Origin: Rhodotorula mucilaginosa | Taxonomy: Eukaryota > Basidiomycota > Microbotryomycetes > Sporidiobolales > Sporidiobolaceae | Reading direction: 5' to 3' | Length of the DNA: 64,000 bases | NCBI GenBank assembly: GCA_034406715.1 | Contig: CP137870.1 | Span: 1,178,001-1,242,000 of the forward strand | Part shown: piece after piece, positions 1 to 64,000 of the stretch | Layout of the letters: each line of letters starts with the position of its first letter | Numbering within the stretch: position 1 is the stretch's first letter | Program-made: the position numbers and the translations under genes | The notes under the pieces: model-generated | Databases searched by the model: none | Told to the model about the DNA's origin: nothing | What the model saw: the letters and a program-made list of their open reading frames with translations, nothing else

Positions 1-135
1 TTTAGAGACCGAGGAGAGAGTCGAGTTGGACGAGCGAGTTTACCGGGTAACGATGATGATAGGTGGACGGGTGGGGGTGATCGATGGGCTCACGCGACTT
101 TCGCCAGTGGCGACGAGCCGCGGGAGGACGAGTTC

Positions 136-3020
136 TCACGGACGGAACTCGCCGCCGCTGCCGGGTGGAGGACTGTGCTGGTTCGACGACACGGAAGCCT
201 CCATGTTTTCGACAAAGCGTTGCAACGCCGCGAGTCCCTGCTGCTTGACATTGCTCGTGTCGGTCTCGGGGCGGAAGACACGCGTCGCGCGCACAACGGG
301 CGGGGCGTCGCCCGTTCCCGAGCCGGAAGCGATCAACCGCGCGGCGGTCGAGTTGCGGATCGCTTGTGCGGCGAGGCGAGGCGAGATGGGCGACCGAGGC
401 GGGTGCGGAACCGAAGTTGAAGAGCCGGACGAGTGAGACGCGTGCAGGTGCAGGGACGGGCGGGTCAACGACGAAGGCAACGTGAGGTGCGGCGACGTGG
501 AGAGGTGCGGCGACCGCGGTTGCCGTGGCGAGGTCGGCACGAAGCGCGGTTCGGGACGGCGCGTCCTGCCCGGACTGGTCGGCGCAGACCGCAGCGTCGC
601 GGCATCGTCACTCTCGTCCGTCGAGCCGTGGCCGCCTCGGTGGTCGCCGGCGCGGGTGATCTCGCGCGCCCAGTCGGGGTGGCTAGCCGCCGCCCGACGG
701 AACCGGATCGCGATCTTGTCGATCCCTTCGTCCGAGTCGCGTTCAGAAGACGTGGCAGGATTCGACGACGCCTTGGCATCGTCGTCCTCCTCTTCGTCCT
801 CCTCCTGGGCGTCGTCCGTGGTAGTCGACACGTCGGCGTCTTCGTCCTCTTCATCGTCTCCGTCGCGAGACGAAGCGTCGCCTTCTTTCCTCGAAGGGAA
901 CGCGCCAGCCGAACTCGTCGGACGCGCAGCCGAATGACTTACCCGAGGCGAGGTGACCGACGTCGAACCCGAGGGCGTCAACCCGAATGCCGCCGCTGTC
1001 GAGCCCGAGGCGCTTCCGCCACTGCTCTTGCGACGGTGATGATGTTGGCGATGGCGGTCACCGCCGTGACCTCCTCGAGACGCCAAACGCCCGTCACCGG
1101 CATGGTTGCCACCACTCGCGCTCGACGAGCCGTTCCCACCGCTGCTGTTCCCGCTTCCGCCACGAGCCGGTGCCGCGCCCGGGTTCGCACCCCTGCGATT
1201 CGGTCCCGTCTTGACGAGACTCTGTGCGTATCGCTGGATCCCGGGCACGGCGTCCCACGCGTTGGTGAAAGCGCCGATCCCGGTTCGACCGAACGAGCCC
1301 GGGGCGGCTGAGCCGGCCGATTCGTTCGAAAAGGTCCTCGTTGGGGGAGGCGGAGGGCGGTCCGGCACGGCGGCGGGAGTTGAAGGCCTCGTGGCCGATT
1401 CTTCCCACGGGAAGACGGCCTTGACTTTGGACGGATCCGGTTTCTGACGCAGGATGTCGCGGTACCAGTCGTGCGTCTCGCTCGGTGGCGGCGGGTAACT
1501 CGCCGGCGGTTCGAACCGTTCCTTCTGCTGCCGTTTCGAGGCCAGGTCCCACACGTTGGTGCTGTACGGGATCTCGGCCTGCATTTGGAATTGGCCGTCG
1601 CGCGGAGGCGAGGACCGGGAGGCATCCCAGGCAAGTTTGGGAGGCGAGGGAGCTCGCTTGTTCGCGCCCGCGCCGACGATCGGTATCGGTGGCGGGAGCG
1701 AGCTCGATGATGTGGAGGCAGACGGGGCGCGCAAAGGCGAAGGCGGTGAGAGAACCAGAGTGGGCGTCGTCGGCGTCGGGATCGTCGAGGGGGCCGTTGA
1801 GCTCGCCGAGGCAGTCTTGGGCGGCAAGTCGGCGAGCTTGGGCAAACTCGCCGGTGCCCGGCGCACATACGAAGGAGGCGCAACGACCTTGCTCGCGACG
1901 TCGTACGTCGAGACGGAGCCGTAGTGCCGTACAAAGACGTCGAACCACTGCTGGACGAGCCCGTAGTAATCCTTGGCGGCGGCGTCCGGAACGTACGCAT
2001 CGCGAGTTCCGCGCCGCCACGGCTTTTCAGCGCCGATAAAGTGCAGGACCGAGACGTCCTGGCCGTGCCGCTTGTACGCCGGGGCGTACCTGCCCGAGAT
2101 CAAAGGTGATGGGTCAGCTCTCGCTCCCGCTGCACCCGCCAACCGACAAGGGGCACTCACGTGTAGTAGGCAGTTGGAGTGACGTTGTAGGTAAAGCTGA
2201 GGCGGTGCCAGTCGTGGAAGTAGTCGTTCAAGAGCCCCTGGTCGCCGCCGTCCCAGGTCCCTCGCTGCCGCATCATCTCCCGGAGACCGTCAAACGTCTC
2301 GGTGCTCGGCTCTGCGACAAAGACGCCCGAGTTGAATGCGTCGGGCCACCCGACATCGGGTGCGGCTGCGAAGCGGTATGGCAGGCGGAACAAGTGCGAG
2401 AGCGGGCGGAGGACGAGCGTGTCGGCGTCGAGGTAGAGGACCTTTTCGAACGGAGTCAGGCGGAACACGTGCAGCTTGGTCAAGCTGGCGGCGAGATCTT
2501 GCCGGCCTGTTTTGTCGTGGGGCGGGCGGAAGGTTTTTTTTTAATCAGAGGTCGGTGGTTGGCGAGGCAACGCGAGGCGAGGTCGAGGGTTGGGAGGCGA
2601 GCGCGAATTGCGAGCGAGCAAGACAGTCAGCGGCCCGCTTCAGACTCGTGTACAGGCAGTTCCCTGTGCCAGCCCACGCAGAGCGAGAAGCGCGATCGAG
2701 CGGTGATTGGGACTCCGCGCTCTCGCGGGTTTTGGCTTGGGGTAAGGAGGACCGGACTGACCGAGCAACCTGAGCTCCTCCCAGCTCTGGGTGAGGATCG
2801 GTTCGACGCCAATCACCTGGTCGAACGCCTTGTCGAGCGCCTGCATCGTCGCGTGCCCGACCGTCTGCGGCGTCGCGAGGCAGACGGTCGCAAACTCGCG
2901 GGCGGTGGGGGAACCTCCTTCGGCGTCGAGCAGCGACGACAGCGCGACGAGCGCGCCCGCCAGGTAGCTGTCGGACGTCACCAGCGTCACGACCGCGTAC
3001 CGCGGCCCATGCGAGTCCAT
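136..3020 (-). CDS. Glycogenin (GT8 self-glucosylating primer of glycogen synthesis)
   Basis: Three exons fit: 3020-2762, 2506-2161 and 2089-136, giving 852 aa in phase. The ATG at 3018-3020 opens MDSHGPRYAVVTLVTSDSYL, the usual GT8 N-terminus. Exon 2 carries the metal-binding DxD motif (VLYLDADTLVLR) and the glycogenin signature DVGWPDAFNSGVF, then DGGDQGLLNDYF. Exon 3 begins with YAPAYKRHGQDVSVLHFIG, the end of the catalytic domain at about residue 230-250. Known family role: UDP-glucose-dependent autoglucosylation on Tyr in the cytosol, to prime glycogen. The remaining ~550 residues are low-complexity Ser/Pro/Gly/Arg sequence, much longer than the animal enzyme tail; fungal glycogenins often have long tails. 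The extreme C-terminus (about the last 60 residues) is again conserved-looking (ALQRFVENMEAS) and may be the glycogen-synthase-binding segment; that last point is inference. Confidence 0.9.
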
Positions 3021-4934
3021 GCCTCTCTCCCGCGACGACCGGCGGAGGCGAGAGCCCGTCGCTTCGATCGCGTCTCGTTCTCGTCGACTCCGCCGCGGAG
3101 GGCTCGCGATAAACAGCGAGATTTTTCATTCGGCCTGAAGATGTTCTATACGAGTGAAATCGAAATAATAACTGCAGACATTACAGAGCTGCGTCGATTG
3201 GGTACAGCGAAAGGAAGAAATGCGACATCGCGTCGAAAATTTATTTCGCCAGCTTGAAGCTCATTGCAGTCCGTATGTGACTCAATGGGGGGCATCGTCG
3301 ACGCGATGCCCCTGAGAGGCACAGCCAGGTAATCCGCCACGTCTCGCGAAGCAGACAAAGGCAGAGTCGACGGGAGGGTTTGACACGCTCGAGCTTTTCG
3401 TGCATTTTCAGCCAGGCCAAGGATGGAACCCGACTTGCGCCGGATTGCCGGCTACAGAGTGATACCTCGGGCCAATGACCAGACCGTCGCGCTGGAGCGA
3501 GGCAGGTTTGCGGTTTGATCACAGCGAGAGCGCCACGGTCTGGTGAGCCTTCGCGTTTGCCACCGACGCTCTCTGGTAACTTAGTCTATGACTCTCGGGG
3601 GACGTTCTGCGGGCAAAATAAACATGGGCATCCCCCTCTGCGTACGGATACACTGTGTCTGCATGTCAGCCAAGAAGAGAGGAGGGCGTGAGGCAGGCGC
3701 AAGAAGCACTGCCGGCGCTGCCGCCTCCGGAAGCAGAAGCTCACCTTGGACACCTCTCGGTGGTGACGTGCCTCCAGCTTTGGCATCGTTTGTCACACGC
3801 GCTGATGATCCCAATCCAGCTCTGGACGGTGAGAATAAGGGCAATCCGAGAGAAGCCGGCGAAGCGAGAGTTGGAATCGGACGCCGCCGCCGGGTTCCCC
3901 TCTCTCCTTCTCTGGCACTTCATCAGCGCTCCTTACGATAGTAGTACAGCGGATACACGCTGATTCCGCTCGTACACGAGCCAAAAACGCACAGACTGGC
4001 TGTGGAGGCTCTCGAGGTCTTTCGAGAACTACGGTCCGCATGACTTCTTTTCAGCGGTCGCCTCGCTCGCTCAAGCTCGAGCAAGACAAGCTCATCTTTG
4101 GCTATAACAAACTCATGAGATTCTACTCTACTACCTAACAAGGTAGAGTCCGGTGGCTCTCCCATCTCCACTCATGGAATTCCTCTCTTCCGAATTCGAC
4201 GCTTCCCTGACCTCCGCCATTGACTCCTAGCCGTTCCTTCTCTGCCCCTCTTTCTGCCAAGCTTGTGGAGCCTGGCGTGATCCATTTGCCTTTCTCCACC
4301 TGCAACAAACTGCATACAGAGTGCTAGTCCAAGAAAACTGCAGCCATACTTGCCACTCCCTGCAGAGAAGAGAACACCGCTGCAGGCGTGCTAGGCAGAA
4401 TATTTTGCAATTCTAGTGGTCCATTCTGCATCAAATAGAGCTTCTCTAGCGAATGAAAAGAGTGAATCAGCGCTCCAGGTGAAAGACCTGCCGGTGAGCG
4501 CCCCTGCCTCCTCTGCGGAGGACTTTTCGCCACCCACTGCCCTGTCGCGCTCTGCATGTTCGGTTCCTGGGTCTTCTTTCTACCGGCACTGCCTTTAGTC
4601 TCCAAGAGGAGGTCCAGCATGCATTTGAATTGTGAACTTGCCCGTAGAGTCGTGCGAGGTGCTCCTCCCATTGGCTACCCGCATCCTCGACTCCTGATGC
4701 GCGTGTGCTGAAGTCCGTCCGACTGGATTTGTATGATGCCGTCAACACCTTTCCGAAGCCGCAAAGAGCTTAGTATGATCTCCTGTGTCAAATAGGGACA
4801 GGCAGGGAGATGAGAGCGCTTCAAGGGAAAAAAACGAGCGCGAGAAGGCTGAAAACTCGCACCCTCCCCTCTCCCGAACGCTTCTCCTCGAGCACTCCAA
4901 AGGCAATTTCCATATTTCTAGCTTATATACACCT
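3021..4934. other. Intergenic region, no gene recognised
   Basis: About 1.9 kb between the start of glycogenin and the end of fumarase. Open frames up to ~115 codons occur on both strands, but none shows a recognisable motif, a splice-consistent extension or a convincing start. It must contain the glycogenin promoter and the fumarase 3' end. No tRNA-like T-loop or terminal repeat was seen. Confidence 0.5.
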
Positions 4935-6214
4935 TTAGTCGGACGGTCCAATCATCTTCTCCGGGCGGACAAGGCTGTCAAACTCTTGCTCGTCCTTGAG
5001 CAGTCCGAGCGCAAGGGTCGCCTCTTTGAGAGTCGTACCCTCCTTGTGGGCTTTCTTTGCGGCAGCCGCGGCATTGTCGTAGCCGATGCGCGAATTGAGA
5101 CAGGTCACCTATAGAACCATTTTGTATGTCGAGGAGAAGACAATGGCCGAGAAAAGGCGAAGAAAGAGCGCGGGAAAGGAGAGGAGGAAACAAAGTCGAG
5201 CAAAAAGAGGTGAGCGAGCCGCAATATGGCAGGTTTTGCGGAGGGAGGTTCACAGAGACTCACCAGCATCAAACTCTCGTTGAGCAGCTTGGCAATCCGC
5301 TCCTCGTTGGCCGTAATTCCGACGACGCAGTTCCTGGTAAACGACCGCGCACCGTCCGCGAGCAAGCGGATCGACTGCAGGAGCGAGCGGATCATCACGG
5401 GCTTGAACACGTTGAGCTCAAACTGCCCCTGAGCGCCGGCGACCGAGATGCCCATGTTGTTGCCGATGACTTGGGCGGCGACCATCGTGAGGGCCTCGCA
5501 CTGGGTCGGGTTCACCTTCCCAGGCATGATCGACGAGCCGGGTTCGTTCTCGGGGAGCGAGAGTTCGCCGAGGCCGCAACGCGGGCCCGAACCGAGGTAG
5601 CGGATGTCGTTGGCGATCTTGTTGAACGAGCACGCGATGACGTTCAGGGCGCCCGAGGCCTCGACGATGGCGTCGTGCGCGGCGAGGGCCTCGAACTTGT
5701 TCGGCGCCGTCTCAAACTCGAGACCGGTGATCTTGGCAATCTCGGCGGCGACGGCCGTGTCAAAGCCCTTCCTGGTGTTGAGCCCCGTGCCGACGGCGGT
5801 GCCGCCCTGAGCGAGCTTGGACAGGCGCGGGAGGACGCCCTGGATGCGCGCGATGCCGTTCTCGACCTGCTGGACGTAGCCCGAGAACTCTTGGCCGAGG
5901 GTGAGCGGGGTCGCGTCCTGCAAGTGGGTGCGACCGATCTTGATGATGCGCTCGAACGACTGCTGCTTCTCGTACAGGGCGGCCTTGAGCTCCTCGAGGG
6001 CGGGGATGAGCGAGTTGGAGATCTCGACGACGGCCGAGACGTGCATCGCGGTCGGGAACGTGTCGTTCGACGATTGCGACATGTTGACGTGGTCGTTCGG
6101 GTGGACGGGCTTCTTCGAGCCGAGCTCGCCGCCGAGGATCTCGATCGCGCGGTTCGAGATGACCTGCGTGCTAGCTGTCAGCGAGGAGTTTCGAGACAAA
6201 CCGCGCGCCGGGAC

Positions 6215-6249
<35 letters not shown>

Positions 6250-7059
6250 GAACCGGTCTGGAAGACGACGAGGGGAAAGTTCTCCATGCCAATCTTGCCG
6301 GTGATGACCTCGTCGGCGGCCTGCTTGATGGCGTCGCCGACCTTCTTGTCGAGACCGTAGGTCATGTTGACCTCGGCGGCGGCGCGCTTGAGGACGGCAA
6401 AGGCCTTGATGAGGGGGAGCGGCATGCGCTCGGCCTCGCCGCCAATGTCAAAGTTCTGGACCGAGCTGTGGACAGTGTCTCGGGGTCAGCACTCGTCTCG
6501 GATGTACGCCCCGTAACTGAGCGAGGTGCGTTCGTGAGGTGGTTGCCCCACAGGGATCCCGGTCCCATGCCTCGGAATGACAGCGACCGTCCTCGCTCTC
6601 CGAACGGGGCTTCGAGCAGAGGGAATGAACAGATGCCTGAAAGAGAGACGCGCCGCACTCACCGCTGAGTCTGGGCGCCATAGTAGCGGTCTGCGGGGAC
6701 CTGCAGCTCGCCGAACGTGTCGCGCTCGACGCGGAACTTGTCCTGCCCCGGTGCGATGGTCGGCGCGAGAGACATGGCGAGGCGGTGGGTTATCGACAGG
6801 AGTATAGCAGGTAGTCAGCGCGTGCGCTCAGTGTGTATGGGCGAGCGGGAAGCGAGGATCCGGCTGAACGCGGGCCGCCGACCGCGCGACTTTGGGTCCG
6901 AGGGCGGAACACCTCATCCGGGTTCAACCGCAAAAGATCCCCGAATACGGGACAGAATGGACTCACGAGGATGGCGGCGTAGGAAGTAAAAGTACGGTTC
7001 GCAAACTGGCGCGAAGGGCGGACGAGTGCCTGCAGAGCCAACACCCGCCGAGTCGCCAA
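4935..7059 (-). CDS. FUM1: Fumarate hydratase, class II (mitochondrial, with possible cytosolic isoform)
   Basis: Five exons: 7059-6967, 6742-6663, 6465-6219, 6163-5264 and 5108-4935, 497 aa. Exon 1 encodes exactly 31 residues of Arg/Ala-rich amphipathic presequence (starting [10 protein letters not shown]). Exon 2 begins [20 protein letters not shown]. Class II signatures are clear: [32 protein letters not shown] and the catalytic loop [13 protein letters not shown]. The C-terminus is [11 protein letters not shown]. It converts fumarate to malate in the TCA cycle; the fungal enzyme also acts in cytosol and nucleus. The 3' splice site of intron 1 lies inside an open stretch starting with an ATG at 6775 ([11 protein letters not shown]) that runs in frame into exon 2. 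A transcript starting inside intron 1 would therefore give a presequence-free enzyme. Identity is near certain; the second isoform is inference. Confidence 0.96.
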
Positions 7060-7992
7060 CGCACCGCACCGTCAGCCCTGGACACCGCAGCGAAACAGCG
7101 AGGGAAAGTAGAGACGCACCTTGGCAGAGCGGGAGAGCATCCTGGGTCCTGTCTCTATGCGGGTAACGTAGATCTATGTGGTACGATGCACAGAAGAGCG
7201 GAAAAGAGAAAGTCGGCGAGGAATTTCTCACCGGCACAACTTTGTCGAATTCCGACTGCCTCGGCTCTCGCTCTCACTCCCTCCGAGGGCTCACTGTCCT
7301 CATAGTGCCCTCTTGCACCTCTGCTGCTACCACCTGGACGCTTGACCGAGCCTCTAGGCGCGCCGAGGCATGTGCCGCGGCTTGCGATCCTCGGAGCGTT
7401 TCGGCTAAATTTTCACCTCTCGCACCCGTCGATTTGAGGTACACAGCACCAGGCTCACGGACTTCGGGACGACACCGCGTCGCAGCTGCTCACACTCTCT
7501 TGCACACGCCCGGGCGCAATGCCTGCCGCTTGCGCCCCCGCCACATGCACCATCGACGCTGCTAATTCGGCGGTGGTCTCATCGCACGGGCATCCGCTTT
7601 CCCCCAGCGCTGCTGCCGGTCTCAAAGCTGAACCATACTATGCTTTGCACAACCGGCGCCGATGTCTCTGCATCCTGGTGCCTCGGTCCCGCTTGTCGAG
7701 GTTCCCCTTATCAGCTTTTTTCCCCCGTGCGGCGAGAACAGTCATCCCGGCTTACGCCCCGCGCCCCCGCGACGTACGCCAAGCTTGACCATCAAGTGCA
7801 GCGCCGCCACAGAGGCAAGCACCGCCACGGATAAGTCGAGAGGGCTAGAGCTTCACCGCGTGACCGTGCAGAGGTCCGCGGACAAGCCGGTTTGTCACTC
7901 CGTCGTCGTCTGGAGCTCTCCTCCCTTTTGACTCGTTCACCTACCTGCTTCACCACCCTTGCGTGAACCCGCAAAAGTCGCTCCTCCACACC
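7060..7992. other. Intergenic: divergent promoters of FUM1 and tandem gene A
   Basis: About 930 bp between two divergently transcribed genes. Open frames on both strands have no recognisable motif. The right-hand part contains the CGG-N5-CCG element listed separately, about 100 bp before the start of gene A. Confidence 0.5.
7876..7889 (+). promoter_or_regulatory. CGG-N5-CCG element upstream of tandem gene A
   Basis: The sequence CCGCGGACAAGCCG lies 103 bp before the ATG of gene A. Its core, CGGACAAGCCG, is an inverted CGG/CCG pair with a 5-bp spacer, the geometry of sites bound by fungal Zn2Cys6 dimers. The same core precedes genes B and C and the PL14-like gene. The regulatory role is inferred from position and recurrence only. 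Confidence 0.45.
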
Positions 7993-9593
7993 ATGTCGCA
8001 ACACGCCGTTCGCACCATTACCGACACCAGGTCGCATACCGACCCGCTGCCAACCTTCCGCACGAACCCTGATGTGCCCTTCGCCGAGTTTGTGGCCCAA
8101 CAAGCGCGTCTCGGCGAGCAGCTGAATCATCTGGAATCTGCCGTGGGTCGGTTCTCAGAGCCGCGGAAGAATCGGACCCCTGCACGGCGGGCAGCCGACA
8201 AAGAGACGCGTGACAATTTCGACACGGCGTCCGAGGCCGTTAACGGTATCTTGCATCGCCTGCAAACTACCTTCCCAAACGAGAGAGCGTGGTCCAAGGC
8301 CGACAAAGCTGACATGCTCAGCTCCGTGGACCCTTTCGCGAACCCTATCCGGGAGGGGTTTGTCAAGACTTTCCAGGCGTCGCTCACGGACAGGCTGTTC
8401 GAGCTTCACAAAGCGGTCAAAGACCTTGTCACGACTCCTACTTTGGACCGCTCGGAGGACGTTATTGTGCGCAGACTATGACTCTTCCTGGTTGGTGAGG
8501 GAGGAAGGCTGCAGCTGATCTGGTGTCCTTATGTGGTGCAGATCAGTGCCGTGATCGAACTAGGCCAATGCATTGCATGTCCAGAGAACTTGTTGCTTAC
8601 AGTCGGGCCCCGCATTGACCGTGCAGTGATGCAGGACAACTTTGACATGTCAAGTCCGGCTCGTCGCGGACACATTCCGTCCGAGTACTTTGCAAAGCAG
8701 ATTAGCGTAAACGGTGTTTCGCGGCCCCCTGCAGACTCCGATTGCCTGTAATCTTTGCTTGACAACACGAGCCTGCTTACTCTAGTCTACAAACAGATCC
8801 ACGGCGAATGCGATTGCCGTATGCTCGCCACAATCCTGAGCGGCCTTCATGACGTCGCCACCGCCCTGCTCGGACATGCGAAGAAAGAGGATCTCACTCG
8901 GTTCAACACATTGTTTTCAGTTACAGAGCCTTCAGTCTGGCGCATGCTAGACATAGTGAATCCAGCAGGTGGGTGTCAAGGGAGAACAACACAAGGCTTC
9001 AGGGCAACGTACGGTCGGCTGCTGTTCGAAGGAGCCCATCACACTGACTATATAGCGGAGCTATTGCCGGAAGACGAGCGTCTGCCTTATCTGGTGGGGG
9101 ACTTTACATTCTCATGAAAGAGTTGTCACAACTTTGCTATTGTTACATTTGTTTTCATCAGCTGACCGAGTTTGAACATTTGGACCGCCTTGTGGCAAGT
9201 TTTCTCGGTCTTGTTCCCCCCTCCTTGCCGTTGTTCCTGACGATGTTGTTGACCATGATGCGCTACATTCCACACAGCGGGATGGCTTGCAAGCTTGGAA
9301 GCTTGCGCATGAAGAAGGCGGCGAGCGCTCTTTCTCGGTGAGAAGCGCAGTGTTCCTTTCCTACCACAGCGCTGACTTGCTATCTTGTACAGAAACATCT
9401 TCTGGGTCCTGCGACGGGCATGTCGTACCTGTCCCCGCGATATCGAGCCATCTACAACAGTCAGAGTGTCTGCGTTCCGCGGCCTTCGCCACCGCTTCTA
9501 AATCCTGCTCTGCTTCTTTCCACCTCTTTTCCCCTTGATCTAAAAACACAGCCAAGGTATACTCTCTTTCTCTGTGCCTGCCTTTTCGTATAG
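7993..9593 (+). CDS. Unknown protein family, tandem copy A
   Basis: I do not recognise the family. Exons supported by comparison with copies B and C: 7993-~8466 (ATG in a good context), a small unresolved exon near 8542, then 8635-8706, 8797-9093, 9162-9194 and 9393-9593. Exon 1 carries FPNERAWSKADKADM and KTFQASLTDRLFELHKAVKD; exon 3 SSPARRGHIPSEYFAKQ; exon 4 ATYGRLLFEGAHHTDYIAEL, LLPEDERLPYL; a 33-nt exon encodes LTEFEHLDRLV; the last exon has HLLG...LSPRYRAIYN. The 33-nt exon is followed by GCAAGT, so a GC-AG intron is likely. The product (about 320-350 aa) looks soluble and mostly helical, with no signal peptide or membrane segment. The last exon is longer (66 codons) than in B and C. Confidence 0.6.
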
Positions 9594-10295
9594 CGAAGCA
9601 CTGGGGCTGAATTTTCACTTGACTTGACAAAGCGGGAGGGAACACTGAGAGCGGACAGAGCGCATCTTGCTCTGAGTCTTGGCTCGTGCACTCGGAGAAG
9701 CTTGCTCCGCTAAGGCTGTAGAGGCGGACGAGTGGATGCTATGCTGATGAATTCAGCAAGCTACGGGAAGAGCCTGAAAAGATCACCTCCGTAGGGTGGC
9801 CTTCTCAGCTTGGCGCGTGGTCTACGCTGATCCGGAAGCTGATTAGCTCATCGCCCCGCGCTGCGACGTTAACGGCAGGGAGTTGGACGGACTTCTTTAT
9901 ACAGTGCAAGCAGGAACGAGTCTCCGGACAGGACACGCCAAGCTTCGGTCGGCGCGCTTTCCGGTCAGATCACCGCTCCAGAAAGACATTGCGGTCCCAT
10001 GCCCTGGGGCCACTTGGCCGCCGCGCAAAGCTTCGTCGACGGCTCTGTGGGAGCACGGCCACAAAGAGCGAGCAGTCGCGAAGGGCGAAATTATGTACTG
10101 GGCTCGGGCGCTCGCACCGCGCCGCGTGACCCCAGCGAGAGGTTCGCGGACAAGCCGGTTCGTCTACCCGTTCGGATCTCTTGCATCGTTCGCCTGATGA
10201 GTATGCTTATCTTCCGGCTTTTCACTCTTAATTCGCCTACGCCGCACACGCTCAGTGCGCACATCCTTGGCGATATCGCGCCGCATCCTGCTGAA
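9594..10295. other. Intergenic between tandem copies A and B
   Basis: About 700 bp of 3' flank of copy A and promoter of copy B. Only short motif-free open frames occur. The CGG-N5-CCG element is at 10147-10157. Just before it the sequence CGCGTGACC recurs, as it does upstream of copy A. Confidence 0.45.
10147..10157 (+). promoter_or_regulatory. CGG-N5-CCG element upstream of tandem gene B
   Basis: CGGACAAGCCG, 138 bp before the ATG of copy B, identical in the 11-bp core to the elements at copies A and C. Role inferred. Confidence 0.45.
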
Positions 10296-11567
10296 ATGGA
10301 GCCGCAGCATCCCATAGCTCCTGTGCCCTTCGCAACGCTCCAAGCCTTACTCAAGCGTCTGAAAATCCAGCAGACCCATCTGGCAGATGCGTTGCGAGAC
10401 CATCCCGAGTTATCAAGCGATGAAGGTCTAATCGGGAAACTTGCCCGAGCGGAAGACATGGATGTCTTTCGCATTGCCCGGAGGCTGGAACAGGTCGTAA
10501 AAACAGTGGGCATCACATTCCCAAATGAGCCCGCATGGCGGGTTGCCAATGAGTTCGACTCCACCATATACGCATTCCTCAAGCGGAGGCTTGTCCCGAG
10601 CTACCAAAGTGCAGTGGTAGTCAAACTGGATGAGCTTGATGCAGCGCTGCGCTGTTTCAGGGAAAACCCGGGCGAAACAACCTACCATGATGCTGTACGT
10701 ACGCAGAGGAATGACAGCTGAGTAGATTCAATTGTCACTGATAAAAGCCGACAACTTGTCAGATGCAGTGCCTGCTTGCTCACAGACCCGCCAAAGAATG
10801 CTGGATCCACTCTTCTCATTGATTAAGATGCGAACTGACCAATCCGACACGCAGTTGGTACCTAGCCTTCCGGCCAAGAAGTGCATTCCGGGAAACTTTC
10901 TTTACAGTGCTGTTCCGGTCTCAGTGATGTGAGGCGATCTTCTCACTTTCGGACCTTCCCTTCGCAACTTCTGCTGGATGTTCCGCCAGATCACTGACCT
11001 GGAATATCCCATGTAGGCTGAGATCAATGCCAGGCGCAAGCAAATCACGGACAGTCTTGAACTGCTCAAGAACAGCGCGTTTCGCCGCGGCGCCGTAGCC
11101 AAGGATGTCACCCATCTTGAGGTTCATTTTACGACAGCACACAATCGCATTCTCTGGTCAAATCTCAGCAGGGTCAAGGTTGATGGGGACTCTGGTCCAA
11201 CGTATCAGCGGATTCTCTTTGAAGCAGTTATCCTCGCTCGCGGCATCTACATGATGTTTGACCCACCGCAGGGAAAGGATTATCTGGCAAGTCTATCCTG
11301 TGTGGTCCTGCCATCCACTTGTCGTGTCCACATGCTCACAAAACATCAAGACAGCTCAAACAGCTCAATCTTTTTGACAGCGTTGTTGTAAGTCTCTGCT
11401 TTCCTACCTTTCTCTTGCCAACAGACCTTACTGATCAAGTGTCTACACATCACTAATAGAAAAGAGGACTGGAAGTATGTTTTCATCAGAGCCGAGCTAC
11501 ATTTTCGGTAAGGGGTGACACTGTGTATTTTCCAATTGGCAGCAGCTGCACTAACAAGTCACCTTGA
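10296..11567 (+). CDS. Unknown protein family, tandem copy B (possibly decaying)
   Basis: Paralogue of copies A and C. Exon 1, 10296-10694, encodes the counterpart ITFPNEPAWRVANEFDS and ends at GCT|GTACGT. A short exon 2 could not be placed. Exon 3, 10855-10917, reads SLPAKKCIPGNFLYSAVP. Exon 4, 11017-11286, is 270 nt, exactly the length of exon 4 in copy C; it begins AEINARRKQ and carries PTYQRILFEAV. It ends at CTG|GCAAGT, a GC-type donor. The 33-nt exon 11355-11387 encodes LKQLNLFDSVV and has a perfect GTAAGT donor. The last exon, 11460-11567, diverges from A and C after five residues. Exon 3 also has a strong alternative GTGAGG donor in another phase, so this copy may be losing function. 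Confidence 0.5.
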
Positions 11568-12154
11568 CAGGAACGGCGTAGGTGTGTCTACAACGGGAAC
11601 GGCCTTTCCTGATGCGCTTGATGCCTCCACAACAACTTATGCCGGAGAGTGTGTGCATCAGTCCACACCGTTTCTGACCCTTGCGCGCGGCTATCCCACC
11701 CAGACTCTTCTCTCTTGACAGAATGCGTGCGACTCATGCATTCTCTCCTTATTCTCTTGCAATGAATTTTTCCCCGTTGTGTGTGTTAAAACTACACAGG
11801 CAATTGGGCAGGAGGATTCGGAATCGAGTGAAACGACGCTTGATGTTGTTACGAGCTCGGCTTGGCGCGCACGGACAGCTTCTTGGCGGTTACGTTCTTG
11901 CTCTCGCGTCCCTCGGAGCCCGTCCACGACACTACAGTAAGGCTAAAAAGGAAATGGAGGAAGGGGAGATCGCTTGGCGCTCCTTATCGCGTCCGTCATA
12001 TCGGTTAGCCCAAGTGAGCGAGACCGCGGACAAGCCGGTGTGTTTTTCCCTTCCCGTCCTCCGGCTCTCTTCGTCCTTATCTACACCGGCCTACTCGTCT
12101 TAGACCTTTGGTCTCAGGCAGTAGAACCTGACGGGACGCTGCCTTTTAAGCACC
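11568..12154. other. Intergenic between tandem copies B and C
   Basis: About 590 bp without a recognisable gene. It contains the CGG-N5-CCG element at 12027-12037 and a TTTTAAG stretch just before the copy C start. Confidence 0.45.
12027..12037 (+). promoter_or_regulatory. CGG-N5-CCG element upstream of tandem gene C
   Basis: CGGACAAGCCG (within CCGCGGACAAGCCG), 117 bp before the ATG of copy C. Flanking sequence is otherwise unlike copies A and B, which argues that the element is conserved rather than merely dragged along by duplication. Role inferred. Confidence 0.45.
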
Positions 12155-13638
12155 ATGGCGCGTCCTTCTCCGACGATGCCGCCTGTCTTTCGCACACCTG
12201 CTGCCAGGCGCTTCGAGAAATTGGAGGTCCGGATAGGAGTTCTCGAAAGGCTACAAGGCTTACTTCAGTCTAAGTCTCAAGAGGAATCTCACACTGCCAC
12301 CACAGTAACCGCCAGATGGCACGGAAACAGTGTTTACCTGACACCCAGGGAGGCAGCGGAACTAGCCACACAGGAGCGACGCAACCTTCACCGCGCGTCG
12401 GAACACCTATCAACTGTTGTGAATCGCTTGCGCGACCTATTCCGAGACGGGCGCGCATGGCGCGCAGCCGACATGGCCGACATGGCCGAGTCCGCCCGCA
12501 CTGGCGAAGAATGTTCTGTTACGACTTTCCAAGCGTCGCTCCTCAGCTTGCTGCGAGATTTGTGCCGTCAAGCCCAGGTCTTGATGAAGACTCCTACTAC
12601 CAAGCACTACAGAGAGTTCGTAAGTATGCTGGCAGCGTCTACAGTCAACTTGAGCGGCAAGGGCGCTGACTAACATCCGGGGCTGGGCTCAGAAAACATG
12701 CATATCAGATCTCGCAGCTATTGAGGTAGGCTAAGGGTCCTTCATCTCTGTACACATGCTGTACTGACATTTTAGCACCTCCAGCTTCGTTTCTCTAATA
12801 GCCGAGCCCGTTACGGACACCTTCCGACGGAGTACCTCGCCACACTGAAAGATGTGAGGTGGTTGTTCTACGCGTGCAGGCCTGCAGAGCCAGCTTAGAC
12901 CCTCATTCTCCAGAGCGCCTGCAGTCTTGGCCGTGATTGCAATACTGACTGTTCTTCCTGTATAGGCTGAGCTCAGTTCCGCCGGACCCGAGGAGTTGCG
13001 AAAAAGCTTCTTGGCTCTCGCGTCCCGTGCGAAGGCCCTGGGCGCCACTGGACACGAGCTAGACCAGTTTCAGCTTCTTTCCCAGGCGCCTGAAGACCAC
13101 CTGTGGCCCAGGCTTGACATACTGAAGACAAAGGGTAATCTCTCTGCAACGTACCAGCGGATTCTGCTCGAAAAAGCCGTGCATACTGTATACATGGCAC
13201 CCCTTCTACCTGAAGAAGAGCAACGCGCCTACCTGGTACCAACTTTCTCTCTGTGCGTGAGGTGGATGAACCTTATCTGACGTACTTCTGTCATGACTCA
13301 ACCAGCTTGAGCAACTTGGTCGTCTCAACGACCTAGTGGCCAGTCCTGCTTTCAGTCTCCTACTCTCCCCTCCAGCTGAAGGTACTGACTTTCGCTCTTT
13401 GGCTTGAACAGAAGGAGGGTTTGGAGGCTTGGAACAAAGGAACTAGAGCAGGAGAGGAAAGATCATCCGTGGTGAGGACTGCGGCTCGGATCAGCTCAAC
13501 ACCGCAGTGCTGAATCATAGAGTCTAGCAGGAGCACCGCTTGGGACATTCGCCTGGCATTTTGATCCTCTCACGACGCTACCAAGCCATCTATAACAGGC
13601 ATGACAGCCGTGCCCGCGTCCTCCATGACCGCTGCTAG
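12155..13638 (+). CDS. Unknown protein family, tandem copy C (best-preserved)
   Basis: Six exons fit in a single phase: 12155-12619, 12693-12725 (33 nt, KTCISDLAAIE), 12776-12853, 12966-13235 (270 nt), 13306-13338 (33 nt, LEQLGRLNDLV) and 13531-13638; 328 aa. The ATG sits in an ideal CACCATGG context. Exon 1 holds LFRDGRAWRAADMADMAES and TTFQASLLSLLRDLCRQA. Exon 3 has RARYGHLPTEYLATLKD. Exon 4 has LWPRLDILKTKG, SATYQRILLEKAVHTVYM and LLPEEEQRAYL. The last exon has LSRRYQAIYN. There is no signal peptide or membrane helix. The donor after the second 33-nt exon reads GCCAGT, which is weak, so that boundary is tentative. Function unknown; the family is defined here by its three tandem copies. Confidence 0.6.
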
Positions 13639-13958
13639 GACGCCGTAGGTTCCTGCACTCTTTCTCACGCACTTCTCTTCCTGCACACATTTTGAGCTCT
13701 TGCAAGTTACACTTCTACTGTTTGACATCGAGGGGCTTGCGAGTCAATTGCAGCGAGGACTATACGAAGCGAAAGCAAGTTGAAACGGGGTGGGCGAAAG
13801 CAAGGCTCGGGTATCGACTTGCGCACTCCAAGACCCTGCTTTCCCGTGTACAAGTCTCAGTCACAAACGGGATGAAGTGATCATGCTAGTGTAGTACACC
13901 CGGAAAGCTAACTATGCACTGAGAAAAAAGCAAGCGGGTTGTTGACCTTCTCATCCGC
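13639..13958. other. Convergent 3' ends, nothing recognised
   Basis: 320 bp between the stop of tandem copy C (+) and the stop of the disordered protein (-). No gene is seen; it should hold both polyadenylation regions. Confidence 0.4.
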
Positions 13959-16353
13959 TCACTCGCTCGCGAGCGCGGATACTTCTGCTCCCTCGACCTT
14001 GACGTCCGCCAGTACCTCACCCAACTCCATTGCCTTCGCCTCGATCGCTTCGCGCATCAGGCGAGGTAAGCGCACCTGGTCGAGCGGCAGGATCTCCCGC
14101 TTCCATTCCTTGCGCCGACCGCCGACGCCGTCCCCGACTCGCAAGCGCGCAGACGACCGCGCTTGATCGTATGCGGCGACCCGTTTCTCCCGCTGGCGCG
14201 ACGACGCCTTGACTGCACGTCCGACCTCGCGCTCGGCGAGCCAGTCCTCCTTGGCCGACTCGTCGCTTGGCGCCTCATCGCTGACGGGGAGGTCGTCTTC
14301 GGACGAGAAAGTTCCAGTCGTGCGGAGGTAGTACGCGAGCTCGTCTTCCGAGGAAGGGGGACCGTCTGGAAGGGAATCGTCGGTCGGCCAGCGGGGATGA
14401 CGAGGCGGGAGGAAAGACGAAGTGTAATGCAACGGCTCCGTGGAGTGTCGCTTCGCTTTCGGGCGCGTCTCCTCGACGGTCGGCGTCTCGGCAGGAGGAT
14501 CAGGCACAGGCCCGTGAATCACCGCTTCCTCCGTCTGAGTCGAACCTTGACAATGTTGCGAGACGCCGCCGATTTCGCCAACCTCGTTGTCAACGACTGT
14601 TTCCCCGCTCGCAGTCGCTTCGACTGGCTCGGGCGAAATCATCGAAGCATCTGCAGGGTTTGTGACTCCACCTTGCTCGGGCTCCTCCATCCCTCGGGTT
14701 TCTTCTTGCTGCGGGTCGCCTTCCGACGGTGCGCCCCGAACCGTCGAATCACCGTCGTCACCTTCTGCATGCGCCTCGACCTCGCCGACGGCATCGCGAA
14801 GACTAGTGTTCGCCTTGATCGTCGTGTTACCGTCGGAAGGTTCGACGAGCTCCTCCTCCTCAGCCGCGACGCGACCGGCCATCATCGGCGAGGTCTGCGC
14901 AGGTTGCGACGCCGACGCGCTGTCGTCCCAAGTCTCGAGCATGATCGTCGAGTCCATCCCCTCTCCGGCGACGTCTCCGTCAATCCTAGCGAGGAGACTC
15001 TTGCGATCTCCGCCGCAGCCTCCTCTGCCGCCGATCGCCGGCTCGAGTTGCAAAGAAGGCAAATCTCCGAATTCGGTCGTCGTGAACTGAAAGACCGGCA
15101 AACCCTCCGTCGCAGGTCCGATCGGCGAGCTCGAGTGCTGCAAGCCTGGCGCGGCTGGTGTAGAGAGAGCCCAGGGAGCAGGTTTGGCGAGCGGCTGCGA
15201 TTCGGCTGCCTGGCTTGGAGGAACGAGGAACTGCGGAGCGCGAGAAGAGCGAGCCGTTCCGCCCGTCGGATGTTGTTGCTGCGACGAAGAAGTCGGCGAG
15301 CGAGGCAGAGGCTGAGTCGAGAGTGACCCGCGTCGAGCGTCGCTGAGGAGTGTCGTAGGAGGCTCCGAGGCATGGCGAGCGATCAAACGGCGAGGCGGAC
15401 GTGGGCGGCGCGCGGGAAAGTCGGTCAGAGGCAACGAAGGACGCCGCGCGGGAGACGGGGCGAGTTGTGGCGCTCCCGTGGACGTCGCTGAGCTGTCGCG
15501 ATAGACATGCAGGGCGGTCCCGATACGCGAGGGGCTGCCGATCGGATTCGATGGTCCAGCCGCCCGCGATGCAGTTCTCGTCGCCGGCGCGGTGGCAAGA
15601 GTCGACACCGCACTCTTATTCCGCAACGCTCCTTGTTTTCGTTGCGTCTGGTTCGACTTGTCGGCCAGAGCGGTGCTCTTGCGCCGAGCGGTGCCGGTGG
15701 TCGGAGGCGGGTCGGGACGGGCGGAATCGCGTTCACAGTCGTCGCGACCGCCGCCATGCGAAGAACCGCCGGTGGCAGGTTTCGCACCTAGACTGTTTGC
15801 CGCCACTACCGAGCGTCGGTTCTTCCGAGTCGAGAGGGCTGACTGTTCGTCCGAGACCTCCGAAGTCGTCTTGGTCTGTTTGAGCTTGTGGCGACGCTGA
15901 AACCGAGCGAGCACGAGCGCGCCTCGTCAGCATCTCACTACATCGCAAGCGCTCATACGCAAAGGTGCGTGGTTCGAGACTCACCGTCTTGACCGGCGAG
16001 GTCTGCGCGCCCTCGGCCTCGCTCTCAACATCCGCGTCGGTCTCTTCGAGCGCGCGCTCCTTGCCTTTCGTCGATGGCTTCGTGCGACGGGCAGGAGCTG
16101 GAAGCAATCGCTTGGAGGGACCCGATCTCCTCTCAGGAGACGGCGTACTGAGCTCGCCGTCGTCGTCGCTGCTGCTGCTGGCGAGTCGTCTCTTGCCCGC
16201 GTTTGACTGACTCGGCCCTGCAGCCGAAGGAGGCGCCGGCTTGGCTCCGCGCTTGCCGTAGCACCTCGTAGTAGCTCCCTTCCGACGCTGCAAGCCGACG
16301 CGAGACTGCTTCGGCGGGGAAGGGAGCGAGTCGTATTCCGTTTCGGAGCTCAT
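13959..16353 (-). CDS. Disordered, basic, probably nuclear protein of unknown function
   Basis: Two exons in phase: 16353-15985 and 15896-13959, 768 aa. The first ATG in frame opens MSSETEYDSLPSPPKQSRVG; the frame stays open upstream without an ATG. Composition is dominated by Ser, Pro, Arg and acidic residues with many SP/TP sites, as in a CDK-regulated nuclear protein. A short basic motif TTRCYGKRG sits near residue 28, and basic clusters (RRTKPSTKGKER, RRHKLKQTK) could be nuclear localisation signals. The most ordered-looking part is the last ~120 residues, containing KEDWLAEREVGRAVK and ILPLDQVRLPRLMREAIEAK, probably helical. I recognise no domain. A chromatin or cohesin-related role is a guess from composition only. 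Confidence 0.6.
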
Positions 16354-16813
16354 CGTTTCCCTCAAGCTGGAGCGACAGTTCGGCTTTGCAAGCAGCTGGA
16401 GCGGGCGAGCGCAGCGTAGACCGGTCTGCGTTGAATGTAGCGTGTCTCTGATGTAGTCTAGATACCCTCGCAGCTCGAGGTGCGAGATGGCGGAGGGCAA
16501 CTTTGAGAGGAAAATTCAAGAGAGATGGTCAGCCAACTACGCGACTCGTCGACATCGAAGGCAACTATACTGCGAGCGAATGCAAGAGAGCAGGGACTCA
16601 CAAAGGGTTCCTTCACACGCTGAGGTACGGGATGAGCCCCGCGTGAAGAAACGACGCTTCTAGTTCCTCTCGCTTCCGAGAAAGCCCAAAGCCTGCTGCC
16701 TTCAGGACTACACACACCCGAGCTGGAGAAAAGGCTCTTGCGACGCCCAGCGCACGCAAACGGGGGCCAGAAGGAGAGAGTACACGTGAGAGAGAACCGA
16801 CCACTCCGTCCGG
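16354..16813. other. Intergenic between two minus-strand genes
   Basis: About 460 bp: 3' flank of the P58IPK-like gene and promoter/5' leader of the disordered protein gene. No additional gene was seen. Confidence 0.4.
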
Positions 16814-18924
16814 CTAACCCCACCTGAACTGGGCTCCGCCGCCGCCGTTCCCGCCAAACTGCTGGAAGAACTGCTGACCGCCCGCCCCGCCTGCCTGTTG
16901 CTGGAAGAACTGCTGGAAGCCACCGCCGCCACCGCCGCCGCCGAAAGAGCCACTCTGCTGGAAAAAGATGGGTTGGCCGCCTCCGCCAAAGCCGCCGCCG
17001 CCGAAGGGAGAGCCACCTTGGCCCGATTGAGGGTCGTTGGGGTCGTCGCCGGCATCGAAGCGAGCTCGGAGTTCTGTCCACCGAAAAAGATCAAGGACAA
17101 GCGGGAAACGTATCAGTCCGACCGACTCCGGAAGTGAGGGTCCTCAGCCACGCGCGGGGACGTACCGGGATTACTGAGCACTTCGTAAGCCTCGTTGAGC
17201 TGCGCCATCTTCTCCTCGCTGCCGCCTTCCTTGTCCGGGTGGGCCTTGAGCGTCGCTTTTCGGCTGCGAGGGGAGTTTAGGCGGAACCCGTCTTGGTTAG
17301 CAAGAGAGAGGGGCGTGCGGTTGCGAATTCGGAGTGAGGGCAACGACTCACTATGCGCGCTTGATGGTTTTGGCATCCGCATCCCGAGCAACTCCAAGGA
17401 TCTTGTAGTAGTCCTGCGCGCGAGCCAGGCAACCGACCGGAAAGAGAAAACGGCTCAGTTAGTTCCCACGCGGGAAACAGCACAAAGTTCTCAAAAGAAA
17501 GTCCACACTCGCGCGCCTCACCTTTGACTTGCTCTGCTTGAGTAACCGCTGCGCTTTCGCGAGCCGGTCATGAATCGCCCGGTCGGTCCTGCCCGTCGCC
17601 TCAAACGCAGCACTCAGCACCCGCACCGCCTCTTCCCACTCTTCCTTCTTCATCAACTCGTCCGCCCTCCCGACCAATCCCCACGTGTCCTCCGGATCGA
17701 GTTCGAGCGCCGCAGCGCACGCGGCCGAGGCTTTCCGGCTGTCGAGGTGGACGTAGGCTTTACACAGCGTCGACTGGAGCGTGCGCAGCAAGGGGGAGTA
17801 CTTGGCCAGGTCGTCGCCACCGGTCGCCGGGAGGGGTGCTTCGTCAACGTCGTCCTTATTCCCACCCGCACGACGGACGAGCGGTTTCTGGTACAGTTCG
17901 AGCATCTCCCTCACGCGCGGGATGATCCCTTCTTTCGTACTCGACCCGGCGAGCGCCACGGCCGTCTCCATCCACTTGTTGCCCGCATCGATCCAGTTCC
18001 TCAACCGGGCCAAGTCCTTCTCGAGCGCCTTGAGCGCCTTGAGCGGTTTCGCGCACGTTTTCGAGTCCGGGTCGGCGGACAGGCATCGTTTCAGGGACAG
18101 GAGGGCGTCGGCGGGGATCTCGGGTCGGTCGTGCGGCGGTGGGGTGAAGAAGGCCGAGAGAAGCGCGATCCGGACGAGGAGGTGCTGGGGCAAGGTGGGG
18201 GACAAGGCCGAAGCGCGCGAGAGGTCGCCGATCGCGGAATCAAAGTCGTGCGCGAGGAGGGAGCACTCGGCGCGGAGGAGTCGCAGCTCGAGTGACTGCG
18301 GCGAGAGTTGGAGGGCCGAAGTCGAGGCGGTGACGCAGCGTTCGGGTTGAGGGGGTCTGCTCGCGCGGGCCTTTTTCGCGACGGCGAGGTCCTTCTGGGC
18401 GGCGACGACTTGTTTCCGCTGCGGGCAGACAAAATTCCGGGTCAGTCGTGGCCTACACTCGTCGAAGGCGCATTCCGGAAAGGCCGCACGAGCTCTTCTG
18501 CATCCTTGAGGTCTTTGTCGCCTTTCGGGCGTTGCTTTTTCGCGGACCGGAGAAAGTGGTCGATCTCGGTCTTGGCGTCGTCGTACTCTGCGAGTTTGGC
18601 ATGGATCTTTGCGAGTTGGAGGTGGGCGAGATCATACTCGCGGAGAGCGAGGACCTCTCGAAAGGCGTCCTTTGCGCGGGCGAGGTGTCCGCTCGCGAGG
18701 CGGACGGTGGCGCGCTTGTACAGGGTGGCGAAGTCGGCGGGGTCTCGCTCGAGGCAGTGATCGTAGATCTGCAAGGCGTCGCTCGACTTGCCCTGGGCGA
18801 GGGCGTCCTGCGCGAGCGAGAGGAGCGACGAGAGCGGCAAGTCGGCGGCGTTGTCGGGCAGGGCGGCGGCGCACACGGCGAGCGCGGCGGCGAGCGAGTA
18901 GACGACGAGGGCGACAGTGCGCAT
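16814..18924 (-). CDS. ER-lumenal TPR/J-domain co-chaperone (P58IPK/DNAJC3 type)
   Basis: Five exons: 18924-18490, 18418-17522, 17413-17352, 17263-17166 and 17073-16814, 583 aa. The N-terminus MRTVALVVYSLAAALAVCAA is a clear signal peptide. TPR repeats follow from about residue 30 to 430 (for example LQIYDHCLERDPADFATLYK). The J domain follows: DYYKILGVARDADAKTIKRA, then the HPD motif (LKAHPDKEGGSEEKM) and LNEAYEVLSNPE. The C-terminus RARFDAGDDPNDP leads to a Gly/Gln/Phe-rich tail ending FRWG. This order is diagnostic of DNAJC3/P58IPK, which stimulates the ER Hsp70 (BiP/Kar2) and holds misfolded clients. No KDEL-like signal is present, as in other family members. It is transcribed divergently from VFA1. 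Confidence 0.93.
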
Positions 18925-19259
18925 CTCTCCGTGCAGCTCTCTCTCCGTGTGTCTGTTGAATGTCTCTCGAGACGAAATGTGTCGACCAGAAGGAAGGCGG
19001 AGGAAAGCCGACAGCTGGCGATGACGTGCCACTCATCAACCCGCTCTGGAGAGTACGGGTGAATAGCCGATGGGCCGGAAATATCTATACAAGTGTACTG
19101 CGACTACTCCAGACCCTCCCGGTCTGCGGTGAGAGCGAGTTCGCCTTTCGCCCTTGATTTTCCCCCACTTTGGCCCGAGACGAGCCTGCTCTTGCTCTCG
19201 CTCAGCACCCGCAGCAGCTCGGACGAAAGCCAAGAGCGCGAAGGAAAGAGGAAGGGGAA
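18925..19259. promoter_or_regulatory. Divergent promoter, P58IPK-like gene / VFA1
   Basis: 335 bp separate the two divergent start codons, so both core promoters must lie here. No specific element is assigned. Confidence 0.5.
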
Positions 19260-20110
19260 ATGACCGCATCACCGGGCGCCCCTCCAGGTCCGCCTCCAGC
19301 TGCGTTCGCCGCCTCGACACCAAATCTCGCTTCCTCCTCAGCGTCTGGCGCTGGAGCTACCATACCGGGTCCACCTCGAATCGTCAATCTGTACCATGTC
19401 CGGACGGTCGCAACTCCCAAACAATGCTACGTCTGCCACCGCGAGACCACCACCTGTCTCGCAACGGACGGCGTGACCGATTTCCTCTACACGTGCAAGC
19501 ACCACTTGCTCGACCCGGGCGTGAGTCTGGTCACACTCGAGCTATCGAGGAAGGCTGTTGCTCACGGACCCCCCTTCTCGCGCAGTTTGCACGACCTGCA
19601 CCAGCCTCTGGGACGGCAACACCGACGAGCGCACCCGCCTCGCCGACGCCTTCGCCGCCAGTGCCCCGGTCCGAGATCGACAAGGTCAAGAAGGAGTACG
19701 AGGAGAAGCAGAAACGCAAGGAGGTGACGGCCGCTGCGGGCTCGGGCGCGGCCTCGAAAGACAAGGAGGGCAAGGAGGGCAAGGAGGACTCGTCGTCCTC
19801 CTCATCCGGCGCCGGCGGACCAGCCAGCACCGCCTTTTCCCTTTTCAAAACGGGTGCCTCGGCCCTCTCGTCCCTCTCCTCTCAAGCCTCTTCAACCCTC
19901 TTCCCACCTCCCGCCGCGCCCGCCGAACCTTCCGCAGCTGAACGAGCTCGCGCCGCCGCCGCGCAGGCCAAAGTGTTTGTCCTGCACAAGGATTTCTTCA
20001 GGATGCGTTTGGACAAGAAGAGGAAAGAGTGGGAGAAGAAGGATGCGGAGGAACGGGGGAGGCAGTGGAGTTTCCCCAAAGCGCCGAGGGGAGGGTTGAG
20101 TGGACCGTGA
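19260..20110 (+). CDS. VFA1: Vps4-associated protein 1 (Vfa1)
   Basis: Two exons: 19260-19520 and 19586-20110, 261 aa. A ~45-residue Pro/Ser/Ala leader precedes the conserved zinc-finger-like block VNLYHVRTVATPKQCYVCHR ... FLYTCKHHLLDPGFARP, whose Cys/His spacing (CYVC...C..H) matches the Vfa1 family. A Lys/Glu-rich linker (EIDKVKKEYEEKQKRKE), a Ser/Gly stretch and a C-terminal helix HKDFFRMRLDKKRKEWEKK follow, the usual Vfa1 ending. In yeast Vfa1 binds the MIT domain of the ESCRT ATPase Vps4 at endosomes and regulates it. Family assignment rests on these blocks; function is by homology. Confidence 0.85.
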
Positions 20111-20792
20111 GGCGTATAGAGGCGGACATTCGTGGACCCACCGCTCTGCGGAGTGGAGGCGGAAGGCTCGAGCTGAGGAGATGGACATATGACTATACAC
20201 GGACATCTCTTTGTTGACAAGTAAGCGTTCTTTTTCTCTCTTCCACCTCCCCACCTTCTTTTCGCTAACCAGACTGATTCCCGCACAGTACTAGATACTA
20301 CGGTCCGCACATCCCGACTAGATAGAGTCCCTTCTCAAACGGCACTTTTTGAAGGTCATATCGACGCCTATTCGCTGCAGCGAAGAACGCTGGTCATCTT
20401 TCGCAGGATGTGCTGCGGGCGATACATGTCTCGCAAAACGTGAAGCCCTTCTTGCGACCGTATCTTATAGCCAGATCCATGATGACCATTTTGCGTGTCC
20501 GATCTCGTCAGAATGACGGCTTAAGGCTGCGAAGAGAGCGAGAAAGTCGCGCGACCGGCAAGAGCGAGCGTGCGTCCGGAACGATGACGAGCCACACACT
20601 GCACCCGTGCGATTGCAGTCTCTCGCTACGCTGGATCGTTTCCATCCCGATTCGCGTCGCTCTGCCGACCGTACAGACCGCCCCGTCTCGCTCGAGTCGG
20701 TCAACCCGGATTCGCAGCCGCTCCACTTTGATTCGGGAGACGACCACGCTCGTTCAGGAACGGCAGACGCAGCAGAAGAAGAAGAGGAAGAG
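20111..20792. other. Intergenic: VFA1 3' flank and nucleoside transporter 5' region
   Basis: 680 bp. A GTAAGC donor about 110 bp after the VFA1 stop, followed by CTAAC and CAG about 55 bp later, suggests a spliced 3' UTR. The right-hand part (from about 20600) stays open in the transporter frame and is acidic, so the transporter may start further upstream through an unplaced exon. Confidence 0.35.
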
Positions 20793-22940
20793 ATGTTTGC
20801 TCCTGCTGCTCCGCTCGCTCGCGCAGTCGACAAGGCCAAGCGGCAGTACCGCCAGACGCGCCGCCGGGTCCGCGACGAGGTCGACGTCGCTCGAGACCTC
20901 TACCAAGAAGCGACCCTCTCTCCGCAGGAAGCGCACAGGGAGGGGGAACCCGTACCGGAAGAGATGGACGCAGAGGAAGCGGCCGAAGTGGTCGATGACG
21001 AGTATAGGCCGTTGATGAGCGATGACCATCAGCAGCAGCAGCGAGGGGCGAAAACTCCCAATAACCGGCAACGGGGGGCCGACAACGGGGACGAAGAGGA
21101 GGATCAAGGTGGGCATGCGTGGACCTACCGGGACGGCGACGGCGCGGCGACAAAGGCTCGCAAACTCGAAGTCTGGCTCGCCCAAGGCATCTTTTTCGTG
21201 CGGCGCCCCCTTTCTTTCCCTCCCCTCTTCATGCCTCGAAAGCTGGCTGACACGTGCATGGCGCAGATCCTCGGCGCAGCCATCTTGCTCTCGTGGAACA
21301 CCGAAATCGTCGCCGGTTCCTACTTTGGCGAACGGCTCAAGGACTCGCCGTTCGAGCGCAGTTTCGCAAACTTTGTCGCGTTGACGTTCACCACCGCCAA
21401 CCTCCTCTTTCTCGCGTGGGCCAATGCTACTCAGGCCAAGGTGAGCAAGCGCGCGCGCATGTCCTCGCGTCCATCCGCACACCTGCTGATGCCGTACTTG
21501 CCTGCAGGCGGACTTGAATCGCCGGATCCTGTGGAGTCTGTTCGTCCTGATCGCCATCCTGTGCATCTTTGTCGGTTCGACCCAATTCGCCAGTATCAAT
21601 CCTACGTAAGTTCTGAGACTCGGGCCCCGCTCGTGGTCTCCACAGCTGACTAGAGTCTTTTCCGCTCGCGCGCAGACTCTTCTTTTCCTTCCTGATCGTC
21701 TCGGCGATCCTTCTCGGCGCATCAGCGTCCTATCTCCAGAACGCCGTCGTCGCCCTCTCTGCCAGCTTCGGGCCCGTCTACTTGAATCAGATCCTCTCCG
21801 GGCAAGGCGCAATCGGATTTGTCGTCGCCATGATCCAATTCGTCGCCGCGTACGGCGCTGTCAAAGCCGCGCAACCGGACGACTCTCGCTTCGACGGACG
21901 TTTCCGATTACAACTGCGAGGGGACGAGACGGTGTACGCGGCAGCAGCGGGTGCAGACGCTGCCAAAGAAGTCCGCCAGACGGCGTTTGCCTTTTTCCTC
22001 ACCGTACTCGGCGTCGCGCTCGCGTCCCTCGCTGCGTACATCGTCCTCGTCAGACTCCCACTCTACCGCCTCGTCTTCCGCGCCGAGTTTGACCCGTCGG
22101 CGGATCACTCTCGGAGCAACAAGCACGATCCCAAACACGGCGGCAGTGGCGAGAGTGTCGTCCGACGCACGGAGCGCAAAGTCCGACACCTCGGCTTCGC
22201 CATCTTCCTCGTCTTTTGCGTCACCCTGGCCGTGTTCCCTTCCATCACGGCGACGATCGTCTCGATCCGGACCGGAATGCCGGACGCCACACTGTTGCAA
22301 CAGCCGGCGCTGTTTGTCCCGCTCGGCTTTGCCGTCTTTGCGGGTGGAGATTGGCTCGGTCGAGTCTTGCCGCAGTGGGAATTCTTCCAGTGGACCAACT
22401 GGAAAGGCCTCATGGCCTGCAGTGTCGCGCGCATCGTCTTCGTGGTGAGTCGGAATCTGCCCCTTTACCCGCCTCGTCGCTTTCGTGCTGATCGAAACTT
22501 TTGTTCGGCAGCCGCTCTTCCTGATCTGCAATCAGTCAGCGGGAGGCACCGGTCAGACCATCATCCGTTCCGATATCGGTGAGCCTTGAATCGTTCGCCG
22601 GTATCCGAGACCCCTTTGGCCGACCAACATCTGGTCCATTCGCGCGCAAAACAGCTTTCTTTGCCATCATGCTCGCTTTCGCGGTCACGAACGGATACAT
22701 CTCGACACTGATCATGCTCGCCTCCGTGGTCGAGCCGACCTTGGAAGAAGACGAGATCGAGGTGCGTTTTGGTTTTGTCTCCCCTCGCGCAACGAGGTCC
22801 CGTCCAGCTGACCACTTGTGCACTGTGTGCAGGTTGCGGCGACCTGCCTCGCCTTCTATCTCACCCTCGGGCTCTCGGTCGGATCGCTGCTCAGCTTCGC
22901 CGTCCGAGGGGCGATCTGTCGCTGCAATCCGTTCTTCTGA
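20793..22940 (+). CDS. Equilibrative nucleoside transporter (ENT/SLC29)
   Basis: Seven exons: 20793-21197, 21267-21440, 21508-21605, 21676-22444, 22512-22578, 22655-22761 and 22833-22940; 575 aa from the first in-frame ATG. An acidic hydrophilic N-terminus (~120 aa, with DDEYRPLMSDDHQQQQ) precedes eleven membrane segments. ENT hallmarks are the first helix ending ILGAAILLSWNTEIVAGSYF, the TM4-5 motif YLNQILSGQGAIGFVVAM, and the C-terminal block NGYISTLIMLASVVEPTLEE. Family role: facilitated transport of nucleosides, as in yeast Fun26 at the vacuole. The dileucine-like acidic N-terminus would suit an endomembrane location, which is inference. The true start may be further upstream. Confidence 0.9.
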
Positions 22941-23120
22941 TCTTCGACTACGTGCTATCCATATCATCTCTCGATCGGACGCGCGATTCACCATGTATGT
23001 ATAACACACTTGCAATGCACATACTGACTTTCCAACAGCCGGTGTCATAGTGATCCCTCTCGAAGGAAAAGCACGAGCCTAGCATGATCACGAGCGCACG
23101 AGGCGCAGGTGCCGACTCCG

Positions 23121-23131
23121 CGGACAAGCCG
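23121..23131 (+). promoter_or_regulatory. Fourth CGG-N5-CCG element, upstream of PL14-like gene
   Basis: CGGACAAGCCG inside CCGCGGACAAGCCG, the same 14 bases as at tandem copies A and C. It lies 81 bp before the start of an unrelated gene. No flanking similarity to the tandem family was seen. Role inferred from recurrence. Confidence 0.4.
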
Positions 23132-23212
23132 AAAACAGCGTCTTGCGAAAACGACAGAGACTCTTGACCGCTCACCTGTCGACACTCGTAGTGGACACTT
23201 GATGCATGCTGT

Positions 23213-25039
23213 ATGCGGGCCGATGACAGCACGGAGACGAGTTCCAGCGACTCCAGCCGCTCTTCCAAGCACGGCCGGTCTCGCTCGCGCACTCGGAGGT
23301 CCCACCACCATCACCCGCACCACCGGAGGTCCCGGAAGCCTAGGTCCAGGCACTATGATTCGGGATCCTCGTCGTCGACGAGCTCGGACGAGGTCAGTAG
23401 TCTTGGTCGACGGCAGCAGTCGCGGAAATCCGTCCGAGCTGACTCGGTGTCTCGCAGGACGACCATGCTGGTCCCAACGCCGGACTACCGAAGGTTACCT
23501 GGCTGCTGTTGTTGGTCCTCTTTCTCGCCGCTTCAGCTTTCGCTCTCCTACTGTCGAGCGGGAGGGCCGCGCCGCATGTTAGTGTCGCACAAAAGGCTTT
23601 CGCACCCACATCGATTCCTCCGTCCGATTCGCCCGGTGAGTCATCACCCTGTCGTCCGAATCACTCGATACTGACGCAATGCACGAAGATTCTTCTCCTT
23701 CTCTGCGGGAGGCTTCCGGACCGGCGCAGAGCAACGCTGGTTTTTCATCTTCGGATTCAAGTGGATTCCTCGCCTCTCTCGCAGAAGAGTATTCGATGTC
23801 GCCAGCCGCCGTCCCTGCCTTACCCATGCCTACGTCAGAGACGAAAGACGCGGGCGCCTTCATCGCATCTGACTGGCATGCCCTCAAAGGGACCGATCAG
23901 AAAGATCTCACTTTCGTCAAGAATCCCTTGGATTCGGCAGGTGACATTGTACTCCAGATGGAGTATCCAAAAGGCAGCTACAGCGGGAGTGACTCTGGTG
24001 GAGTCGGCGGACTCCAGTTGGCTGTGTACGGAGAAGGACAGAATCGCGCAATCCTCAGTTACGAGGTTCGTACATTTCAACTCTCTCTCTCTTTCTCATG
24101 GCGAGTCGCAGCTGATCCGTGTTTGGCAGGTCGGCTTCAATAAAGGCTTTGATTTTGTCAAAGGCGGAAAGCTGCCAGGCTTGTACGGCGGCGACACGAA
24201 CGCGCATTGTACAGGCGGGCAAAACAGCGAAACGTGCTTTTCCCTTCGACGTGAGCATCACCTTCTCCGATTGACGCGCGCCGAGATCATCGTTCTAATC
24301 GATCTGTTGCTCTGGTAGTCATGTGGCGTCAAGATGGTCAAGGCGAAGGTCCGTTATTGCGGGAGACGATGCGGGCCTGCCTTCTTTCAACTGATGCTGA
24401 AGTCGTCTCCTCCGTCCAGTCTACGCATACATTCCGACCTATCCGAAATTCTGCTCCGAAAGCGCTGGCTCTAAGAGCGTCTATTGTCATTCCGATGGTT
24501 TCGGCAGTGAGCTTCAGCCCTCCTCGAATCGGACAAGATGCCGTCGAGCTGACACAGAATCGGAATGGGCGAGCAGTCAGCATACATCGTGGGGCTTTTG
24601 CTTTCAAGGCCGGAAGGTAGGAACACACGCTTAATGCTTCGGCGAGCAAGGCTGACGACCGCGAGTGTACGCAATCTCAGCTGGACTCAAGTCACGCAGG
24701 TGGTCATCCTCAATTCGGAACCGGACCTCGCCAACGGCTATTTAGCGCTGTACGCAGGCGAGAAACTCGCGATCGAGCTAACGGATGTGGTCTTCCGGGT
24801 CAATACAACGGTCACTGCCACAGCGATGATGTTCTCAAGTCAGCTCGCATCCGCCAGAAGCACCGAGTGGCGAACACAGCTGACACACACTCTCACCACC
24901 AGCCTTCTTCGGCGGTTCCTCGGCCGACTATGCGGCGACTGCCGACTGCTGGTCCTACTTTCGCAACTTTCAGTTCTTCTCGGGCGACGAAGCGAGTTCA
25001 GATCAAGGCGCAGCAGTCAAAGCGAGCTACGGAGACTAA
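23213..25039 (+). CDS. Membrane-anchored polysaccharide lyase family 14-like protein
   Basis: Exons placed: 23213-23392, 23458-23635, 23689-24065, 24130-24250, 24319-24348, 24420-~24505, an exon ending near 24617 (VSIHRGAFAFKAG), an exon from about 24683 (WTQVTQVVILNSE) and the last exon to 25039. The N-terminus is Ser/Arg/His-rich and cytosolic-looking. A single hydrophobic segment follows (WLLLLVLFLAASAFALLLSS), suggesting type II anchoring. The lumenal part has the PL14 core: GGLQLAVYGEGQ, GFDFVKGGKLPGLYGG, CFSLRLMWRQDGQGEVYAYI, and a C-terminal jelly-roll strand DCWSYFRNFQFFSG. Family members are alginate/glucuronan-type lyases or related cell-surface proteins in basidiomycetes; the substrate here is unknown. 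The intron between YCHSD and AVELTQNRNGR is not settled. Confidence 0.75.
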
Positions 25040-25122
25040 GTGCGTTACACCTTGACAACTTCTGATCCCGACAAAATTAGACTGCTACACCGAATTACTA
25101 TGTACACTGATTACAAAACACG

Positions 25123-26914
25123 TCACTCGTCATAGACGCTGCGACTCGCCGGAGTCGAGTACCCGCTGTCCAGGATGACGGCGTTGTCGCTCGATGGCCG
25201 GGCGAGGTAAGCCGGCAGCGCCAAGGCGTCGTTGATCGAAGGGCTCTTGTCGACGCCGACGCCAATGTTCCGCTCGCTCGCACCAGGCGAGTCGATCGCA
25301 CCGGCCCTTTGCAGCTCTTCGCCGTCGCGGTCGAGGAGCATTTTCGTCGACATGTTGCACATACAGTGGGACTCGAGCGGTTTCTCGACCGTCTTGATCG
25401 GAGCAGACTGGCGGTATGCGGGTAGATACAGGTTGTCGAGTAGGGCACAGCTGTTGTAGCGGGAAAAGGTAGTTAGAGACCGAAAAAGACGCGGCACAGC
25501 GCCGTCAAACTCACCATCCAGTGATCACGATCGGTTTGCCGATCGAGAGCATCATGTCTTCATCGTCGCCATCCTTGCGATACCGGATTTCGACGTGAAG
25601 TTGGTGCGAGACGACTGCGAGCGGCAGCATGTCAGTTCTCGAAAGCGAGCAGGGCAGAGATCGCTGTCACGCACCAATCCTGGCGTTCGATCCCGGCAAC
25701 GTGGTGGCGCGGACGAGGTTGTCGTCTGGGATCCGGCAGATGCGCGAGTGGTGGAACTCTTGCCCGACAGTCACCCGAGCGAGCGGCGTCGGATCTGGGA
25801 TCGGCACGTCCGGCTCGATTTTGCAACACGACGAGACGGGTCGATACGCCTCGGGTGCTTCTGGTACCACGAGTCCGTTCGCCGCACAGGTAGTGGACGT
25901 GACTGCACTGGGCTCAGGTAGGACGACGGGTAGAGGATCCGGGTTTTGTTGACATGTCGCCGGGTTGTGGATCGGAATGACGAGAGACGGGCTCGCCCGC
26001 TGGTCGACCTTGAGCAGAGTGTACTTGTTCGGTTTCGGGCGCGCGACGGTGCCGTCCTTGTAGATGATTTCGAATTGCTGAACGAGGACCGCCTTGACCG
26101 AGACAATGGTGAGCGGCTGAGGCGGACCGAGCAGAGATAGCCGAATGTTGGCCAAAGATCCGACTGTCAAGTGAGGCGACGCGAAACCGACTCCGACGGG
26201 TCCCACTTCTTTAGAAAAGTGCTCGATCGCCCAGTTCATAGGCTGAGGGATCTCGCCGGGCGCTGTCGGAGTCGGAGATAACCAGACCACAACCGGCGCC
26301 GAATTGACGGTCGCTGAGAGGACTTGATCGAAGACAGCTGTCGCTTTGACGTAGTATCGAGTGCGCCCGTAGAGGGAGCGCTGTGAGGAGTCGGCAGATG
26401 ACGGAATGATGAAGGAGAAGTTGAAGCTGGGTCGGGGGGCCGAGTCAACGAAAAGGAGCGTTTCGATGCGGAACGAGCGATGAGCCGGAGGGCTTACGCA
26501 TGCTTGCCGGCCTCGAGAACTTCACCGCCAAAGTCGTACTCGAGATTCTTCCGCAAGACGAACGTGCTTTCGTACGGATAGTTGTCGCCTCCTGCGACAA
26601 GCACATGCGCGACGGTCAGTTCTTTCGGACGGGGACAAGCAGGAAGGTGAGTGACCACACTTACCCCAGACGTCGCAGAGTCCTTCGAATACGACTCTGA
26701 TCTCCTTGACGGCTTTCCGAGCAGGGAGAGACAGGAGGACCGTACCTCTCAGGACGGGATCTTGAGTCTGTACGGCATCGAGGTCAGAGCAGAGGTCTCG
26801 GCAGTGATAGCGTGCAGGACATACCGGATAGTCGCCATCGATCGGGTGCAGAAAGACAATGTCTTCGGACACTGTGACTTGGAGAGTGGGCGAGGAGAAC
26901 AGCGACGCGAGCAT
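25123..26914 (-). CDS. Arrestin-fold (alpha-arrestin-like) protein
   Basis: Five exons in phase: 26914-26665, 26591-26498, 26426-25675, 25614-25515 and 25450-25123; 507 aa. The start is MLASLFSSPTLQVTVSEDIV. An arrestin N-domain follows (VLRGTVLLSLPARKAVKEIR, DNYPYESTFVLRKNLEYD, FNFSFIIPSSADSSQRSL, GRTRYYVKATAVFDQ). The C-domain contains FASPHLTVGSLANIRLSL and HQLHVEIRYRKDGDDED and ends with GKPIVITGCCALLDNLYLPA. The ~90-residue tail is Ser/Asp-rich. Fungal arrestin-related proteins are adaptors linking plasma-membrane cargo to a Rsp5-type ubiquitin ligase. I see no obvious PPxY motif in the exons placed, so the adaptor role is by family only. Confidence 0.8.
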
Positions 26915-27867
26915 CTTTGCGGACACCGATCGTGGTCGTCTCGGGCGAGTAGCTCTGTTCGGTAGCGTTCCAAGCCGACACTGGGACGTAAGAAGAACCC
27001 GAGATGCGCGAAGGCAAGCGAGTCGGGAGCACGGGAAGCTTGGTGACTGGGCCCGGTTGATCGAAGGCCGGATGGCAGAGAAACGACGTATAGCCTTGAG
27101 CCAAAGGGGTGGTCGCGGGTCGCAGCCTCGACTGGTCGACGCAAGACCTCACGAAGCCGTCGACGTGGTCACATCCAAAGAGTCAAGGGATCGCGGTGGA
27201 AGGAACTCTGGCTGAGTCAGAAGTGCATGCGCTGACTGAGCAAATTCACTTGATCAAGAGCCGCGGCACAGCGAAGTCATGGCGGCGGCTCCAAGACAAA
27301 GTTGAGTCCCGGCCGGGTTCATGCCCGTGTCGTCGATCAGCTTGCGGCGTTTACATACGGACTTTCCATCCTACACGACGCGCAAGCGACAGCTGTGTGT
27401 CTGTATGACAAGGGCGAGGATAAGGACCGGCCGACATACGCGAGGCGAAAGGGACTGTCGCCTAAAGTCAGCCCGGCGAGTCTTGTCAGTACTCTCCCCG
27501 TCGAATACGCCGGCCGCTTTTTCGGCGCGCGGAAAGTTACCGGCCGCGATTCGAGTTGCGATCGCATACGGTCACCGGCATCGCGAGCAGTGTTGAGGAA
27601 GCTCAGTTGGAAGAGTCAAGAGCGACCGATCGACTTGATCACAAGTACAGTACAAGCCCCGCCGAGCTGGTGCTCAGCACTCGGCACAACCCATTCAAGG
27701 ATATCCCCGAGTCCCACTCCTGCAGCTCGCCGTACATGTGCATCTCGGCAGTGCTATGCCTGGGCGCTCGCCGGCGAAAGCCGATCGACCACGCGAAAGC
27801 GTTCGCATGAATGATTCGCTGTTCGACCGCGAAACGCGGAGATTAGCTCGTCTTTCCGCCATCGATC
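26915..27867. other. Region without a recognised gene
   Basis: About 950 bp upstream of the arrestin gene. Several overlapping open frames of 75-170 codons exist on both strands, typical of GC-rich random sequence. None has a recognised motif or phase-consistent introns. Confidence 0.4.
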
Positions 27868-28467
27868 CTATACTGTAGATTTTGACGCTCCTGCGATGGG
27901 AAACACCTGATCTGTACCATCAGTATGAATAATGTACTGAGCGCGACTCCGGGGGGCGGGAAGAGTCAAGGCAAACCGCGGCTCACCGATGATCTTGGTC
28001 TTGAACCTGAACCCGGCGATGTCGCCGGGCAGCTGACACGAACGGCATTCGGAGCATTGCAGATCCTGGTATACAATATCAGCTGGCCCTCTTTCTATCC
28101 GAGCCAGCGAGCGGGATCGGATGGGCTGCAAATGTCGAAAAAATGCCTGCGCCGCCGCGAGCGGATCAAGAAACAAATAGCGTCGGCGTCGACGGACACC
28201 TGCACCGTCGGAGAGGCCACCTACATCCTCTCGCATTGGGGATCCTGCGCCGGTGATCGTGCGGTCTTGACAAGCCTTGTGAGGACGAAGATTGTTGTCC
28301 CCTTCAGCTGGTGCGGACCACAGCGGAGCGCTTCGCAGCGGGCCAGCAAGGAGGCCCGTAGATACGATTCGGTGCAGCTCTTTGACAAGGACAGAAGCGC
28401 AGCAGATGGACTTGGGCCGAGCAGAGCGTCGAGTTCTCGCCAGTTTTTCGATGAAAGAACTAGCCAT
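27868..28467 (-). CDS. Possible small hypothetical protein
   Basis: Unrecognised and weakly supported. An ATG at 28467 opens a 481-nt exon (MASSFIEKLARTRRSARPKS...) ending at a GTGAGC donor (27987). A 75-nt intron ends in TACAG, and the second exon, 27911-27868, continues in phase to TAG, giving 174 aa. The product is basic and has a Cys cluster, CSECRSC, near residue 130. A 189-codon open frame also runs on the plus strand at 27925-28494, so either strand could be the artefact. The gene would be divergent from the mitochondrial RRM gene, a normal arrangement here. Confidence 0.3.
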   Translation of the reverse strand: MASSFIEKLARTRRSARPKSICCASVLVKELHRIVSTGLLAGPLRSAPLWSAPAEGDNNLRPHKACQDRTITGAGSPMREDVGGLSDGAGVRRRRRYLFLDPLAAAQAFFRHLQPIRSRSLARIERGPADIVYQDLQCSECRSCQLPGDIAGFRFKTKIIGEPRFALTLPAPRSRAQYIIHTDGTDQVFPIAGASKSTV

Positions 28468-28708
28468 CCGGGGAGCCTGGTGTGCCGCTGCTAGGCGTGG
28501 GATCGTCAGCAGAGAGGGAGGCGGGACTCGAAGCCGGCAGAGCAGCCCCCGTAGGTCAAGCACTATGCTGCGGGAGGTGAGAGAGAGGTCGAGACGCTGA
28601 ACGAGGTCTGAGAGAAAAGGCGGACGACGTCGACGAGGCGAGGCGGCGAAGCAAGTGCTCGTCAGACTACGCAGCGAGTCGGAGAACGAGTCCAAGGCGA
28701 GAACCAGA

Positions 28709-30002
28709 ATGCACGCACGAATGCTCCGATCGACCCGCGCAGCTGCTCGCGCAGTCCAGGCAGCCGCACGCACGCCCGCACCTTCGCCAGCTCATCTCGT
28801 CGCTCGTCAGCCGGCACTCGCACCGTAAGCACAGGCCAGGGCGGTGTATCCACTTAGGCTGCGCGTTCTGACCCTCTTGGCGTGGTTTAGGTCCCACCTG
28901 CGCCTCCTGAGCTCGACGGCCATCGCTCGCTCCGACTCGAACGCAGCGGCTTCCAATGTCTCCGAGTCGGTCGCAGCCCAGTCCAGCAGCGCAGCAGCAG
29001 CAGCTCCCACGCCCGAACCTGAACAGTCGCCCGCTCCGATCGATCAGCAACACGCCACCGAACTCCCGACCGAGGAAATCCCCGCCGTCTCGTCGTCGCT
29101 CGATGCAACGGCTCCGTCCAACAACACTCAGGCGACTACTACCTCAGAGCCGGAGCAGTCTCCAGCGCCCATTGATCAACAACACGCTACCGAACTCCCA
29201 ACCGAAGAGATCCCCGCCGTCTCGTCCTCCCTGGACGCGACCGCTCCGAAGCCCGCCGAGGCTGCTCAGCCGACGCCCGAGCAGGTCGCCGAAAAAGTCT
29301 CGCGGACCGTGTTTGTCGCCGGGCTGAACTGGTCCGTCACGGACGAAGTCCTGATCGAGGAGATTCACAAACACCTCGAGGCCGAAGAGGGTGTCTCTCA
29401 GGTCCGGATCGCGACTGACCCGGCGGGCAGGTCCAAGGGGTGAGCCGTAACGTCCCGAGTCCTCGTTGCGAGCGAAAATTGATCCAAAGTAACGTCGCAG
29501 TTTCGCCTTTGTCGAGCTCACCTCGACCGACCTGGTCCAGCAACTCCTGAGCAAACCGACCCTCGTCATCGCCGACCGCGAAGCCATCTTCAAAGCTTCG
29601 AAAACCCCCATCGGCCAAACCCCACCCCGGAGCGCCGACGCGGCCTCGAAAAAGTACCCGACCAAGCGCGGTCCGAACGCGCGCTACCCTCCCGGGCCGA
29701 CCATCTACGTCGGCAACGTCGCCTGGTCGGCGGACGAGATCGCCCTCGAGGAGGTGTTTGGGAGGTACGGCAACATCAAGCGGATCAACCAACCCAAGGA
29801 TGCCGAGACGGGTCGGAGTACCGGCGTCGCGTTTATCGAGTTTGAGGACCTCGATGCGGCGCAGAAGGCATTCCGGGCGGGCAACGGACGGGGGATCCGC
29901 GTCGACGGACGACCGGTCAGGGTCGACTTTGCCAAGAACGGGTCGCACCAGGACGGTGGTGGTCAGCGGACCACGAGCGCGGCTGGTGGCCGTGTCGAAT
30001 GA
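28709..30002 (+). CDS. Mitochondrial two-RRM RNA-binding protein
   Basis: Three exons: 28709-28824, 28891-29439 and 29501-30002; 388 aa. The first ~60 residues are rich in Arg/Ala and lack acid (MHARMLRSTRAAARAVQAAA), a good mitochondrial presequence. A Pro/Ala/Ser/Gln linker holds two copies of a 34-residue repeat. RRM1 has RTVFVAGLNWSVTDEVLIEE (RNP2) and SFAFVEL-like GFAFVEL (RNP1, split by an intron). RRM2 has TIYVGNVAWSADEIALEEVF and STGVAFIEFEDLDAAQKAF. It ends in a short Gly/Gln tail. The likely role is binding of mitochondrial RNA; no specific orthologue is claimed. Confidence 0.8.
29015..29248 (+). repeat. Tandem 102-bp coding duplication
   Basis: 29015-29116 and 29147-29248 encode near-identical 34-residue units (EPEQSPAPIDQQHATELPTE and following residues to ATAP), separated by 30 nt. 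The units differ mostly at synonymous sites, so the duplication is not brand new but the protein sequence has been kept. Confidence 0.85.
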
Positions 30003-30500
30003 GGAGAAAATTGGCGAGTAAGGTGCTTCCTGTAGCCTGATGCAAGCAGTCCTGTGTGTACTTGTCCTACTCATCTCGCCTCCGCCTCGCAAGGACACGC
30101 TTTCCAGGCCAGGGTCACAGAGAGTCACAAGATGGGGGGTTTCTCGATCGGAGTTTTTGCAGTTTTCGGCGGGGTCCACTACTGAATCGGATTCAGCGCA
30201 TCGATGGCACAGCCAAAGACAAGCAGCGGCGGAGCCCAGCTCCGCTAATGGGAGAGAGAGAGAGAGTTCGACCACCAGGATCGAAAACTCGAGAGGAAGG
30301 GAAAAACCCGATAGACCGCGCCCCAGGCAGCGAGTCTCTTCGCGGCTAGCGCGGGATGGAGATGGGAAAGTCGTCGTCATGAAAAGATTGTCGTTATGCA
30401 AGAAGAATTGGCGACGCGTCGTCAAGACGGAATGCCGAGGTGTCGTTAAGGAGAAAAGTCGAAAGAAGGGGAGAGCGGGTGTGTGTGGCTAGGCGACGCA
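30003..30500. other. Convergent 3' region
   Basis: About 500 bp between convergent stops. It includes a short GA-repeat run near 30250. No gene is recognised. Confidence 0.4.
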
Positions 30501-31786
30501 TCAAGCGCGCATCCGGCTCGCGTGGTTGTTGTTGCGACGACGCGGGACGACGGTGAACGAGCTCGGCTCGTCGACGAGGTCATGGTCGAGGGGGACAAAG
30601 TTGGTTTCCCACTCTTCCGAGGCGGCGGTGGCGCGCTTCGAGAGGCGAGAGAGGGCCGGGATGGAAGAGTCGACATCGTCCTCCGCGGCGGGGGCGGGGG
30701 CGGCCTCGTCAGCAGGCTGGGAGGAGGAACCCGAGTCGGAAGGGGCGATCACGGTCAAGTTGATGGTCGAGTTCTTGACACCGGCGGTGGCGGGGCCAGT
30801 CGACGAGGACGAGGAAGTGTCGACGACGGCCGAGTGCGAACCCGTTTCGGTGGTCGAAGAGGCGGCTCCGTCGCCGAGCGAGGACGAGTCGACGACGATC
30901 GAGTGGTGGCCGGTCGATTTGGTCAGGCTCCGACCGGGGAGGATGTTGACGTGGACGGTCGAGTCTTCGATCCCGCCGGCGGCGTCCGAAGCTGCCGAGG
31001 CACCGGCGACCGACGAGGAGACGTCGACGAGGACAGAGTGGTCACCGAGGGCGACCTTGCGGCGACGAACTCGGCGCGCCGTCGTGCCGTTGTTGTTGTT
31101 GTTGGTGGTGGTGGTCGTGGTGGTGATCTGGTGCAGGTTGATGTTGACGGTCGAGTTGTGAATGCCGCCGACGCCCCCCTCGCCCGAAGACGAAGCGTCG
31201 ATGTGGATGTTGTGGTGCGTGCCGGTCGGGGCAGCAGCCTCGACTTCGGCTTCGGGGCGCGTGGCGTTGGTGGTCGGGGGCAAAGGGGAAGCGATGGCAG
31301 ACGACGAGGTGTTGAGCGCCGTCTTGATTGCGAGATCATCGACGGCGACGAGGGGAGCTCGTTGCCGGGCTGCCCAACCGCGGCGCAGAGTCGAGTTCTG
31401 GAGCGAGCGGGTGCCGATCACCTGCGGGTGCACAATAGGGAAGACTATGGTCACTTCGAGGGAGTTAACATGGAGAACGAGGGTCTGGGCCAACGCACGG
31501 TGAGGTTGATGGTCGAGTTGTTGACGCCGGCTGCGGCGCGCTTGACCCACGGCGAGCGCTTTCGTCGGTCGGTGGTGAGGTTGATGTTGACGTCGCTGCC
31601 TGCGAGTGCCTTGGCGAGTTCGAGCGGCAAGTCGGCGTTCGAGATCGAGTGCGTCGTCGTCGTGCCGTTGGTGAGCGACTTGTGCGAGATGTTGATGTCT
31701 CGCCGCGGCAGAGTCGGCAACGACTGTGCGACGTGAGAGAGGGTGACGAGCGATAGCACAAAGGCGATGGAAGTCGGGATGTGCAT
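30501..31786 (-). CDS. Secreted repeat protein with dibasic (Kex2-type) sites
   Basis: Two exons: 31786-31499 and 31421-30501, 402 aa. The ATG opens MHIPTSIAFVLSLVTLSHVA, a strong signal peptide with cleavage expected near AQSLP. The mature part is built of a loose repeat: an H-[SN]-[IVA]-x-[IV]-D-x-SSS block followed by G-[IV]-x-[ND]-S-T-[IV]-x-[LVI], as in GVNNSTINLTVIG, GGIHNSTVNINLH, GGIEDSTVHVNIL and GVKNSTINLTVIA. Most units contain N-glycosylation sequons (NST). Dibasic clusters (RRKRS, VKRA, RRVRRRK, LSKRA) lie between units. I recognise no family; the architecture resembles a Kex2-processed peptide precursor or a wall glycoprotein. It is divergent from a chitinase-like gene with similar dibasic sites. 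Confidence 0.7.
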
Positions 31787-32403
31787 GGCGGAGACTATGC
31801 TTCGAGTAGTGGACGTAGGCGTGTGAGGAGCACTTTGGTTCGGAGCAGAGGAGCGAGTGAGCAAGAAGAGAACAAGAGGCAGCGTCGTCCAAGAGCGGGC
31901 CTTTTAAGCGACCGTTGGAGCGGAGCAGCCATCTGAGCAGGAAACGAGCAGATGCGAGGCCATCTGGGAGGAAACGAGAGAGACGGCTGGCGAAGGCGAG
32001 ATGGCTGGGAAATGGCGAGCCGAGTATTCGCCGTCGAGTGTAATGCGAATGGTAATGGCGGGCTAATGGCATTTGTGCGTCTCTACTCGATCGGGAAGGT
32101 GTGCGTGCTTACCCCGCCTTTTCACATAGATCGATCACTCAACTTGGCGTCTTGCCATCTCGCCCGCCAAATGCCTCGCTCGCTCTCCTCCTTGGTGCAG
32201 GTCGTCATTCGGGCAGGACTCGTTTGCCATCTCTCCACTGGTCTTGGATTCACACAGAGGCAGGTCCCTCTCTCGTCTCCCCTCCTCCTCCTCTCCCCGT
32301 TCACTCCCCGTCAAGTCGTCCCTCCCTCTCTACGCTGGCCGTGGATCCCTTGCTGCATACGACTACACACAACCCTCACCGACGACGACCACACACCGAC
32401 TCA
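31787..32403. promoter_or_regulatory. Divergent promoter, secreted repeat protein / GH18 gene
   Basis: 617 bp between two divergent start codons, so it holds both promoters. The stretch before the GH18 ATG is pyrimidine-rich, as is common in fungal core promoters. No specific site is assigned. Confidence 0.5.
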
Positions 32404-35177
32404 ATGTCGCTTTCAACTCGCCGTCCCGCCGCTGGCCGGTCGACCGCTTCCTTCTTCTCTTTCACCCTCGCCGCCGCCGTCATTTTTTCGCTCGTCTCTT
32501 CCGCCTCGGCCCTTCCGACTCTCCGACAAGCACGAGATGCGGTCGCACCCGAATCGCTCTTCCGGAGAGCAGCACCGCACGTCGGACCCGCCCGACCGGT
32601 CGAGCGACTCCGCCTCCGTCGCAACCTCGAGTCGGTCCCGCACGGTCGCCGCAACGCCGAGAACGCTTCCCTCCGCCCCGCGGTGCCGGTCACCGCAGGC
32701 GCAGTCAACCCGAAGCGCGCCAAGCGGGACGACGTCGTCTCCGCCGCCGGGGCTCGCGCGAGTAACCCCAAGGTGAAGCGAGCGAGCGTCGACGCCGGCA
32801 TCGTGCGAGCAGCCAACCCCAAGGCGAAACGCGCCGTCCAGTCCTCCGAGCCGGAACCGGAACAACACTTTGTCAACATTGCTCGTCGCGCAGCTGGTCT
32901 GCCGGCGGTCGTCCTCAACCCGAAGAAGCGCTCGCTCGAGAAGCGCGCCGTCGTCGAAGCCACCATCTCGGTCTCGCCTTCTCCGTCCCGCGCCGCATCG
33001 AAGCGCTCCGTCAAGCGTAGCCTCATGGACCGCGTGCGTCGCTTCCTCGCAGCCCGCGCGACCTCGACCGACTCGAGTGGAGGCCCCGTCTTCTCGCCCG
33101 ACATTCACCGCATGATCCTCGCCGTCCCGAACCCCAAGTCGCCCAACTTCCCCGGCAACGGCGGAGGTTCCTCCTCTTCGTCGAGCGCTGCCCCTTCTAC
33201 CACGACTAGTCGCGCTTCGTCGACGACAACGTCGCAACCCGCTTCGACGACGACGTCCAAGCCGGTCACGACGACGACTTCGAAGCCTGTGACGACAACG
33301 ACGACGACGACTTCGGCTGCCCCTAGCGCCACTGTATCGCCTGACGAGAAGATGCTCTCGGGCGGTTACTACACGGCTTGGGGCATCGACACGCTCCCGC
33401 CGAGCAAGGTCAACTACGCCATGTTCGACATCATCAACTTTGGTAAGCTCTCTTCTCACGTTTCGAGAGTTCAGCGCTTCGATTGGGGCACGAACTGACA
33501 TCCTCTCCCCCCTTACAGCCTTTGCTATTCCGACTTCCGACGGCATCGTGACTCTGGACGACTGGTCCGGCTCGACCCTCGTCCAAGTCGTCAAGGGCGC
33601 CCACGCTCACAACACCAAAGTCGCCCTCTCGATCGGAGGCTGGACCGACTCGACCTACTTCTCGAGCGCCGTCTCGTCCTCGTCGGCGCGGACCAAGTTT
33701 GTCAACAGCATCGTTGCGCTCGTGCAGAAGTACAACCTCGACGGTGTCGACATCGACTGGTGAGTCTTCCGCCCCTTTTTTCGGCGCGTGCGCAGTCTCT
33801 CAGCAGCTTCCTGACTCGGTCCGACTCTACGCAGGGAGTACCCCGGGACTCAGGGTAACCCCGGCAACCAGATCTCGTCGAGCGACACGCAAAACATGCT
33901 CGCGATGCTGCAGCTCCTCCGCCAAAAGCTTCCGAACACGCTTCTGTCGACCTGCACGACTCAGCAGACCTACATCGGCGCAAACGGCAACCCCGTCGGC
34001 GACGTGAGCCAGTTTGCGAACGTCTTGGATCACGTCATGGTCATGAACTACGACGTCTGGGGAGGTTCGTTTGCCCGTGCCCTCTTTCTCCCTCCACAAG
34101 TCCCTCCATGCTGATATCTCCGACGAATCCGCAACAGCCTCGAGCACGCCCGGACCGAACGCTCCGCTCTCGAACGCCTGCCCGAACTCGCTTCAACCGA
34201 ACGCCAACATGGTCTCTGCGATCGCGGCCTGGGAGGCGGCCGGCATGCCCAAGAAGAAGATCCTCATGGGTGTCCCGGGGTACGGCTACGTCTCGTCCTC
34301 GAAGGCGACGAGCCTGATCCACAAGCGCGACGAGGTCCCGAAAACCGGTCTCTCGAACCGCCACATGGCCAACCTCGCCCTCAAGGAGCGCAACATGTCG
34401 ATGGGTCACCGGGCCTACATCGAAGGACACCGCCAGCTCGCCGCACGCAAGGAGCAGGCCCGCCTCGCCGCCAAGCGCGAGAAGCGTCGCAGCGAAGCGA
34501 GCGAGAAGGCCAAGCGCGGCAGTCCGATCTTCTGCCCTGGGAACCACTCGGGTCTGCCCTGCCCCGGCGTCACGGACCAGAACATCGCCGACATTCACTG
34601 GAACCCGCTCGTCAACTCGTCGACGGACGGCGCGATCGCTGGCCCGGGCGGCGTCTTTTCCGGTTCGGGCGGGATCAAGGTCGGCACGGGCGACGTTTCG
34701 AGCCTGCTCGGGAACCAGATCGGGTTCAACCAGATGATCAACAGCGGCGTCATTGCCAAGGACTCGAAGACGCTCGAGTGGGTCGGCGTCAACGGCTACA
34801 CCGTCAAGCAAGACTCGTGCTCCTCTACGGTGCGTCTCTCTCGCTTCTCCCTTTCTTGACTGTCAAAAGCAGTTTGGACTGACTCGCGCTCATCACGTCT
34901 CTACAGCCCTTTGTTTACAACCAGGATCGCTCGGTCGTAATCACTTACGATGACCCGCACTCGCTCGGTCTCAAGGGTGCGATGGCGCGGGACAAGGGCA
35001 TTGCCGGCGTGCTCATGGTCAGTACCTCCCTTTCTCTTTCCCTCCTTCGTCGGCCGTTGAGCGCCTGCTGACATCGACTTTGATTGCTTGCAGTGGGAGA
35101 TGTCGCACGACACGAGCGACTTCCAGCTCGTGCAGAGCTACCGGAACGGGATGGGCCTCAACCCTCTCGGCAACTAG
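32404..35177 (+). CDS. GH18 chitinase-like secreted protein with dibasic-rich prodomain
   Basis: Six exons: 32404-33442, 33519-33759, 33835-34064, 34138-34829, 34907-35017 and 35094-35177; 798 aa. A signal peptide (hydrophobic SFTLAAAVIFSLVSSASA) is followed by ~200 residues with repeated NPKxKRA-type units (VNPKRAKRDD, SNPKVKRAS, ANPKAKRAV, LNPKKRSLEKRAV), candidate Kex2 sites. A Ser/Thr-rich linker comes next, then the GH18 barrel: GYYTAWGIDTLPPSKVNYAM, VALSIGGWTDSTYFSS and the catalytic DGVDIDWEYPG. Later motifs are VMVMNYDVWG and the C-terminal GVLMWEMSHDT. A Lys/Arg-rich insertion of about 65 residues interrupts the barrel after ILMGVPGYGYVSSSK. Expected activity is chitin hydrolysis at the wall; the insertion might be excised or alter activity (inference). 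Confidence 0.9.
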
Positions 35178-36106
35178 ACTTTCTCGCCGTCATTCGACAT
35201 ACAGGAGCCTGGCGCTCCTGTTCGACGACGACCTCTTGTGCCGTACCCCCGATGTTCGAGACCCGAGGTGCATCTCGGTTGATCCGATTTGCTCCCTCCT
35301 GGTCGTGGTCTTCGCATCGACGCGGTTTCGTCGGCCTTTTCCTTCCTTCCCTTCACGCGCATAACTTATCTTCCCTGTTGTCACTATTCCGCTCTCCCTC
35401 TCTCTTACGACGACTCGGGGCTGGTTCCCCGGTCTCTCTCGCTCTCCGCGCTCGGTGGCGCGATCGCCTGTCCTCGTCCGAGGATGCTGTGCACCTCGAC
35501 CTACAGATTGCCAGGCCGCGCCACCGACGAGCGCTTGTGACACCACTATTACATCTCTTTTTTGAGTAGACACTCCGTCCCGATGGTAGCCCTGATACGC
35601 CTTGCCTCGCGACCCTATGCAACTGCATCGTTTCTTTAGCATCATCAACAATGTCGCCGGAGTTTCGCGCAAGTTTCGGTTTCGGCGCAGACTCTAACGG
35701 ATTGTGTCGAATGCGGACCATACTGGCATGACTGCAGAGTACTTTGCATGCTCGCGGAGCTTAAGCTTGATCGGCCAGCTCAATCTGCCGCGCAATGCCG
35801 CGCATATGCCGCGTGGCGACGTGGCGCGCTGAAGCGATCGAGCCGAGCTCGGGTTTCAACGCGGAGTCGGGTTGAGCTCATCGAGAGCTCCACTTCCTGC
35901 TCTCCCTCCACGCTCATCTCATCTCGGTAAGCTCGCCTGCAGGTCGCAGAAGCTAGACTCGTGTACTGACTGCCTGCCTGTCCTGTCCGCTCCTGCCCCC
36001 GTCCCGCCCCTCGCTCGCCTCGTCGACCTACTTTGCCCCGCTTCAATCAACTTGACTGCCGACTCTCTACATCTGCCCGCCGGCGTGCACCTTCTACAGA
36101 TACATC
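35178..36106. other. GH18 3' flank and nucleolin-like promoter with 5' UTR intron
   Basis: About 930 bp with no coding gene recognised. A GTAAGC donor at 35927 and an acceptor CTACAG ending at 36099, seven bases before the nucleolin ATG, indicate a 173-nt 5' UTR intron of the downstream gene. Confidence 0.5.
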
Positions 36107-37782
36107 ATGGGCAAATCTACTTCCACCAAGCCCAGCAAGAGCGACAAGAAGGTCAAGTCGTCGGTCTCGGCCGCTTCCACCGCCACTCCCGTCAAGGCCG
36201 ACAAGGTCGACAAAAAAGCCGACAAGAAGGCTCTGAAGGCCCAGAAGAAGGCCGAGGAGGAGGCTGAGCGGAAACGCAAGGCCGAGGAGGAGGAGCGCAA
36301 GAAGCGCGAGGCAGAGGAAGCCGCCAAGGCCGCTGCCGCCGAGTCCTCCTCGAGCGACTCGTCCGACGACTCTTCGGACGACTCGAGTGACGACGAGGAG
36401 GAGGCCCCGAAGAAGACCAACGGCAAGGCCGCTGCCGAGTCCTCGAGCGACTCGTCGGACGACAGCTCGTCCTCGGAGGACGAGAAGGTGAGCTTGCTAC
36501 CTTTCGGTTTTCGCTTTGAGTAAAGATCGGCCTTGCTGACAGTCTACATCCCTGTGACAGCCCGCCGAGGTTGCGAAGTCTGTTGCTGGCAAGGCGACCG
36601 AAGCCGTCAAGACCGCTGTCGCCAACGGCAAGAAGGTTGTTGGCGAGGCTGCTGCTGCCGTCGCTGCCGCTGCCGACTCGTCGGACGACTCGTCTGACTC
36701 GAGCGACGACGAGGAGGAGGAGAAGAAGGAAGCCGCCAAGGAGGACTCGAGCAGCGACTCGGTGCGTCGAAATTTGCAAGTCTCGGTACAACTCGCTCGA
36801 GAAGCTGACTCCCCCTTGTCTTATTGTACCACAGTCTGACTCTTCCGACGACGACGAGGAGGACACCAAGATGGACGAGGCCCCGAAGGAGAGCAAGAAG
36901 CGCGCCGCTGAGGAGTCGTCTGCTCCGGCCAAGAAGGCCAAGGTCGAGGAGGACGGCGCCGCCGAGTCGACCACCGTCTTTGTCGGCCAGCTCTCGTGGA
37001 ACGTCGACAACGACTGGCTCCAGTCTGAGTTTGCCGAGTGCGGCGAGGTCAAGTCGGCGCGTGTCGTCACCGACCGCGACTCGGGTCGCTCGCGCGGATT
37101 CGGCTACGTCGAGTTTGCCACCGCCGAGGCTGCCCAGAAGGCCCTCGAGCTCGCCGGCAAGGAGGTTGACGGCCGTGCTATCAAGGTCGACATCTCGGCC
37201 CCGCGCCCGCCCCGTGACGGTGCCGGCCAGGACCGCCCGAAGAAGCAGTTCAACGACCAGCTCTCGGGCCCGGCTACCACCACTCTCTTTGTTGGCAACC
37301 TGCCGTTCTCGGCGAGCGAGGATGCCGTCTGGACCGCCTTTGCCGACTTCGGCGACGTGTCGTCCGTCCGTCTCCCGACCGACCCGGAGTCGGGTCGCCC
37401 GAAGGGCTTCGGCTACGTCGAGTTCTCTTCGCTCGAGGGCTCGCAGGCCGCCGTCACTGCCGGTGGTCCCGAATCGTCCGGCGAGGGTGTCCAGATCGAC
37501 GGCCGTCGTCTCCGTCTCGACTACTCGCAGCCGCGTGGTGACCGCCAGCAGGGTGGCGGCGGGCGCGGCGGCTTCAACGACCGTGGTCGTGGCGGCGGAC
37601 GTGGTGGCGGACGTGGCGGCCGTGGTGGCTTCAACGACCGAGGGGGCCGCGGTGGCGGACGCGGAGGCGGAAGGGGTGGCTCCTCGTCGCGAGGACGTGA
37701 CGGCGGCTGGGGCGCCAACCCGCGCTCGGGTGGCTTCGACGCCTCCAAGCCTGCCGGCGGCAAGAAGATCTCGTTCGACTAG
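36107..37782 (+). CDS. Nucleolin/Gar2/Nsr1-type nucleolar protein
   Basis: Three exons: 36107-36487, 36561-36761 and 36835-37782, 509 aa. The layout is textbook. A Lys-rich start (MGKSTSTKPSKSDKKVK) is followed by three acidic Ser/Asp/Glu tracts separated by basic segments, a nuclear signal (KKRAAEESSAPAKKAKVEED), RRM1 (TTVFVGQLSWNVDNDWLQSE, RGFGYVEFATAEAAQKAL) and RRM2 (TTLFVGNLPFSASEDAVWTA, KGFGYVEFSSLEGSQAAV). It ends in a long RGG domain. The family role is pre-rRNA processing and ribosome assembly in the nucleolus. A 5' UTR intron (35927-36099) is likely, as in many ribosome-biogenesis genes. The end of the coding region plus 3' flank recurs 1.3 kb downstream. Confidence 0.95.
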
Positions 37783-39141
37783 AGGTTCAACTCGCCGCTG
37801 CCGGAACCGGATGAGTCCCCCCTTGGGATGTGACCTTTTTTCCGCGGTCCTCAAAAGGGTCATTTGACGATCCGCTTTCCCTCCCTGCATTGTTTTTGGC
37901 TTAGATGGTCCCGGGTGTCGTCTCTCTCACGTCTCTGCGCTCTCCAGAGGACGTTGTATTGTAACACTCCATTTCGCCCGCATTTTTTACGCGTCTTGTT
38001 CTCGCTCGCCCATAAACGGCCATTGCTGGAGAAAACCACGGAAAGGGACACAGGAGAATGAACAAGAAAGCATTCGTAGGGTTTGGCAGTGCATGGACAC
38101 TCGCTATGCATAAGTACTTTTCTCGTCTCACGCATTGGGTGCTTGCCGCCACCAACGCCGCCACGCAAACCGTATTCAAAGGAGAGCGGAGGAGCACAAC
38201 GCAGATGGCACTACATGAGCAACAAAGCAAAAAGTGTGACATTATAGAGCCTGTACTTGTGTGCTTTTCCCTCCAGAATGGTGCGCGCTGCAGGGCAGAT
38301 GCAAGTGTTGATGAGCTCGGTTTCGCGTCGCGTGAGTTCTCAGGCTCGCCTTGGCTCGGGCACAAATACGTGGCCAGTACCGGAGGAGAGGGGTCGGTTT
38401 GTCATTGAGAAGAGGCGTTGGCATGCTGTATGATTTCGACCCGGGCAAGGAATATTTAGAAGGGTCCCACCACTTGCTGCCGCTAGCCGGTCTTGCAAGA
38501 GAAACGCCGGGGACTGTCTCCAGCTTTGTGCTTTGACAAAAGCGCAAAGGCTCTATTTGGGTCATTGCCCAGTATACACTGTCAGCCGATGTGCGGAATG
38601 GTTGCATTCCCAGCTTCGAAGCGCTCACGAACGTTGACTTCGCGCTTCTTTATTCTTGCTCTCGTCTAGCGGACGTCACCAATGCCAGTTCTTAGCACAA
38701 ACAGCATCTTACATCGCGTCGGACGCCGGACGCAAAGCGACGGCCACCGCTTCAAGACATCCGAGCACCGGTCAAAATCGCCAGAGGGAACTTTTCGCCC
38801 AGACTTCTCTCTTATCCTTGAGAACTTCCCCCGCCCTTACATTTTCCTCGAAGTTCACATCCTGAGTCACTGTTGACTCGCTCTAGCTTGTCGACAGCTC
38901 TGTACAATGCGACATGCGCAGACGACCCACTCGCAACTTGACAGTGGCGTCCCTCCGTCGACTGTCCGACGCGCTGCCGGTCTTCCCCAATCCATGACAA
39001 GCGGGCGCTCTAGAGTTGGCAGCATGCGTGTTGTAGTCTGGCAAGCAAAAGGCAACTAGGTGATACAGTCACGAAAGCAAAGGAGACAAAGGCACACTTT
39101 GAAAAAAGGAATTGCCACATTTCAAAGCCTCCGGACGAAGA
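37783..39141. other. Region without a recognised gene
   Basis: About 1.36 kb after the nucleolin-like gene. Its first ~95 bp are repeated at 39273-39366. Minus-strand frame 38242-38628 and other frames have no recognised motif and mostly lack an ATG near the start. Confidence 0.4.
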
Positions 39142-39366
39142 GGTGGCGGATGCGGAGGCGGAAGGGGTGGCTCCCCGTCGCGAGGACGTGACGGCGGCTG
39201 GGGCGCCAACCCGCGCTCGGGTGACTTCGACGCCTCCAAGCCTGCCGGCGGCAAGAAGATCTCGTTCGACTAGAGATCCAACCCGCCGCTTCCGGAGCTC
39301 GGATGAGTCCCCACTTGGATGTGTCCACTTTCCCGCCGTCCTCAAAGGCGTCACTTGACGCTCCGC
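39142..39366 (+). pseudogene. Duplicated 3'-end fragment of the nucleolin-like gene
   Basis: About 225 bp closely match 37651-37876: the last ~44 codons of the RGG tail, the stop, and ~95 bp of 3' flank. Both copies read SRGRDGGWGANPRSG and DASKPAGGKKISFD before TAG. Differences are scattered (for example GGFDA versus GDFDA, CTCCTCG versus CTCCCCG), more frequent after the stop. No RRM or start precedes the fragment, so it is a truncated duplicate, not a gene. Confidence 0.85.
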
Positions 39367-39659
39367 TCATCATTCGGGGAGACATGAGAGAAGGCAGACG
39401 GCAGTGGGCAACGTGAACAAAGATTACAGCCTCCGAACACTTTGCTCTGCCGTTTTCGTGCATTGCTTCAATCCCGTGCGCCGGAGATCCCCCCACAGCA
39501 TTATTACATGAAGCTGGCTTGGATTGTTCCCTGTCGCCCGCATGCATAGTGTCGCGAACATTGCGCGCGAGCCTTTCGCCAGGGTCTGCACCGCCCCCTT
39601 CTTCTTAACCTTCACGCTCCCTCGTCACGCCAACGCCGGAGAGATCCGCTGACCGGGCT

Positions 39660-40777
39660 ATGGGCTTGTTGACGATTATACGCAAAGCTCGGCTCAAGGA
39701 GCGCCAGGTCCGCGTGCTTATGCTGTCCGTCCATCTCTTCATCAGTTTCGCTCGTTCGGCACCTTTCCCACGCTGACAAGGAACGCTCTCCGACGCCTGC
39801 TTGTTACGGTATGCAGCGGACTGGACAATGCAGGCAAGACGACGATCTGCAAAGCGCTGCTGGGCGAGGATGTCGACCAAGTGAGCCCGACTCTCGGGTT
39901 CAATATCCGCACCATCGTCCACAACGGCTACACTCTCAACGTTTGTGAGTCCCTTTCCGCCATAAAGAGACAGGAAATTATCGCAGGATTTTAGGAGCGT
40001 GCTGACGAGGAACTGATGCAGGGGACATCGGCGGCCAGACGTCGCTCCGACCGTACTGGCGCAACTACTTTGAGCAGACTGATGCGGTCGTCTGGGTCGT
40101 CGATTCGTCGGATCGAGCTCGCATGGTGGACTGCAAGCGGGAACTGCACGGCTTGCTGCAGGAAGAGGTGCGTCAGCTCGGAGCCGCTCTCTTGCCTTCG
40201 TGTTCCCCCGTCGCTTTCGAGGCGGGACACGCGAGGCTGTAGAGTTGAAATTCTGTGCTCACCGACTTGAAAATTGTCTACAGCGACTGATGGGCGCGAG
40301 CTTGCTCGTCTTTGCCAACAAGCAAGATATCCGTGGCGCCATGTCGAGCGAGGAAATCGAGCAGGTGCGCCTCGCAGGAAACAGGCACGGAACGCCCGAC
40401 GCTTAAACACCGCACAATTCACTGACGTACCGTATTCCGTTCGGTATTTGAAACGCGCACAGGCCCTCGACCTGCCGGCGCTGTCCTCCTCGCATCGCTG
40501 GTCGATCCAGCCCTGCTCGGCGCGCTTCGTTCACCAAACCACCGACAACTCGTCCTCCTCACCTTCGACTCGTCCGCCCGCCGATGCCGCTGCGCCAGAC
40601 ACTCCCGCAAGAGCGCAACCGCTCCTCTCTGTCTCGCACCAGTCGGCCGATCCGCGCATCCTCGCCGGTCTCGATTGGGTCACGCATGAAGTCGGCTCGC
40701 GCGTGTACTACGGCACGCAGAATCAACTGAACCTGCCGGCGAACATCAAACCTGCTGGTTTGCCGGTGGCTTTGTAA
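39660..40777 (+). CDS. ARL2: ARL2-type small GTPase
   Basis: Five exons: 39660-39724, 39817-39944, 40022-40167, 40284-40364 and 40463-40777; 244 aa. The start [21 protein letters not shown]-loop [14 protein letters not shown], switch [11 protein letters not shown], switch [26 protein letters not shown] and the CSA-like PCSARF G5 box are all ARL2-like. ARL2 binds tubulin cofactor D and acts in alpha/beta-tubulin folding. After CSARF an extra ~50-residue Ser/Pro/Ala segment is inserted before the final helix ([16 protein letters not shown]), so the protein is about 60 residues longer than usual. Confidence 0.92.
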
Positions 40778-41217
40778 CAAAACGCTCATTACAGTGAGTT
40801 CCTGTTGGTTGCTTTCCGTCTGGAAGGAAGCTGACGCCGTTTTGTTTCTTTGATTGCGCGCAGACACATCTGCCTTCGATTCTAAACTTCTGTGCTTGTC
40901 GTACTATTACGCACTCTGCAACAAATGTTCCTACGTATGTCCGTTATTCGCCACCGGCGTGGGAAGAGCGCACATTCTATATTTTCTCTCTGCGCCCTGC
41001 GTGCACTTCTCGCTCTGCTCCCTGCGACTCCCCAGCCAGGACAGGCAAGGGACTACGGTCATTCATCCACAACAAATGAGAACGAATAGGCTTCCGAGCA
41101 GTTTTGTAGCTGAGCTCGCATTTCCACGTGAATGGGTCGCGCGGAAGCAGCTCCACCTGGGCGGGAGTTGCGCCACTCCCTCCCTCCCTCCCTTACCCAC
41201 ACCCTATAGAAGCAGAC
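40778..41217. other. ARL2 3' flank and promoter of mitochondrial RRM gene
   Basis: 440 bp. A GTGAGT donor ~17 bp after the ARL2 stop and a GCGCAG acceptor ~65 bp later suggest a 3' UTR intron. No gene is recognised. Confidence 0.4.
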
Positions 41218-42285
41218 ATGTTGCGCAGTGCTCTCAATATCGTCCGCACGAGTGTGCCGACCCGCCTCGCCCAGCCGGCGCTCGTCGTCGCGCGCTCTTT
41301 CACTCGCTCGAGCGTCGCTGCACCGCCGCCGTCGACTCCTCAGCTCGTCGCGAGCGTACAGCTCCGCACGGCCCTGTACGCGCACGGGCTGCACTCGTCT
41401 GCCCGTCTCCTCCAGGACGAACCCGAACCGAGCACCATCTTTGTCGGCCAGCTGTCGTGGAACGTCGACAACGAGTGGCTCGAGTCGGAATTTGAGCAGT
41501 ACGGCGAGATCAAGTCGGCGCGCGTCGTCACCGAGCGCGACTCGGGTCGGTCGAGGGGTTTCGGCTATGTCGAGTTTGCGAGCCCCGAAATGGCCAAGAA
41601 GGCGCTCGAGATGGCCGGCAAGGAAGTCGACGGTCGGTACATCAACGTCGACCTCGCCGCTCCGAGAGGTACAAACTCGACCTCGTCGTCCCCTCGGGCC
41701 GAGCGCGCCCCGCGCGAGTTCAGTCGCCAGGTGTCGGGACCGCCGACCGAGACCCTCTTTGTCGCCAACTTGCCCTTCTCCGCAACCGAGGAGGACGTCT
41801 CGACCGCGTTCGAAGAGTTCGGCACCGTCGTGTCGGTCCGGTTGCCCGTCGACGGCAGGTCGGGCTTGCCCAAGGGCTTTGGCTACGTCGAGTTCGAGTC
41901 GACCGAGCAGTCCAAGGCTGCGATCGACGCGGCTGGACCGGCTGAAGGGACCGAACCGATCGAGATGGACGGACGTGCGCTCCGTCTCGACTACTCGCAG
42001 CCGCGGCCGGAACGGACCGAGCGATCCTCCTTCGGGGGCGGAGGAGGGCGCTTCGCTGGTGGAGGACGCGGAGGTGGACGAGGAGGCTACGGGGGCGGGC
42101 GCGATGCCGGACGCGGACGATTCGACCGAGGTGGCGGCGACCGAGGCGAGCGATCTTTCGACCGAGGCGGCGACCGAGGCGGGCGGTCTTTCGACCGTGG
42201 CGGATACGGTGGACGGCGCGACGACTACAACGACCGGAGTGGGGGAGGAGGCGGACGGGACTACCAGCGCCGCGACCGGTACTGA
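41218..42285 (+). CDS. Mitochondrial paralogue of the nucleolin-like protein (two RRM, RGG)
   Basis: A single uninterrupted frame of 355 aa. The N-terminus MLRSALNIVRTSVPTRLAQP and the following ~60 residues are Arg/Ser/Ala-rich without acid, a strong mitochondrial presequence. RRM1 (STIFVGQLSWNVDNEWLESE, SARVVTERDSGRSRGFGYVE) and RRM2 (ETLFVANLPFSATEEDVSTA, LPKGFGYVEFESTEQSKAAI) match the nucleolin-like gene at 36.1-37.8 kb, and the linker RQVSGPPTETLF parallels NDQLSGPATTTLF. The C-terminus is RGG/FDRGG-rich. The acidic nucleolar N-terminus is absent. Likely a mitochondrial RNA-binding protein derived by duplication and retargeting; the direction of change is inference. The lack of introns could point to retroposition. 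Confidence 0.88.
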   Translation: MLRSALNIVRTSVPTRLAQPALVVARSFTRSSVAAPPPSTPQLVASVQLRTALYAHGLHSSARLLQDEPEPSTIFVGQLSWNVDNEWLESEFEQYGEIKSARVVTERDSGRSRGFGYVEFASPEMAKKALEMAGKEVDGRYINVDLAAPRGTNSTSSSPRAERAPREFSRQVSGPPTETLFVANLPFSATEEDVSTAFEEFGTVVSVRLPVDGRSGLPKGFGYVEFESTEQSKAAIDAAGPAEGTEPIEMDGRALRLDYSQPRPERTERSSFGGGGGRFAGGGRGGGRGGYGGGRDAGRGRFDRGGGDRGERSFDRGGDRGGRSFDRGGYGGRRDDYNDRSGGGGGRDYQRRDRY

Positions 42286-42486
42286 TCGAGACGTTCGGGC
42301 GTGATTTCCTTCGCAATTTTTCGCATGACGAGACTAGATACCCGGACCTGTATGTAGAACAGTGTGTGTAAACGTGCAGAACAATCGCTCCTCCCTGATG
42401 ATGCATCCATAAGCCGAGTCAACGTTCACGCTCATCTTTCTCTTGCCGGCCGAGATTGTCCGCTCTTCTCCTCTCTCGCCAAAACG

Positions 42487-44271
42487 ATGATGCTGCGGAG
42501 AGCAGGTGCAGTGGTACGCCCACACGCATGGCGGACAGCAGCTGCATGTTGTCCACGCTACGCTGCTCGTCTCCTCTCCTCGGCTGCTCCTGCGACTCCT
42601 GCTGCTGCCTCGGTACCGCGGTCATCGACTCCAACGAACCATGACCTCATCACGCGCTATAGCCAGTCGCCGACGAGGACAGTCACGTTCGCCGACTTGA
42701 TGATGTACGGCAACCCGCCCCTCGACGAGCAGACGCTCCTCCAGAGCGCAGAGAGGACCCGGAGCGAATTGATGGCTGGACTCGCGAGACGGGTTCGCAT
42801 ATCCGTTTACTGTAAGAGAGTGTACACAAGGCTGACACCATCCGCCCTGCAGGTCTCGCAACATCTGTCTCTGCCGTTCCTGCCCGCCACCAACCCCTCG
42901 CTCGCCAAGGTGCACAGCCTGTACTCGTCCGCATTCTCGCTCTTGTCCGAGATCCCAGAAGTCACCTCGCTCGCCGACAACGACAAGCTGTGCGCCGCCG
43001 TCGCCCAAATGGTCGAGGAACACAGAGACAATATCCCCTTGCTCGCAAAAGGTGCGAGAGAGCGTCCCACCTAGACTTTGATTTCACGGTTCCTGACGGC
43101 CGCGCGCAGGCTTCAAGGAGTGCCGGAAATACCTGCCCGACGCGACCATTACCGATTTCTTGGACCGAGCTATCCGGAATCGGATCTCGCTGCGACTGAG
43201 TGCGTACAAACTGTCTTTCTCTTGGCGGGTAACCTCGACGTTGATACCGGTCTCCTCTTGTCGCAGTCGCGGAGCAGCACCTCTCGCTTTCTGCGGCCTC
43301 GCTGCCGCACTTGCGACCATCAGATCCCTCGGCTGTATCGTCCGCGCCTAAAGACCTGCGCTTTGAACCTGCAGCGCGACCTCCTTCCTCCTCGGCCAGC
43401 GGCACCAGCCGCGTCGGTGTCCTCGACCTTGCCCTGAGCCCCCACGAGCTCGTCAGTACCTGTGCCGAGTACGTCACGCTCCTGTGCGAGTCGACCTACG
43501 GCGTCGCGCCCGGGTACCGAATCGAAGGCGCCGACCCTTCAACGACGGTCGGGTCAGTCGGTTCGCACCTCGAATACATCATGACTGAACTGCTCAAGAA
43601 TGCCTTCCGCGCCACGGTCGAACACAACGTCCCGAAGCGCGATGACGAAGATGGCGCCGATGACGACCCGGACGTGTTCCGGTTCGATGACCTCCCCCAT
43701 GCGCACATGATGAAGAGCGATTTCCCCGAAGTCGTCATCACCATCGGCGTCGTCCCGGGCGCCATGACGATCCGGATCCGAGACCGCGGCGGTGGAGTGC
43801 CGCCCGAGAACCTCGCCAACGTCTTCTCGTACGCGTTCACGTCGGTGCCGCTCCTTCCAGACCCGGATTCGGACCCGGATTCGCCGGCGGCGGCGTCGTA
43901 CGGAGGTACGAGCAACGCCGGTTACTTGGGAGGGGTCGGCGGTGGGCCACAGGGCGGCGAGTCGGCGTTACAGACCAACGTCGGCACGCTCGCGGGACTC
44001 GGGTTCGGGTGCGTTTCTTTCCCTTGCCTCTTTGAACTCTCTCCGCAGCAAGTTCGCCGACTAATGTCGTCTTCTGACCGCCTGCGAACGTAGTCTACCG
44101 CTGGCGCGCATCTACGCGGGCTACTTTGGCGGCTCTCTCGACCTCGTCTCGATGTATGGCTGGGGCACTGACGTGTACGTTTTTCCTTTTTCACGCGGTC
44201 GAAGTGATCTGCTCGCGGGCTTATCTATTCTGCCACATTTTCACAGCTACTGCGTCATCAAGACTGTCTGA
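42487..44271 (+). CDS. Mitochondrial PDK/BCKDK-family protein kinase
   Basis: Six exons: 42487-42792, 42853-43051, 43110-43199, 43267-44008, 44094-44174 and 44247-44271, 480 aa. The first ~45 residues (MMLRRAGAVVRPHAWRTAAA) form a presequence. The regulatory helical domain has TVTFADLMMYGNPPLDEQTL and LPFLPATNPSLAKVHSLYSS. The GHKL ATPase boxes are intact: N-box EYIMTELLKNAFRATVEHN, G1 IRIRDRGGGVPPENL, and the glycine-rich lid GLGFGLPLARIYAGYFGGS followed by SMYGWGTDVY. The family phosphorylates and inactivates the E1 subunit of pyruvate or branched-chain 2-oxoacid dehydrogenase. I cannot tell which from sequence alone. A Pro/Asp/Gly-rich insertion lies between G1 and the lid. Confidence 0.92.
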
Positions 44272-44437
44272 GTCACGAGTTCTCGTGGCACGGGTCGTAT
44301 GCAGACCTCGCTTGCTGGCCATATGCCGCCCATCATCGGCTCGCCTGACCGATTTCGCCAAGTCTTCTCGTACAGCAGCACCCACTGTTGATAGTTGCAT
44401 ATGTATCCTTCCTTTTTTGCATCTTTATTGCTGTTCT

Positions 44438-47400
44438 TCACCAGCCTACGGAAAGCCGCCACTTGCCTACGATCTCCTCCACGCGGAGCAAGACGCCCGC
44501 AGCTGCTCTGCCGGGTCTCCCCACGGCCAGGTCACCGTTGCCTTTGCGCTCCTCTGCTTCAAAGACGTGCTCTGCCCAGTCTTTGATGTCAGCGACGAGG
44601 GCACCTCCGCTGCCGTTCGCGACCGAGGAGGACATGAGCATCCTCCCGCCGTCGAGATGGACCGTCCCATCTAGGGCCGCAAGCGCGAGTTCGAGAGCCG
44701 AAGCGACGACGAGATCTTCGTCTCGCGCCGGTTCTGGCGCGCCGGCGGAGTTGACATATTGTGACGAGGAAGAGGAGACGATTGGTCGTAGCATTAGGAC
44801 GAAGGAGAGTGTTTCGGGAACGATCACGGCGAGGAAGGCGGGCGAGTGGCGAGCGGCATGGACGAGGACTGTGACGGTCGCGAGGAACCGGCTGAGGAGG
44901 ATCGGCTCGAGTAGCTGGGATGCCGCCGATCCGCCGAGGTACGAACCGCCGGACGACGAGTTTCGCCCCGACGTCGCTTGGTCGCGGAGGTAGAGCCAGA
45001 AACGGTTGATCAGCGGCAGGATGAACACCTCGGCCGCCAAAGTCGAGAAAGTCGCCGTCGTGGTAGTCGTAGTCGACTTGGCCGCGGCAAGGCCCGCCGA
45101 GCGGCGAGTCGTCCGATTCACGCTCAAAGCCTTTTCTCGCGCCGCTTGCGGGATCGTCGTTTCTGCGTCGGCTCGTGCACCCGACAAAGCCATCTGAGTC
45201 AGGTCGGTCGCGAGTAGCTCGACGCGCTCACTCTCCTCCGAGCCCGAGCCCAGAGCTCGCCGCCGCTTGACGAGGTGGTCGTGCATGGCGGGTGGGAGCT
45301 GCTTCGAGGGGAACATCGGCTCGACTGGCTTCGGCTGCGGTGGGTCGCCTGACGCGGTCGGGATCGGTAGGCCGGCTAACTCGCGAGCGGCAAATGCGAG
45401 CGCAGCGAGGAGCGAATGCCGTTGCGCGATCGAATACGAGTCGGTAAAGTATTGCTCAATGACGGCTCTGAGAGAGTTAGCCGAGCGCACCACATGGGCA
45501 CAATCAGCATCTGCACCTGCAACAGAATCAAGTCAAGGAGAAACGAAATGACTCACGGAGCGACTTCGGTCGGACATGCGACGATGAGAGCGACGAGCAT
45601 GGCTTGCTTGTGCCGGTCGAAATCTTCGAGGTCGAACTGATTCTGCAAGCCCATCAGAGCGAACGCGAGGTCGACGGCGTTCTCACCTGCTCGGGGCATT
45701 CGTCAGTCGATCAGTCATGAGCGTGAGGACAAGGAACAGAATACACGACCGTCCCTCAAAATACGTACGGAGTTCTCCTCCCCAACCCGCTTTTCGGCGG
45801 ATGAGCGACTCGCCCTCCTTCAACCCCATCTCGATCCGCTCCGCCTCCCCATCGGCTTCCTCTTTAGCTCCTTGCGGATCTTTCCCCTTGAGGTACGAGA
45901 CCAACTCTGCGATGTAGACGGGAGGTCGCAAACGCCCGCGTTTACGAGTTTGGCTCGGAGCTCCGGCTGCTCCGCTGGTTGCTGCCGACGGGGAAGGGAA
46001 GGCCGATTGGTACAGCGCTGGGTCTTCCGACTCCAGAGCGGCTTGGAGGGACGCGCTCGGCGGAGGAGGGAGATCGTAAGGCTCGAGGTCGTCGTCGTCG
46101 TCGTCTTCGCCGATGATCGAGATTAGCGGACGTTTCGGACGAGGAGGAGCAGGTTCCTCGACCGACGTGGGTCTGAGGGGTTCTCGCTCAGGGCTCGGGG
46201 CCAAGCGCGGAGGGTTAACGCCGGATGTTGTTGTACTTGGCGAGTACCGAGACCGCAGCGCGTCTTGCCAGTTTTCCTCGTCGTCGCGCTTCTCGGCACT
46301 CGACAACAAAGCACGCAGCGTCCGAACCGTCTCCTTCGCAGTGTCCTCTCCCGCCCAGATCTCGTCCCCGAACGCGAGCGGCTTGACGTTCCCGTTCGGA
46401 TCGACCGTCCGGTTCGACACGATTTCGGCGACGAGCATCCCGAGGAGGCGAGTGAGGGGCGCGACGAGCGAGAGGTGACTCGAGACGGCTTCGAGGAAAT
46501 CGGGAGAACGAGAGAGGGCAATGATGGCCGAGTGGCGGATTGGCAGCGAGACGACCAAGTGCAGGAGGAGCGAAGTCAAGTCTGCGCGAACGCCGTTCGG
46601 GGAACGAGGTCAGCAAAGGTCTTAACAATCCCAAATGAAGGTGATGGGAGTACTCACAGAGTCTCCTGCTCTCGCTGCCGAGCTTGATCTCCTCGGCAGA
46701 ACTCCACACCTTCCTCGTCGCCTCGAGCAACGCCACCTTTGCCCTTTCCGGCGCAGCCCACATGCCGACGGCGCGCGGCAGGACCGACGTGCTCGTCGGA
46801 AGAGATGTAAAAGTAGTAGTAGTACCCGAGCCGAGTAGTATCGCGATCGTGATTTCCCAGAGGGGCTGGTTGTCGACGTCGAGGGTACCGAACAGCGTTT
46901 CGAGGACGAAAGCCATCGCCGCACTAGCCTTTCCGGACGATTCGATCCCCGACGAACGCCTACCCGCCGTCGGGTCTTGAGCATCCTCGAGCAGCAGCAC
47001 GCGAATCCACTCGCGCAAGAACCGCTCCTGCTCGCGCTCCGAGAGTTCGCCGATCGTCCTGCGCCAGAGATCAATGTGCCGTTGGCGCTGCAAGAGTTGT
47101 TCGCTCGGCGTTGGGAAGGTCTCGATCGGTAAGAAGCGAGGTATCAGAATGGGAGCGAGGGTCGGAACGAGGGATGGATCGGACACGAGGGACGAGAGGG
47201 GTTGAGCGAGTGCCGCCGTTGTGGGCGAGGCGGAGGAGCCGGCGAGTCGCCAGAGCAACGAGGCAAACGAGTGGGCGAGTGCGGATTGATAGGGACTTTT
47301 GGAGAGTTGACACGCTCTCTCTCAAAGTCAGCGAACCTTGCAAGAGGGGATGCATAAAAGGAAGGCAAAGGACAAACCGAGAATCGAGCGCGGGGGGCAA

Positions 47401-48236
47401 GTTGCGCAAGGCGTTCGAGACGCGCAAAGGTTCGTCCGCGGAAACTGCACCTGCCGCATTCGCCGCCTTGAAGGGAACTGCCAGGATATCCCGCAGTGTG
47501 GCCTCCCACCTCGCCATCTCGAGCGGATCTGCTTCTTCTTCTTCTGGTCCGGCCTCTCCGCGAGGACCTCCTTGTTTCGAAGATGACGACGACGACGAAC
47601 GACCGATCGTCGCAAAGTAGAGCTGCTCGAGGGAGAAGCGACTCGAGAGTTGGGCGAGGAGGTCGAGGACGAGTTGGAGCACGCGAGGGTGCAGTTGCGA
47701 AGCGGTCTTGACTGCGAGGAACGAAGACAGGACCCCGATCGCCGAGATGGCTACTTCGGCTGCGTTGACAGAGAGGTCACCTACAGCCCCGCTGGGCGGC
47801 GGGACAAAGTATCGCTCAAAGACGGCGACGCTGGCTGGACCCAGTTGAGCGACGACGGCCTGTTCCCAATCGGGCCAAGTCCGTTCGATGAGAACCTTCT
47901 GGACGAGCCCGATCTGGCGGCGGAGGAAGCGCTGCGAGTCGAACGGGGCAGTGGTAGCCCCGTAGTCGTCGCAGAGTCGAGGGTGGTCGGGTAAGAGGCC
48001 GAGATGAGCCAAGGGAGGAACGAGCAGCTGCAACAGCTCGTCGGTCGATCGGAACGGCGCGGCGAGTCGTGCGGCGAGACCAGAGCCGGTACTGGTTGCC
48101 TGCACACGACTCGTGAGCGTTCTGTCAGCGAGACGGAACATCGGTCACTACTCACTGCGGCAGAAGGAGTGCCGAGCTGCTGCTGTAGTGTGTCTGCTTG
48201 CGACTTGTCCCGCGGTGTGATCAAGATCTCGCTCAT
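44438..48236 (-). CDS. TEL2: TEL2/TELO2, PIKK stability factor (TTT complex)
   Basis: About seven exons; those placed are 48236-48156, 48099-47378, 47316-46658, one from 46581, and a last one ending at 44438. The start is MSEILITPRDKSQADTLQQQ. The conserved Tel2 blocks follow in order: RLLGMLVAEIVSNR, RPKRPLISIIGEDDDDDDLE with YDLPPPP, and PVYIAELVSYLKGKDPQ. Then come SLIRRKAGWGGEL, NAVDLAFALMGLQNQFDLED, ALIVACPTEVAP and SIAQRHSLLAALAFAARELAGL. The protein is a long alpha-solenoid of roughly 1,100 residues. With Tti1, Tti2 and Hsp90/R2TP it matures ATM, ATR, TOR and other PIKKs. It is convergent with the kinase gene and divergent from the acetyltransferase-like gene, 186 bp away. Confidence 0.9.
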
Positions 48237-48422
48237 GCTGTCCCCGTCTCCAGCCGCGCTCCTTGACTGTGCTACGAGGCTTGGTCGACGAGTGTATCGC
48301 GGCTGCTCATCGTGCGCGTCACGTGCGGTGAAATGCTCTCACGCGGAACGCTCTCGGCTCGACTCGGCCGACAACTCCGAACGGGCATAGGCATACTATA
48401 GAGACGCACGGACTGCTGCACG
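48237..48422. promoter_or_regulatory. 186-bp divergent promoter, TEL2 / acetyltransferase-like gene
   Basis: Only 186 bp separate the two start codons, the shortest divergent gap in the window, so transcription of the two genes is likely coupled or shares one nucleosome-free region. No individual site is assigned. Confidence 0.5.
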
Positions 48423-50123
48423 ATGACGGAGGGGAGACCGCTGGCATTGCTGGAGCGCTATCAGCTATCGCGCATCAACGTAGGCGTCCCCGCGACAGTC
48501 TGCCTCACCGCGCTCCTCCGCATCCCAGCCGAGTCATCATCGCCTCTGCAGTTGGAAGCGACGCTCGCTCGAGCCGTGCCGGTCTTGGTCCAGCGATATC
48601 CGCTCTTGCGCTGCAGAGTCGCAGGAAGTCGCACGGCAACGCCGCGATGGACCCTGCTCGACTCGTCTGCCCCGGACCAATTCATCGGAACCGCAGAGGC
48701 CGCCGCCGCCGAACTCGACCTTAGACTATCCGGAAACGAGGATGCTGCGGGCGTGATCGACGCCGCATTCAAATACATGTCGCGCGTCGACCCGGAGGAG
48801 GGTCCTCTATGGCGCGTGTGGGCTATCGAGGACGCCGACTCGGAGGACAAGGCTGCGGCAAGATGGCGGCGATGGCGAATCGTCTACGCGACGAATCACA
48901 TCCTGACGGACGGGACCGGCGCCCGCAACCTCTTTGCCGACCTGCTCGCCCTTCTGCATCCAAACAACTCGTCCCTATTGCCCGCTCGCGACGAAAAGAC
49001 CGCCCCGGCCGAGCTCCCGCCGCCGATGGAGTCGGTCTTTGATGATGTCTCGCTCTCGTTCCTCGACATGGCCAAAGTCGTCTGGTCCGAGTTCCTTGCC
49101 GCCCCCAACCTCCTCCCGGGGTTCCTTCGCCCCGCCAAATCTCCCATCTTCCACCGCGCACCGCTCGTCCCGCCGCACGCGCAACCCACCGCCATCCCGC
49201 GAACCTTCACCCTCCCGGCATCTCTCGTTGGCGACCTCAAAGTCGCCGCGAAATCAAACAGAGTCGCGACGCTCCACCCTGTCCTGTACATAGCCGGACT
49301 CGCAGCGATCGAAGCGCACAAATTTCCCCCGCCACCCGAGTCGACAATCATTGTCGGTTCGACGCCCGCGTCCGTTCGAGCGCTCGCTCCGTCGTCGAAC
49401 TCGTTACCACACGCGACGGGCAACTACGTCTACGAAGTCAAAGTCCCCCATGCGACCACAACAGCACTCCTCCCCTTCTGGGCCGAGTGTCGCTCCTACG
49501 CCGAAAAGCTCGCCGATCCTGCCACGCGCCAGCACGGCTTGAAAGAGATCGGTCAACTCTCGCTCGTACCCGATGGACCGATCACTCCTCCTCCTTCTTC
49601 CGGCGGCGTCGGACCGACGACCAAGTACGACGCGTGGATGACTGAGCGCGCACAAAAGGCGGAACCGTTCGAGACTACATTCGAGGTCTCGAACCTCGGC
49701 GTGTTGCCGCCGACCGGGTGGGAAAGTGCACATGGCGATGGTGGCGAGACGGGCGACCACCACCAGCTCGTCGAACTCGCGTGGGCGCAGACGGCCATGA
49801 CTGGCACCATCTTTGCCATCAATGTGCGTCCCGGTACTTCCCTTTCCTGCCCTTTTCTTCCCCTTCTCCTCCCTCTCCCTCTTCCCTATCCGAGCCCGAC
49901 CTGTTCAAAATCCAGGACCGTGACTGATCCGACCTGTCCAAATCTGCAGCCCATCGCTTTCCGCGGCGGCGACCTCTCTTTCACTCTCACGTACCGGGCC
50001 GGCACCGTCGAGGAGAGTCTGGTGGACCGCATCTGGTCCTCCTATCAAGACATTTTGCGCAAGATCGCGGCGGGCCAGGTCCCTGCCTCTGCCACGTTTG
50101 CGGAGCTGGCAGCCTCGGCATGA
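48423..50123 (+). CDS. Alcohol O-acetyltransferase-like (BAHD/condensation-fold) enzyme
   Basis: Two exons, 48423-49823 and 49950-50123, 524 aa. The acyltransferase active-site motif HxxxD is seen as YATNHILTDGTGARNLFADL near residue 160. The N-terminal LERYQLSRINVGVPATVCL and the block VLVQRYPLLRCRVAG match fungal AATase-domain proteins, as do FEVSNLGVLPPTGW and the C-terminal FTLTYRAGTVEESLVDR. Such enzymes transfer acetyl or other acyl groups from CoA to alcohols or sterols; the substrate is unknown. The 126-nt intron is a multiple of three and free of stops, so intron retention would add 42 Pro/Leu/Ser-rich residues without a frameshift. Confidence 0.82.
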   Translation: MTEGRPLALLERYQLSRINVGVPATVCLTALLRIPAESSSPLQLEATLARAVPVLVQRYPLLRCRVAGSRTATPRWTLLDSSAPDQFIGTAEAAAAELDLRLSGNEDAAGVIDAAFKYMSRVDPEEGPLWRVWAIEDADSEDKAAARWRRWRIVYATNHILTDGTGARNLFADLLALLHPNNSSLLPARDEKTAPAELPPPMESVFDDVSLSFLDMAKVVWSEFLAAPNLLPGFLRPAKSPIFHRAPLVPPHAQPTAIPRTFTLPASLVGDLKVAAKSNRVATLHPVLYIAGLAAIEAHKFPPPPESTIIVGSTPASVRALAPSSNSLPHATGNYVYEVKVPHATTTALLPFWAECRSYAEKLADPATRQHGLKEIGQLSLVPDGPITPPPSSGGVGPTTKYDAWMTERAQKAEPFETTFEVSNLGVLPPTGWESAHGDGGETGDHHQLVELAWAQTAMTGTIFAINVRPGTSLSCPFLPLLLPLPLPYPSPTCSKSRTVTDPTCPNLQPIAFRGGDLSFTLTYRAGTVEESLVDRIWSSYQDILRKIAAGQVPASATFAELAASA

Positions 50124-50318
50124 AGCTGCTCTTCCGTTCTTCCCCTCCTCCCTACTCGTAGAATCAGTCCCATTCGTGCGCGGGAACGGCAAAAACGGAC
50201 GGCTTGGTTGAATACACAAAAAAGAAGAGAAAGAAAGAGAGACGAAAACAAAGCCACTACGTGCTAACGAAGAAAGGGAATTCCCTGCGTCGGGAGACAG
50301 AGACGGCGGCGGGTTTTT

Positions 50319-53300
50319 CTAGTATCCTGCTCCGCCGCCCCAGCCGATCGCGAGGGTATTTTGACCGAGTCCGAGAATCGGCGCCGAGTTCTCCTCCTCC
50401 TCCTTCTGGACTGTCCGGCTCGACAAGTCCTCGAGCTTCTTGGTGAGCGCCGCGAGCGAGTCGTTGCGCAACCGCTCGACCTGCAACCGGTACGGCATGT
50501 ACACGTCGTGGAAGCTGTGTCGCCACGAGAGTTCCTCGGCGACGTCGGCGCGGATCAGGTCAAACGCGGCAAAGAGGAGCGCGACAAAGCACTCGCGCGA
50601 GCCAATGTCGCTAAAGTACCGCAACAGGTCCTCGGCGACTTCGGTGCTGTTCGAGACGGCCGCGGTCGTGATCGCGTCCTTGAACAGCTTGTCCTCCTTT
50701 GACAGCGCAATCGACCGGTCCCACTTGCTGTTCTTCGTGTACAAGTGTGCGGCGACTGCAAGGGCGCAGCAAAGAGTCAGCTTCCGTTGAATTCAGCTCG
50801 GCGCGGGAGGGGGGCACAGCTCACGTCGTCGGAACTCGAGCAGGTCGTGCTTCTCCAACCGGGCGGCCAATCCCATCGAGTCGAACGCATCGTTCGTGTC
50901 GATCGAATCCCGCAGCGTCTTGTAGTCCTCCTCCTCGATCAAGAGGTCGTTGAAGGCCTCGTTGACCGCCGGGATATTGTTCTTCTGCACCGAGATCAGG
51001 TAGTTCTTGATCACTGTAGGCCAGGGAATGGAGTCAGTCAGGCGATTCTGCATGAGCAAGTAAAAGGGCTCCTTACTCGGAAGCTCATCGGCCTTCTTGA
51101 ACATCTTGACGACGCGGGTGTGGTCGACACGGGCCGAGAGGACACTCAAGAGGTCGTTGAGCAGGAGCGGCTGCTGCTCGAGGTAGAAGTTGAGAGCCTT
51201 GTAGTAGATCTCGACATTGGCGACCTTGACGACGACCTCCTTGAACTGGTTGTGCTCCCACGCGTCGGCGGATCGCTCCATCATGGCGAGGGCGGCGTTG
51301 TCGAATTCGTCATAGTGGACGTAGAGGAAGACGAGCTCCGGCCAGAGGTGCGCCTGCTCCGCAGCCCGCAAGACCTTGGGGATGTCTGAGGGTAGGGGAC
51401 GATCGTCAGCTTGCTTTGCCCACAAGGCACGATACTCTGCCCACTCACTCAGGCGAGACCAGAAAAGCTTGAGGTGCTCCATCAATCGCTCGGGCTTGTA
51501 CTGTTAGAGCCGAGAGAGTCAGCCATGATTCGTGCAACAGCAGGCTGACAAGGAAGGACTGGCGCACCTTGGCGTAGAGGATGGCGAGCTCGGTGAACAT
51601 GCCCATGTGGGCACGCTCGAGGCCGAGACCGGCCTCGAGAAGGGCCATCAGCTCGTCGACGTGGCCGCGGTACTCGTACAGGTGAACGAGCGCTTGGAGC
51701 TCCTCGGCGTGGACGATCAAGTTGAGACCGCAAATCTGCGCGAGACGGAACTCGTGCTTCTCGATGCATGCCGCGTTGACCTGCTTCCAGACCTGGGTGT
51801 TGCCGGCCTTGCGGGCGGCGTCGACGGCAGCCTGGTTCTCGCCGAGGTAGATGAGGGTGGTGGCGAGGCGAGCCCAGTTCGAGATGCTGGTGAAGAGGAG
51901 CTTGGCGGCCTCGTACAGGCCAGCGTCAAAGGCCTTTTCACCGGCAGAGAGGAGGTCGGCGACGTTGGTCATGCCGAGGAACTCTTCCATGTCGTGCAGG
52001 CGGTCCGTCTTGGCGTACGAGACGGCAAGCTCGGTGTCGATCGCCGGCTCACGGAGCGTCTTGCGGGCCATCTGCAAGTAGCGGACGAGGTCGTCCTCCT
52101 TGCCGGCACGCGAAGCGGTCTCGATGACCTCGAGGTAGTTGGACGGGTCCTCGGCGCGGATGTACGAGTCGATGGCGTCCTTGACGCGGAGGCCGTCGAG
52201 CTGCGCCTTGCCGAGACGGCTCCAGACGGCGGGCTGGTCGACCTTGTCGGCGTACTGCTGGGCGCGGTCGATCGAGACGATGTACTCGACGAGGACGTTC
52301 ATCGCCTCGAGGTGGAGGTTGTTCTTGCGGTAGAGCGTGAACGCCTCCTCGTACAGACCGTGCTCGAGCATGAGCCCGGCAATCTCCTGGACGTCAAAGC
52401 CCTCGATCTTGTCGATGTAGCCCATAACGCGGCCCTTGTCGGCGCGGATGGCCGTGAGCATGAGCAGCTTCTTCAGGTTCGTGTTGTCGCTGAACGCAGA
52501 CTGCTCGAGGACGATCTTCTCGAGCAGCTCGATGAGCTCTGACGGCAAGTCGGCCGAGAGGAACGCCTTGACCGTCACCGAGACGTCTTCCGGGTCGGTC
52601 GATTCGGGCACGGCGGTGGCGACGACCTGGTCGATGAGCTGGCGCTTGTGGAGGTTGTCGCCCTGGAGGACCTGCTGCCAGAGTTCGAGGCGGCGGCGCT
52701 TGACGAGGTAGCGAGCCTGGTGCTTGAACATCGAGTTTTCGTTCGTGATGGCGATGAGCTCGTCGTCGCAGAGACCCTTGGCGTAGGCAATGTAGGCGAG
52801 GTACGGGTCGCGCTTCTCGCAGTACTTTCCGACGACGAGCGGGTCGTAGATGTTGTTCTCCTTGAGGAACGCTTCCGGGTCGGCGTTCGAGTCGATCTTG
52901 ATCTTGGCGAGCGCGTTGTACAGCGCGGGCTCCTGCTGCCCGGCGTTGATCTTGGCCTCGAGGTAGGGCAAGATCAGCTTGAGGCGGTTCCGCTTCTCGA
53001 CCTCGTCGACGAGCTCGTCGATCGGGACGGGTCCGGTCACACTCGCGAGGAGCGACTTGATCGTCGTCTCGTCGCAGTCGACGTCGAGGAGGGCGCCGAT
53101 CACCTGCGGCGTGCGAGCCGAGTTGACTTGCTGGACGTACACCTCGATAAAGTTGGTCAAGCCGTTCTGGTATAGGTACAGGACGAGGTCGTGCACAAAG
53201 TCGAAGCGGTCGCAGACGATGATGAGCGGCAGCTGGTCCTGGAGCTTGGCCTCCTTGAGGAAGTTCTTGACCTTCTCCGGATTGTAGTAGTTCGACTCGC

Positions 53301-56033
53301 GGACGATGCGCTCGACCTCGCGGAGCTGGCCAGTGCGCGTCGCCGCCTGGATGTACTTGAAGTGGACTTCCGAGTCCTCGCTGAGGTTGACGATCGAGCC
53401 GAGGTAGTAGTACAGACCTGTGCGAGCGAAAATGGGGTCAGCATTGTCTGGTAACGTGACTGGGGAGCGATTGCCGAGACTCACCTTCGGCAGTCTTGAA
53501 CTTTTCAAACATCTCGATGAGGCGGACGGGGCCGATCAAGTCCGAGTACTTGGTCGCGGCCTGGACGACGACCTGCAGGTTCTGGCGAATGTTGACCTTG
53601 AGCATCTCGTTGAAGCACTCGAGCGTCTGCTCGACCGTGAGGGTGCCAAAGTATTCGACGAGCCAGTCCGGCTGGAGGAGGTTGGTGTGGACCACCACGC
53701 GCTTGATGTCGTTGATGTCCTCGTAGTGCTCGAGGGCCCGCTGGGGGAGACCGGCCTTTTCGCAAAGCTGAGCGATGCGAGCCTTGTCGTAGTGCGAGAA
53801 CATCTGGTTGCCGAGGATGGCGTCGGCGACCTGCGGCGCGTTGACGAGGTTCATCTCGAGCAGGCGAGTCTGCAAGTGCCCCTGCTCGGGCTTGTTGTCC
53901 TTGAGCGCGTCGAGGAGGAACGAAGTCGCCTGCTGGATCATGTTCTGGCTCATAAAGACGTCGACGACACGCTCGACGTCGACGAGCGGGCCCATCTCGT
54001 CGTTGACGAGCTGCGAGGCAAAGTCGGCGCCGTGCTCCGGGTTCAGGCGCGTCACGTGTTGCAAGAGCGAGGCGTAGTCGGGAGTGTAGCCGACGCGCTT
54101 GGCATAGACAATGATCTTGGCGTACTGGCCCGTCTCGGCAAAGCACGCGACGACCTTGTTCGGGACGTTGGCGCGCAAGTAGACCGACAGCGCCAGGGTC
54201 ATGTCGTGCGCGCGGACAATGTCACCGAGCTCTTCGCTGCATTCGATCTGGGATTCCGAAGACGAGTCCGAGTCAGTCTTTGCCGTGCCCCAAAACCGCG
54301 TCGGAGGGAAAATCCGAGCGCACCTTGTCCTCCTTGAGCCACTTCTCGAGGAGCTGCTTGCGACCCTGCACGAGGACCGGCCTCGCGAGCTCGAGCGACT
54401 CGTACTTGTTGAGCTTGCCGCGCTCGAGCAGCGTCCCAAAGTACTGCAAGATGGGGCTGAGCTGGCCAGGCTGGACGGGCACGCCCTTGAACATGTCGAT
54501 CGTGGCGGCGGTGCGGAGGAACCCGCGCGGCGAGCCGGCGGCGATCTTGGCCGCGCCCGAGTAGTCGCCCGACTGGAACAGCTGCAGGAACTGCTGCTGG
54601 AAGAGGTCGTCGGCTCCCGGGAGGTTGCCGCGCGAGGCGAGGCGGATCGCGAGCTCGGGGTTGTTCAGGGTCGAGAGGATGTACGGGATCATGACGTCTT
54701 CGTCGACCGTGACGCTGAGGACCTGCCCCTTGCGGTTGATCCCGATGATGCCAGAGGTCGCGCGGTGCTCGCACGTGACAAACATGGTCTCGCCCGAGAT
54801 GCGGTTCATGTAGATGCAGGTGCCGGTCTCGAGGTCGTACAGGTGAATGAAGCCGTACTTGGTGACGAGGTAGACGATGCCGTACCGCTTCGAGACCTGC
54901 ATCGCGACAGGGAAATCGTTCGTGGCCTCGGGCGGGAAGAAGACGTCGACCGCCTTCTTGGTGTAGACGGGCAGGTTCGCCTGGTGGTCAATCTCGACCA
55001 TGTGGAGCTGCAGGTGGAGTAGGTCTCGAGGTGTCAGCGAGGCGCTGGATGGTCGTCAAGGCGTCTGTATAGTCACCTTGGCACCGGTGGCGGTCCGGAC
55101 TGCAAATGTGAACAGCTTGGTGTCGTCGCTGGCGCCCTCGAGGCGGACCTCTGCAAAGCTGGCGGCGTGCCCTTCTATCGGCTGGGACACTCCGCGCTCC
55201 TTCGAGTAGAGCTGCATCGCCCCCTTGACCTTGAAGCCGGCCGGGTTGGTCGTATTGGAGCTGATGCCGACGAGGACGAGCCACTTTTCGTCGGGCGTAA
55301 CGCGGTAGTTGATGATCTGGTTCCCGGCGAGCGAGGCATGGCGATCAAACACCTTGACGGGCGTGTCCGAGACGGCTGCATCGGGCTGGGTCGCCGGGGC
55401 GTAGCACGTCCAGTGGTAGACGGCCGTCTCGGTGACGATACCGATCGTGGTCGGCGAGATCCACTTCCAGAACGTGACGTCCTCGTGCATCAGGTGGGCG
55501 CGCACTTTTTGCTTGAGCTCAATGTTGAAGATCTGCAGCTGCCGTTGAGCTGTCGCGCGCCTCGTTCACTGGTCAGTGTGCCTGCCGTGGGAAGTGGAAA
55601 AGTGGGGCACGAGGACTCACCGCGGAGGGCAATGACCTTGTCGTCGACGTGCATGATGGCGCTCTCTGCCGAGATGGGCCTCCTGACGACGTTGTTGGGG
55701 TCGTTCATGTCGATAATGACGACCTGCTTTGCGCCGTTGACCTCTTCGCGGACGCAGACAAACCGGTCCGACTCGAGGGTCAGGGTCGCGAACCCGATCG
55801 AGCCGGGCTGGACGCCGAGCGCCGTCAGCTGCAGGTGTGAAGTGTCAGTACACAAGCCCACTCGAACATCATCCCGTAGCTGGGTGCCTTCGGTCGCCGT
55901 TGTTCCGAACCCCGAACGCGTGTCGGATCGCGTCTCCTGCCGCCGAACGCAGCGTAGGAGGGCCGCCTTCGAGGGGGCGGGAGGCGGAACTCACCTGCAA
56001 GAGCTCCTGGAAGGCGATAGGGCGGTCCACCAT
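50319..56033 (-). CDS. CHC1: Clathrin heavy chain
   Basis: About ten exons; approximate bounds are 56033-55995, 55834-55622, 55537-55078, 55010-54324, 54250-53486, 53416-51569, 51500-51448, 51385-51078, 51014-50825 and 50758-50319. It starts [13 protein letters not shown], with a phase-0 donor after exon 1. The terminal beta-propeller ([58 protein letters not shown]) is followed by [20 protein letters not shown] and the alpha-zigzag leg ([60 protein letters not shown]). The C-terminal trimerisation region is followed by the tail [17 protein letters not shown]. Length (~1,680 aa) is normal. It forms the coat of endocytic and TGN vesicles. Confidence 0.97.
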
Positions 56034-56371
56034 GGCCTATGTGTACCTCGTCGGGTCGAGTTGTGGTGCGAGGCGGAGTGGAGCGGGCAGAGATCCGACA
56101 GTCGAAGCGAGCGACGAGGGCGAGTTGCTGGGGCAAAGACGCGGGCAGTTCTGCTAGTACAGCGTATGAATCTCTCGTGTATCACGCCCCCCGTCTCAAG
56201 AGCGTCCGTGTGTGTGGGAACGATCGTTCGCCGACCGACACCTCGTCACCTCCCGGACCCCTTCGAGTATTTGTATTCACCAATACAATCTATTTGTATT
56301 CCTAGCAACTCTTTCGTCTCTGCATAACCGTTTGCAGACGATAAAAGTATAACGATGGGTCTTACAACAAG

Positions 56372-58898
56372 CTATCTAGAGCGCCTCTGAGCAGCGTCTG
56401 TCTTTTTCTCTGATGATCTATGCGCATACCGCGAGTGGGTCCGGATCCGCTCGCCATAAATGTACAGGAGCGGCGCAGCCGGACCTCCCACGACGGCGGC
56501 GACCAGCGCCAGGATCGAACAGCCCCAGCCGTAGCCAATCGCGTTGTACACTGCCCCGAGGAAAAGACCCACGTCGTGCCAGAAGGTGCGTCAGTTCGAA
56601 CACACCGAGAAAAGCCGAGGAGCGGAGGCCAAATCAACGGCGCAGACTCACTGTAGGGCGCAAACTATCGAGACAGAAGAAGGAGAAGAAGCAAGAAAGC
56701 GTCAGCGCAGGTTTGGAGATAGGAGCGACCGCAGGGACCGCTCACCAAAGGGAACGCAAAGCCGCAAATGGATCGGAGACAAATCGTCGCGGCCAACGCC
56801 GACGCGGCATGAAGCGTGAACGTGTCGATCATGTACGACGTCGACGCTTGAAAGATCAAGATCATCGACAAGCCGATGCAGAAGAGGCCGATGTCGGGCA
56901 CGATCCAATGCAGGCGCTTTTGGGCACCCCAGCCGTACAGGAGCAACCCGATCGGGAGGATGACACTCGCAGGGAACACTGCGCCCAGGATGCCAAAGGG
57001 TCAGTCATCCTGCGGGTCCTCGTCAGAGAGATCTTGTCCACAAGGGCGTACCCAGCGGTAATCGGTACTCGGGTTTGCCCTGCCCGCCCCGTTTCGCTTT
57101 GAGCCGCCGGTAAATGACATCGAGGCCGCGCGCCCCACCCTGCGACGCCGCCATGAACCCCAACATGAAGGCAATGTAGTGCAGCGAGGCGATCGCGACG
57201 TTCTGGCCGTAGACGCCTTCGTAGATGCTCGACGTCGTCGTGAGGAGGATGTAGATGGTGCTGGTGGCAAAGCGAGTCAGTGCGCGTTCACGGGCTACGG
57301 CCGACCGCTGCGAGTTCCCGCTCACCCATAGATCACGCTCATGTACGCGGCAAAGAGCATGATGATCTGTTCCGAGATGAACAGCGAGAAAGGGCGCAGC
57401 ATGCCGTGCGCGACAATCTGCCGGACCGATTTCCGACCCGCTTTGGACTCGTGGATCGTCTGCACGCGGTCCGAGTCTGCCGGCAGACCCATCGAGCGCT
57501 TGAGTCGGTGCGCTTCTCGGAGCAGGAGGATCGGACCGTACGTCTCTCGCAGGAGGAAGAAGCCGATAAACTGGACAAAGGCCGAGAACTGCGGACGAGG
57601 GCGGGTCAGGAGTGATTGCTCGTGCGGAAACGATCTGACAGTTTCGGAAAGTACAGGTTGTGTGTCACTCACGATAGTGGTCGAGTAGAAGACCCATCTC
57701 CAGCCGTCGACGGGCAAGTTGTAGCTGCGGTGATCCCAACGTAGGAACAGAGGATGAGCGAAAAGGCTTGGAGCAGACTGCCATAAGAGAGAGCATGACT
57801 TGCGCAATCTGCCCAGAGAGGAGAGGGCCCAATGCAGGTCCCAGGAGCGGCATCAGGCTGTACAGGGCCGCGCCGCGACCTCGTTCCTCCGGACGCCACA
57901 GATCCGACAAGACGCCGGCACCGATCGAGAGCGGTGCGCCGCCACCGAGGCCCGAAATAAAGCGAAAGGCGATGAATTGGCCTTTCGTCTTGGCAAAGGC
58001 GCAGACGAGGTTGAAGACGAGGTAGAGCAGGTTCGCTCCTTGGAGGACGCGCATGCGACCGTACAACTCGCTCATCGGCCCAAAGATCAACGGTCCAACA
58101 GCGAAGGCTGACGGCTGGGGCGTCAGTAGCTGTCCTCGGCGTACATATCTCGCCCGGATAGCGAAACGCCACCGTGGATCGTCAACTCACCGAGGACGAA
58201 GATCGACACCGACATCTGCACTTCGACTTCGTCGGTGATGTTGAGATACTCCGCAACTTGTCCTGCTGCCGGGGCGATCATTGAAGAAGATAGAGGCCTG
58301 TAGGCACAAGGGTCAGCACAAGGGCGGCGAGGGTGAAGTGGTCCCTTCTCTGCGGCCTTCTTACTCACGCGAGCAGTGTAAATCCAGCAACGCTGCATTC
58401 CGCAAGACCCTGAGTGTCAGCGTTCGCGCTATGGGGTCCGATAGGCGAATGTCCCTGGATGGTCGGAAGGAAGCAGGATACAAAGGCGAAGGGGGAGACT
58501 GCTCACGTGAGGGTGGACAGCATCCGTCGTCCGTAGGACCAGTTCAGCGGACATGCCGGGTCATCCTTGCCCTTCCAATCGACGATGACGACCTCCTCGA
58601 CGTCGCCATCGTCCTTCTCCCGACTCCCTTCGCCCTTCCCTTGAGCATCGAGGTCATCCGGCCGAGAGAACTTGTCGCCGCCTTCTCGCTTCTCAGAGGC
58701 ACCGGCTGGTGCGGAAGCGTCGGAAAGATCGTGTAGGGTGCTGGTGCTCCGTCTGCCCTCGTCGGACGCCCCGCAGAAGGCGTTGTCGTCTCGTTGCGGA
58801 CCGGAACTGTGCGGCGCCTCTGAGCTGGACGCGATGGCAGAATGACTTGCGGATGGGCGCGCGTGGCTGGAAGCCGAGTGATTCGGCGGTAATGTCAT
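56372..58898 (-). CDS. MFS transporter, DHA1 (drug:H+ antiporter, 12 TM) type
   Basis: Roughly eight exons between the ATG at 58898 (MTLPPNHSASSHARPSASHS) and the stop at 56372. A ~110-residue Ser/Asp-rich cytosolic N-terminus ends in VVIVDWKGKDDPACPLNWSY, the usual DHA1 entry motif. Conserved pieces include SSSMIAPAAGQVAEYLNITD (TM1), FAVGPLIFGPMSELYGRMRV (motif A-like), SGLGGGAPLSIGAGVLSDLW (TM4) and LYSLMPLLGPALGPLLSGQI (antiporter motif C), then RWVFYSTT. The loop after TM6 has ETYGPILLLREAHRLKRS, as in polyamine/multidrug exporters. The C-terminus is short and basic (SSEKKTDAAQRRSR). Substrate unknown. Exon boundaries were not all fixed. Confidence 0.88.
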
Positions 58899-59225
58899 GT
58901 CTATCGATGCGTATCGCCCGTAAGACGAGAGAGAAGCGGGTGGTCCCGTCACAGAGAGAGCAAGCGAATCTCTCGGCCGGCCGGCGGAGAGCCGTCGGCG
59001 AGAGTGTGCTTGATTTGGCGCTTCTTAATAAGCACTCTCGCGCTGCATATCGTAGCTGTGTGATGCAAAGAGTCTTTTCGTAAAATAACAGGGTGGTCAT
59101 TGCGAGTTGCTAAACAAGAGAGGAGGCAGGAGACAAGGGTCCATGTGTATGTAGCCGCGCGAGGCGGCGAGCTGTGCGGTGGCGAGACGCTATGGTTCTC
59201 GCTCCGAAGTCTAAACAGCGGCAGA
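58899..59225. other. MFS promoter and KRE6/SKN1-type 3' flank
   Basis: 327 bp between two minus-strand genes. No further gene is recognised. Confidence 0.4.
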
Positions 59226-62200
59226 TCAGCAGGGAGACGTCCAGTTGTTTCTGGGCATGACTCGGCCAGCGTCCGCGAGAACGGTAATGTTGGGGTTGTA
59301 GTAGTACTCGGGGTTCTTGGCGATGTAGTCAGCGGTCGGGTAGTCGGGAGGGTCGCAACCGACTGCGAGAGCACAGCGCAACGAGTCAGTCGTCGTTCTT
59401 CAAGAGTCGTACCCGAACTCGGCCCGTGTGCGCGACGCGCCAAGTCGAGAGCGAGAGCTCGCCGCTCAACCGCAGACTCGCGAGGCTCGAAAAGCAAAGC
59501 TCTGCCTCGAGCGACGCCGTTCAATCGAGCCGAATCAAAAGCAAACACCACTCACTGTTCTGCCAACCCTCTGGCTGGTAAACGCGGACATAGTCGACGC
59601 GCATCTTGGACGGGAAGACGAGGTTCTCGAGGTCGACAAAGCCAAAGTTCTCCGACATGCTGTATGCGAGCAAGGAGTGACATGGTAAATGGCCCGTGAC
59701 GCGAAGAAAAGTCTTGAACATTGTAACGGTAGCGTACCCGAGGTTGAGGAGGATGTAGAGCGGTTCTCCCGTCACAGGACGGTTCGAGACGCCAGCAGCC
59801 GCATTGGCGGCCATAGCCTTGTCCGTGATCTGCCGAGGACGAAAACGGATCTGTGTGAGCACATAACCTGGACGGCAAGGCCCGCGAAGAAGCGCAGACG
59901 AACCCGCCACATCTTTTCGCCGCCCATCGTCCAGGTGATTTCGCCGGTGCCCCATCCGTTGCGGTCGGACGGCGCATACTCGAAGCCATAATCGACAAAG
60001 TTGGTCGTAGAGTCGTCTGAGCGCCACACAGTGTCAGACGGCCGGTGGCAACGGTCAACAGGGAGAGTGAAGGAAAGCTCACAGCTGGACGAGTCGGTCG
60101 TGCACAAGCCCGATGTGACTTGCTGGGTACTGTAGTGCGCAAGCGGTATTGTCAGCGTCGGGTTGAAGGCTGGCAACGCGAGAAGGTCGCGAAGACTGGA
60201 GAAAAACACGCACGCTCCACCGAGATACGTGTTGGCGATGCAGAGGTCCGAGTACATTTCGAAGTACTCGCTCGAGCTGTTGATGTACTCGTAGCCAGGG
60301 TTGAACGGAGCCTATTCGAGAGGGAACAGAGTCGTCAATCAACGATGCTCGTTCCTTGAGGCAGCAGCGCTGGGGAGGAAAACGGTACGCACCCACTGGC
60401 CCGACATGGACACCTCGCCAATACCCTCCGAAGCGATGACAGTCGCTTCAAAGATATCGATCTCGGTAGCTCCGCGACCTTTCCAGGTCCCGTCCGGGAG
60501 CTTCGGACCCGGGTGGTCCGTCTCATCGGGGCAAGTGCAGCGCGAGAAGCGTTGGCCCTGAAGCCACGAGAGATCAAAGTCGTGGTACTGCGAGTCGTTG
60601 TGGCTTCGAGGTCAGCTCTTAGCCCACGTCAAAGAAGCCTGGGGAGAAGCGGAACCGACCTTGTCGCCGTATTCCGGTCCGAATTTCGGGAGGCCCGTGG
60701 TAGGGTCCGTTTGATTCGGCATCGTTCCGACGTCGCAGGCATCATACTGCAGGATTCCGTCTCGCGTTAGCATGGGAGCTTCTTGCAAGCGCGGAAGGAA
60801 GGAGACGCACGGAGTAGGGCCAGTTGGCGTCGAGCGAGCCACCGTAGCCGGCTCGTCCGAGGTTCTGTTGAAAGGCGACCAGAGGTCAGCGCGACGTCCG
60901 GATCTCACGAACGGTTCGCATATGTACACTCATGGTCCACGCAGCAGGCCACAAGCTGGACCGATCAGAAATAGGTGATTAGACGTCAGTCGGGCCATCG
61001 GCAGGCATTTCCAAAATCGGCGCTTCTCACCCAGAAATGTCGGTCGAGCCGGGAAGTGACACGGCTGCGCGTGCGTCGTCGTTAGCACCCATTCTGGCAT
61101 TGCGAAAGAGCTCGAAAAGGGCGACTTACAGACTTCGATGTAGCCTCCGGTGAAGCAGAATTCTGCAGATGAGCAGAAGAGAACGGCGTCAGCATCGGCA
61201 TCGCCCGTCAATCGCCGTGCAAGTCGAGCTTCGAATGCGCCCTCGTTCGTAAGGCTACGTACGGTTCCAAGATTGCAGCATGCCGCCGAGGTCTGCAACC
61301 GCAACAGAGGTGATGTCAGTCGAGCCAAACGCTAAAGCGCGCGACTAAGGAGACTCACATCCGAAACCGTGCGAGTTCGCCTTGGTCTCCTTCGTGAGTT
61401 CGAGTACCAAGTGTCCGTTCTCGGTGTAGACGTTGTCCGGGTCGTACCACTCGATGTTACCAGTCTGCAGAGAAGCGTGCGCGAGAGTGAGCGGAAGAGT
61501 TCCAAACAGGGAGGAACACGAGCGGGTGTGCGAAGAGTCGTACCTGCCAGTAGTGCAAGCTGAAGGTTCGTCGAGGCGAGGAGGGTTCGTCAGTAAGGAA
61601 CTATGTGCCGAAGCAAAAAAGAACCTGCCGCAGTCCCTGCGGATTGAAAGAGGTGGGCAAACTCACTCGACAGCTTGCCAAAAAGGGTCCATTCCTTCAT
61701 AAAACAGTCGTCCGTCTTGGTTGAACTCGTCCGAGAATACAAGGTTGTAGTTAAGTCCGTCGAGGCCAGTCCGAGTGAGAGCGGCGGGGGGAGTGTCTTT
61801 GTCGATCAAGCCGCGGAAGGCGGGTATATCCGGTACCTGTTCCCAAGACGACTGCTGCGTTAGACGTCTGTGAGTACATGAGGACGGCGCGAGGAAGGGC
61901 GTACCTGACCGGAAGCGTTGACTCCGCCAAGACCCGTGGCGCCATAAGTCTGGTAGGCGGGAACGGCCACCACGGAGGTCAGCGAGGCCCGCAGCGAAGA
62001 CCAGCCCCGCGTATGCTACTCACGGGCATCTTGAGCGCGGTGATCCAGGAGTAGACTGGCAGGCCACCAAAGACAAACAAGAGGCCGAGTCCGAGAATCG
62101 CGATCGCGGCGAGGTTGAGCAAGCCGTTCCAGCTGATCCCGAGCAAGCCCTGACTGCGTCGGTACGACCTCGGTTCGATCAAGCGGTGGTCCGGTCCGAC

Positions 62201-63060
62201 CACCTTCAACTTGGGACCGGGGTCGTGCAACTCGTCGTCCGCTTCGGGTTGGTTGCTCGACGCGTACGCAAAGTCTTCGAACGAGGGCATGACGTCGTAC
62301 CGCGACGACGAGTGCGACATGGCGGGGGAGAGGGCGCCCGGCTCGGGAGTCGAGTGGACGGACGCGGAGGGCGGGGTGCGCGCGCCGGGAGGCAAGAGGG
62401 ACGACATGCTCGCGCCCATCGACGCCGAAGAATATAAAAACTGCTGCGTCGGGATCTGGAGGACCGGTTCAGGTCAGTTCCTGCTTTCAGTCCCCTTTCA
62501 AGAAGCAGACCTATGCGGCCACCGCCGTTCCCTCGCGGGATGCGGTTGACCGCCGCAAAGGTGCTCGAACGAGAAGACCGAAAAAAACGCACCCATTCCG
62601 GACGCTCACTCCGCATCGCGAGTGCCTGTGATCGACCGACGCCCCCTTCCTCCGTGTCGTGCAGGCTAGCCATGCTCGCGTTGCTCTGCATGAGCGCAGC
62701 ACGGTGCGGCGTCGGTTGTCCCAAAATTCCGAGCCCGTTCAACCCGTCCGGCACGCTCGCGCTCGCTGCCGCGTGCGTGTCGTCGAACGGGCTCCGAGCA
62801 CCAGCATGACCACCGAGCGACGAGGGGCTCTTTTGGACGTTGTGGGGGAAGTTGGGCATGCTCGGACTGGTGCCGATGCTGCGTTGGCGGAGGTGAGAGG
62901 TCGGAGGCGGGGCGCGACCGGACGTGGCGCCTGCGCCGCGGGCTGGTGAGGACGAGGGACCGGCTCGAGGAGGACTCTGCTTCTGCTGCTGCTCCTTCTG
63001 CTGCTGGACCTGGGCGTGCAGGTTGAGGGGATCGGCGAGCGGTTTGATGTTTCGTGACAT
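59226..63060 (-). CDS. KRE6/SKN1-type beta-1,6-glucan synthesis protein (GH16 fold)
   Basis: Many short exons (about 13-15) from the ATG at 63060 ([20 protein letters not shown]) to the stop at 59226 (ending NNWTSPC). A Ser/Pro/Gln-rich cytosolic N-terminus precedes one membrane anchor ([20 protein letters not shown]), type II. The lumenal domain shows the family order: [87 protein letters not shown] and the GH16-like catalytic stretch [12 protein letters not shown]. Then [59 protein letters not shown] and [19 protein letters not shown]. In yeast, Kre6/Skn1 act in ER/Golgi in wall beta-1,6-glucan formation. The first intron junction (62.45-62.65 kb) is not fixed. Confidence 0.92.
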
Positions 63061-64000
63061 TGTCGATCGCGCAGCTTGCCGCCGTGGGATGGCGTTCTAT
63101 GAGCGAGCTGACCGGCAGGCTACGCTGGGTCTATTTGGGAGTCGATTCTGTGCGTGTATGTGTGCGTGTAGCGAGCTCTGTTGAGCGAGCGAGAGGCCAA
63201 GAGAGCGCGAGAGTCGCGTCGACCGCGCGCGCAGCTCGCCGAGAGCGAAATTCGCGATCAGTTGGCCACGCGCGTCAGCACAGCTCAACCACGCCTGGCT
63301 CTCTGTGCAGGTGTGTGTGTTGGTCTCGTAGCGGCAGCATAGAGCTTGCTCCCGCTCTTCCCTGCCCAGATTTTTCAAGCCACAATGCCTGTGCACGGAC
63401 CTCTCCGACGTCCGTTCTGCAAATTGCTCGCCCCTGAATCCATCCCATCTCTCTACACCCCACCGTTGGAGCGCGGAACTGCTTGGCAAGGACGTGTCAC
63501 TCGACCTAGGCTAGACGTAGAACCCGCTGCATAGCTGTATGGAAGGCTCCGGAGCAAGAGCGACCGCGTCTTCCAAGCCCGAATTTGTAATTTGACGCAG
63601 ATCGATTGCATCGGCAAACGGAGTGCTTTGCCTTTTGCAGGCTCTTCTGAGCACCGTGAATATGACACAAGCGTAGCATCTTGTTGCTCAGCAGAAGTCT
63701 ACAGTCTGGCGACCCGACGAAGGCCGCAAAGAAAAATTCTCGCCGTTGTGAGAAAGGGGGAAGCCAGAAAAGCTGGTATTCCGCCTCAGCTCGTCTAACC
63801 AAGCTGTGCGATCGAACACCCTCACATGCATACGATGAGGCCTAGAAACGTTCTGCCTGCATTCTCGCCTTGCCCCGGACGGGGGCGAGGAGAAAAAGTC
63901 AGGATCATGCAGGCCCCACTTGGCTCGAGTTCTGTCGCTCTCGCCAACGCTTACACCGACAGTCGAGTCTACAGGAACACGCCGGCCAGCAACATGTCTG
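63061..64000. other. Upstream flank, no gene recognised
   Basis: 940 bp containing the promoter of the KRE6/SKN1-type gene. Short open frames on both strands lack motifs. A gene beginning beyond the window edge cannot be excluded. Confidence 0.4.

Follow-up and report, generated by a model that had tools for sequence, protein, structure and literature searches.

A family of divergent multi-exon orphan genes in Rhodotorula mucilaginosa and a near-invariant promoter element found beside dissimilar orphan genes

In a 64,000-nucleotide stretch of the Rhodotorula mucilaginosa genome (contig CP137870.1, positions 1,178,001 to 1,242,000; hereafter the window), three consecutive genes, A, B and C, are supported as one family of real, old and divergent genes that have kept their intron positions, and each is preceded by a promoter element that also stands beside orphan genes of other, dissimilar groups. 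Our preferred reading, held tentatively and at a little under an even chance, is that this is a lineage-restricted orphan family within a larger co-regulated orphan set, whose products would be variable helical adaptors with a constant tail.

The rebuilt DNA-based models, all on the plus strand, agree with the common exon layout that the initial annotation had given to the three genes, and its boundaries were right, 7993 being the ATG of A and 13638 the last base of C's stop codon. Gene A consists of exon 1 (7993..8466, 474 nt), exon 2 (8542..8574, 33 nt, GC donor GCATGT), which is its least certain exon, exon 3 (8635..8706, 72 nt, SPARRGHIPSEY), exon 4 (8797..9093, 297 nt), exon 5 (9162..9194, 33 nt, LTEFEHLDRLV, GC donor GCAAGT), exon 6 (9278..9337, 60 nt) and exon 7 (9393..9593), which carries the tail LSPRYRAIYN and has an uncertain end, being open to the stop at 9593 with a further intron possible. 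Gene B has exon 1 (10296..10694, 399 nt, with an in-frame ATG at 10197 as the alternative start), exon 3 (10855..10917, 63 nt), to which the region of the unplaced exon 2 may have been fused if it was not lost, exon 4 (11017..11286, 270 nt, GC donor GCAAGT), exon 5 (11355..11387, 33 nt, LKQLNLFDSVV), exon 6 (11460..11507, 48 nt) and a last exon of 42 nt (11571..11612) that reads ERRRCVYNGNGLS followed by the stop. Gene C has exon 1 (12155..12619, 465 nt, predicted to be helical), a 33-nt exon 2 like that modelled in A (12693..12725, KTCISDLAAIE), exon 3 (12776..12853, 78 nt, SRARYGHLPTEY), exon 4 (12966..13235, 270 nt), exon 5 (13306..13338, 33 nt, LEQLGRLNDLV, GC donor GCCAGT), exon 6 (13412..13471, 60 nt) and exon 7 (13528..13638, 111 nt) with the tail LSRRYQAIYN. 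The previously reported lengths of exon 4 and of the 33-nt later exon, which is exon 5 in all three genes, are borne out by these models; the RYxAIY motif, said to be common to all three, is found in the tails of A and C, but B has RRRCVYN in its place.

Low protein similarity with kept intron positions had also been claimed, and pairwise identity among A, B and C is 19-35% in exon 1 and 21-35% in exon 4, with the introns in place. A codon-position test on the family was saturated, and the finding that second positions were mostly lowest is suggestive only. When the models of two further genes, D and E, are included, all 25 introns are in phase 0 (20 GT-AG and 5 GC-AG) and the 33-nt phase-0 exon 5 stands in the same order in five of five genes; since the models were drawn by eye to fit the phase-0 pattern, these figures are a description and not an independent test, and exons missing from the models are hidden in a long gap of B (160 nt) and another of E (315 nt). 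As for the neighbourhood of the array, the flanking gene that had been named FUM1 is confirmed as a lyase by PF00206, at the family level.

The family extends beyond the three genes, with four members established and a fifth probable. Genes D and E lie about 100 kb from the array, and D, the fourth member, repeats the entire layout (438/33/66/279/33/66/99). With profiles built without D or E and run against 6,847 ORFs, D was recovered at E 3.2e-4 with exon 1 and 7.4e-6 with exon 4; its layout and profile matches together imply that the family layout is more than chance. The same profiles gave E only 0.12 (exon 1) and 5.5 (exon 4) among those ORFs, and its exon 1 ranks below a chance-looking match at 0.062. 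Membership of E is probable from its context: it retains the 33-nt exon 5 and the upstream element. That better-ranked match, at C2:801.6k, was considered as a possible sixth member (exon 1 E 0.062, exon 4 E 0.059) and appeared chance-like on inspection. Searches of the same genome from single sequences were weak; C found A, reached exon 1 of D at 0.046 and missed B, and D reached exons of E at 0.031 and 0.12 and C at 0.071.

Relatives of the first exon, of A as of C, also exist in metagenomes, where a profile of the three first exons matched 14 ORFs at E<=1, with 4.9e-61 for the top match; this again indicates that the family is more than chance. Those with open frames are 71-99% identical to exon 1 of C. 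Among 7,998 scored candidates from 5.8 billion proteins, full-length C had no match at E<=10; this collection stores relatives as unspliced ORFs, so the full-length result is no proof of absence. In the same collection the window's clathrin-like ORF has relatives at 100, 99, 96, 87 and 85%. None of 38 pattern matches in prokaryote genomes or of 48 in viral contigs was confirmed. The initial annotation could link the family to no known domain, and there is indeed no match above cut-off in the libraries searched (Pfam, NCBIfam and PDB sequences). The best PDB sequence matches, a designed protein (E 0.019) followed by vinculin (0.093), were taken as matches of helical composition. What stands of the earlier suggestion of an undescribed system is one family without a match over cut-off in the libraries used. 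Narrow literature searching returned no title or abstract opening concerning the family or the element, which is weak evidence that they are unpublished; among the literature matches listed, the 14-letter form of the element did not occur, only shorter pieces of it, under titles that look unrelated.

Exon 1 is predicted to be helical, with a pLDDT of 79, and the exon 4 model has a mean pLDDT of 57. The structure search proposed by the initial annotation, run on the exon 1 model with Foldseek and VIA-align, gave no convincing relative; any resemblance to F-BAR, the vinculin tail or other known helical folds may be no closer than that of unrelated helical models.

The promoter element was the strongest signal and had been missed in the earlier reading. 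Its 15-letter form, CGCGGACAAGCCGGT, stands upstream of each of A, B and C, its first base 116-151 bp before the ATG, and it is the first direct-repeat family listed in 7300-14000. The copy of A is CCGCGGACAAGCCGGT (7876..7891, plus strand, preceded by T, 117 bp upstream of the ATG), that of B is TCGCGGACAAGCCGGT, with one mismatch (10144..10159, plus strand, 152 bp upstream of the ATG used), and that of C is again CCGCGGACAAGCCGGT (12024..12039, plus strand, preceded by A, 131 bp upstream); in D and E the distances are 153 and 130 bp, so that the element lies within 200 bp of the ATG in all five genes. It is exact before all of A, B and C, which account for three exact copies among five matches at <=2 mismatches, versus 0.44 expected. 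Across the 20.35-Mb genome, TCCGCGGACAWGCCG occurs 130 times, against 0 for the reversed control and a Markov expectation of 0.32, and at one mismatch the 14-mer gives 315 versus 44. The element occurs in both orientations and, at the sites examined, is 15-17 bp long and in most cases some 90-230 bp away from a putative start codon. A flanking T in 46 of 53 sites and a final G (34) and T (30) are enriched without having been selected.

Of 61 element sites examined, 28 lie next to ORFs that have a paralog beside a different site, and these ORFs fall into ten groups; the sites were chosen partly for clustering, so the share beside orphan paralogs is not a genome estimate, and in the blastp comparison of neighbours 63 of the 98 hit pairs did not connect two sites. 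When exon-1 profiles were compared between groups, none scored above the reversed controls (best 22.9) except S1 with S7 (28.2, E 0.0004); S1 with S4, the window's family, reached 21.9. S7 consists of six ORFs assembled by position, and we therefore make no claim that the bodies share an ancestor. Three of the ten element-linked paralog groups and two further genes carry the C-terminal motif [LF]SxRxRAIY, which is weak or absent in B, D and most groups; the pattern was found at 15 places versus 1, and 11 of the 15 are in examined arrays carrying the element.

Taking the genes and the element together, it can be hypothesized that the A-E family expands through tandem duplication and changes fast with its exon frame preserved, and that A, B and C would be part of a bigger orphan gene set in which many mutually dissimilar groups have one 15-17-bp element in common. 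A single sequence-specific DNA-binding factor may recognise the element in either orientation and switch the set together. The products would be soluble intracellular helical proteins, in which a fast-changing body might bind variable partners while the constant tail, in several groups, would dock to a shared partner, and the set could then serve as a reservoir of variable adaptor or recognition proteins. The broadest form of this proposal, to which we give a clearly smaller chance, is an undescribed regulon that takes in over 100 orphan genes from many families, under a near-invariant element that outlasts the coding sequence, forming a rapidly renewed repertoire of helical recognition or adaptor proteins, several with the constant tail. 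Since the proteins of fast-evolving orphan families lack detectable relatives, such families are usually studied singly; an element that is retained in promoters amid changing coding sequence offers a handle by which they could be found together, and one factor would then suffice to test whether they are regulated jointly. Should it be confirmed, the set of more than 100 genes could serve to explore the causes of fast turnover among intracellular proteins in a fungus.

The element could instead be a general promoter or architectural site for a general regulatory factor, with the orphans carrying copies through tandem duplication and forming no special regulon. We regard this as possible, if rather doubtful. 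It is consistent with the spread of the 130 exact sites over many contigs (among the first 100 places listed), with the 33 of 61 examined sites that have no paralogous neighbour at blastp 1e-4, and with some sites beside seemingly unrelated genes of other character, such as long low-complexity ORFs. However, groups without body similarity share the element, so duplication alone fails to explain the sharing, and none of ten hand-picked motif-adjacent ORFs reached the Pfam cut-off. It seems extremely unlikely that the copies are what is left of a mobile element or transposase gene. A relative of C, P0122, bears the automatic name 'transposase', another, P0132, is frame-shifted, and G+C is 54% in the array versus 61% in the remaining window; against this, A-C, P0122 and P0127 have no transposase match over the Pfam or NCBIfam cut-off, A-D keep their frames and splice sites, most relatives have open frames, the longest repeats between copies A-C, the element aside, lie mostly within exons, and the flanks of the sites are not conserved beyond the element.

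Selfish killer or drive genes with a lifestyle like that of the wtf genes would also be fast-evolving, tandem and multi-exon with a shared regulatory motif, and we consider this very unlikely for the arrays. The wtf proteins are membrane proteins, whereas no membrane-like stretch was found in A, B and C (no 19-residue window with mean hydropathy above 1.25); such an explanation would, moreover, need dozens of dissimilar groups. According to PMC9562144, the wtf genes of Schizosaccharomyces stand in tandem arrays, diverge fast, are split into several small exons and have a regulatory motif in common, and the likeness is that of a fast-diverging multi-exon family with tandem and dispersed copies in a restricted group, under a shared transcription-factor motif. 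The FLEX motif of wtf intron 1, GTAAACAAACA, has no match at <=1 mismatch in the window, a weak argument since the same paper reports FLEX to be absent in many non-pombe wtf candidates; the motif of the array, unlike FLEX, lies upstream, is much longer and is shared across dissimilar groups.

The preferred reading, a co-regulated orphan set, resembles lineage-specific tandem gene expansions generally, in that orphan families grow through tandem duplication, and differs from them in that a single long, near-invariant promoter element is common to groups whose bodies show no detectable similarity, some of which also have the C-terminal motif in common. The element itself recalls the pleiotropic drug response element of yeast Pdr1 targets, TCCGCGGA/TCCGTGGA in PMC5539612, in that its commonest form has TCCGCGGA as first half. 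Among A, B and C, however, TCCGCGGA is exact only in A, with ACCGCGGA in C and TTCGCGGA in B; TCCGYGGA on its own is no commoner in the window than chance predicts (8 versus 9.1 expected), and the constant part of the array's element, unlike the yeast element, continues with CAAGCCG.

Each of the three tandem plus-strand orphan genes A, B and C (7993-13638) is preceded by an exact copy of CGCGGACAAGCCGGT, at 7877, 10145 and 12025, respectively, and this promoter element is also the first-listed direct-repeat family in 7300-14000 (34 nt, three copies). Across the genome (20.35 Mb in 19 contigs, the window being C7:1178001-1242000), CCGCGGACAAGCCGGT with at most one mismatch gave 68 matches against 4 for the reversed pattern, CCGCGGACAWGCCG at the same tolerance gave 315 against 44, and exact TCCGCGGACAWGCCG gave 130 against 0, where an order-3 Markov model trained on 292 kb of the same genome, itself element-rich, predicts 0.32. 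Among 53 examined 14-mer sites, bases enriched without selection were a flanking T (46), a final G (34) and T (30), and the base preceding the flanking T was C or G at 48; beyond these flanking bases nothing was outstanding at these sites. In a prokaryote collection of 257 Gb, 81 stretches contain the 17-mer TCCGCGGACAAGCCGGT. The window has a fourth exact TCCGCGGACAAGCCG, at 23117-23131 on the plus strand (C7:1201117), close to a Ser/His-rich ORF that does not resemble the array genes. At C4:520631, 525323 and 530015, three element sites are exactly 4,692 bp apart, a spacing that points to a tandem duplication, either recent or at the level of the assembly.

The genes beside the element were compared at 61 sites, which took in the 14-mer, its free position being A or T, and two one-letter variants. 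This sample is biased: 30 loci were the top of the 68-match list, further stretches were chosen for site clustering, and four C8 sites were included for being listed in pairs. At 28 sites a nearby ORF matches, by blastp at E<=1e-4, an ORF close to one of the other sites, and these sites form ten groups, A-C being one; 63 of the 98 blastp pairs were not tied to two sites and do not enter the group count. The other 33 sites have no paralogous neighbour at the same threshold. The strongest rival reading takes the element for a general promoter site, its link to orphan groups being a by-product of duplication. Candidate gene and element point the same way in A-C and in two further array-family genes, D and E, in the element-linked groups S1 (C3:1461-1475k) and S2 (C10, C2) and in most of S3 (C16:469-471k), and oppose each other at C7:23-28k, over much of C16:590-603k and at all four C8 sites. 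Since the element is used in both orientations, we infer that it is probably a DNA site for protein binding and not a feature of a leader RNA or of coding sequence. None of ten hand-picked motif-adjacent ORFs reached the Pfam cut-off, the best, ApoLp-III (E 0.0067), falling short of it. More tandem orphan arrays stand behind the element at C3:1461-1475k, C16:469-471k and C8:265-318k; the single ORF tested from these (C8) had no Pfam match.

A conserved tail also recurs in several of these groups. The motif [LF]SxRxRAIY, or a one-residue variant, is found near the C-terminus in the last exons of A, C, S1 and S3 and in the last exon of two genes of C16:579-603k, while B and D have it in weak form only. 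Its DNA pattern occurs at 15 places genome-wide against 1 for the reversed control: 11 within examined element-bearing arrays, 2 (C16:608-612k) adjoining such an array, and 2 unassigned, at C6:523683 and C14:25355. When the group bodies were compared as profiles, only S1 with S7 outscored the reversed controls. The groups may be a single superfamily with bodies that diverged past recognition, or else a tail exon was shared.

The most likely mechanism would be that a single factor, bound to the element, controls the timing of gene use, as the element's copy number, exactness, position and freedom of orientation would suggest. The copies would come from tandem duplication and the protein bodies would diverge, and the tail, where present, may keep a common contact, since it persists. 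None of the titles and abstract openings listed by the literature searches dealt with the array family or the element. Arrays of fast-evolving orphan genes are familiar; what is unusual here is that dissimilar groups share an element so long and so constant.

The exons of A-C were placed from splice sites and comparison between copies. A and C have seven each, a long first exon being followed by exons of 33 nt, 72-78 nt, 297/270 nt, 33 nt and 60 nt and a last exon, and the exons placed in B (exon 1 and those from exon 3 on) keep this order. The rebuilt models thus bear out the common exon order, including the 33-nt and 297/270-nt exons, described in the initial annotation. All 25 modelled introns of A-E are in phase 0, a description only, as the models were drawn to keep frame. 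GC donors occur in five of the 25; exon 5 is followed by one in A, C and D and by a GT donor in B and E, and this pattern suggests that the family may carry an old GC-AG intron there.

Searching the genome with C returned C itself, A and one weak match at C7:1292633 (27%, E 0.046), and missed B. An element at C7:1292279 precedes this weak match by 354 bp; the locus has two tandem genes, D and E, with one element ahead of each. D has exons of 438/33/66/279/33/66/99 nt, the same layout as the array genes; for E, exons 1 (477 nt), 4 (285 nt) and 5 (33 nt) were placed. Profiles that left out both genes (the one for exon 1 drew on A-C plus metagenome relatives, the one for exon 4 on A-C alone), run against 6,847 ORFs, recovered D (exon 1, E 3.2e-4; exon 4, E 7.4e-6) and did not recover E (0.12 and 5.5). 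A profile built with both included scores both high, partly by construction. The probable membership of E rests on its position beside D, the element, an exon 5 of 33 nt and the retention of a TFQ motif.

A profile built from exon 1 of A, B and C matched 14 metagenome ORFs at E<=1, and identical residues were counted for eight: against C, 154/155 in P0122, 120/155 in P0127 and 110/155 in P0128; against A, 142/158 in P0121, 103 in P0126, 100 in P0125 and 86 in P0130; against B, 89/133 in P0129. Residues 95-155 (56/61 identical in P0127, 50/61 in P0128) are better kept than residues 1-60 (42/60 and 39/60). The sequence of P0132 indicates a frame shift, and the automatic name 'transposase' for P0122 found no support in any library searched. 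The read-through of C intron 1 (12620-12673, plus strand), VSMLAASTVNLSGKGAD, is identical in P0127, though the exon is only 77% identical; hence either the start of this intron is constrained or an unspliced product is of importance.

The array differs from its surroundings in G+C (54.4% in 7860-13640 vs 61.1% in the rest of the window). The size of the genome, its G+C and its density of introns suggest a yeast-like basidiomycete. FUM1 had been proposed at its left flank, and the minus-strand gene there is of the lyase family (PF00206, E 4.6e-90), presumably fumarase. On the right, a long minus-strand ORF had no Pfam match at E 0.001. Elsewhere in the window, a long open frame at 48423-50123 (plus strand) matches alcohol acetyltransferase (PF07247, E 6.4e-11), and a clathrin heavy chain-like open frame at 51445-53508 (minus strand), which served as a control for the protein collection, has its closest named relative, among the best 120 of 912 matches, in Pisolithus (76%).
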